Source of the DNA: a filamentous cyanobacterium CCP3
GTDB lineage: Bacteria; Cyanobacteriota; Cyanobacteriia; Phormidesmidales; Phormidesmidaceae
Length of the DNA: 36,763 bases
Assembly (NCBI GenBank): GCA_003022385.1
Contig: PYGV01000019.1
Coordinates: 1-36,763 of the forward strand
Reading direction: 5' to 3'
Part shown: positions 1 through 36,763 of the stretch, in pieces
Layout: the number at the start of each line of letters is the position of its first letter
Position numbering within the stretch: the stretch's first letter is position 1
The notes under the pieces: generated by a model
What the model was told of the DNA's origin: nothing
Database searches by the model: none
What the model saw: the letters and a program-made list of their open reading frames with translations, nothing else
Translations under genes and position numbers: made by a program

Positions 1-2216
1 GCTACGCCCAGCTCACCTTTAGCTTTCAGGCGGGCTGCCCCAGCGACCTCGACTGCCAGCCTCAGCCCTGCCCTCCTCGCAGCTTTCAAGAACCAGAGAT
101 CAGCTACCTGGCGAAAGACTACGCCAGCTTTCGCCAGATGATCCTCGATCGCCTCAGCCTGCTGATGCCCGACTGGCAGGAGCGCCACGTGCCCGATCTG
201 GGCATTACTTTGGTGGAGCTGCTGGCCTACGTGGGCGACCACCTCAGCTACTACCAGGATGCGGTGGCCACCGAGGCCTACCTCGATACGGCCCGCCAGC
301 GGATTTCGGTGCGTCGCCACACCCGACTGATCGACTACCCCCTGCACGAGGGCTGCAATGCCCGCACCTGGGTGCAGGTGATGCTGCGGGGCACCTCCCA
401 CGAAACGCTACGGGCGGCAGATACCTACTTCATCACTCGCTATCCCACGGCCCCGGCCCCCGGCACCGTGCTGGGCCACGAGGCCCTGCTGGTAGTGCCG
501 CCCGATGCCTACGAGGTGTTTGAGCCAATGGGCGAACAGGACCTGACGCTCTACGAGGCCCACAACGAAATTCAGTTCTATACCTGGGGCGATCGCCAGT
601 GCTGTTTACCCAAGGGCGCTACCTCAGCCACCCTGCTAGACGCCTGGGAGAGGCATCCGAAGGAAGAAAAACCCGAAGCCCAGCAGACCGACGGCTGCGG
701 TGAACCCGACCCAGAAACGCCGTCCCCCGCCACGCGCAAACTGCATCTTCAACCAGGCGATATTCTCATTTTCGAGGAGGTGCTGGGGCCAACCACGGGC
801 ATGGCTGCAGATGCTACCCCGGTCCACCGCCACGCCGTGAGGCTGGTGCGGGCCACGCCCATCACCGATGCGCTCTACACCGATGGGGGGTGGCCCACGC
901 CGCTGGTGGAGATTGAGTGGGATGTGGCCGACGCGCTGCCCTTTTCCCTGTGCATCACGGCGCTGGGGCCAGCTCCAGAGTGTCGGCTGCTGGGGCCAGT
1001 TAGCGTGGCGCGGGGCAACGTGGTGCTGGCTGACCATGGTCGCACGGTGGACAGTGAATTGTTGGGCCGTGTCCCCACGCAAACCGTGGCTGTCCAGTGC
1101 AGCGCCGAAAACTTCCCGACGCCAGCACATCCAGTGCCGGGGCGGTTCACCCCCAGCCTGCGCCAGAGCCCCCTCACCTTCGGCCAGCCGCTGCAAACGC
1201 TTCCGGCCAGTCAAATGCTGCGCCAAGATCCGCGTCAGGCGAAGCCCCAGGTTGCGCTGCACAACGCCCAGGGTACCTGGCAGCCCCAGCTCGATCTGCT
1301 GGCGAGCACTGGGCTAGATCGGCATTTTGTCGCCGAGCTAGACGATGGCGGGCGCGCCCACCTGCGCTTTGGTGACGGGGAGATGGGGGCGCTGCCCACC
1401 GCAGGCACCGAGTTTAGGTCAACTTACCGCGTCGGCAACGGCGAGCGCGGCAACATCGGTGCTGAGACCCTGGCCTTTGTGGTGCTGCGCCAAAGTTCGG
1501 CTGAAAGCGGCGTTTACCTGGAGCCGCGCCAGCTCTTTGCGGCGGTAGGCGGCACCCAACCGGAACCGCTGAAGCAGGTGGAGCTATTTGCCCCGGGCAC
1601 CTTTCGGCAGGAATTGCAGCGGGCCATCACGGCCCAGGATTATGCCGATTTAGTTATGCGCGACTTCGCTGATCGGGTGCAGCGGGCGGCGGCGGTGCTG
1701 CGCTGGTCGGGAAGCTGGCCAGAAGTGCTGGTGGCAGTCGATCCTATCGGTCGAACTGAAGCCGATCCGGAGTTGCTCGATGCGATCGCCCAGCGCCTCT
1801 ACCGCTATCGCCGCACGGGCCACGACGTGCTGGTGCGCTCCGCGACGACAGTACCACTCCACATAGAACTGACCCTTTGCGTGCGGCCCGACCACATTCG
1901 GGGCCACGTCAAAGCGGCCCTGCTAGAAGCGCTGGGCAACGGCACTACGGCCAGAGGTGACAAGGGCTTTTTCCACCCCGACCGTCTCAGCTTTGGAGAG
2001 GGCATTGCCCTGAGCCGACTAGTGGCTGCTGCTCAGTCCGTCATCGGCGTGGAAAATGCGGTGGTGACTCGGCTGGAGCGGCTGCACGAAGGGCCAAATG
2101 GCGAACGGGAGCAGGGGCTGTTGCCTCTCGGCCCGCTGGAGGTGGCTCGCCTCGACAACGACCCCAATTTCCCGGATAACGGCAAGCTGATTTTGCACCT
2201 GCGAGGTGGACGATGA
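1..2216 (+). CDS. putative baseplate assembly protein (5' partial)
   Basis: The reading frame is open from base 3 of the window, so the true start lies upstream; the first in-window ATG (138) falls inside the conserved region and is not the start. The sequence around DYASFRQMILDRLSLLMPDW, then VPDLGITLVELLAYVGDHLSYYQD and EAYLDTARQRISVRRHTRL, is the hallmark N-terminal block of the TIGR02243-type 'putative baseplate assembly protein' family of phage-tail-like clusters. A later region (FRQELQRAITAQDYADLV) resembles the baseplate J-like/gp6 fold. By family knowledge these proteins form baseplate wedges of contractile injection systems and act in the cytoplasm or at the membrane as structural parts. 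The stop overlaps the next start (ATGA at 2213), indicating translational coupling in an operon. The DNA is very GC-rich. Confidence is high for the family; the exact role in the particle is inferred. Confidence 0.85.
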   Translation, partial: YAQLTFSFQAGCPSDLDCQPQPCPPRSFQEPEISYLAKDYASFRQMILDRLSLLMPDWQERHVPDLGITLVELLAYVGDHLSYYQDAVATEAYLDTARQRISVRRHTRLIDYPLHEGCNARTWVQVMLRGTSHETLRAADTYFITRYPTAPAPGTVLGHEALLVVPPDAYEVFEPMGEQDLTLYEAHNEIQFYTWGDRQCCLPKGATSATLLDAWERHPKEEKPEAQQTDGCGEPDPETPSPATRKLHLQPGDILIFEEVLGPTTGMAADATPVHRHAVRLVRATPITDALYTDGGWPTPLVEIEWDVADALPFSLCITALGPAPECRLLGPVSVARGNVVLADHGRTVDSELLGRVPTQTVAVQCSAENFPTPAHPVPGRFTPSLRQSPLTFGQPLQTLPASQMLRQDPRQAKPQVALHNAQGTWQPQLDLLASTGLDRHFVAELDDGGRAHLRFGDGEMGALPTAGTEFRSTYRVGNGERGNIGAETLAFVVLRQSSAESGVYLEPRQLFAAVGGTQPEPLKQVELFAPGTFRQELQRAITAQDYADLVMRDFADRVQRAAAVLRWSGSWPEVLVAVDPIGRTEADPELLDAIAQRLYRYRRTGHDVLVRSATTVPLHIELTLCVRPDHIRGHVKAALLEALGNGTTARGDKGFFHPDRLSFGEGIALSRLVAAAQSVIGVENAVVTRLERLHEGPNGEREQGLLPLGPLEVARLDNDPNFPDNGKLILHLRGGR

Positions 2217-5200
2217 CTTCTAGCTGCGACTGCTGCACTGGCCCCCTGGCCCTCTCTGGACAAGCCGGAAATCGCCCTGGCTTGAGCGCCCTGAGCTACC
2301 GTCTGGGTACCCACGCCACTTTTCTCGATGCCCTACTGGCCCGACTCTCCAGCAGCGACCTGCCCGCCCTGGCCCAGTTGAGAACGCGCGACCCCCACGA
2401 CCCTGCCATTGCACTGCTCGACGCCTGGGCCACGGTGGCCGACGTCCTCACCTTCTACCAGGAGCGCATCGCCAACGAGGGCTACCTGCGCACCGCCACC
2501 GAGCGCCGCTCGGTGCTGGAGCTGGCCCGGCTGGTGGGCTACAGGCTGCGCCCTGGGGTGGCCGCCAGCGTCTACCTAGCTTTTACTATGGAGCCGGGCT
2601 TTAACGAAAACGCCAGGGTGCCCAAGGGGACGCGATCGCAAAGCCTGCCCACCCCCGGCGAAATGCCCCAAGCTTTCGAAACCGAGCAGAACACCGAAGC
2701 CCGCACCGAGTGGAACCAGCTACGGCCCCGTCTGCGTCGCCCCCAGTTTATTACCCTAGGCAACGCTGCCGAAAAGCCAGATCTGTACTTTACCGGCACC
2801 GATACCAACCTCAAACCCAACGATCCACTGCTGCTGGTCTTTGGCCAGGGCACGGATGAACAAGTGGTGCGGCAAATTCAGGCGATCGAGGTCAGCCCAG
2901 ATAAGCAGCGTACCCAGGTTAGCCTGCTGCCTCTGATGGTGGCCCTCTCGGATGCTGCCGCTGAACGCGGGGAAATCCTTGAGTTGAGATCTGCCGCCAC
3001 CCTGCCTGCCGATGTTGCCCCGCCCACACGCCTATCAGGCCCCCAATTATCAAACCGCGCTCTGCTCAGCGGCGGTAGCTTGGCGGCGGCAACCCTACTA
3101 CCCTCTCTGGATGTGGTGAAGGCGCTGGCGCTGCCCCCGTCGCTGCCCCCCGCTAACGCTCAGCAGCTTACCCGCACTGCAAGTCAGGCCTTCGCCCCCA
3201 CCATCGATATATCATCGCAACTGCTGGTCAACCTCAAACCAGCTCTCAGGCCAATGCTGTATCGAGCCTGGAGCAATACCAAGGTTCTGGCCAAGGAGGG
3301 TTTAGAGACAGTTAAAACTATCGAAAAGTTTGGCGTTAAAGCAGCTCCCTTTGGCCACAATGCTCCCCTTAAACCTAATTACTCCGATGGCATTCCCGTA
3401 GACTTTTCGGAGTGGGAATTGGCTGAAAAAATGGTGACGCTGACAACGCATCTACAAGCGCAGACTGACCCAAGCGCCACCCAAATCATTGTCAGTCTAT
3501 CTCAGGGCGATCGCACAACCCGTGCTGTAGAAAATCTAACTCCAGGCACTCGCCATCTCTCCTTAATAGAGGGAGAAAAGGAGATAGAAACTGTCAGAGT
3601 TTCTGTTTTTACACTGCAAACGGCTTGGCTAAAATTTGGTCATAGGGTTCCCAATATGGGGCCAATAGATATCTACCTATACCGTCCACTACTGCGGCAA
3701 GGCCCCACAAAACTCTTCAGCAATCTTTTTCCCCATCAAGATAGCGACTACCTAGCATTGCCCCTCGCCAACGAAGTCAATGCACTAGGGCAAACCCTAA
3801 CCCACGTTCCTCAGGCAGTTGTAAATGCTCAAACCATTCCGCATTTGGTTGTGGTACGCGCTGGTCAATCAATGTCAAATGCCGCAAACCGTCTACTTAA
3901 TGTCAGTCTGGCAGAGCTACAACCCAATTTAGTCCCCAATCAAGCATACCAGCTCACCTTTCAGCAAACTGATACCCTAAATCTGGCAGTGTCGTCCACT
4001 GATATCAGCTCTCTCAAGCAGATTAATGAAGTCAGAAGAGTGACAGCGACTTTTCTTGGCGAGCAGCGTGAGCATCGAATTATTATTGGTAGAGAAATCA
4101 CTGTAGAAGTCGAGAATGGCAGCTTGTTCTCAACTCAACTTCAGAACGAACTCATAGAGAATGTGGAGGACATCTCAGAAGACCACCGTATAAGAATTTC
4201 ACGTACCCAAGATCCAACCTCCTTTCTCATTCAGGAAGAAGCTTTTTCCAAAGGCGCTGCTAGGGAGATGACCCTCGATGGTGAGTATGACAAAATTACG
4301 CCCAATAGCTGGGTTGTCATTGCTCGCTCCGATCGAGAGCAGCCCATTAAGGCCCAGGTCAAGCATGTAAAAACCGTTTCCAAGGCGGAGTATGGTATTA
4401 CGGGAAAGGTTTCTCAACTAACCCTAGATCGTCCCTGGTTGTTCCTAGGCGATCGCTCCCTGGCCCTGCTGCGCGAGACCACCGTCTATGCCCAGAGCGA
4501 ACCGCTGGCGATCGCCGATGAAGTTATCGACCCCCTGACCTATACCATCGGCGGAGAAGACCTGGAGTCGGACGGGCCGTTTGAAATTGAGCTAGATGGC
4601 CTCTACGACGGACTCAAGCCGGGGCGCTGGCTAATTGTATCGGGTGAGCGCACCGATATTCCCGGTGCCGAGGGCGTACGGGCCAGCGAACTGGTGATGC
4701 TGGCCGGAGTGCGCCAGGGGGTGGCCCAGGTGGAAATTCCCGCCGATGCTGATCCAGCTATAGATGGTGCCGCTGACCAACCCCAACTGATCGATCTCCC
4801 TGGCGATACGCCCCACAGCTTTTTGCAGTTGGCCCAACCCCTGGCCTATAAGTACAAGCGCGACACCGTTACCATTCACGGCAACGTAGTCAAGGCTACC
4901 CACGGCGAAACGCGGCGGGAAGTGCTCGGCAGCGGCGACGGCGGGAAAGCTCTGCAGCAGTTTACCCTGAGCAAACCGCCCCTGACCTTCCTCTCTGCGC
5001 CGACCCGCGAAGGAGTCGAGAGCACCCTGGAAGTGCGGGTCAACGACGTGAAGTGGCACGAGGTCGATAACCTAGCCTGGGCCAAAGACACCGATCATAG
5101 CTTTATTACCCGCACCGACGACGATGACAAAACCACTGTGGTCTTTGGCGACGGGGTGCAGGGGGCGCGGCTGCCCAGCGGCAGCGAAAACGTCAGAGCC

Positions 5201-6055
5201 TTGTATCGCGACGGCATTGGTCAGGTGGGTAATGTCAAGGCGGAGCAGGTCAAGCTGCTGGCGACTCGGCCTTTGGGGGTCAAAGGCGTGATTAACCCCC
5301 TGCCTGCAACGGGCGGGGCCAACCGAGAAACCCTGCTCCAGGCCAAGCGCAATGCCCCGATGGCGGTGATGGCCCTCGATCGCCTGGTGTCGGTGCAGGA
5401 CTACGCCGACTTTGTGCGCACCTTTGCTGGGATTGCCAAGGCCGATGCCCAAGCACTCTCCAACGGTCGCCGGGAGCTGATTCACCTGACCATTACCGGG
5501 GCAGACAACAGCCCCATTGAGAAAAACTCTGACCTATACCGCAACCTCTGGCGATCGCTGCGGCGCTTTGGCGACCCCTACCAGCCCCTCCAGATCGATC
5601 AGCGCGAGCTGATGATTGTGCTGATTTCGGCCCGGGTGCGGATTTTGCCCCAGTACCTGTGGGAGACGGTCAAGCTGGCGATCGAGGCAGCCCTGTTTGA
5701 GCAGTTCAGCTTCGATCGGCGAGATTTGGGGCAAGACCTGCTGCTCAGTGAGGTGATCACCACCATGCACCAGGTGCCTGGGGTCGACTACGTGGATGTG
5801 AACATTTTGGACAGTGTTTCCGAAACCGAAGCCGAAAATCCTGAAACTCTCTCTCAGAAGCTGCTGCAACTGGCCGAGCCCGCGCTGGTCGAGGGCGATG
5901 GCGAAGCGTCTGTGACCCCGCAGCCCCGTCCGAGAATTCCGGTTCACTTGGCCCAGGGGGGTGAGGGCGATGGCCTGACCCTGCGCCCGGCCCAGCTCGC
6001 CATTCTCAGCCCCAACCTGCCCGAAACTCTGAAACTGGAGGAAATTCCGCGATGA
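2213..6055 (+). CDS. putative baseplate assembly protein, second paralogue with enlarged middle
   Basis: This 1280-residue protein starts at the ATG overlapping the previous stop; GAGGTGG just upstream is a good ribosome-binding site. Its N-terminal block (ALLDAWATVADVLTFYQERIANEGYLRTATERRSVLELARLVGYRL) parallels that of the preceding protein, so the two are tandem paralogues. Near residue 377 it has the AAPFGHNAPL motif and near 687 LDGEYDKITPNSWVVI, both familiar from TIGR02243-type baseplate proteins. A J-like region (VSVQDYADFVRTFAGIAKADA) follows in the last third. Roughly 300 residues separate the two motifs and are encoded by visibly less GC-rich DNA (about 3400-4260), suggesting an insertion or a rapidly changing domain. 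The role is structural: baseplate of a phage-tail-like particle. The stop overlaps the next start again (ATGA at 6052). Confidence 0.85.
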   Translation: MTSSCDCCTGPLALSGQAGNRPGLSALSYRLGTHATFLDALLARLSSSDLPALAQLRTRDPHDPAIALLDAWATVADVLTFYQERIANEGYLRTATERRSVLELARLVGYRLRPGVAASVYLAFTMEPGFNENARVPKGTRSQSLPTPGEMPQAFETEQNTEARTEWNQLRPRLRRPQFITLGNAAEKPDLYFTGTDTNLKPNDPLLLVFGQGTDEQVVRQIQAIEVSPDKQRTQVSLLPLMVALSDAAAERGEILELRSAATLPADVAPPTRLSGPQLSNRALLSGGSLAAATLLPSLDVVKALALPPSLPPANAQQLTRTASQAFAPTIDISSQLLVNLKPALRPMLYRAWSNTKVLAKEGLETVKTIEKFGVKAAPFGHNAPLKPNYSDGIPVDFSEWELAEKMVTLTTHLQAQTDPSATQIIVSLSQGDRTTRAVENLTPGTRHLSLIEGEKEIETVRVSVFTLQTAWLKFGHRVPNMGPIDIYLYRPLLRQGPTKLFSNLFPHQDSDYLALPLANEVNALGQTLTHVPQAVVNAQTIPHLVVVRAGQSMSNAANRLLNVSLAELQPNLVPNQAYQLTFQQTDTLNLAVSSTDISSLKQINEVRRVTATFLGEQREHRIIIGREITVEVENGSLFSTQLQNELIENVEDISEDHRIRISRTQDPTSFLIQEEAFSKGAAREMTLDGEYDKITPNSWVVIARSDREQPIKAQVKHVKTVSKAEYGITGKVSQLTLDRPWLFLGDRSLALLRETTVYAQSEPLAIADEVIDPLTYTIGGEDLESDGPFEIELDGLYDGLKPGRWLIVSGERTDIPGAEGVRASELVMLAGVRQGVAQVEIPADADPAIDGAADQPQLIDLPGDTPHSFLQLAQPLAYKYKRDTVTIHGNVVKATHGETRREVLGSGDGGKALQQFTLSKPPLTFLSAPTREGVESTLEVRVNDVKWHEVDNLAWAKDTDHSFITRTDDDDKTTVVFGDGVQGARLPSGSENVRALYRDGIGQVGNVKAEQVKLLATRPLGVKGVINPLPATGGANRETLLQAKRNAPMAVMALDRLVSVQDYADFVRTFAGIAKADAQALSNGRRELIHLTITGADNSPIEKNSDLYRNLWRSLRRFGDPYQPLQIDQRELMIVLISARVRILPQYLWETVKLAIEAALFEQFSFDRRDLGQDLLLSEVITTMHQVPGVDYVDVNILDSVSETEAENPETLSQKLLQLAEPALVEGDGEASVTPQPRPRIPVHLAQGGEGDGLTLRPAQLAILSPNLPETLKLEEIPR

Positions 6056-8733
6056 CGTCTCCCCAAGACCTGAGCCCCAGCCGCGATCGCCTCTATCAAC
6101 TGCTGCCCGCCATCTACCGCCACCGCGATGCTGAAGTGGGGGAGCCGCTGCGATCGCTCCTGCAGGTGATCTCAGAGCAGGTCGATCTTGTAGAGGCCGA
6201 CATCGATCAGCTCTACCGCAACTGGTTCATTGAAACCTGCGAAGACTGGGCCGTGCCCTACATTGCCGATTTGATCGGCTATCGGTCGGTGGCGGCGGCA
6301 GGCACCCCCGGCGATATTGCTACGCCCCAGGGTCAGGCGCGCAACCGGGTGCTGATCCCCCGGCGGGAGGTGGCTAACACCCTGCGCTACCGCCGCCGCA
6401 AGGGCACCCTGGCTCTGCTGGAGCTGCTGGCCCACGACGTGGCGGGCTGGCCAGCGAGGGCGGTGGAGTTTTATCGGCTACTGGGAATTAACCAGGGGCT
6501 CAACCACCTGCGCCCGGATCAGGGCCGCACGGTGGATCTGCGCCAGGGGGCGGCGCTGCTGCGACTCAACGGGCCGTTTGACGCTGTGGCCCATACAGCC
6601 GAGGTGCGCCGCATAGCCGCCAAGCCCGATGGGGGCCGCTACAACCTGCCCAATGCGGGACTTTTCGTTTGGCGGCTGCGGCCCTACCCGGTGACCCAAA
6701 CCCCGGCCTACTGTCGCGAGGAAGTGGGGCCGCACTGCTACACCTTCAGCGTGCTGGGCAACGATACGGCGCTCTACACTCGCCCCGAGCCGGAAACGGA
6801 GCCGACCCACATTGCCGACGAGCTAAATCTGCCGGTGCCAATTCGTCGCCGCATTTTTGAAGTGCCGCTGCCCGATTCTGATCACGAGAAAATGGCGAAC
6901 CCGGCCTACTACGGCGAGGGCAAGTCCCTGACGATCTGGGCTCCGGGCTGGCACGGCAGCACCGCCACGGTGCCGATTCCGGCTGACAGGATTGTGCCTG
7001 CGGATTTGAGCGGTTGGCAGTATCGGCCCGTCCCTGGCAAGATCGCCGTCGATCCGGAGCTGGGGCGCATTGCCTTTCCGCCCGGCCAGCTGCCCCGATA
7101 CGGCGTAGTGGTGAGCTACCACTACGGCTTTAGCGCCGATGTAGGCGGTGGTGAGTACGACCGGGATCTGACGCCGTTTGTGGATCGGCCTTTGCTGGGC
7201 GTTGAGGATATTAAAGATGTGGCCCAGTGGCTGATCGACCTGAAGCGGTCTTCGGCGCTGTCGAACGTTTTGCGATCGCACCTCTCCCCCACGACCCAGG
7301 CCCAGCTAGCGGCCCAGGACGCGACCGAGCCCCCAGCGCCGGGGCTGATCCCAGCCATCCTGGGCGAACTCAACGCGCAACTAGCCGTGATCCGGCTGCA
7401 TGAGGACAACCGCTTTGTGGTAGCCGATCTGCCGCGTCGTTTGCGGGACATCATTTTGCAAGAGCCCAAGGGCAGCGAGCTCATCAGCCTCAATCGGGCG
7501 CTGCTGGAGATTGCCTACCCCGACAGTTTATCTAGGATGAGCCGCATCTACCGGGTACGGCAGACGCCGGGCGCTGATTCTGAGGCGGATGACGACGCGT
7601 TCCGGTTCAACACCCTCACCGCCGCCGTGGCCCAGTGGCAGGCAGAGCAGCCCCGCCAGGCCGCCATTGAGATTGAGGATAGCGGCGTGTACGTCGAGCA
7701 GCTCAACCTGGAGGTGCGCCCCGGCCAGAGCCTGCACATTCGCGCCGCCAACCACAAGCGGCCCGTGCTGCGGCTGCTCAACTGGTACACCGCTATGCCC
7801 GACGCTGTCAGCGTGGTGCTCCACCCCGGCAGCCACCTGCTGCTCGATGGCCTCATGGTCACCGGGCGCGGCATTCGAGTCAGCCAGGTGCCAGAGACTG
7901 GGAACCTGACCTATGGGGAAACTCCGACGGTCCATGTTCAGGCTCCCGTGAACTCCGCCCCCAAGGAACACGCCTACCTCGCCATTTCCCACTGCACCCT
8001 GGTGCCCGGCTGGGGCCTGGAGGCCAACTGCGACCCCCGCCGCCCCGCCGAGCCCAGCCTGGAGCTGACCAACTTCCACGGCAAGGTGCTGTGCGATCGC
8101 ACCCTTCTTGGCTCGATCCAGCTCAACCACGACGAAGTCGAAACTGACCCGGTGGCGATCGAAATTCGCGACAGCCTGCTCGATGCTACTAGCCCTCAGC
8201 TCGAAGCCATTGGTGCCCCCGGCTGCCCGGTAGCCCACGCCACCCTGCGGATTTTGCGCAGTACCGTGTTTGGCCAGGTGCAGGCCCACGCCATCGAGCT
8301 GGCCGAAAACAGCATCTTCGAAGGCAAAATCACCGTGGCGCGATCGCAGATTGGCTGCATGCGCTTCTGCGCCTATCTCCGAGGCTCGCGCACCCCGCGC
8401 CGCTTCCGCTGCCAGCCCGATTTAGCCATTGCCGCCGCCGAGCAGGCTCTGATAGATCAGGCAGAACCGCCCTCCGAGGCAGCGCTGGCCGAGGCCCAAC
8501 AGCAGGAAGAAGATCGGGTGCGGCCCCGCTTTAGCAGCACCCGCTACGGCACCGCCGCCTACGGCCAGCTCTCCCTCCACTGCCCCACAGAAATCACGCG
8601 GGGAGCCGATGACGAATCGGAAATGGGCGTGTTTCACCACCTGTTTCAGCCCCAGCGCGCTGCCAATTTAGAGGCCCGCCTGAATGAATTTGTCCCCAGC
8701 GGCATGAGCGCCGCCATCCTCTACGCTAACTAG
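6052..8733 (+). CDS. phage tail protein (gpI/TIGR02242-like) with beta-helix-like C-terminal region
   Basis: This is an 893-residue protein. The N-terminus (DRLYQLLPAIYRHRDAEVGEPLRSLLQVISEQVDLVEADIDQLYRNWFIETCEDWAVPYIADLIGY) is typical of tail proteins of the TIGR02242/gpI type found next to baseplate J-like genes. The C-terminal third (about residues 540-770) has short alternating strands such as ESGVYVEQLNLEV, PGSHLLLDGLMVTGRG and AYLAISHCTLVPGWGLE, which look like a right-handed parallel beta-helix, as in tail fibres or spikes; that fold is my inference from the repeating pattern. The start is set by the ATGA overlap and by GGAGG about ten bases upstream. It sits third in the operon, 11 bases before the DUF6519 gene. 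It is probably a baseplate-to-spike or fibre component of the same particle. Confidence 0.8.
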   Translation: MTSPQDLSPSRDRLYQLLPAIYRHRDAEVGEPLRSLLQVISEQVDLVEADIDQLYRNWFIETCEDWAVPYIADLIGYRSVAAAGTPGDIATPQGQARNRVLIPRREVANTLRYRRRKGTLALLELLAHDVAGWPARAVEFYRLLGINQGLNHLRPDQGRTVDLRQGAALLRLNGPFDAVAHTAEVRRIAAKPDGGRYNLPNAGLFVWRLRPYPVTQTPAYCREEVGPHCYTFSVLGNDTALYTRPEPETEPTHIADELNLPVPIRRRIFEVPLPDSDHEKMANPAYYGEGKSLTIWAPGWHGSTATVPIPADRIVPADLSGWQYRPVPGKIAVDPELGRIAFPPGQLPRYGVVVSYHYGFSADVGGGEYDRDLTPFVDRPLLGVEDIKDVAQWLIDLKRSSALSNVLRSHLSPTTQAQLAAQDATEPPAPGLIPAILGELNAQLAVIRLHEDNRFVVADLPRRLRDIILQEPKGSELISLNRALLEIAYPDSLSRMSRIYRVRQTPGADSEADDDAFRFNTLTAAVAQWQAEQPRQAAIEIEDSGVYVEQLNLEVRPGQSLHIRAANHKRPVLRLLNWYTAMPDAVSVVLHPGSHLLLDGLMVTGRGIRVSQVPETGNLTYGETPTVHVQAPVNSAPKEHAYLAISHCTLVPGWGLEANCDPRRPAEPSLELTNFHGKVLCDRTLLGSIQLNHDEVETDPVAIEIRDSLLDATSPQLEAIGAPGCPVAHATLRILRSTVFGQVQAHAIELAENSIFEGKITVARSQIGCMRFCAYLRGSRTPRRFRCQPDLAIAAAEQALIDQAEPPSEAALAEAQQQEEDRVRPRFSSTRYGTAAYGQLSLHCPTEITRGADDESEMGVFHHLFQPQRAANLEARLNEFVPSGMSAAILYAN

Positions 8734-8744
8734 GAGCCATCACC

Positions 8745-10340
8745 ATGCCAGGAGAACTTCGAGGCGACATTACCCGCGACACCTACAGCCCCCAAAAGCA
8801 GTTTCTGCGAGTGCTGATGCAGCAGGGCCGGGTGCAGGTCGACGCTGACTTTAACGAGCAGGTGTCTATTTTGCTGAACTACCTGCAAACGCTTGCCACT
8901 GATCTGATTGGCCCCTACGGTGTGCCTGCGATGGCTCCCGGCTTTGAGATTGGGCTGCAAACCGACAGCCCCAGCAACGGACTCTCAAATCTAACGATTG
9001 GCCCTGGCCGTTACTACCTGGAGGGACTGCTCTGCGAGAACCTTCCAGTGAGCGAGAACGGTGCCCCTATCACCTTTGAGAAGCAGCCCTATTTCTCCCC
9101 CCCAGCGAAGGCAAATCACCCCTATCCCGATCTTCCCTTCCTGGTTTACCTCGATGTTTGGGAACAACACATAGATCCCGTTCAAGACGGCGGTTCCCAT
9201 GGTCCTAGCATTCGTGAGGTAGCCCTGGGCGGCCCTGACACCGCTGCCCGTTCTAAAGTGATTTGGCAGGTGCGACACACCCAAAAACTCACCCCAAACT
9301 CCAATGATGATTTGCAGGAAATTTTTAACTCCGTGGTGCCTGCTCCCGTTCAAAATCCGCCCGATGGAGGCGTACCTGCCCCAGGAGAACCCAATGGGCA
9401 GCCAGGAGAGGAAGAAGCCTCCACATCAGATTCGCAGCTTGCAGAGTTAGTCAAGGCTGTGGCGGAGCATTTGAGAACCCAACCCCAAACTGGGCAGACG
9501 CTGCTCCATCGCTTAATCGGCCATACTGATAACGCGGTGCCCAGGCTCCGAGCCAGGGCCGCCCGAAACAGCACCTCTACTCCCCACGACCCCTGCACCG
9601 TCGCGCCCGACGCCCGCTACCGGGGGGCCGAAAACCAGCTTTACCGTGTTGAGATCCACACAGGCAGTGACAACGGCGCAAACCCCACCTTCAAGTGGTC
9701 ACGGGAAAACAGCGCCGTCGTCTTTCCCCTTGCCTCAGCCCCCGGCCAGGTGGTGACCCTGGAGCACCTGGGCTACGACAGCCGCTTTAGCCTCAAAGAG
9801 GGCGATTGGGTGGAGGTAATTGACGATGCCTACATCTATCGCAACGAGCCCAAGCCATTGCTCCAGGTGAAAAAAATCGATCTAATCACCCTTCAGGTGA
9901 CGCTGAGCGCACCGCCTGAGGGGGCAACGGGGAGCGATCGCAGTCTCCACCCCGCCCTGCGCCGCTGGGATCATCAGGCGGGTAACTCTGGTCTGGGCGG
10001 CAGTGTTCTGGCCTCCGACGGAACCATTCCCATTGCCGAAGACGATCGCTGGCAAACCCTAGAAAATGGTGTGCAAGTTCAGTTTCTACTCGGTACCTAC
10101 CGCCCCGGCGACTATTGGCTGATTCCGGCGCGCACTGCAACGGGTGATGTGGAATGGCCCCAGACCCGGCAGGACGGGAAATACGAGCCCCAGGCGCTAC
10201 CGCCCCATGGCGTGAAGCACTACTATGCCCCCCTGGCCCTGATTGCCAAAGATGAAAACGGCGACATTCAAGCTGTAGACTGCCGCCGTCAGTTCGCGCC
10301 GCTGCCCCCGGCTCCTGCTGATCCTGACCCCGAGGTTTAA
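8745..10340 (+). CDS. DUF6519-type protein of the tail-like operon, possibly truncated at its 3' end
   Basis: This 531-residue protein begins MPGELRGDITRDTYSPQKQFLRVLMQQGRVQVDADFNEQ, the characteristic opening of DUF6519 proteins that accompany baseplate and tail genes in contractile-injection clusters. AGGAG lies eight bases before the ATG. Further motifs seen are YYLEGLLCEN, YLDVWEQHI, NQLYRVEIHTGSDN with FKWSRENSAVVFPL, and HYYAPLALIAKDENGDIQAVDCRRQF near the end. The molecular role is not established; association with the particle is inferred from the operon. The protein ends in a low-complexity PAPADPDPEV tail, and IS256-type sequence starts within a few bases of the stop. The natural end may therefore have been replaced, because other members often continue beyond this point. 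Confidence 0.8.
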   Translation: MPGELRGDITRDTYSPQKQFLRVLMQQGRVQVDADFNEQVSILLNYLQTLATDLIGPYGVPAMAPGFEIGLQTDSPSNGLSNLTIGPGRYYLEGLLCENLPVSENGAPITFEKQPYFSPPAKANHPYPDLPFLVYLDVWEQHIDPVQDGGSHGPSIREVALGGPDTAARSKVIWQVRHTQKLTPNSNDDLQEIFNSVVPAPVQNPPDGGVPAPGEPNGQPGEEEASTSDSQLAELVKAVAEHLRTQPQTGQTLLHRLIGHTDNAVPRLRARAARNSTSTPHDPCTVAPDARYRGAENQLYRVEIHTGSDNGANPTFKWSRENSAVVFPLASAPGQVVTLEHLGYDSRFSLKEGDWVEVIDDAYIYRNEPKPLLQVKKIDLITLQVTLSAPPEGATGSDRSLHPALRRWDHQAGNSGLGGSVLASDGTIPIAEDDRWQTLENGVQVQFLLGTYRPGDYWLIPARTATGDVEWPQTRQDGKYEPQALPPHGVKHYYAPLALIAKDENGDIQAVDCRRQFAPLPPAPADPDPEV

Positions 10341-10800
10341 ATCGGTTCGAGACCGCAGCGGTAGCGGCGTCAAATTCAACTCTATGCTGCTGCCGCCGTC
10401 TTTGAAACGGGCCAGCAGCGTGGAGGAACTGCTGCCGTGGCTGTATCTCAAAGGCGTCTCAACAGCGGAGTATCCAGAAGCCGTCACCTGTTTGGTTAAA
10501 GACCGAGAGGGGTTGCTCACCTTCTTTGACTTCCCCGCTGAGCATTGGGCGCATATTCGCACCACCAATCCCATTGAGTCCACCTTTGCCACCGTGCGCC
10601 TCAGAACTGATAAGACCCAAGGCTGTGTCTCTAAGGACACCATCCTTGCCCTGGTCTTCAATCTGGTCGAGAGTGCTCAGAAAAGCTGGCTCAGAATTCG
10701 AGGCTCCAAATACCTCGCCGATGTGATTGAAGGAGTCCCATTCAAAGATGGCTGTCGAGCCGATGACAATAACGATTTGACTATTACAGATAAGCTAATG
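10336..10800 (+). pseudogene. IS256-family (mutator-type) transposase remnant with internal deletion
   Basis: The frame can be read from about 10342 (SVRDRSGSGVKFNS) through LLPPSLKRASSVEELLPWLYLKGVSTAEY, which is the N-terminal part of IS256-type transposases. It then passes directly into PEAVTCLVKDREGLLTFFDFPAEHWAHIRTTNPIESTFATVRLRT, which is their C-terminal part. The central DDE catalytic core is missing, so the fusion point near 10470 marks an in-frame internal deletion. The readable frame runs on to 10887, but the family homology stops near KDGC (about 10760) and the remainder is antisense to the beta-lactamase gene. TTTGACTATTACAG near 10776 resembles an element end, but no matching left end was found. 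The remnant cannot be active by itself. Confidence 0.8.
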
Positions 10801-11724
10801 CTATTTAGGATTTTCTTCCGCAGGCAATGCATCAATGGATTGCAAGATAGCTCGGGTAATTACTTCTCTTTTATAGAGGTCGTCTAGTCGGTTTGGCGTA
10901 TCGATATTGAGGGCGAAGAACACAGGGCCTGTGGGCCACTCGACCCATCCTACCCACCAGCCCCAGCGCCCTTCCCAGCCAGTTTTAGCCCGTAGAATCC
11001 AGTCACGCTCTGCTTCAACGATCATAATATCTTTGACTAATCGCTGGTGCTCAACCCTAAAAGGGAGCTCGTTCTGGTACAGCTTTTGTAGAAAATAAAC
11101 TTGCTCTTGTGCCGAGATAGCTAACGCTCCATTAATCCAATAAGCGCCTTCGCTAGTGCTTGGGTCTGCGTTTCCGTAATCAATTTGCGTCAGATACTCT
11201 CTTGCTTTGGCTTCTCCGATTTCGTCAGCAAACATTTCGTAAACCCAAACAGCTGAGTTTCGCATAGCTGAGCGCAACGTTTGATCCTGATTGTGTGGAG
11301 CGAAGTCCCTCTCCACACCATCCCACTCAAAAACTTGAAATTCATCCCGAACAACACCGGCATCGAGCGCAAAGAGAGAATGCGGAATCTTAAACGTTGA
11401 TGCTGGGGAATAAGCTCTATCAGCCCGTTCCTGGTTGTAGACCCACAACTGCTGAGCATCTCCGCGCTGATCGAATACCACGATGGTTCCTTGAGCCTCA
11501 GCGCCGTCAAAGAAACTGGCCCAATCTGGTCGCTCTTGCCTGTCTACACTGCCCAAAGACCTATCATCTACGGTGGTCGAATGACTTATCTGCGGTCGCT
11601 GCGCAATCTGTGAGATATGTAGTCTATTGCTAATAGATAGATCTGCTGAGATAGGTGAAGACAGCAATATTCCCATACTGCCTGCAACTAAAGAGCTAAA
11701 CAAAAGAAAACGAGGATTCATCAT
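10801..11724 (-). CDS. class D (OXA-type) beta-lactamase
   Basis: This 307-residue serine beta-lactamase is predicted to be exported: residues 1-27 form a signal peptide (short basic start, then FLLFSSLVAGSMGILLSS). All class D signatures are present: STFK at 109-112 (nucleophile S109 and the lysine that is carboxylated in the family), SAV at 157-159, YGN at 183-185, KTG at 247-249 and WW at 256-257. By family knowledge it hydrolyses beta-lactams in the periplasm; some relatives are penicillin-sensing domains, but those are fused to membrane sensors and this one is free-standing. It has no adjacent regulator of the BlaR type. The start at the first of two adjacent ATGs has no strong ribosome-binding site. 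Its 3' end faces the IS256 remnant. Activity and spectrum cannot be read from the sequence. Confidence 0.9.
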   Translation of the reverse strand: MMNPRFLLFSSLVAGSMGILLSSPISADLSISNRLHISQIAQRPQISHSTTVDDRSLGSVDRQERPDWASFFDGAEAQGTIVVFDQRGDAQQLWVYNQERADRAYSPASTFKIPHSLFALDAGVVRDEFQVFEWDGVERDFAPHNQDQTLRSAMRNSAVWVYEMFADEIGEAKAREYLTQIDYGNADPSTSEGAYWINGALAISAQEQVYFLQKLYQNELPFRVEHQRLVKDIMIVEAERDWILRAKTGWEGRWGWWVGWVEWPTGPVFFALNIDTPNRLDDLYKREVITRAILQSIDALPAEENPK

Positions 11725-11757
11725 GCCATTTTGCTGTGGTAAAAGTTTTCGTTCTAC

Positions 11758-11797
11758 GCCTAGGCGGCAGCGCTAGCGACACTGCTGCCGCCTAGGC
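11758..11797. repeat. perfect 14-bp inverted repeat (hairpin) downstream of the RidA-like gene
   Basis: The arms GCCTAGGCGGCAGC and GCTGCCGCCTAGGC flank a 12-base loop. The hairpin lies just after the RidA-like stop (11803) and before the beta-lactamase start. Neither side carries a U-tract, so a classical intrinsic terminator is doubtful; it could still end transcription, stabilise the mRNA or be a mobile palindrome. Confidence 0.6.
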
Positions 11798-11802
11798 AAA
11801 AC

Positions 11803-12204
11803 TCATGGAACAATTGCAGTCACGCGGATTTCAATTCGCATCGTTGGCAGCCCAAGCGCCGCAACGCCTACCTGGGTCCAAATTGGGGCATGGTTGGGCA
11901 TGTAATGGCGATATAGCCTGACCATCACATCGTTCACCTCTGGGGGCAACCCGCCAACATGGTAAGAATTGACATGGACAACGTGCTCCCAACCCGCCCC
12001 GGCAGTCGACAGGGTTCGCTCTACGTTCCGAAACGCCTGGGCAATCTCATCTGCGAGCGACTCGGGAATTTGCAGGTTGTCATCCCAACCACCTTGACCT
12101 GATGTCTCCACGCGATCGCCAATTTTTAGCGCTTGCGAGTAATGCAAGTTATTCAGCATGTATTCCCCATAGCCGGGGGTGACAAAAAAATCGGGCTTAT
12201 TCAT
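11803..12204 (-). CDS. RidA/YjgF-like family protein
   Basis: This is about 133 residues from the preferred start MNKPDFF at 12204, which has AGGA at a good distance; a longer frame begins at 12228. The sequence shows the Rid fold pattern: YSQALKIGDRVETSGQGGWD, IAQAFRNVERTLSTAGAGWEHVVHVNSYHVG and a C-terminal MRIEIRVTAIV in which the arginine corresponds to the conserved substrate-binding Arg of this superfamily. RidA proteins deaminate reactive enamine/imine intermediates, but many subfamilies do other things and the sequence does not decide which. It is the next gene downstream of the hydrolase on the same strand, about 140 bases away, and could be co-transcribed with it from the AraC-type promoter at 13234-13295. 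Confidence 0.8.
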   Translation of the reverse strand: MNKPDFFVTPGYGEYMLNNLHYSQALKIGDRVETSGQGGWDDNLQIPESLADEIAQAFRNVERTLSTAGAGWEHVVHVNSYHVGGLPPEVNDVMVRLYRHYMPNHAPIWTQVGVAALGLPTMRIEIRVTAIVP

Positions 12205-12347
12205 GGTATTCCTTTTTTGGGTAGCCACTAATTCCTTTGATCCAGGTGCTGAACGTTTAGCCTACGCCAGCCAGTCACCAGGCCCGGAACCGTGGATAGG
12301 TTGAATTCACAATTTTTTCACTAGTCAGAAATGCGGTAGATTACTGA

Positions 12348-13184
12348 CTATTTTTGCTGAAGAAAGGCCAGCAATATGGGATTGACCTGATCAGCGTGAG
12401 TCCAGGTGATGGCGTGCGGCCCGCCATGGATAATTTTAAGCTGACTGTTTTTAATCAGTTTCGGAAGTCTGGCGGCGGTGGATTCGAGTGGCAAAATGCG
12501 ATCGGCATCGCCATGAATAATTAGGGTAGGTATATCAATCCGGGGCAGATCATTGCGGAAATCGGTGAGCCAGGACGGGACACAATCCAACGTTCCTTTA
12601 GCAGACGCCCCGGCTGCCACATTCCAGCAGGCTTGAATGGCATAGTTGCTGATGCGTTCGCCCAGCAGCACATCCACATTAAAAAATTCTCTGAAAAATT
12701 CAGAAAAGTAAGCGGGACGGTCTTTAACAATCGCTGTCATAATGCCATCGAAAACGCTTTGGTCAACGCCTTCGGGATTATCAGCGGTCTTCAGCAGGAA
12801 GGGCGGCACTGGAGCCATCAGCACGGCTTTTTGCACCCGCTTTGAGCCATAGTTGCCAAGATAGCGTGTGACTTCGCCGGTTCCCATAGAAAAGCCGACC
12901 AGCACAGCATCATGCAAGTCAAGCTTGGTCATCAGCGTGTTCAAATCGGCTGCAAAGGTATCGTAGTCGTAGCCCACCGAGGGTTGGCTAGACGCACCAA
13001 ATCCTCGGCGATCGTAAGTAATCACTCGATACCCCGCATTTAACAGCACCAAGACCTGCTTTTCCCAGGAATGGCCGTTGAGGGGAAATCCATGAATGAG
13101 AACAATGGGTTGACCGGCCCCAAGATCTTCGTAATAGATATCGATGGTTGCAGAATTTTCTTGACCAACAGTCACGTAAGGCAT
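12348..13184 (-). CDS. alpha/beta hydrolase, cofactor-free haloperoxidase/esterase type
   Basis: This 278-residue cytoplasmic protein lacks a signal peptide. The oxyanion-hole motif HGFPLNGHSW occurs at 31-40, the nucleophile elbow GFSMG at 97-101 (S99), the acid D228 in HGDADR and the histidine H257 in GGPHAI. This matches the chloroperoxidase/arylesterase group (cofactor-free haloperoxidases), usually about 275 residues. AGGAGG at a good distance sets the start. It follows an araC gene on the same strand, and its promoter region contains two 13-mer direct repeats 21 bp apart upstream of TATACT. I infer control by that AraC protein. The natural substrate is unknown; haloperoxidase activity in this family is a side reaction of an ester- or perhydrolase. 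Confidence 0.88.
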   Translation of the reverse strand: MPYVTVGQENSATIDIYYEDLGAGQPIVLIHGFPLNGHSWEKQVLVLLNAGYRVITYDRRGFGASSQPSVGYDYDTFAADLNTLMTKLDLHDAVLVGFSMGTGEVTRYLGNYGSKRVQKAVLMAPVPPFLLKTADNPEGVDQSVFDGIMTAIVKDRPAYFSEFFREFFNVDVLLGERISNYAIQACWNVAAGASAKGTLDCVPSWLTDFRNDLPRIDIPTLIIHGDADRILPLESTAARLPKLIKNSQLKIIHGGPHAITWTHADQVNPILLAFLQQK

Positions 13185-13233
13185 ATTGACCTCCTAATGA
13201 ACATCGCAAAATGTTCTTATCTGATTTAACCGA

Positions 13234-13295
13234 AGTATAGTGAGTTTTAAGGCTCGGTTTCTTTCAGATTCTTAGGGTAAATTTTCAGATTCTTA
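13234..13295 (-). promoter_or_regulatory. AraC-type promoter with two 13-mer direct repeats (site 1)
   Basis: On the plus strand TTTCAGATTCTTA lies at 13262-13274 and again at 13283-13295, a 21-bp period (two helical turns). A -10-like TATACT (minus strand, 13239-13234) sits 22 bases downstream of the proximal repeat, while no good -35 is visible, as is usual for activator-dependent AraC promoters. It would drive the hydrolase at 13184. The same layout recurs at 24536-24597 and 21781-21841. Confidence 0.65.
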
Positions 13296-13300
13296 AGGTG

Positions 13301-14194
13301 TTAGCGAACCTGTTTCGGTGTTACTCCGGTGAGTCGCTTAAACTGTTGCGTCAGATGACTTTGACTGGAGAAGCCGACTTGTAGAGCGATGTCGGCGATC
13401 GCCAAATCTGTTCCCTTCAACATTACTTCTGCCCGTTCCACTCGCTGTTTAATCACATACTGATGCGGTGACATCCCTATTACTTTCTTAAACAAGCTGG
13501 CAAAGTAAGTTGGGCTGATATTAACGACGCCTGCCAGTTCAGTCAAGGATAAATCTCGATTTAAATGAGCGTGGATGTAATCGATCGCCTGCTGCAACTG
13601 AGCATGAGTTAAGCGGTTATTTGGTAATGCAATCGGTTTCGCCAGGGTCGAATAGCGTCGTAGTAAATGAATCACTAAAGCCTGAGTGAGTGATTCGATA
13701 TATAACTGTCCCATCATCCCGCCCGATTTCAGCTCGGCGAACATTAGCATGCCAATCTGATGAAGTTGCACATCTTGCTGACCAAAACAGGGCACGAGCT
13801 CAAACCGTTTTGAATCAACGTCAGAGACTTCAGCAACCTGTTGAATCAATTCCGGTTTTAAGCAAATGTGCAGCGGCGCACAAATGACATCACTCATATC
13901 GGGTGCTTGACACCAATAGCTCGGTTGTCCAGCTGGAACCAAAAGGCTGTCTCCTCGGTAGAGGGTTGATTCATATAGGCGATCGTCGCGGTTTTGAACT
14001 AAAGGGGCAGGATCTCCCGTGTGGAAGTAGAGCCAGTGATCGGCTAAAGCAGGGAGTTCCATATCAAACGCTGAAGCAGGGCTCTGACACTGCTCCACCA
14101 AAATGCCATTCCAGTTCATTTGGCGACTGGAGAACATCAGCGTTTTGTTCCACTGGCGGCTGAGTTCGAGCGAGTTGAGCGGGTTGCTGGCCAT
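13301..14194 (-). CDS. AraC-family transcriptional regulator, copy 1
   Basis: This regulator is about 297 residues from the start MASNPLNS (14194), which is shared with the paralogue at 25488; an upstream ATG at 14251 is possible. The N-terminal two thirds form a ligand-sensing/cupin-like half (WLYFHTGDP, GDSLLVPAGQPSYWC). The C-terminal 100 residues carry two helix-turn-helix units: AIDYIHAHLNRDLSLTELAGVVNISPTYFASLFKKVIGMSPHQYV, and LAIADIALQVGFSSQSHLTQQFKRLTGVTPKQVR. It is a DNA-binding activator/repressor in the cytoplasm; the ligand is unknown. The gene directly precedes the hydrolase, with paired 13-mer boxes between them. It is clearly homologous along its whole length to the regulator at 24601-25488 and to the broken copy at 23303. 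Confidence 0.92.
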   Translation of the reverse strand: MASNPLNSLELSRQWNKTLMFSSRQMNWNGILVEQCQSPASAFDMELPALADHWLYFHTGDPAPLVQNRDDRLYESTLYRGDSLLVPAGQPSYWCQAPDMSDVICAPLHICLKPELIQQVAEVSDVDSKRFELVPCFGQQDVQLHQIGMLMFAELKSGGMMGQLYIESLTQALVIHLLRRYSTLAKPIALPNNRLTHAQLQQAIDYIHAHLNRDLSLTELAGVVNISPTYFASLFKKVIGMSPHQYVIKQRVERAEVMLKGTDLAIADIALQVGFSSQSHLTQQFKRLTGVTPKQVR

Positions 14195-14251
14195 AGAGCT
14201 TGCTCTCACTGTTTTCTTGCAACTACAAAAATCAAAGGTTTTCCAAGTCAA

Positions 14252-14580
14252 CTATGGAACAAAAAAGCGTTTGCCAGTCAGGAAACCAAGATGGCAACAA
14301 AAAATACTAGACCATAGGCTAGCGATCAATACTTCTCTCATTAGACAGATTTTTTCAACTCAGTCAGGAGCCGATCATTTATCAAAATTTTTTCCGTCTA
14401 TTACCTCTAAGCCACCAATTTTATCAGCTTGTAATTGTAAATGAGGCTTCTAGCCACGTCTGCACCGCCCGAAGGCTAATGCACACCTTAGATACAATTT
14501 TCTTGCGCTTACCCTGGGAGAGATTTATTGTTCTCTGATATCTAAAATTCCCCTGTGCATACCCGATGAAATACTTGACC
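14252..14580. other. non-coding interval with decayed copy of a small ORF
   Basis: This interval matches the region upstream of the second araC gene. On the minus strand, 14446-14375 reads LQLQADKIGGLEVIDGKNFDK then stop, parallel to the end of the small protein at 25667 (VQADESDGIELADGNSSAE). The rest (14447-14580) shows no recognisable gene. It is best explained as the flank of a segmental duplication. Confidence 0.6.
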
Positions 14581-15195
14581 CTACCGGGGTTGATGACGCA
14601 ACAGCCGTTGCAGGCAAATTCCGGTAACGATGCCGTAGCTTAGCCAACCTGATCCATAGATCAATGCTGTCGAGAATGGTGCTGGCAGTAGCCCTGCCTG
14701 CAAAATGTATGAGACAGTTGAGCCACTTGCTCCTTCTAGTGCACCTCCTAAAGCGCTGACCAAAACCCACCAATGTGCTTTACGGAAAAATCGTCTCAAA
14801 ATCGGAAATTGAGCCGCACCAAAAATAGCCAGTACAATCGCCTGTGTGACCAACCTCATCCCAAAAACATGCCATATGCCCAGCGTGACTAGGAATGGAA
14901 TAAGCGGATCAAAAAGGGTTATGTAATAACCCACCAGCGCTAGCCCAAAAGTCCATCCCAGTGTGCTAACCACTATCCACCAAAAGGCTTTAGGAATGTA
15001 CTGGCGCAAAACGAGCCATTGGGCTGTGCCAATCAACAAACCTGTAAAAAATACGGTTGCTACAAGCTCAAAACCTGATGCTTCCAGTGCTCCGACGATC
15101 GCCCCCGCAATTGTAGTAGCCAATGTCCACCAGAGCCACAGGCGAGGCGCGATCGCCAACTGTCGTGTTTCATCGTGCCATTCACGCTGCACCAT
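14581..15195 (-). CDS. polytopic membrane protein with internal repeat
   Basis: The family is not recognised by name. The start MVQREWH at 15195 is preferred because GGTGAG precedes it; a longer frame starts at 15228. About six hydrophobic segments are visible (for example LWWTLATTIAGAIVGAL, FGLALVGYYITLF and LVTQAIVLAIFGAA). Two stretches repeat one another: GTAQWLVLRQYIPKAFWWIV followed by VSTLGW, and GAAQFPILRRFFRKAHWWVL followed by VSALGG. This points to an ancient internal duplication, as seen in other small cyanobacterial membrane proteins with an AQ..LR..WW signature. It lies on the same strand as its neighbours but is separated from araC copy 1 by 329 bases and from the SDR gene by 69. 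The function is unknown. Confidence 0.65.
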   Translation of the reverse strand: MVQREWHDETRQLAIAPRLWLWWTLATTIAGAIVGALEASGFELVATVFFTGLLIGTAQWLVLRQYIPKAFWWIVVSTLGWTFGLALVGYYITLFDPLIPFLVTLGIWHVFGMRLVTQAIVLAIFGAAQFPILRRFFRKAHWWVLVSALGGALEGASGSTVSYILQAGLLPAPFSTALIYGSGWLSYGIVTGICLQRLLRHQPR

Positions 15196-15264
15196 AATGC
15201 TCACCCCAGAGTTGCACTTCAACTCCATATCTGTACTATTCGACCTAGGCTGATTGGGTTGCGT

Positions 15265-16128
15265 CTAGCCAAACATTGCTGCGTAGTCACAGGCGAATGT
15301 CTTAAAACTGAGCGGCTCTTTACCAATTGCGTCCTGTATATCAGACGAAACCGCTGCTGCCTCATTGCGTCGGTAGTGCGCGTAATCCTCAATCAGCCCG
15401 TCTGTTTGCCAAGCTGGCATTCCAAGGTTGAGCAGTTGATCGCGCATTGCTTCAGATGGAATATCGACGAATGCAATCTGACGATTGAGCGTAGCCGAGA
15501 GTTGTTCTGCCATCTCAGCATGAGCCAATGCCTGTGGTCCGGTGAGGTTGTAAATCTTTCCCTCATGCCCTGTTTCTGTTAGAGCAACTACTGCAACGTC
15601 TGCAATATCGCGCACGTCTACCACGCTGACCTTTGCATCGCCGATCGCTGCATAAAAGGCGTTTTGGCTCGTGATTGTCGATCTAAAGCTTAATAAGCCC
15701 TGCATAAAGAGGTTGGGACGCAGAAACGTGTACGTCATTCCTGAGGCTTGAATTGCCGCTTCGACGGCGGCATGGTAACGCAAAAAGCGCACAGGCGAAT
15801 GGGCATCGGCGGCAAATTGCGATAGTTTGACGATATGCTTGACACCACTCTGACGAGCCGCATCAATGAACGCGAGTTGTTGCGCTTCTGCATGTTCTGT
15901 AGAGTTTGTTAAGAGAAAGGCACGGTCTACTTCAGTCAGCGCCTCCAACAGCGTCTCAGGGTGATCAAAGTTCCCCTCCACCACGTCAACATTCGGGAGT
16001 GCAATCTCCTTTGCTCGATCATAGTTACGAACCATGGCGCGGACTGGCACGTTCTGCGCTGCGAGTCGCTTGACAATCTCTGTACCGTTGCTCCCAGTTG
16101 CGCCAGTGACTAAAATCTTCCGGTTCAT
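15265..16128 (-). CDS. NmrA/QorB-like NAD(P)-binding oxidoreductase
   Basis: This is about 287 residues from MNRKILVTGATGSNG. AGGAGG six bases before this ATG sets the start at 16128 rather than at the upstream ATG at 16212. It has an atypical short-chain dehydrogenase fold: the GATGSNG dinucleotide loop is near residue 8, AMVRNYDRA follows the second strand (Arg suggests NADPH preference), and HIVKLSQFAADA and FLRPNLFMQGLL match the NmrA/QorB group. That group includes quinone or flavonoid reductases and redox-sensing transcription cofactors that lack the catalytic tyrosine. The substrate is not inferable. It is a single gene with its own strong ribosome-binding site; the interval upstream holds a repeat. 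Confidence 0.85.
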   Translation of the reverse strand: MNRKILVTGATGSNGTEIVKRLAAQNVPVRAMVRNYDRAKEIALPNVDVVEGNFDHPETLLEALTEVDRAFLLTNSTEHAEAQQLAFIDAARQSGVKHIVKLSQFAADAHSPVRFLRYHAAVEAAIQASGMTYTFLRPNLFMQGLLSFRSTITSQNAFYAAIGDAKVSVVDVRDIADVAVVALTETGHEGKIYNLTGPQALAHAEMAEQLSATLNRQIAFVDIPSEAMRDQLLNLGMPAWQTDGLIEDYAHYRRNEAAAVSSDIQDAIGKEPLSFKTFACDYAAMFG

Positions 16129-16181
16129 TGGAAACCTCCTGATGAGTGTGTTGTAGTCTGATTGACTGACAAAAGTTCTGC

Positions 16182-16285
16182 TGTAGGTTGGTGTAGAGCG
16201 CAGCGTTCGCAAAGCGTCTCCAGATGAGAAAACCCAACACCAGTAACCGTCTTGTTGGGTTACGCTGGCGCTAACCCAACCTACA
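16182..16285. repeat. nested inverted repeat, MITE-like
   Basis: The outer arms TGTAGGTTGG (16182-16191) and CCAACCTACA (16276-16285) enclose an inner hairpin of GTTGGGTTA (16254-16262) and TAACCCAAC (16272-16280). CGCAGCGTTCGCAAAGCGTCTC, split here as CGCAGCGTTC plus GCAAAGCGTCTC (16199-16220), resembles a common cyanobacterial short repeat. The 'gttgggtt...aacccaacctac' type is a frequent interspersed palindrome in cyanobacteria. The rest of the gap to 16418 shows nothing recognisable. Confidence 0.6.
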
Positions 16286-16418
16286 ACAGCTTAAAGGTTT
16301 CAAGGGTTTTGTCAGGCAACTAGGTACTGTAGTAAGCCTTGACTAAAAAAGCAATGCCTCAAGGACTCGAATTAACGTTTTGTACAGGCATATTGCTCGG
16401 CATCATCCGATTTTGACC

Positions 16419-16793
16419 CTACTGTTCAGAATTCACTTGCCTGATAATCACAATGTTTTCAGCAAACCCTAATACAATGATTAGCCGCGAAAACACTTGT
16501 AAAATGGCTTCCATTGTCCAGTTCTGACTTTGAAGCTCCCAGATCGTCACAATAATAGTGAGTCCAATCACCAATGAGGATAGGATGACCGATGAATTGC
16601 GGCGGCGGCGATAGAAGTGGATTGTCCTCTCCTGCCAAAATGGATTGAAAATACAAGCGATGTAGGACACTCCTGCACTCACGAGCAAACTGGTTTGAAG
16701 ACCCGAAGACAGGTTTGGGTATCCAAACGCGATCGCTGTCAAACAAACTCCCAGCGCCAGATACAGAAAAGTAAACAAGGTAGATCGTTTCAT
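16419..16793 (-). CDS. small hypothetical membrane protein
   Basis: This is about 124 residues from MKRSTLF at 16793, with GGAG eight bases upstream; a longer frame to 16838 would overlap the next gene. Four hydrophobic segments are visible: FTFLYLALGVCLTAIAFGY, LLVSAGVSYIACIF, SSVILSSLVIGLTIIVTIW and VFSRLIIVLGFAENIVII, with a basic loop YRRRRN between the second and third. No family is recognised. It probably resides in the inner membrane. Its start lies 20 bases from the stop of the small gene upstream on the same strand (16813), so the two may be co-transcribed. Confidence 0.6.
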   Translation of the reverse strand: MKRSTLFTFLYLALGVCLTAIAFGYPNLSSGLQTSLLVSAGVSYIACIFNPFWQERTIHFYRRRRNSSVILSSLVIGLTIIVTIWELQSQNWTMEAILQVFSRLIIVLGFAENIVIIRQVNSEQ

Positions 16794-16812
16794 TATTTCT
16801 TCTCCGGTGACG

Positions 16813-17103
16813 CTATTCTCTGTACCAAACCCGCACACATTGAAAGCAATCGACTTTAAGGCCTTGACTAATCATCACTGGGTAGTAACCATCACTGGTC
16901 GTCACTCCGTAGACATCATCACTTGTGCTTTCTATCGACCAATCGGGTAAAACAACGGTTTCAACATTGATTATCTGTATCGTTGTGCTTTCTATCCACT
17001 GATTTACAGCACTCACAACCTCCGAGAAAGATTCATACTGGGAAGGTCCGCCGAAGGGTCCTCGTTCAGTAATTCGAGGCGCAAAATCTTTGTACTGAAT
17101 CAT
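16813..17103 (-). CDS. small conserved hypothetical protein
   Basis: This is about 96 residues from MIQYKDFAPRIT at 17103, preceded by GGTG; four residues more are possible at 17115. The opening QYKDFAPRITERGPFGG, the middle VNQWIESTTIQIINVETVVLPDW and the end VDCFQCVRVWYRE resemble a widespread but uncharacterised bacterial family of about 100 residues with the pattern 'NVETVVLP...VRVWY'. I recognise the pattern but no function. It is soluble, without a signal peptide or membrane segment. It lies just upstream of the small membrane protein gene on the same strand. Confidence 0.65.
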   Translation of the reverse strand: MIQYKDFAPRITERGPFGGPSQYESFSEVVSAVNQWIESTTIQIINVETVVLPDWSIESTSDDVYGVTTSDGYYPVMISQGLKVDCFQCVRVWYRE

Positions 17104-17200
17104 TTGATTCACCATCTTAAAATTACAAAGTTGACAATCGATTCAAGCGATTCAAGAACCAGCATGATTTGGTTTGTTTAGCGCTACAACAACCATTGGA

Positions 17201-17863
17201 TCAGCGGCTGAACAGGTAGCTGAGCGAGAACGCCTCCCAGATCGCGCCGACGATGAACAGGGGGAGCGCAGTCAGGCTCAGCCAACCGAGTTGTTGCAGC
17301 CCACGGACGTAACCCTGACTAGGGTTACGAGCACCGATGGTGGCGGGATGGATCCAGGCTCGGCCGAGGATGTACGCGCCTAACATCAAGAGGGCGTAAG
17401 CCTGGAATTCAATGAGTAGCGTCAGCGAGTGCGGAATCCATACCACCGGGATCGATGTGGTGGAGGCTAGGCTCAAACCGATAGTGAATGCCTTATGCGC
17501 GAATATGGCGATGCCAGCGAAAGGAACGATTAGCGAGGGGAGCACGATCGACAGCACGCCGACCCTGATGACGTTGACTCCCAGGATGGTCAGCGCGAAC
17601 AGCCAAGGGTTATTGATCAGCGATCGGACAAGGTCTCCCGTTCCGTTGTCTTCTAGGGTGGCCAACTGAGTTGCGCCCAGGTTGGGGAAGACCATCGCCG
17701 CTACCATTCCGATGATGACTAAGCCATACACTATGGCGTTAATGATGAGGTAGGCGCGAAAATTGGCGCGAATGATCTGGAAGAGTTTGCGAAGCAAGCG
17801 GATGGGTCTTGCTGCATGACTCGGGTGAATAGGGCGCTTTGTGGCGATCGCTTTGCGAGACAT
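17201..17863 (-). CDS. SpoIIM-like integral membrane protein
   Basis: This is 220 residues with GGAG eight bases before the ATG. Five or so membrane segments are visible: YLIINAIVYGLVIIGMVAAM, WLFALTILGVNVIRVGVL, LPSLIVPFAGIAIFAHKAF, LTLLIEFQAYALLMLGAYIL and LGWLSLTALPLFIVGAIWEAF. The combination 'N..R...........G.......F.IG', IPHSLTLLIEFQAY and MLGAYILGR is typical of the stage II sporulation protein M superfamily, which is widespread in non-sporulating bacteria and often found with RDD proteins. The role in cyanobacteria is unknown. An RDD gene occurs at 21884 in the same block. The call rests on motif memory, not on an alignment. Confidence 0.6.
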   Translation of the reverse strand: MSRKAIATKRPIHPSHAARPIRLLRKLFQIIRANFRAYLIINAIVYGLVIIGMVAAMVFPNLGATQLATLEDNGTGDLVRSLINNPWLFALTILGVNVIRVGVLSIVLPSLIVPFAGIAIFAHKAFTIGLSLASTTSIPVVWIPHSLTLLIEFQAYALLMLGAYILGRAWIHPATIGARNPSQGYVRGLQQLGWLSLTALPLFIVGAIWEAFSLSYLFSR

Positions 17864-17986
17864 ATTTTTAGCTCCAATGTTGGGTGATGGATGCAGTGAC
17901 GCTTAAGAGTGATAGCCGCCGCATAGCGCAGGGCTGTCGATGATGTAAATCAGGGATTTCTAAATCCTTGGTTTTGGCGCTGGGGG

Positions 17987-19546
17987 CTAGAGGACGCAGC
18001 GATCGCCCTCTGCTGGGAGTTCAAGGTCGATCAGGTAATTGGCGACGATCGCATTGACGCAGGGGCTGGTGCCATCCATGGCGATGGTGTGCTGCTCTCC
18101 CTCAACGGTGAGCACGGTGCCGCCCAGGGCTTCAGCTAGACTGGCTCCAGCAGCGTAGGGGGTGGCAGGGTCGCCAGTGATGGAGATGATCAGCGTGTCG
18201 GGTAAGCCCTCCACGTTTTGAGCATGGGGGAAGCCGAGGGTCGGCTCACCGGGCCAGAACTCGCAGGCATCGCGGGTGACGCCCTCAACGTTGCGTCCGG
18301 TATCAAGAAAGGGGCTCACGTCGAAGATCTGGCGGCGCAGCTCTGCCTCCTGCTCAGGGGTGCGGCGCTCCTCGTCGTTACAATTGATGGCGAGCTGAGC
18401 ATCGACGAGGTTGCTCTCCAACCCTTCAACGATAAAGTCGTCACTGAGAGCGAGGAGTTTGTCGCCTCGGCCCTCGTTTTTGAGCTGGGCGATGCCGTCA
18501 ATAATTCGCGGCCACGCCTCGGCATCGTAGAGCCCCGAGAGGACGCTGCCAGTGCCAAACAAAAAATTCAGGGTGCGCCCCTCGCCCGCTGGCACGGGGT
18601 TATCGATCAGCGGCTGGAACAGATCTTGGAATACAGCGGTGGCCTGCTCGGGGTCGGTGCCCAGCGGACAGTCTGAGCTCTGGGCGCAAAACTCGGCCAT
18701 CAGATCGAACGAGCGCTGGAACGCAGCATGGAGCGCTAGGCGGCGTTCCGCGCTGCCCTGCCGAGGGTCGAGCGCACCGTCGAGGACCATCGCCCGGACA
18801 TTCTGCGGGAACATCTCAGCGTAGACCGCGCCCAATCGGGTGCCGTAGCTTCGCCCCAGGAAGGTCAGCTTTTCGTCGCCGAGGGCGGCGCGGAGCACGT
18901 CCATGTCCCTGGCTACATTGCGAGTGCCGACAGCAGCAAGCACCTGCTCACCGCCCGAGCCCTCGGCGCACTTCTCCATCAACTCGCGGGTGTCGTCGGC
19001 ACTCCATTCTCCCGACGTACCTAACAGCGTTGTCTGGTTCTCGCCCCGGTCGTTCTCTTGGTCGGTAAAGCAGTTGATGGCCGGGGTCGAGGCTCCGACC
19101 CCGCGAGGGTCGAACCCAACCAAGTCGAACCGTTGAACCATGGGAGTCTCCTTCAGACTCAATGCGGTGAAGGGGGTTTGAAGCGTGCCCGAGCCTCCAG
19201 GCCCGCCAGGATTGAGCACCAGAGAGCCGATCCGTTGGTCTGGCTCACCCTGAGCCGGTAGCCGCAGTACCGCGATTTGCATGGTCTCACCCTCAGGTTC
19301 GTCGTAATCTAGCGGCACCTCCAGGCGACCACATTCAAATGGATCAACGTACACTTGCGCCTCGGTCGCATTAGTCGCAAAATTCTGGCAGGAGCCGAAG
19401 GTCAGATCCTGGTTGTAAAATCGCGCCAGTTCCGCCGCTGGCTCCTGGGCTGACTGTGGCAGTGCGGCAGGTGCCCCAGCGAGGACAATCAACATCGCTG
19501 CTGTGCCTGTTAATAAGCGCCTGACGTAGGTCTTGGGAACGCGCAT
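17987..19546 (-). CDS. secreted alpha/beta hydrolase, TAP-like (tripeptidyl aminopeptidase/S33 type)
   Basis: This is about 519 residues from MRVPKTYVRR at 19546, chosen because AGGAGGAG precedes it and a clear signal peptide follows (LLTGTAAMLIVLAGAPAALPQS); the open frame extends to 19753 but would overlap the neighbouring gene. The oxyanion motif is LNPGGPGGSG, followed by DLVGFDPRGVG. The nucleophile elbow GRSYGT holds S233, the acid D459 lies in ITGDPATP and the histidine H486 in EGEQHT. Paired cysteines (for example SCQNF and FECG, EKC, SSDCPLG, SPC and DRC at the end) suggest disulfides in an exported enzyme. By family knowledge it releases peptides or hydrolyses esters/amides outside the cytoplasm. 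It follows the CPBP protease gene on the same strand by 181 bases. Confidence 0.88.
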   Translation of the reverse strand: MRVPKTYVRRLLTGTAAMLIVLAGAPAALPQSAQEPAAELARFYNQDLTFGSCQNFATNATEAQVYVDPFECGRLEVPLDYDEPEGETMQIAVLRLPAQGEPDQRIGSLVLNPGGPGGSGTLQTPFTALSLKETPMVQRFDLVGFDPRGVGASTPAINCFTDQENDRGENQTTLLGTSGEWSADDTRELMEKCAEGSGGEQVLAAVGTRNVARDMDVLRAALGDEKLTFLGRSYGTRLGAVYAEMFPQNVRAMVLDGALDPRQGSAERRLALHAAFQRSFDLMAEFCAQSSDCPLGTDPEQATAVFQDLFQPLIDNPVPAGEGRTLNFLFGTGSVLSGLYDAEAWPRIIDGIAQLKNEGRGDKLLALSDDFIVEGLESNLVDAQLAINCNDEERRTPEQEAELRRQIFDVSPFLDTGRNVEGVTRDACEFWPGEPTLGFPHAQNVEGLPDTLIISITGDPATPYAAGASLAEALGGTVLTVEGEQHTIAMDGTSPCVNAIVANYLIDLELPAEGDRCVL

Positions 19547-19727
19547 AATTCTCCTCCTGATGGAAGCTGTTGGTCGTGAGTTGGTCGTGAGTCGGTCACG
19601 ATTTTGTGGGTTGTTAGAAGAAATTTGAGACATGATGGTGGCCTCGTTGCCGTCCAACTCATCCGGCAAAGCACCTGGGGCGACCACCCAGCACCGACTG
19701 GCTGTTGTGGTACACACAACCAATGCC

Positions 19728-20468
19728 TCAGCCGATGAGGGCCAGCACGGCATGAACCGTCAGGTGGGCGATTATGGCGGCCTCTAGCCCGTAGCGCCAG
19801 AACAAATACCCCGCAACTACTGCAAATAAAGCATTTTGGAGCAGCAAGAACCCTAGTAGGGGTGGGGTTAACGGCAGTCCTAGGGCGATCGCAGCGGGCA
19901 AGTGGGCCAAAGCAAACCCCAGGGAGGAGACGGCAATGGCGACGACCACCCATTGGGTCTGGGGTTTACCCTGGCGCTGCTGCCCAAATCGCCAGCCCAG
20001 CCATAGCAGCAGCGTCATCAGTCCCCAGCGGATCAAAATTTCTTCGGTGATGCCGCCGTAGAGAAACCGCACTAGCAGCGGTGTGGGCTCAGACTCTCCA
20101 TAGGCGGATGGCAGCAGCGGGCGAGACAGTAGGGCGATCGCCGCCAGCAATCCGCCGCTGATCAACCCACCCACCACACCGGGCAGCAGTTGAGGAACCA
20201 TGGCTTGCCGCCACGATCGCCCAGCGGCCAGCGCCTCTGCCCCCGGTGCCATTAGCCCTAGCCGATGGGCCAAGAGCACGCCTATCAGCACCGCCACCGA
20301 CAGCAAAATCGTGGGCTGCACCAGCACCAGTAGCCTGACCACGGCGGCAGGTGGGGCACCCTCTGGGAGCGAGGGCAACGGCAGCAATACCAGGGATATC
20401 ACCCCAGCCATGCCTGCCAACCACAGCAGCCCAAACAGCTGCAGCCCAGCGTTTTTATGCTTAGCCAT
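19728..20468 (-). CDS. CPBP-family intramembrane metalloprotease (Rce1/CAAX-type)
   Basis: This is 246 residues with about seven or eight hydrophobic helices. The three family motifs are in order: EExxxR as TEEILIR (E142, E143, R147), FxxxH as FALAH (H189), and HxxxH/N as HLTVH (H235, H239). CPBP proteins act within the membrane; in bacteria they are linked to bacteriocin maturation or immunity and to processing of membrane proteins, and the substrate here is unknown. GAGG lies upstream of the ATG. A second, unrelated-looking CPBP gene lies immediately upstream on the same strand (66 bases of clear gap plus ribosome site), so the pair is probably co-transcribed. The secreted hydrolase follows downstream. 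Confidence 0.88.
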   Translation of the reverse strand: MAKHKNAGLQLFGLLWLAGMAGVISLVLLPLPSLPEGAPPAAVVRLLVLVQPTILLSVAVLIGVLLAHRLGLMAPGAEALAAGRSWRQAMVPQLLPGVVGGLISGGLLAAIALLSRPLLPSAYGESEPTPLLVRFLYGGITEEILIRWGLMTLLLWLGWRFGQQRQGKPQTQWVVVAIAVSSLGFALAHLPAAIALGLPLTPPLLGFLLLQNALFAVVAGYLFWRYGLEAAIIAHLTVHAVLALIG

Positions 20469-20547
20469 GACTCTATCCTCAATGTCATTTCAGAATTGTT
20501 TTCAAGCCTTCGCGATCGGGTGGTTATAGGTTTGCGAACTGACGAGA

Positions 20548-21534
20548 TCACCCACGATCTTGCGGTGGCTCTGGAAAACGGGTTGGGGTCTTACGCTTGA
20601 ACACTCCGTAGGCGATCGCCAGAAACACGGGTACGACAACCAGCATTGATAGAGCCGTATAGGTCGCGTGGAACTCGCTGACTGTGAATAGAGTTGGCGG
20701 GGTCACGCCGCTTCCAGTCACGGCGCTTCCGGCTACGCCCATCAAGAGATTGCCGCCGATGTTGTTCGCGAAGTGTACGCCGATGGCGAGTTCAGTGGTT
20801 CCGTCAATCAACGAAACCACGGTCCACACTAGACCCGGAACGAGGAAGTAGTTGAAGAAGACCGTGAGCCAGCCGCCAGCGCTCGCCTCCGGGTTGAGCA
20901 GGTGCGTCAGGGCGAAGATCACGGCTGGCAGCAGCGCCAGAAAGACGCGGTTAGACCAAACAATACTCGCACCCTGCAAAATGTAGCCGCGAAAGAACAG
21001 CTCCTCTGCGGTGGTCTGGATCGCAACGACAATCAGCGCGATCGGCACGAAGAGCGCGAACGTTGTGAGGTCAAAGTTAAAAGAGAAGGTGTCGGGATAG
21101 AAGAAGTACTGTCCCAACCCAGCGATCAGCCAGACTGGCACGAACCACGCCACAAACCCATGACCGACACGCCGCCAGCTAATCTTCTCCCGCGCTGTGA
21201 CCAGCGTCCGGGGATGACGCTGGTGAATGAGGGTGACGGCGATCAGGATTCCCGCGAGGAAGAATGGAAAACTTGCCCTGAACGCAACGAAGCCCCCCAC
21301 GAGGCCGAGTGCAGCATAATCCAGCCGATTGAACGCCGCAAGCGCCTCCTGACCGCCGAGCAAGAACGCAATGCGCGGGACAGTGATGCCGTTGACGATC
21401 AGTCCCACAAAAAAGATGACGACTAATCCCAGAACGTACCGCCACCCCCGATGCTTACCCCATCGGGCAGCCTCCACGTAGGTAACTTTTTTCGCTTCTG
21501 CCGTGATTCCTTTTTTTCTTTCGATGTTTTGCAT
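20548..21534 (-). CDS. CPBP-family intramembrane metalloprotease, second
   Basis: This is about 328 residues from the second ATG (21534), which has GGAG six bases upstream; the first ATG (21540) abuts that site too closely. It begins with a hydrophilic stretch of roughly 30 residues, then about eight membrane helices. Motifs, numbered from 21540: TTAEELFFRG (E179, E180, R184), FALTH (H213) and GVHFANN (H256). It is longer than the neighbouring family member and shows little direct similarity outside the motifs, so the two are not a recent duplication. Upstream lies a 350-base interval with a degenerate AraC-type promoter and a broken gene remnant, which may be its leader. The substrate is unknown. 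Confidence 0.88.
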   Translation of the reverse strand: MQNIERKKGITAEAKKVTYVEAARWGKHRGWRYVLGLVVIFFVGLIVNGITVPRIAFLLGGQEALAAFNRLDYAALGLVGGFVAFRASFPFFLAGILIAVTLIHQRHPRTLVTAREKISWRRVGHGFVAWFVPVWLIAGLGQYFFYPDTFSFNFDLTTFALFVPIALIVVAIQTTAEELFFRGYILQGASIVWSNRVFLALLPAVIFALTHLLNPEASAGGWLTVFFNYFLVPGLVWTVVSLIDGTTELAIGVHFANNIGGNLLMGVAGSAVTGSGVTPPTLFTVSEFHATYTALSMLVVVPVFLAIAYGVFKRKTPTRFPEPPQDRG

Positions 21535-21586
21535 CTTCATCTCCGTTCCCTTTGTGGGTCAATTCTGTGGTGCTTGGATCTGGTTG

Positions 21587-21760
21587 CTAATCCCAGTTGC
21601 CGATAGTTTCAGGATTTAACGATGACTTCGATAGATCTGGTATCACCAAATCCGGCATCTTTGGACATGCGCTTGCCCCTAGTCGAACCACAATCCGAGT
21701 GTCGACGGCCCCTATCAACGGAATTGCCGTGCTGTGCTTATATGCTTTTTGCACAAATTG
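21587..21760 (-). pseudogene. remnant C-terminal ORF downstream of AraC-type promoter site 3
   Basis: On the minus strand an open frame of 57 codons, without its own start, reads QFVQKAYKHSTAIPLIGAVD, then TRIVVRLGASACPKMPDLVI, then PDLSKSSLNPETIGNWD and a stop. The FVQKAYKH piece recalls the C-terminal domain of DJ-1/PfpI or large catalases, but the remainder does not, so no family is assigned. It lies just downstream of a promoter whose homologues drive complete enzymes. I infer a target gene that has lost its 5' part. The flanks of the 21535-21883 interval hold nothing else I can name. Confidence 0.35.
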
Positions 21761-21780
21761 TCTTTGCCTTAGCTAACTTG

Positions 21781-21841
21781 ATTGTATGAGTTTTAACACT
21801 CAACTTCTTTCAAATTCTTACGGTGATTTATTAGATTCCTA
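21781..21841 (-). promoter_or_regulatory. AraC-type promoter, degenerate (site 3)
   Basis: TTTCAAATTCTTA (21808-21820) matches the 13-mer of sites 1 and 2 at 12 of 13 positions. TATTAGATTCCTA (21829-21841), again 21 bp away, matches at 10 of 13. A -10-like TACAAT (minus strand, 21786-21781) follows 21 bases downstream, and the shared TGAGTTTTAA stretch between box and -10 confirms common origin with site 1. Confidence 0.5.
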
Positions 21842-21883
21842 GCTAGTCCTCTTGTCGACTCTCGCCCTTCAAAATTTTCTGAA

Positions 21884-22321
21884 CTATTGTTTCAGCACTG
21901 CAGTATTAAAAATTTTGTCGTGCCATGTCTCTTGTTCTTTGTCCACGAAAAACCAGAGATAGCCTAGCCCAAAGACTAGTCCACTTAGGAAATACCCCAA
22001 CGAGCCGCGTAGACCAGCCATTACAAAAGACAACGAATGTCCATCGGATTTAACTACCCTGATGTTCATCATTCCCATGCCAATTGATCGCTCTCGCTGA
22101 CTCCAAAGGTAACCAAAGTACAAAAAATGCCCAAATGTAGGAGCAAGGGAAAATACAATCACACTCGGAGCCACAAATAAATTTGGGACAGGTATTCCGC
22201 TATCAGCGTAAGCTCCGATGATCACTCCAATGGCAACCGCTGCTAGTGAATAGATGATTGAGAGAATAGCTTGATCAATCAACCATGCAGCAGCCCTTTG
22301 TAAGAAGGTCGCCTTATTCAT
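21884..22321 (-). CDS. RDD-family membrane protein
   Basis: This is about 145 residues from MNKATFLQRAAAWLID at 22321, where GAGGA lies at a good distance; the frame extends further upstream to 22450 but has no comparable site. The opening QRAAAWLIDQAILSIIY contains the Arg-Asp pattern that names RDD proteins. Further on are GHFLYFGYLWSQRERSIGMGMMNIRVV (the conserved 'T.GK...G..V'-like loop) and a final DKEQETWHDKIFNTAVL, also typical. There are three to four membrane helices. RDD proteins are small transport-like membrane proteins of mostly unknown role; some act as Na+/H+ antiporters. It is located downstream of the TetR gene on the same strand, 134 bases away, and may be under its control. 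Confidence 0.85.
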   Translation of the reverse strand: MNKATFLQRAAAWLIDQAILSIIYSLAAVAIGVIIGAYADSGIPVPNLFVAPSVIVFSLAPTFGHFLYFGYLWSQRERSIGMGMMNIRVVKSDGHSLSFVMAGLRGSLGYFLSGLVFGLGYLWFFVDKEQETWHDKIFNTAVLKQ

Positions 22322-22455
22322 CTTTATGTCCTCAAATGTTTTCCACAATTGTCTAAGCAAAATACTCTGAACAGCCTTTGCGGATGGCTGGAAGGAATTT
22401 GAGACATGAGGAACAACTCCTTTACTCTTGTTGCTAATTTCAGTTGTCAACTGGT

Positions 22456-23127
22456 TTAAGAATCGACAGGATCGCCGATCGCCCCACCTGTAGCTGTATG
22501 CACGGCGCGGGCCATCTGCCCAAGCGTGTTGCCAAGCGAGGTGGGATCGGCTCCTGCCATCAGGGCCGAACTGACGTCTTCACTGATAACGCGCACGACT
22601 GCGGTGGCCGCTGCGGCGTGCAGTCGCACCTCGATATCGTCAGGCGATCGCCGCAGGCGATCTGCGAAGATCTCGACCAGAGCGCGCTCTATTCGGTCGT
22701 TAGTCATCAGCCAGGCCGTCCGCACATCTGGCTCTTTTTCGGCCAGCACAGTCATCTTGATCACAGCCTGATCAAAGGCCTGCTGATCAGGATCTTTAGT
22801 ACGATTCATCGCCCACTCCATGAGGTGATCTTCCATGGAGACATCCCGAGGCCAGCGGCGCAATAGCGCCACAAACTCCTCGCCATCTTGCGCCAAGACC
22901 GGCTCGACACAGCTCTCCTTGTTGCGGAAGTACCGCCAGAGGGTGCGCACCGAGAGACCCACGGCAGCAGCGATTTGCTCGCCAGTCGTGGCAGCGACGC
23001 CTTGCTCCCAGAACAAACGCGCCGCCTCCCTCGAAATCTCCAGGCGTATCCGCTGCTGCCGCTGCTCACTCATCCTCCCTGGCTTGCGCTCGTTCTTCGT
23101 TGTGTCATTGGTACCGTCACTCCCCAC
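22456..23127 (-). CDS. TetR-family transcriptional repressor
   Basis: This is 223 residues from a GTG at 23127, which has GGGAAG six bases upstream; an internal ATG at 23073 has its purine stretch too close. The DNA-binding domain is RLEISREAARLFWEQGVAATTGEQIAAAVGLSVRTLWRYFRNKESC, with the typical TetR helix-turn-helix (TTGEQIAAAVGLSVRTLWRYF). The C-terminal part is helical and presumably binds a ligand and dimerises. A perfect 15-bp palindrome lies 23 bases upstream, overlapping the transcription start region, so autorepression is likely. Neighbouring candidates for control are the RDD gene downstream and, less likely, the CPBP genes beyond it. The effector is unknown. Confidence 0.92.
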   Translation of the reverse strand: MGSDGTNDTTKNERKPGRMSEQRQQRIRLEISREAARLFWEQGVAATTGEQIAAAVGLSVRTLWRYFRNKESCVEPVLAQDGEEFVALLRRWPRDVSMEDHLMEWAMNRTKDPDQQAFDQAVIKMTVLAEKEPDVRTAWLMTNDRIERALVEIFADRLRRSPDDIEVRLHAAAATAVVRVISEDVSSALMAGADPTSLGNTLGQMARAVHTATGGAIGDPVDS

Positions 23128-23149
23128 AGCAGTCTTCCCTTCAGGAATC

Positions 23150-23181
23150 TGTCACTAAGTGACAATATAGCGTTTAGTGAC
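23150..23181. promoter_or_regulatory. TetR operator palindrome plus half-site over the tetR promoter
   Basis: TGTCACTAAGTGACA (23150-23164) is a perfect 15-bp palindrome. A further AGTGAC half-site is at 23176-23181. A -10-like TATATT (minus strand, 23169-23164) lies between them, so a bound dimer would block transcription of the TetR gene that starts at 23127. Confidence 0.6.
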
Positions 23182-23302
23182 GCCATCGACAAGGGATTGC
23201 TTTACGAATCAGCACGTTCAATTTGAGTCAATAGCTATTCAAACGCTGGAAATGCTGTCAGGGAATGACATCTGAGAGACTCCGCCACAATCGGCAGGGA
23301 AG

Positions 23303-23505
23303 CTAGCGCACCTGCTTTGGTGTCATGCCAGTGAATCGCTTAAACTGTTGTGTCAAATGGCTTTGGCTAGAGAAGCCAACTTGCAGGGCAATGTCTGCGT
23401 TGGCGCAGCCTGTGCGCAGCACGTATCGCTAAATCTGTTTCCGGCAGCATCAATTTTGCTTGTTCTACGTATTGCTGAATCACGTACTGATGGCAGAGTT
23501 GATTC
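23303..23505 (-). pseudogene. broken third copy of the AraC regulator (C-terminal fragment)
   Basis: Read on the minus strand from about 23505, the fragment gives HQYVIQQYVEQAKLMLPETDLAI, then after a disruption DIALQVGFSSQSHLTQQFKRFTGMTPKQ and a stop at 23305-23303. It closely matches the last 60 residues of the regulator at 24601-25488. A 25-base insertion at 23400-23424 shifts the frame. Everything upstream of the second helix-turn-helix is missing. No 13-mer boxes follow it. It is a non-functional relic of the same duplicated module. Confidence 0.8.
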
Positions 23506-23678
23506 ATCTCCTCAAACCCTTGCCTGATCTTCGTATCTGTGGTTTGCCGCAGTAAAGCACAAGTAGACCTGCATAAACTTCGCGTTTTGAGGCTCTGTAA
23601 GTAGCTCAATCTAGAACTGATGCTCTGAATCAGTTAATTGGCTAACATGATTTGTCCACCGATTGGAGTTGATTTGAA

Positions 23679-24440
23679 CTAGAGAGACTGCCCCCCAGAG
23701 ACTTCGATTCTCTGTCCAGTAATCCATCGATTCTCTTCCGACAGCAGCAGCGCGATCGCCCCTCCAATATCATCGGGTTTACCCACCCGACCTAAAGCAG
23801 TTTGGGACGCAATGTACTTATTGATTTCTGGATTGTCTTGCACGACACTGCCCTCGGTGGCGATCGCTCCTGGAGCAACTACATTCACTGTGATTTGCCG
23901 CTGTCCTAGCTCCTTCGCTAAGGAGCGAGTCAGAACCTCGATCGCGCCCTTCATGCTGGCATAGATCGCTCGTCCTGGGCTTATAGTGCGGGTCAGAAAC
24001 GATGAAACATTCACGATTCGTCCACCATCTTTGAGCAATGGCAGCAACTTCTGAGTGAGAAAGAAGACACCCTTGAAGTTAACGTTGAATATTCGATCAA
24101 ATTCTTCCTCTGTTGTTTCTACAAACAGTGAACCGCCACTAATTTCAGCGTTATTGATAAGGAAATCAAATTGCTCGATGCCCCAAGTGTTTTGCAGAGC
24201 TTGCTTGACTTGTATCACAAACATATCAAGGGTTTCGATGCTGCCGATATCGAGCTGCAATGCGACTGCTTTATTGCCCATTGCCTCAATTTCAGAAACA
24301 ACGGATTTTGCTTCCGCTTCACCATTGAGATAGGTCACAATTACGCCCACCCCTTTCTTGGCCACTGCCAAAGCAGTATTCTTTCCCAGTCCTCGACTCG
24401 CTCCTGTCACTAGAGCAATTTTTGGTTTATCTTGTGTCAT
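23679..24440 (-). CDS. short-chain dehydrogenase/reductase (classical SDR)
   Basis: This is a 253-residue cytoplasmic oxidoreductase of the FabG-like type. The cofactor loop TGASRGLG is at 12-19, where Arg16 suggests NADP(H). The catalytic set is S147, Y160 and K164 (IYASMKGA), and the C-terminal LLSEENRWITGQRIEVSGG is classical. Oddly, the structural NNAG motif reads NNAE (96-99), a change that could affect stability. The usual length is 245-255. GGAG precedes the start. Its promoter region (site 2 at 24536-24597) carries the paired 13-mer boxes, and the AraC gene lies directly upstream on the same strand; I infer regulation by it. The substrate is unknown. A truncated second copy of its C-terminal third lies at 26661-26930. 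Confidence 0.88.
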   Translation of the reverse strand: MTQDKPKIALVTGASRGLGKNTALAVAKKGVGVIVTYLNGEAEAKSVVSEIEAMGNKAVALQLDIGSIETLDMFVIQVKQALQNTWGIEQFDFLINNAEISGGSLFVETTEEEFDRIFNVNFKGVFFLTQKLLPLLKDGGRIVNVSSFLTRTISPGRAIYASMKGAIEVLTRSLAKELGQRQITVNVVAPGAIATEGSVVQDNPEINKYIASQTALGRVGKPDDIGGAIALLLSEENRWITGQRIEVSGGQSL

Positions 24441-24535
24441 TACCTCATTTCTCCAATGAAAGACGGTCAGGTGTACTCCTGGATAGAATCAATGGAGATA
24501 CTAATCCTGCCGTTCTATCTATTCTGAGTGTTCTA

Positions 24536-24597
24536 AATGTACTGAGTTCTTGTGCCTGACTTCTTTCAGATTCTTAGCCTAATTTGTCAGATTCTTC
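24536..24597 (-). promoter_or_regulatory. AraC-type promoter with two 13-mer direct repeats (site 2)
   Basis: TTTCAGATTCTTA (24564-24576) and TGTCAGATTCTTC (24585-24597) are 21 bp apart. A -10-like TACATT (minus strand, 24541-24536) follows 22 bases downstream, exactly the spacing of site 1. It is placed to drive the SDR gene starting at 24440. Confidence 0.65.
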
Positions 24598-24600
24598 CTG

Positions 24601-25488
24601 TTAGCGCACCTGCTTTGGTGTCATGCCAGTGAATCGCTTAAACTGTTGCGTTAAGTGGCTTTGGCTAGAGAAGCCGACTTGTAGAGCGATGTCTGCGATC
24701 GCTAAATCCGTTTTCATCAACATCACTTTTGCCCGTTCTACCCGCTGTCGAATCACATACTGGTGGGGCGAAATTCCCATTTCTTGCTTAAATAGACTCG
24801 CAAAGTAAGTTGGGCTAATGTTAACAACACCAGCCAGTTCAGTCAGGGATAAGTCTCGATTCAGGTAGGTGTGAATATAATCGATCGCCTGCTGCAACTG
24901 GATACGAGTGAAGCGGTTATTTTGGGATGCGATCGGTTTTGTTAGGTTTGAATAGTTCCGCAGTAAATGAATCACCAGAATTTGAGTGAGTGATTCGACA
25001 TAGAGTTGCCCCATTATCCCACCCGATCGCAGCTCAGCTAACATCAGCATGCCAATCTGCTGAAGTTGCAGATCTTGCTGACCAAAACAGGGAACAAGTT
25101 CGAATTGATTCGCATCCATGTCGGAGGTTTCAGCAACTTGTTGAATCAGTTCCGGTTTCAAGCAAATGTGTAATGGAGTGCAGATGACTCCACTTTTATC
25201 TCGGCACCAATAGCTTGGTTGTCCAGCCGGGATAAAGAGATTGTCCCCCTCATGAAGGATTGATTCATGCAGGCGATCATCCCGTTTTTGAATTAAAGGA
25301 GCAGGATTCCCTATATGCAAGTTAAGCCAATGGTCTGAGAGGGCTGGGAGTTCAACCTCGAAAGCTGAAACAGGGCTTTGACACTGCTCAACGAAAATGT
25401 CATTCCAGTTCATTTGCTGACTGGAGAGCATCAGCACTTTATTGAACCGTTGGCTGAGTTCAAGCGAGTTGAGCTGGTGGCTGGCCAT
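24601..25488 (-). CDS. AraC-family transcriptional regulator, copy 2
   Basis: This is about 295 residues from MASHQLNS at 25488; the frame extends five residues further. It is collinear with the regulator at 13301-14194, sharing the opening (NSLELSQRFNKVLMLSSQQMNWN), the sensory half (LFIPAGQPSYWCRDKSGVICTPLHICLKPELIQQVAE) and the two C-terminal helix-turn-helix units (LTELAGVVNISPTYFASLFKQEMG and IADIALQVGFSSQSHLTQQFKRFTGMTPKQVR). The near-identical recognition helices predict shared DNA targets, in line with the near-identical boxes at 13262-13295 and 24564-24597. It is a cytoplasmic DNA-binding protein with unknown ligand. Upstream DNA (25489-25745) also matches the flank of copy 1, so the duplicated unit is larger than the gene. 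Confidence 0.92.
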   Translation of the reverse strand: MASHQLNSLELSQRFNKVLMLSSQQMNWNDIFVEQCQSPVSAFEVELPALSDHWLNLHIGNPAPLIQKRDDRLHESILHEGDNLFIPAGQPSYWCRDKSGVICTPLHICLKPELIQQVAETSDMDANQFELVPCFGQQDLQLQQIGMLMLAELRSGGIMGQLYVESLTQILVIHLLRNYSNLTKPIASQNNRFTRIQLQQAIDYIHTYLNRDLSLTELAGVVNISPTYFASLFKQEMGISPHQYVIRQRVERAKVMLMKTDLAIADIALQVGFSSQSHLTQQFKRFTGMTPKQVR

Positions 25489-25666
25489 GGAGCTTGCTCT
25501 CACCGATTGCTTGTAACTACGAAATCAACACTTTCCAGCCCGGTTATGGCGCAGCAAAAGCGTTCATCAGTCAGAGACACAAAAGAGTAACCGAAGTATG
25601 AAACCACAGGCCAGCGATCGATGCCTCTCTCCTTAGGTAGACTTTGCCAACTCATCCAGGGGCCGA

Positions 25667-25870
25667 TCATTCAGCAGAACTGTTTCCATCTGCTAATTCT
25701 ATGCCATCGCTTTCATCAGCTTGTACTAGATAGGATTGTTTCAGCAATTCAGCAACTTCTTGCGCGATCGCAATCAGGGCATAATTAACTGAAGAGTCAC
25801 AGGTGTAATCAGCCTGAGATGTAACCTCAGGCTCAAAATCATTCTTGCATTGTGATACTGAATGCGTCAT
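25667..25870 (-). CDS. small hypothetical protein
   Basis: This is about 67 residues from MTHSVSQ at 25870 (17 more residues are possible from 25921, but that would overlap the next gene). It is acidic, soluble and cysteine-containing (QCKND, DYTCDSS), with a helical YALIAIAQEVAELLKQSYLVQADESDG segment. No family is recognised. Its last 20 residues have a decayed counterpart beside the other araC gene (14375-14446), which suggests it belongs to the duplicated module or was a passenger in it. Ribosome-binding support is weak (GAGAATG). Confidence 0.45.
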   Translation of the reverse strand: MTHSVSQCKNDFEPEVTSQADYTCDSSVNYALIAIAQEVAELLKQSYLVQADESDGIELADGNSSAE

Positions 25871-25892
25871 GAAATCATTCTCAATGATGGGT

Positions 25893-26627
25893 TTACATCC
25901 CCTGGCGAATCGGGCGGACAATCACTTCATTGACATCAACATCGTCCGGCTGGGACACAGCATATAAAACGGCTCTGGCGATCGACTCTGAGGCAAGGGC
26001 CGTTTTGCGAAGTTCTTTTAACAAGCCTTTAGATGACTCATCAGTAATATCAGAGCCAAGTTCGGTGGCAACGACCCCCGGAGAGATGGTGGTAACGCGA
26101 ATGTTTTGTGATTCCTGCCGCAGTCCTTCAGAAATTGCCCAAACCGCATACTTGGTTGCACAGTAAACTGCCGCAGTGGGTACTACCACGTGGGCACCAA
26201 TGGACGCAGTATTAATGATTTGCCCAACCCCTTGCGCTTCCATAATTGGCAGCGCCGCTGCGATACCGTTCAATACGCCCCGGATATTCACATTGATCAT
26301 GTTGTCCCATTCCTCGACTTTCAGGGCATTCATTGGCGATAGGGGCATCACGCCTGCATTATTTAAGATGACATCGACGCGACCAAATTTGACTTTGGCA
26401 AACTCCACAAATGCTTTGACATCGTCGCGATCGGTGACATCGACCGCTTTGAATTCTGCTGTACCACCGGATGCATGAATCTCTTTAACTAGCTTCTCTA
26501 GCTTGTCCATCCGCCGTGCCCCCAAAACAACTTTTGCACCATTTTGAGCGAGCAGCTTCGCGGTGGCTTCGCCAATACCACTACTGGCTCCGGTGATAGC
26601 AATCACTTTGTTTTCTACATTTAGCAT
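25893..26627 (-). CDS. short-chain dehydrogenase/reductase, YdfG-like
   Basis: This is a 244-residue classical SDR. TGASSGIG is at 12-19, ARR at 37-39 points to NADP(H), NNAG is at 89-92, and the catalytic residues are S142, Y155 and K159 (YCATKYAV). The segment LRQESQNIRVTTISPGVVATEL and the C-terminus DDVDVNEVIVRPIRQGM fit the group of YdfG-like 3-hydroxy acid or sugar dehydrogenases common in accessory clusters. AGGAG sets the start. It is not a close relative of the SDR at 23679, so the two were acquired separately. The truncated SDR copy lies immediately upstream on the same strand. Confidence 0.9.
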   Translation of the reverse strand: MLNVENKVIAITGASSGIGEATAKLLAQNGAKVVLGARRMDKLEKLVKEIHASGGTAEFKAVDVTDRDDVKAFVEFAKVKFGRVDVILNNAGVMPLSPMNALKVEEWDNMINVNIRGVLNGIAAALPIMEAQGVGQIINTASIGAHVVVPTAAVYCATKYAVWAISEGLRQESQNIRVTTISPGVVATELGSDITDESSKGLLKELRKTALASESIARAVLYAVSQPDDVDVNEVIVRPIRQGM

Positions 26628-26660
26628 GATGATTCTCCTGACTATTGAGGTGGATTGAAA

Positions 26661-26937
26661 TTAAATAAACTGACCACCAAAGACTTCGATTCTCTGTACA
26701 TTCACCCAGCGATTGTCTTCGGAGAGCAATGCGGCGATACCTCCGGTAAGCTTCGCTAACGCACCTTTAATATCATTGGGAACACCCACACGACCTAACG
26801 CCGTTTGCGAAGCGAGGACGTGGTTGATTTCTGGATTGTCCTGCACTGCACCGCCTGCAAAATCTGTTTCGATCGCGCCTAGAGCCACAACATTTACGGC
26901 AATCTGTCTGTGTCCTAGTTCTTTTGCCATATGGCGA
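26661..26937 (-). pseudogene. C-terminal fragment of an SDR, with inserted 21-base repeat
   Basis: The frame reads AKELGHRQIAVNVVALGAIE, QDNPEINHVLASQTALGRVG, then ALLSEDNRW and RIEVFGGQ, closely matching the last third of the SDR at 23679-24440. The cofactor-binding half and the catalytic Ser/Tyr/Lys are absent, so it cannot be an active enzyme. Relative to the complete copy, about 21 bases (26745-26765) are inserted in frame, adding AKLTG-like residues. Its truncated 5' end stops 7-15 bases from the end of the NTF2-like gene, marking a rearrangement junction. Confidence 0.8.
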
Positions 26938-26943
26938 CTAGCA

Positions 26944-27486
26944 CTAGTTCCTCGGCGAAACTCTTGCCCATAAGTCGTTGAACTCCTGCATATCCAGAAA
27001 GGCGATCGCTTCGATGGCTTTGCCGTCCTGCATTCTGAAATACCAGGTGTAGGTGTTCCGATAAGGTCTGCCGTCCCCGGCGGTCGCTACTCCATCCCAC
27101 AGGGCAATGACCATATCACCATCTGCCCAGATGCCACGCACAGTTGGCACGATAGGGGTTAATAATCGAGCACTGGTTGGGTTGACAACCTGATCGAGGA
27201 GTTCTTGCTTGCGATAGGTGCCCGCAGTTGCGCCAGTGCCCGTAATCGTCCAGGTTGCTTCTGGAGCGAGCAGATCGAAGAAGTTGCCAGTTCCGTTGCG
27301 CCAACCGTCGAAATACTGCTGGACGATTTCTTTGTTGCGCTGTTCGATCCTCTCAGTATCTTGTACGCCTACTGAGTTGGGCTGCATGACCTGAGACAAT
27401 GGTTGATTAGGCGTTTTCGACATCCCCGGAACTGTTAGCAGCCCAATCAATCCCGTACCGATCAAAATCTGACTCAAACGATGCAT
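26944..27486 (-). CDS. exported NTF2/SnoaL-like domain protein
   Basis: This is about 180 residues from MHRLSQILIG at 27486, with AGGAGG eight bases upstream. The N-terminus is a signal peptide (ILIGTGLIGLLTVPGMSK), so the protein is periplasmic or secreted. The remainder, RNKEIVQQYFDGWRNGTGNFFDLLAPEATWTITGTG, then ADGDMVIALWDGVATAGDGRPYRNTYTWYFRMQDGKAIEAIAFLD, is the NTF2-like cone fold of the SnoaL/ketosteroid-isomerase type. Members bind small hydrophobic ligands or catalyse isomerisation/hydrolysis; which applies here is unknown. It is 120 bases downstream of the NmrA-like gene on the same strand and probably in one operon with it. Confidence 0.82.
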   Translation of the reverse strand: MHRLSQILIGTGLIGLLTVPGMSKTPNQPLSQVMQPNSVGVQDTERIEQRNKEIVQQYFDGWRNGTGNFFDLLAPEATWTITGTGATAGTYRKQELLDQVVNPTSARLLTPIVPTVRGIWADGDMVIALWDGVATAGDGRPYRNTYTWYFRMQDGKAIEAIAFLDMQEFNDLWARVSPRN

Positions 27487-27605
27487 CTTTTTAACCTCCT
27501 GAAGGTTGCATAACAAAGTAGCTATTTCGCTCTCACGTTTATTGCATTGTTCGGTATCGCTTTTATGGAAAAGGCATTTCGCATTGAGTTTCTGAACGTG
27601 AACTT

Positions 27606-28487
27606 CTAAATCAGGTTTTGCGCTTTTACAGTTTCGGCAGCGAAATTTTCGATTGTCGTTTGTCCTTTGCGAGTTTCAATACCGTTGTTTTCAAAAATGA
27701 TATGACCAGAATTGAAGCCGCGCAGCATCTCGCACCAGGCGTTAGCAGCTTCAGGCGAGGCACCGAAACCAATGATCGTCGCCTGCCAATCGCTTTCGGG
27801 AAGGGCGACAGCTTGCACGTCGCGCTTGAGCACGGCAGCAAAAGCGACGGCGACATCATTTGGCGAATAATCTGCCGCGCCGTATAGCTCGATGATGCGT
27901 TTGCCCGTCCAGTCTTCGGTCAACGCTTCAGCGGCAGCGCGTCCGATGTCGGCAGCGGCAACCATCGGAAGTTTACGGTCTAGTGGACTGTAAAAGCTCG
28001 GCAAAATGCCTTTTTCGGCGGCAATTAAAGCCACGCTGTTCCAGTTTTCCATGAATCCCGCTGCCCGCAGAAACGCGACGGGAATCGCCAAATTGCCAAA
28101 GATATTTTCCAAAAAGTAAGTTGTCATGATGTTGCCTGTGCCAGTGGCGTGCTGCGAGCCGACCGAAGAAAGCAAGACAACTTTTTGCACGCTGGATTGC
28201 GCGATCGCTTCAACATAGGCTGCGCCAATGTTTTTGGCTACGGTGAACATATCGACAGCCTGATAAGCAGGTGGATTCATTGCATAAACAGCAATCGCGC
28301 CGTCTAACGCCTTGGTTATCGCATCTGCGTCAATGACATCAGCGAAAGCAACGTCCGCACCTTTCGCCTGCCAAGCGTCAGCGGCTTTGTCCGATCGCAA
28401 CACGACGCGCACCGGCAGTTGTTTTTCAAGCAACGTATCGGCAACCACAGAACCCGTTTGTCCGGTCGCACCAAACACTACAAACAT
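27606..28487 (-). CDS. NmrA-family NAD(P)-binding protein
   Basis: This is about 293 residues from MFVVFGATGQTGS at 28487, with AGGAGG at ideal spacing; the frame continues upstream to 28550 without a site. The GATGQTG loop near residue 6 and RVVLRSDKAADAW after strand two mark an atypical SDR of the NmrA/HSCARG/azoreductase-like group. VVLLSSVGSQHATGTG and FLRAAGFMENW are the usual later motifs. Such proteins are NADPH-dependent quinone or isoflavone-type reductases or redox sensors. It is divergent from an AraC_N-type regulator at 28756 across 268 bases, the classic layout for a regulator and its target. Confidence 0.87.
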   Translation of the reverse strand: MFVVFGATGQTGSVVADTLLEKQLPVRVVLRSDKAADAWQAKGADVAFADVIDADAITKALDGAIAVYAMNPPAYQAVDMFTVAKNIGAAYVEAIAQSSVQKVVLLSSVGSQHATGTGNIMTTYFLENIFGNLAIPVAFLRAAGFMENWNSVALIAAEKGILPSFYSPLDRKLPMVAAADIGRAAAEALTEDWTGKRIIELYGAADYSPNDVAVAFAAVLKRDVQAVALPESDWQATIIGFGASPEAANAWCEMLRGFNSGHIIFENNGIETRKGQTTIENFAAETVKAQNLI

Positions 28488-28717
28488 AAATTTCCTCCTG
28501 AAATGTCGAAACCAATTTTGATCACCGAAGACCCCAACGGCACAGTTCAACGGCAGGTTCTACTTTGGATGAGTCCAATGATCTAACGTTCAATCGCTAG
28601 TCTTCTCTTACGACATGGATTTATCCTAGGTTTGAAAAGCTTTGGCGTGAATATACAAACCTGGCAGATGATTGCCTAATCCTCTCAAGTGAGGCATTGG
28701 TAACGGAGAATTTTCCC

Positions 28718-28723
28718 TATAAT
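28718..28723 (+). promoter_or_regulatory. -10 element of the AraC_N-type regulator gene
   Basis: A perfect TATAAT lies 32 bases upstream of the ATG at 28756; a weak TTGGTA lies 15 bases before it. A small inverted repeat TGCCT (28674-28678) and AGGCA (28692-28696) spans the -35 area and could be an operator. Confidence 0.5.
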
Positions 28724-28755
28724 GAGCGCAGAAGCAGAGTTCAAGTTAGAACAGC

Positions 28756-29688
28756 ATGACGATTGATACACTCAGCCACAAGAGCGCGATCGATAAATGT
28801 GCAGAACTGGCGGCATTGGTCGATCGGCATACTGGCAACCAAGGTAACGGTATCCATGCAACTGCGATCGCTCCCCTAGAGTTCACGCGAGAATGTAATC
28901 CTGTCGTAGCAATGCCCGTTGTCAGCGAACCGCTTCTTGCGGTTGTGATACAGGGACAAAAGGAATTGTGGCTTAACGAGAAAGCCTTTCGATACGGTGT
29001 TGCTCAGTATCTAGTTTTGTCGGTGGATTTGCCAGTGAGTGCACGTGTGATCGAGGCGACTCCCACTCAACCTTATCTCGGCTTTAAACTGAAGCTAGAC
29101 CCAGCCCAATTTTGTGAGATCATTGCTCAAACCCAGCCGTGCACTAGTCAAAAAGAACCCGTGAAAGGTTGGTTCGTTAGCAATGCTGAGCCATCTTTGA
29201 TTGACTGCGCTCTGCGGCTCGCAAAACTTTTAGAGACACCGCAAGATGTTTCGTTTCTGGCACCGATGATCATTCGCGAAATTTATTATCGTCTTCTAAT
29301 GGGAGAACAAAGCGAAGCAGTTCGCCAAATTGCTACTGCTGGTAGCAATATGCAGCGCATTGCTGAGGTGATAAAAGACATCAAAGCAGAGCTTGCAAAG
29401 CCGTTGCGGATTGAGGATCTTGCTGAGCAAGTGAACATGTCGGTTTCCTCTTTCCACCGCCACTTCAAAACAGTTACCTCAATGAGTCCGCTGCAATATC
29501 AAAAACAATTGCGACTCTTAGCTGCGCGACAGATAATGCTTGCTGAAAAAGCTGATGCCGTTCAAGCGGCCCATCAAGTTGGCTATGAGAGTAATTCGCA
29601 GTTCAGCCGCGAATATGCCCGCATGTTTGGTGCGCCTCCTATTCGAGATGTTGAACGGTTACGGACAGCCGAGATAGTACTAAAGTGA
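28756..29688 (+). CDS. AraC-family regulator with AraC_N sensory domain
   Basis: This is a 310-residue regulator. The N-terminal domain (PVVSEPLLAVVIQGQKELWLNEKAFRYGVAQYLVLSVDLPVSARVIEAT, then PYLGFKLKLDP) is the AraC_N type found in regulators adjacent to oxidoreductases. The C-terminal 100 residues carry two helix-turn-helix units (IEDLAEQVNMSVSSFHRHFKTVTSMSPLQYQ and AAHQVGYESNSQFSREYARMFG). It is not a close relative of the two AraC regulators on the other strand. It is transcribed divergently from the NmrA-like gene, which is its most likely target together with the NTF2-like gene. Inducers for this class are poorly known. Confidence 0.92.
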   Translation: MTIDTLSHKSAIDKCAELAALVDRHTGNQGNGIHATAIAPLEFTRECNPVVAMPVVSEPLLAVVIQGQKELWLNEKAFRYGVAQYLVLSVDLPVSARVIEATPTQPYLGFKLKLDPAQFCEIIAQTQPCTSQKEPVKGWFVSNAEPSLIDCALRLAKLLETPQDVSFLAPMIIREIYYRLLMGEQSEAVRQIATAGSNMQRIAEVIKDIKAELAKPLRIEDLAEQVNMSVSSFHRHFKTVTSMSPLQYQKQLRLLAARQIMLAEKADAVQAAHQVGYESNSQFSREYARMFGAPPIRDVERLRTAEIVLK

Positions 29689-29750
29689 CTTCAGAAAGAT
29701 AGTTTTCCCTAGTGATCAATTTGACTATCCCTGGTTCTTGGTCTTAAAGC

Positions 29751-30575
29751 TTAGGGAAGAGTTAGGATTTCTACCCCTTCCTCAGTCACAGCAACGGTGT
29801 GTTCAAACTGAGCTGAAAGTTTCTTATCTTTTGTAATCACAGTCCAGCGATCTGCAAGAAACTTAAGTGTACTCGTGCCTTCGTTTAGCATCGGCTCAAC
29901 CGTAAAAACCATTCCCGGACGCAGCTTCAACCCACTGCCTCGTTCGCCAAAATGAGGAATTTGAAGCTCTGTATGCATTTGCCTGCCAATACCATGCCCA
30001 ACCATATCTCGAACAACTGAGAACCCATTCGCCTCGGCATATGCTTGAATTGCAGCCCCAATATCACCGATTCTTGCCCCCGGCTTGATTTCAGCAATAC
30101 CTCGCATCATCGATGCTTGAGTGGCTTCAACTAGTTTTCGGGCGGTTGCGGATACATTGCCAACTAGGAATGTTTTAGACGTGTCGCCATGATAACCGTC
30201 TAGGCGTGGTGTCACATCGATATTGATAATATCTCCGTCTTTAAGGATGTGCTTTGGATTCGGAATTCCGTGACAAACTACTTCATTAATGCTGGTGCAA
30301 ATTGAGCCGGTAAAGGGGGGATGATCGGGAGGCGCATAGCCAAGGGTGGCACTAGTTGCCCCATGAGCTTGCATCCAACGCGCTGCCTCATCATTTAAAG
30401 CTTGCGTACTCACTCCAGGCTGCACCATTGATTCAAGATGATTGAGGAGGTTCGCAGCAAGTCGCCCAACCCGCCGCATCTTGCCTAATTCTCTACTCGA
30501 AAGTAAGACAAGCCCTGGAGGGCTCTGGGGTTGGACAAAATCTCCGGCGATCGAGAGCAAATTTTGACGGTTCAT
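29751..30575 (-). CDS. map: methionine aminopeptidase, type I
   Basis: This 274-residue enzyme removes the initiator methionine from nascent proteins in the cytoplasm. The five metal ligands are visible: D120, D131, H194, E227 and E258, in INIDVTPRLDGYHGDTSKTF, GHGIGRQMHTELQIPH, TVEPML and QFEHTV. The substrate-positioning H102 lies in VVCHGIP. The N-terminal 28 residues (to SSRELGKMRR) are a short extension relative to the roughly 250-residue core; no zinc-finger is present. Cyanobacteria usually carry several map genes, and this one stands outside the ribosomal-protein operon, so it may be an accessory copy. It is transcribed divergently from the small ribbon-helix-helix gene across a repeat-rich spacer. 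Confidence 0.93.
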   Translation of the reverse strand: MNRQNLLSIAGDFVQPQSPPGLVLLSSRELGKMRRVGRLAANLLNHLESMVQPGVSTQALNDEAARWMQAHGATSATLGYAPPDHPPFTGSICTSINEVVCHGIPNPKHILKDGDIINIDVTPRLDGYHGDTSKTFLVGNVSATARKLVEATQASMMRGIAEIKPGARIGDIGAAIQAYAEANGFSVVRDMVGHGIGRQMHTELQIPHFGERGSGLKLRPGMVFTVEPMLNEGTSTLKFLADRWTVITKDKKLSAQFEHTVAVTEEGVEILTLP

Positions 30576-30596
30576 GGATAAAGCCTTGATTACTCA

Positions 30597-30635
30597 TGCT
30601 ATGCCATGCTAGCACAGCACGGCATAGCACAACAC
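30597..30635. repeat. inverted plus direct repeats between map and the RHH gene
   Basis: TGCTATGCC (30597-30605) and GGCATAGCA (30621-30629) form a perfect 9-bp inverted repeat. TAGCACAGCAC (30610-30620) and TAGCACAACAC (30625-30635) form a direct repeat with a 15-bp period. Overlapping inverted and direct repeats next to a ribbon-helix-helix gene are what an autoregulatory operator would look like. Confidence 0.55.
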
Positions 30636-30657
30636 AGGCTAGGCTATTGCTGGTATC

Positions 30658-30876
30658 TTGGAAGCAAGAAAGCCAGACGTGAAACTCAAAATGGGCGGCA
30701 AAACAGACTTGGAGCGAGTGGTTGCTTACGTTTCTCCAGAGTTAAAGCAAGAACTGGAGGAGTGGGCGCAGACAGATGAACGATCTGTCTCTTGGCTGGT
30801 TGCAAAATTAATTGATAAGTCTTTGCAAGAACGCCGAAAGCAGCGGAGTGTTTCGGAAGTAGTCAATATGCGCTGA
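30658..30876 (+). CDS. ribbon-helix-helix (CopG/Arc-like) DNA-binding protein
   Basis: This is about 72 residues if a TTG at 30658 is used; GTG at 30679 or ATG at 30691 are alternatives, and none has a convincing ribosome-binding site. The core TDLERVVAYVSPELKQELEEWAQTDERSVSWLVAKLIDKSLQERRKQ fits a ribbon-helix-helix fold: one beta strand (RVVAYV) followed by two helices with the S-x-S turn between them. Such proteins are antitoxins or small repressors. No toxin gene adjoins it: map lies on one side and an insertion-sequence remnant begins within a base or two of its stop. A partner may have been lost there. The tail RSVSEVVNMR looks intact. Confidence 0.65.
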   Translation: MEARKPDVKLKMGGKTDLERVVAYVSPELKQELEEWAQTDERSVSWLVAKLIDKSLQERRKQRSVSEVVNMR

Positions 30877-31637
30877 AATCGTAGCCCCACTCGGCTAGGC
30901 GGTCGTAGATGCTGTACTCATGCACATTCGGAGCAATGGTGGCCGTGATGATAGAACCTATCATCACGCGCTGCACGTTCTCTATCATTCGAATGATGAC
31001 CTGACCCCCCGCTCAATCATCCCGAATATCGGCGGCTTTTCCGTTTCGAGCGTGCCGCGTCCCCGCAGCCGTTTGAGCTTGCGCCTACGCCCCTGGTGCC
31101 CTTTTTTTGGAGCGCTTCTGGGTGCCCTTTATGACCTGCCGTCCCATAGACTTCATCGCCCTCGACCTCCCTAGACAGCTGTGCCTCTGGCTTGTTGTCC
31201 ACGATGGCTGCCGCAGCTGCGTTGTCGTCTGATGGACATCGTCTTTGTTCAACTCCAACTCCTGGGCAATCTGCTGGTTCGACAGGTTTAACCCCGTCAA
31301 ATACAAGCACCCCAGCCATACCCGCAAAGGCTGGTGTCGTCGGCTAAAGACAGTGCTCGTCAAGTCGTCGAACTGGCGATGGCAGCGTTTGCAGCGGTAG
31401 CGCTGACGGTGAGGGTGGGCGTCACTTTCCCCGCTTGATGACCTCATCACAGCCGCACCTGGGGCAATCGACGATACCCTCAGGCCAGCGTTGAGCATAA
31501 ACACTCTCAGGGCACTTGGCCTCTTCCAACAGATGGGTCAGGGTTAACGTAGCAACCGCGGAGATGCTCTTCGGTGGATCATCGTAGCGAAGGCTCAAAC
31601 GGTCGGCAGCTCACCTCCCCAAAACACCTATTGAGCC
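30877..31637 (-). pseudogene. IS1595-family transposase remnant with several frameshifts
   Basis: Read on the minus strand across frames: THLLEEAKCPESVYAQRWPEGIVDCPRCG, then QRYRCKRCHRQFDDLTSTVFSRRHQPLRVWLGCLYLTGLNLSNQQIAQELELNKDDVHQ, then VDNKPEAQLSREVEGDEVYGTAGHKG, and finally VQRVMIGSIITATIAPNVHEYSIYDRLAEWGYDF. These are successive parts of an IS1595/ISXO2-like DDE transposase (zinc-ribbon N-terminus, then the catalytic GDEVY). At least four shifts interrupt it, one at an A7 run near 31103, and the C-terminal part is missing at 30877. The end near 31611-31637 (ACCTCCCCAAAACACCTATT type) looks like a terminal inverted repeat. It is inactive. Confidence 0.8.
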
Positions 31638-31692
31638 TAAACGTGATTTAGACGTTTTCGATAGGTAATATGCTTGTGATCTTCTCAACCGC

Positions 31693-34600
31693 TCACCCCG
31701 ATCGCTGAGGCACCAGCGCCAAAATTGCCTCAATCAGCTCAGCGACATCCATCGGCTTGGGCAGGTGCTTTTGAAACCCGGCTGCCAAAATTTTCTCGCG
31801 GTCTACCGTAGTGGTGTAGGAGGTCAGTGCGATTGCTGGAAGCACAGCTTCGCTGAACGCGGGAATTTCGCTGGCAGAGGTCATCTCTCGCAGGTGTTGC
31901 ATCAGCATATAGCCATCCATGCCGGGCATGCCAATATCACTGACCAAAATGTCGGGCCGGGTTTTAGTCAGCGCCACAATCGCATCGGCGACAGAGGAGA
32001 AAGCCGTCACCTCAGCCCCAAACTGCTGCAGCGTTGCGGTAATTAAATGGCGGCTGTCGGCATCATCTTCAACAATCACGACGTGAATATTGAGCAGGTC
32101 ATGGCCACTCATCCGTTGAGGGTTAGGGGGCGGCGCTTCGACCACAGCCAGCATCACCGGCAGCCGCACGGTAAAGGTGGCCCCCTGTCCCTCCCCAAGA
32201 CTCTCAGCGTGAATAGTGCCGCTGTGCATGTCGACAATTTGATGGGCGATCGCCAGCCCCAGCCCTAGCCCACCAAAGTCTCGGGTGGTGGTGCTGTCGG
32301 CCTGCCTGAAGCGATCAAAAACGTGGGGTAAAAACGCTGGGTCAATTCCTTTGCCGGTATCGCTAATGCGAATTTCTGCCCAGTTTTCAACGTAGTCTAG
32401 CCGCATGCTCACCCGGCCCCCCGCAGAGGTAAATTTCACCGCGTTAGACAGCAAATTCCAAATCACCTGCTTGAGCCGGTTGGGGTCGCCTAAGACCTTA
32501 AAAGGAGCCGCATCTAGCTCAGTTTGAATCTGCACGCCCTTGGTTTCGCTCACAGAGCAGACGGTTTCTAAGGCATCGTCAATAATGGCGGTCAGCGAGG
32601 TGGGTAGGCTATTTAAGATTAGCTTGCCGCGCAAAATGCGCGAGACATCCAGCAGGTCATCGATCAGCTGAGACTGCTGGCGGGCATTGCGCTCAATAGT
32701 TTCGAGGGCGTAGGCGGTCTTGGCTGCGCTCAACTGACTGGTGCGCAGCAGCTTGGCCCAGCCCAAAATTGGGTTGAGGGGTGACCGGAGTTCGTGGGAG
32801 AGCACCGCCAGAAATTCGTCTTTAATTCGGTTGGCGTTCTCAGCGGCTTCTCGAGCCACGCGCTCCTGTTCGAGCAGGCGGACGCGCTGGTCTTCGAGCT
32901 GCTTTTTGTCGTCCACATCGGTAATGGTGCCCACCCAGCGGTTGACCTCGCCGCTGCTGTCTACCGGCAGCCCCCGGTTGATAAACCAGCGGTAGACGCC
33001 ATCGTGACGACGAATGCGCTGCTCGATTTCAAACGCTTCCCCCTTTTCTATGGCCCGTTGCCAAAGCACCATGACGCGCTCCTGCTCATCGGGATGCACC
33101 GTCTGCGTGCCAGCCGTACCGAGGGCTGTCCCTTGGGGAATACCGGTGTAGTCGTACCAGCGCTGATTCCAGTACTGAACGCCGCTGCGATCGGCCATCC
33201 AAACCATCTGGGGCATGGCCTCAGCTAGCATTCGGTAGCGCTCTTCACTCTCGCGCAGGGTTGCCTCCGCCTGCTTAAGGCTAGAAATATCGAGCGCCAC
33301 CCCGGCCATACGAATCGGTTGCCCCCGCTGGTCTCGGTAGACCCGGCCTATGGAGCGCACCCAGCGCACGGTGCCATTTGGCCAGAGCGTACGCATTTCA
33401 ACGTCGTAGTTCTGCTGGTGGGCGATCGCGTTATCTACCGCTCGCTGCACGCGATCGCGATCGTCGGGGTGAATGGCGCGGGCAAACGCCTCAAAGCTCA
33501 TGGGCGTGGTTGAGTCGATGCCGAACATCGTCTTACAGCGCTCTGACCAGACCAGATTTTGGTTGGTCAAATCGTAGTCCCAGGTGCCGCAGTTGGCCCC
33601 CTGCAAAGCCAGCTGCAGCCGCGTCTGGCTTTCCTGCAAGACCATCTCAATCTGCTTGCGATCGGTGATGTCGAGACAGGTGCCCATCAGCTTAATGAGC
33701 TGCCCCTGGGCATCGAGCACCGGTTCACAGCGCAGGTGCAGGTAGCGCTGCAAACCGTCTGGTAAAACCACCCTCAGATCGAGGGCGTAGGGCTGGTGAT
33801 CTGCGATCGCCCGCTCGGCAAACTGCTCTACCATCTGGCGATCGTCGGGGTGAATGCGCTGCATGAGGTCGGCGTGGCTGGGTTCGGTCTGGCTGGGGTC
33901 ATAGCCAAACTGCTCAAAGATGGCCTCTGACCACACGCTCTGCTGGCCTTCGGGGTAAAACTCCCAGCTGCCAAACTGCGCCATCCGCTGAGCCAGGGCC
34001 AGGTGAGCTTCGCTGCGTCGCAGGGCCTCTTCAGCCTGCCTGCGAGCGGTGATGTCAATGCCGACCATGGTCACTATCCAGCAGTTTTGGGCCTCATCCC
34101 GGCGGGAAGTGAGGCTGTCGGCTATCCACCGCACCGTCCCATCTTTGTGCAAAAACCGATATTCCAGCGTGATTGGCCGCTGCTCAAACACAGCCTCAAA
34201 CACGGCGTCAGCAATTGCTTCCCTGTCTTCTGAAAATGTGCGGGCTGTCCAAAGCTCCGGGGTAAGCTCCTCTAGGGTATAGCCGGTTAGGGCTTCGCAC
34301 CCCTCCGAGCGGTAGTCTAAAACGTAGGTGCGATCGGCAAAAAAGCGGCAGCGGGCAATGGAGGCAGGGGCCGTATTGAGCAAGCTGTCGAGCTGATCCT
34401 GGGAGGCGTGTAGGGCCTGCTCCAGATGTTTGCGATCGCTGATATCAACCCGCAGCAGCGACACCCCATCGCCAAACGGGTAGACCCGATTTTCGAACCA
34501 GCGCCCCTGATCGGCGTCAAACAGCTCAAAACCAGTGGCGGTTTGTGCCTCAACCGCCTCCTGCAGCCTCTGGTAAAAAGGCGTGGCCACCAGCCGGGGA

Positions 34601-35277
34601 AACACCTCCCAAATCGACCGCCCCAGCAGGGCCTGCCGAGGGGTGTGCAGGGCGGCCACAGCGCGATCGTTAGCGTAGGTAAAACACCAGTTGGCGTCAA
34701 ACATCATGAACTCATCGCTGATGCTGGTCAAAACATTTTCTAACCGTTTGGCAATTGTTTGCGCCTCTGTCCGCAGGGGCCGCTCGCGACGCTGGCCCAA
34801 AATCTTCTGCGTTGTCTCATGGATGGCGATAAAAATGCCGCCGACTCGATTCGCCTCATCCCAAATCGGGCTGTAGGAAAAGGTGAAATACCCCTCCTCA
34901 GGCTGGCCATTGCGGTCTAAAACCAGGGGCTGATCCTCAGACCAGGTGGCTTCGCCGGTTGCCATCACCCGATCGAGCAGTGGCCCCGCAAAATTCCACA
35001 CCTCTCGCCAGCAGTCCGCGCCCCGCTGACCAATGCCCACCGGATGCTTATGGCCTGCGATCGGAATGTAGGCATCGTTGTAGAACTGAATGTAGTCAGA
35101 ACCCCACAGCATCTGCATGGGAAACCTGGACGAAAGCAAAATTTGTAGCGCTACCTTAAGGCTCTGTGGCCATCCCTCAATCGGCCCTAGCGGAGTATCG
35201 GCCCAGTTAAATGCCTGAATGAGCGATCCAGTTTTTCCCCCATTACGTAGGAAGATTAACTCATTGGATGGTGTCAT
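31693..35277 (-). CDS. hybrid sensor histidine kinase with six PAS domains and receiver
   Basis: This is 1194 residues with no membrane segment, so probably a cytoplasmic sensor. Six PAS/PAC units occupy about 25-160, 175-285, 295-415, 425-540, 550-670 and 675-795, most ending in the typical D[IV][ST]..[KR]. HisKA follows with H828 in SHELRSPLNPILGW, then the HATPase with N-box N941/N945, DTGKG at 973-977 and GLGLGL at 1003-1008. The C-terminal receiver has acidic D1071/D1072, phosphoacceptor D1114 and K1174. It would autophosphorylate H828 and pass phosphate to D1114 or to another regulator; the signals are unknown. No strong ribosome-binding site precedes the ATG. The divergent CheB-type gene 660 bases away is a possible partner. 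Confidence 0.93.
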   Translation of the reverse strand: MTPSNELIFLRNGGKTGSLIQAFNWADTPLGPIEGWPQSLKVALQILLSSRFPMQMLWGSDYIQFYNDAYIPIAGHKHPVGIGQRGADCWREVWNFAGPLLDRVMATGEATWSEDQPLVLDRNGQPEEGYFTFSYSPIWDEANRVGGIFIAIHETTQKILGQRRERPLRTEAQTIAKRLENVLTSISDEFMMFDANWCFTYANDRAVAALHTPRQALLGRSIWEVFPRLVATPFYQRLQEAVEAQTATGFELFDADQGRWFENRVYPFGDGVSLLRVDISDRKHLEQALHASQDQLDSLLNTAPASIARCRFFADRTYVLDYRSEGCEALTGYTLEELTPELWTARTFSEDREAIADAVFEAVFEQRPITLEYRFLHKDGTVRWIADSLTSRRDEAQNCWIVTMVGIDITARRQAEEALRRSEAHLALAQRMAQFGSWEFYPEGQQSVWSEAIFEQFGYDPSQTEPSHADLMQRIHPDDRQMVEQFAERAIADHQPYALDLRVVLPDGLQRYLHLRCEPVLDAQGQLIKLMGTCLDITDRKQIEMVLQESQTRLQLALQGANCGTWDYDLTNQNLVWSERCKTMFGIDSTTPMSFEAFARAIHPDDRDRVQRAVDNAIAHQQNYDVEMRTLWPNGTVRWVRSIGRVYRDQRGQPIRMAGVALDISSLKQAEATLRESEERYRMLAEAMPQMVWMADRSGVQYWNQRWYDYTGIPQGTALGTAGTQTVHPDEQERVMVLWQRAIEKGEAFEIEQRIRRHDGVYRWFINRGLPVDSSGEVNRWVGTITDVDDKKQLEDQRVRLLEQERVAREAAENANRIKDEFLAVLSHELRSPLNPILGWAKLLRTSQLSAAKTAYALETIERNARQQSQLIDDLLDVSRILRGKLILNSLPTSLTAIIDDALETVCSVSETKGVQIQTELDAAPFKVLGDPNRLKQVIWNLLSNAVKFTSAGGRVSMRLDYVENWAEIRISDTGKGIDPAFLPHVFDRFRQADSTTTRDFGGLGLGLAIAHQIVDMHSGTIHAESLGEGQGATFTVRLPVMLAVVEAPPPNPQRMSGHDLLNIHVVIVEDDADSRHLITATLQQFGAEVTAFSSVADAIVALTKTRPDILVSDIGMPGMDGYMLMQHLREMTSASEIPAFSEAVLPAIALTSYTTTVDREKILAAGFQKHLPKPMDVAELIEAILALVPQRSG

Positions 35278-35936
35278 TGTGTGAACTGCAGCAGTTTTGA
35301 GGTTTGCAGATTGGCACGATAGAAGGCCGCGATCGCGCCCCAGCTTGTAATACTTATTGTAGAGATTTGGCCAGCTCTATAGCGTCACTAGGACTACCCC
35401 AGGCTAGCTAAATCGAGTTCAAAACGTGGAGTCCTATTTGCAGGAAAAACGACAGATCTCGCTCTAAACCTGGTACGAAAGCCAGTCAGGCCCCGTTTAG
35501 AGATCCCATTGACCAACGAAATCGCTCGGTTGCAGCGCTCAAGTTAACGATTGTTTTGCTGCATCAAGAATTGCAACATCTCTCGCAGCCTACAACTACG
35601 GGTATTGAGCCCAGCTCATTGGAAGAAACCAGGTGAGAGCACCCGGCTCAGCGTGACGAGCCCAAAGCTCTCACGTCCAACGGCTTAGGACGTCCGACGG
35701 CTTAGGATTGATGGGAGAATTTATAAAGGCTTACTAACTGAGACTACGGTATCGCAATCCTGTGGACTGGTTTTCTTATCGGCGGGCCTCCTTTCCCTGG
35801 TGGGGTAGGGTGCAGGGGAGCGAAGAAAGCTATATGCTTTAGAACTCTGCTCCCCCTGATTCCCCTTGCTTTCAGGCGCTTGAAAGCGACCATCCCCAAG
35901 CGATATCCAAGAGACCGTCATGCAAGAGACAGTTCG
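35278..35936. other. intergenic interval between kinase and CheB genes
   Basis: There is no convincing gene here. A 66-codon frame on the minus strand (35721-35921) has biased low-information composition and no ribosome-binding site. The only clear structure is the 17-bp tandem repeat at 35673-35706. Divergent promoters for the two flanking genes are expected here, but I cannot place them with confidence. Confidence 0.5.
35673..35706. repeat. tandem 17-bp direct repeat
   Basis: ACGTCCAACGGCTTAGG (35673-35689) is followed directly by ACGTCCGACGGCTTAGG (35690-35706); the copies differ at one position. It could be a regulator-binding pair or a simple slippage product. Confidence 0.7.
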
Positions 35937-36763
35937 ATGCCCGCAGGTCTGATTCGGTTACTGCTAGTAGAAGACTCGCCCGTTGCCCTAGCCCTGTTGC
36001 AGCGCATTTTTCGAGATGTACCCGATATGGAGGTCGTCGGGATAGCTCGTAACGGTCAGGAGGCTCTGGCCCTGATGCCGACAGTCAAGCCCACCCTGAT
36101 TTGCACCGACTTGCATATGCCTAAGATGAATGGGCTGGAGCTGACCCAGGAGGTAATGGCCCGTTTCCCCTGCCCAATTTTAGTGATCAGCGCCTCCGTA
36201 CAGGCAGAAGACACCCAGACCGTATTTCGCATATTAGAAGCCGGAGCACTCGATATCTTTCCTAAACCCCGCACCGGCCTGGCCTCAGAGTACGAAAAGG
36301 CTAAAACCAATCTGCTGGCAAAAGTTCGAGTGCTGTCAGGAGTCAAGGTATTTACCCATCGACGGCCCGGTGGGGCCACCGCTGCACTGCCTTTGCCCCC
36401 TCAGCCGGCTGAGCCTATCAACCCTCGGCTCAACACCTCGGCCCCTCGACTCCTGGCGATCGGCGCATCGACCGGCGGCCCCCAGGCGCTGCTGGCCGTT
36501 TTGCAGCCGTTGCCCAAAACATTTCCAGTTCCCATTGTCTGTGTGCAGCACATCAGCAGTGGTTTTTTGAAGGGGCTCGTCGATTGGCTCGACAGCAGCT
36601 GTGCCCTACGCGTCACCATTGCCGCCCCTGGGGATACGCCTCAGCCCGGCGTGGTGTACTTTCCCCCCGAGCAGCACCACCTGGAGATCAGCACCAGCGG
36701 GCAGATGGTGCTCTCTCAAGGGGCGCCAGTGGCCGGGCACTGCCCCTCGGTAACGGTAATGTT
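35937..36763 (+). CDS. cheB: CheB-type response regulator methylesterase (3' partial)
   Basis: The frame begins at ATG 35937 (MPAGLIRLLLVEDSP) and is open to the window end, about 275 residues. The receiver domain has E12/D13, phosphoacceptor D58 (TDLHMPKMNG) and K110 (FPKPR). After a proline-rich linker (about 145-170) comes the CheB methylesterase domain: the nucleophile S178 in GASTGGP and H205 in VQHIS, while the third catalytic residue (Asp) lies beyond the window. It removes methyl or amide groups from chemoreceptor glutamates when phosphorylated, resetting adaptation; in cyanobacteria CheB also occurs with CheR and multi-PAS kinases outside motility operons. The divergent six-PAS kinase fits that setting. 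Start support is weak (AGAGACAG). Confidence 0.88.
   Translation, partial: MPAGLIRLLLVEDSPVALALLQRIFRDVPDMEVVGIARNGQEALALMPTVKPTLICTDLHMPKMNGLELTQEVMARFPCPILVISASVQAEDTQTVFRILEAGALDIFPKPRTGLASEYEKAKTNLLAKVRVLSGVKVFTHRRPGGATAALPLPPQPAEPINPRLNTSAPRLLAIGASTGGPQALLAVLQPLPKTFPVPIVCVQHISSGFLKGLVDWLDSSCALRVTIAAPGDTPQPGVVYFPPEQHHLEISTSGQMVLSQGAPVAGHCPSVTVM

Follow-up and report, generated by a model that had tools for sequence, protein, structure and literature searches.

The window, by which we mean the whole 36,763-nt stretch of DNA analysed here, contains three pairs of a 13-letter box on the minus strand, upstream of an alpha/beta hydrolase gene, an SDR oxidoreductase gene and a CAAX-type membrane protease gene, respectively (Table 1). 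At the first locus the order, read along the minus strand (the coding strand here), is AraC1, 5 nt, TAAGAATCTGAAA, 8 nt, TAAGAATCTGAAA, 22 nt, TATACT and the hydrolase gene, which runs from 13184. An earlier note on this DNA had reported an exact box pair at a 21-bp period, 22 nt before TATACT, and both boxes and the hexamer were recovered as described. It had also claimed the identical geometry before the SDR gene, where we find the same period and a gap of 22 nt to TACATT, with no mismatch to TAAGAATCTGAAA in the proximal box and two in the distal box. Two of the three pairs were rightly placed directly downstream of AraC genes, 5 and 3 nt past the stop codons; these genes, called near-identical, encode proteins that are 79% identical. 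The third pair (1 + 3 mismatches to TAAGAATCTGAAA) had been described as decayed but is a conserved variant, with a gap of 21 nt, not 22, to its -10-like hexamer. Since its distal box TAGGAATCTAATA also stands before CAAX protease genes of the same BLAST cluster in five relative loci (L048, L049, L053, L057 and L065), it is not a decay product specific to this genome. A C-terminal stub of a third AraC gene is followed in the window by TetR and RDD genes (22456-23127). In Nodosilinea LEGE 07298 (L176) a box with 5 mismatches lies between such a stub and the TetR gene, and because this counterpart still has a box, the stub in the window seems to be box-less through loss.

Table 1. Box pairs, -10 hexamers and genes in the window.
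Feature	Position	Strand	Remark
Distal operator box TAAGAATCTGAAA	13283..13295	-	5 nt past AraC1 stop codon
Proximal operator box TAAGAATCTGAAA	13262..13274	-	21 bp on from distal box; ends at about -35 if -10 is as named
-10 hexamer TATACT	13234..13239	-	22 nt from proximal box
Alpha/beta hydrolase, target gene (PF00561)	12348..13184	-	
AraC1 regulator gene	13301..14194	-	ATG 14194, stop 13303-13301; longest ORF start 14251
Distal box GAAGAATCTGACA of second pair	24585..24597	-	3 nt past AraC2 stop codon
Proximal box TAAGAATCTGAAA of second pair	24564..24576	-	
-10-like TACATT of second pair	24536..24541	-	gap 22 nt
SDR oxidoreductase, target gene (PF13561)	23679..24440	-	
AraC2 regulator gene	24601..25488	-	79% identity to AraC1
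Distal box of third pair, conserved variant TAGGAATCTAATA	21829..21841	-	
Proximal box TAAGAATTTGAAA of third pair	21808..21820	-	
-10-like TACAAT of third pair	21781..21786	-	gap 21 nt
CAAX-type membrane protease, target gene (PF02517)	20548..21540	-	
C-terminal stub of third AraC gene, 36-37 codons	23306..23416	-	no box directly behind

Both full-length regulators of the window carry the AraC-type double helix-turn-helix (HTH; PF12833/PF00165), with HTH_18 matched above cut-off at E 2.6e-23 and 1.3e-25, and no Pfam sensor family was matched in AraC1 or AraC2. An AlphaFold2 model built from 28 sequences (mean pLDDT 83.2) predicts a beta-rich, cupin-like N-terminal domain, of the kind that serves sensing and dimerisation, joined to an AraC-type HTH. 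Whole-chain comparison of the model with the PDB returned ToxT, Rns and CsvR (E 1e-7 to 1e-10, TM about 0.3-0.4, rmsd about 16), the low TM values implying that the domains are oriented differently from those in these proteins; the AraC dimerisation domain 1xja and cupins were matched as well. The HTH domain itself matched E. coli AraC (2k9s, TM 0.79 by target) and the AdpA-DNA complex (3w6v, 0.83). Across 25 proteins of the clade, mean identity was 83.6% in the HTH domain, 66.0% in the sensor region and 91.6% in the second HTH region, and the recognition helices were nearly invariant. The pattern fits one operator read by proteins with diverging inputs, although in regulators the DNA-binding domain is often better conserved than the rest.

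The boxes form a tandem direct repeat two helical turns (21 bp) apart, as expected of an AraC-type operator. If the hexamer is the -10 element, they lie at about -68 to -56 and -47 to -35. The proximal half-site thus falls at the -35 position, the distance to the -10 is fixed, and the window copy has no -35 hexamer, features that resemble those of a class II activator site. Neither an ordinary sigma-70 promoter nor a terminator was found at the site within 13100-13400; the remark in the earlier note that a good -35 is missing holds, in that no sigma-70 promoter with both hexamers lies in this interval. Aligning 94 non-redundant sites, out of 141 distinct ones, gave the consensus CCA-TAAGAATCTGAyAAA-n6-TAAGAATCTGAAAGAAgTCrAGCATTgGAACTCa-n-TACACTtcAGAT, in which the two boxes are the most conserved columns. 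A -10-like TA...T stands at a gap of exactly 22 nt in 76 of the 94, and the best -10-like hexamer is TACACT in 57. The spacer between proximal box and -10 (13240-13261 and its counterparts) is also conserved, as GAAgTCrAGCATTgGAACTCa. This conservation exceeds the need of an ordinary promoter spacer, and it counts against simple class II activation, which makes no such demand. A third half-site 18 bp past the start of the proximal box was considered and rejected, its best mean match of 6.8/13 being equalled by 91 of 1000 column shuffles. The operator and -10 region together make up a conserved unit of about 85 nt.

For single 13-mers with at most 3 mismatches the window shows no enrichment (8 observed, 7.2 expected). 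The pair at its 21-bp period is enriched: at up to 3 mismatches it occurs twice in the whole 5.78-Mb genome, both times in the window, and its reversed-pattern control gives 0. When 386 genomes of the phylum were searched for the pattern, 12 had pairs (reversed control 0), of which four (G048, G064, G103 and G127) were set aside, as the pair lay in what we judged from the sequence to be coding tandem repeats. A clade AraC at E <= 1e-60 is present in 6 of the 386 genomes, and all six have pairs. Convincing pairs without a full clade AraC were found in only two further genomes of the phylum, G185 and G308. The first has a stand-alone HTH-only relative on the same contig (132-codon frame, 71% identity). 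G308 (L121; completeness given as 100) has two good operators, before GST and SnoaL-like genes, and its best match to the clade AraC is at 29% identity, so that no clade AraC was found in it; of all the results, this one argues most clearly against a simple one-to-one relation of regulator and operator. In 23 genomes picked for holding AraC-clade relatives, a whole-genome scan gave 141 pairs and none with the reversed pattern, sites that are related by descent and hence are not independent trials. In 112 partly overlapping loci plus the window, 143 pairs had the 21-bp period, coding-repeat matches included, against at most 11 at any other period from 13 to 44 bp (11 at 42 bp, 10 each at 18 and 31 bp, 8 at 39 bp). 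Phages had no match to the pair, and viral_contigs had no exact match to one strict pair pattern. The regulon that the earlier note thought specific to this island is so only within its own genome, which has no pairs at up to 3 mismatches elsewhere; the feature occurs in a range of cyanobacteria, and on plasmids, and is not private to this island.

The boxes keep a close relation to one clade of AraC genes. For comparison, 77 loci with AraC1 relatives were retrieved. Directly 3' of 55 of 60 non-redundant full-length relatives (identity >=52%) lies a pair with at most 5 mismatches. This was the test that had been set beforehand, namely that the boxes should adjoin homologous AraC genes elsewhere. 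The five exceptions are L042, with one box left, L061 and two of L062, where the pair is degenerate or half lost, and one AraC gene in L124, which is followed by a second AraC gene. Counted from the end of the last AraC codon, the pair starts after 8 nt (stop + 5) in the majority of clade members and after 9 nt in most others, and it keeps this position although the proteins range down to 59% identity; in the 23-genome scan the offset was 8 or 9 nt at 43 of 46 AraC-adjacent sites. We compared 62 clade entries with the next 56, more distant, AraC genes among the matches listed for these 23 genomes. An adjacent pair follows 38 of the 44 full-length and 8 of the 18 short clade genes, and none of the 56 distant ones (<=46% identity). 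The proposal of a candidate new AraC-type operator is thus upheld, within the matches listed. Among the same matches, 46 of the 141 pairs are directly behind a clade AraC, 91 are within 5 kb of one and 109 within 20 kb, and with 141 pairs to 44 full-length clade genes the operators outnumber the regulators.

Distant AraC genes were compared at 24 loci, where on the AraC strand the pair was matched at best with 8 to 13 mismatches of 26. Three distant AraC genes (L211, L212 and L210; 41-43% identity) have other repeats at their 3' ends, e.g. GCAAGAATGTCC, and those of L211 and L212 have a 21-bp period and lie inside a C-terminal extension of the reading frame. A search for lag-21 repeats behind the stop codon of 26 distant AraC genes found no excess, from a starting point that is blind to L211 and L212. 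The clade also has stand-alone, HTH-only relatives of about 118-132 codons (L088-L090, L048:697-1041, L180:16455-16799 and L229:8642-8998), which resemble MarA/SoxS in plan; the operator stands directly behind the gene in L048 and L229 and is absent there in L088-L090 and L180.

Many sites are found without a regulator next to them. When the 340 nt upstream of 148 distinct sites were searched by tblastn, 67 had a long AraC piece, 17 a short stub and 64 none. Of these 64, 11 keep a recognisable TPKQVR-stop remnant of the AraC C-terminus, compared with 0.02% in shuffles; counting long pieces, stubs and remnants, at least 95 of the 148 sites seem to be descended from an AraC-operator unit. Common descent followed by loss of the regulator would explain many of the sites. 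A few may have arisen in another way. We compared 229 same-genome pairs of sites, from 22 genomes, whose downstream genes belong to different clusters. Their DNA identity is elevated between about -20 and +75 relative to the start of the box pair, with a peak at the two boxes and flanks near background. Six same-genome pairs before different BLAST clusters are 88-99% identical over 80 nt. They come from three related genomes (Calothrix NIES-4105, Calothrix PCC 7716 and Dulcicalothrix), with some sites used twice, and the near-identical match ends about 10-21 nt to the left of the box pair and 44-89 nt to its right. Near-identical copies thus precede non-homologous genes within one genome, which suggests copying of the promoter alone at a few sites. 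Neighbouring box pairs within 15 kb of each other are co-directional in 73 of 74 cases.

The unit is also carried by plasmids. A 91-bp module (L070:4900-4990) was found at 13 places on 7 of 72,556 plasmid records, all seven cyanobacterial and four typed as conjugative, and its surroundings were inspected on six of the seven. Synechococcus NIES-970 has an annotated clade AraC (70.6%) with the pair 5 nt behind it and then a TetR gene, and in Gloeocapsopsis dulcis the pair lies 5 nt behind an HTH-only AraC gene. No clade AraC was found beside the plasmid pairs of Trichormus variabilis ATCC 29413, Nostoc MS1, Chroococcidiopsis and Oscillatoria; at the Nostoc MS1 site 13 residues match the AraC C-terminus weakly (E 0.21). 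Nor was one found anywhere on the module-bearing Trichormus plasmids, the plasmids being the only sequences searched (best full-length match 36.8%). Operators without a clade AraC, as here and in G308, imply that the regulators have been lost or lie elsewhere, or that the box is read by another protein. Among the annotated neighbours on the plasmids there are again genes for SDR, RidA, ester cyclase, zinc dehydrogenase, pirin, dioxygenase and CAAX proteins. The Trichormus and Gloeocapsopsis plasmid segments have at their edge a PAS-domain protein of very large size and a response regulator (L228:1-834 and L229:1-7266).

The first genes behind the sites, taken as the best-scoring long ORF in each case (a few, such as L047_8478 and L085_4879, may not be genes), fall into 38 BLASTP clusters, some of which share one superfamily; six are SnoaL-like by Pfam. 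Counting the window genes and 30 further representatives, three of them without a family, Pfam distinguishes about 18 kinds: alpha/beta hydrolases, SDR, RidA, SnoaL-like, TetR, Rce1/CAAX, cupin, GMC oxidoreductase, isochorismatase, zinc alcohol dehydrogenase, NmrA, flavodoxin-fold reductase, GST, glutaminase, methyltransferase, metallo-beta-lactamase fold, FAD/BBE oxidase and pyridine nucleotide oxidoreductase. The targets are mostly detoxification-like. On a tree of 53 of the 60 AraC proteins (a quick tree with many weak forks, seven proteins with too few filled columns being left out), 27 labels, for 26 target clusters and 'none', require 29 changes where the minimum is 26. Shuffled labels need 42.1 on average, and in none of 200 shuffles was the number as low as 29; targets therefore follow the AraC tree, most of all in the hydrolase and CAAX groups. 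Some close AraC relatives nevertheless differ in first target (L070, L071 and L094; L051 versus L052), different genes standing behind the same AraC and promoter in L071 and L094 compared with L070. In L070:4977-6858 parts of a metallo-beta-lactamase-fold gene and of its leader are duplicated, with a RidA gene between the copies. The comparison of L070 with L071 prompted the idea of an integron-like cassette array, which we rejected: the repeats include the duplicated metallo-beta-lactamase-fold gene and leader pieces, and as a general rule it fails in that the leader element is confined, among the compared loci, to L070 (L185 is the same stretch), L071, L094 and L124.

We propose, at a probability of about 0.8, that the paired boxes are the class II activator operator of a cyanobacterial AraC/XylS clade and can be used in trans by its paralogues; the comparative evidence linking this putative operator to the clade is strong and specific. 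An AraC dimer would occupy the two boxes next to each other, on the same face of the helix, touch RNA polymerase, take the place of the missing -35 and activate the next gene. Such a substitution is conceivable because the downstream box ends at about -35. Each AraC of the clade would act on all operator copies in the cell and not just on its own. This trans-action is expected from the nearly identical DNA-reading helices and operators, despite the more divergent N-terminal sensors, and an operator common to paralogues is further indicated by the excess of operators over regulators. Copies of the ~85-nt unit, with an AraC gene, with a stub or without either, would come to stand before different genes, and probably the operator has sometimes been copied as a promoter unit before new ones.

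The geometry points to activation and not to repression. Proteins bound at the -35 region can block polymerase, however, and the proximal box abuts that region, so that AraC might act on the same operator as a repressor, or as a ligand-controlled repressor/activator, blocking RNA polymerase until the inducer arrives. We consider this unlikely, given that a promoter with no recognisable -35 hexamer is probably weak unaided and that CdhR, another reader of a direct repeat with a 21-bp period, is described as an activator in passages of PMC5806209.

Less probable still is that the boxes are read by some other regulator, with the AraC genes as mere hitch-hiking neighbours. Such a reader would account for the operators of G308, for the 64 of 148 sites without a tblastn-detectable AraC in the 340 nt upstream and for the several plasmid sites that have none. 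Against it stand the vestigial C-termini kept at 11 of those 64 sites, the boxes in 6 of 6 phylum genomes with a clade AraC and convincing ones in only two others, and the presence of TetR genes at some island sites only. It would be more surprising yet if the repeats were recombination or mobile-repeat sequence that had come to lie behind AraC genes by chance. The six near-identical pairs of the three Calothrix-like genomes and the co-directional arrays (73/74) are what such sequence might leave, but a fixed geometry to the -10 hexamer, boxes that are the most conserved columns and the specific pairing with one AraC clade speak against it.

The class II operator reading has a close parallel in the araBAD promoter of E. 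coli, at which AraC binds the I1-I2 direct repeat, of 21-bp period, with the downstream half-site ending at about -35, and from which araC is transcribed divergently. The cyanobacterial operator shares the period, the position of the proximal end and the two-domain protein plan. It differs in the sequence of the box, in lying 3' of a co-directional araC gene and in having many targets in place of one operon. According to passages of PMC5806209, CdhR of Pseudomonas aeruginosa and its relative GbdR also belong to the AraC family, CdhR activating from two directly repeated GGTCGC half-sites 15 bp apart, hence again at a 21-bp period. In those passages CdhR, unlike the proteins here, acts as class I from a site upstream of the promoter, reads another sequence, has a GATase-type sensor and is encoded divergently. 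Putative mobile promoters and promoter propagation have been described (Matus-Garcia et al. 2012; van Passel et al. 2014; both as cited in PMC8049555), and near-identical, promoter-length copies before different gene clusters in one genome resemble them. As far as the citing passages of PMC8049555 portray those elements, the present case is set apart by a dedicated operator tied to a regulator family that is often directly upstream. Among the titles and abstract openings of the literature matches listed, none describes this operator, and the papers listed for its 10-letter core look, by title, unrelated to cyanobacterial regulation.

A more tentative extension, which we hold to be somewhat less than an even chance, is that an AraC gene with a promoter at its own 3' end is the portable cassette of a self-spreading regulon. 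On islands and conjugative plasmids, promoter copies, some of them with the regulator and some alone, would come to lie ahead of detoxification-like genes that had newly arrived there, and the new genes would at once come under all AraC paralogues, with their one operator and diverging sensors. The recruitment of genes to a regulon could be studied in those genomes that have several near-identical copies of the promoter. Together with its regulator, the small promoter is an evident candidate for an inducible promoter native to cyanobacteria, and several sensors are predicted to have one operator in common. The inducer may perhaps be a reactive or aromatic small molecule, to judge from the targets. 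One family of regulators probably switches on whole islands and plasmid segments, and co-induction is predicted for many uncharacterised genes of the hydrolase, SDR, RidA and SnoaL-like kinds, which would give a clue to the purpose of the islands and plasmids that carry them.
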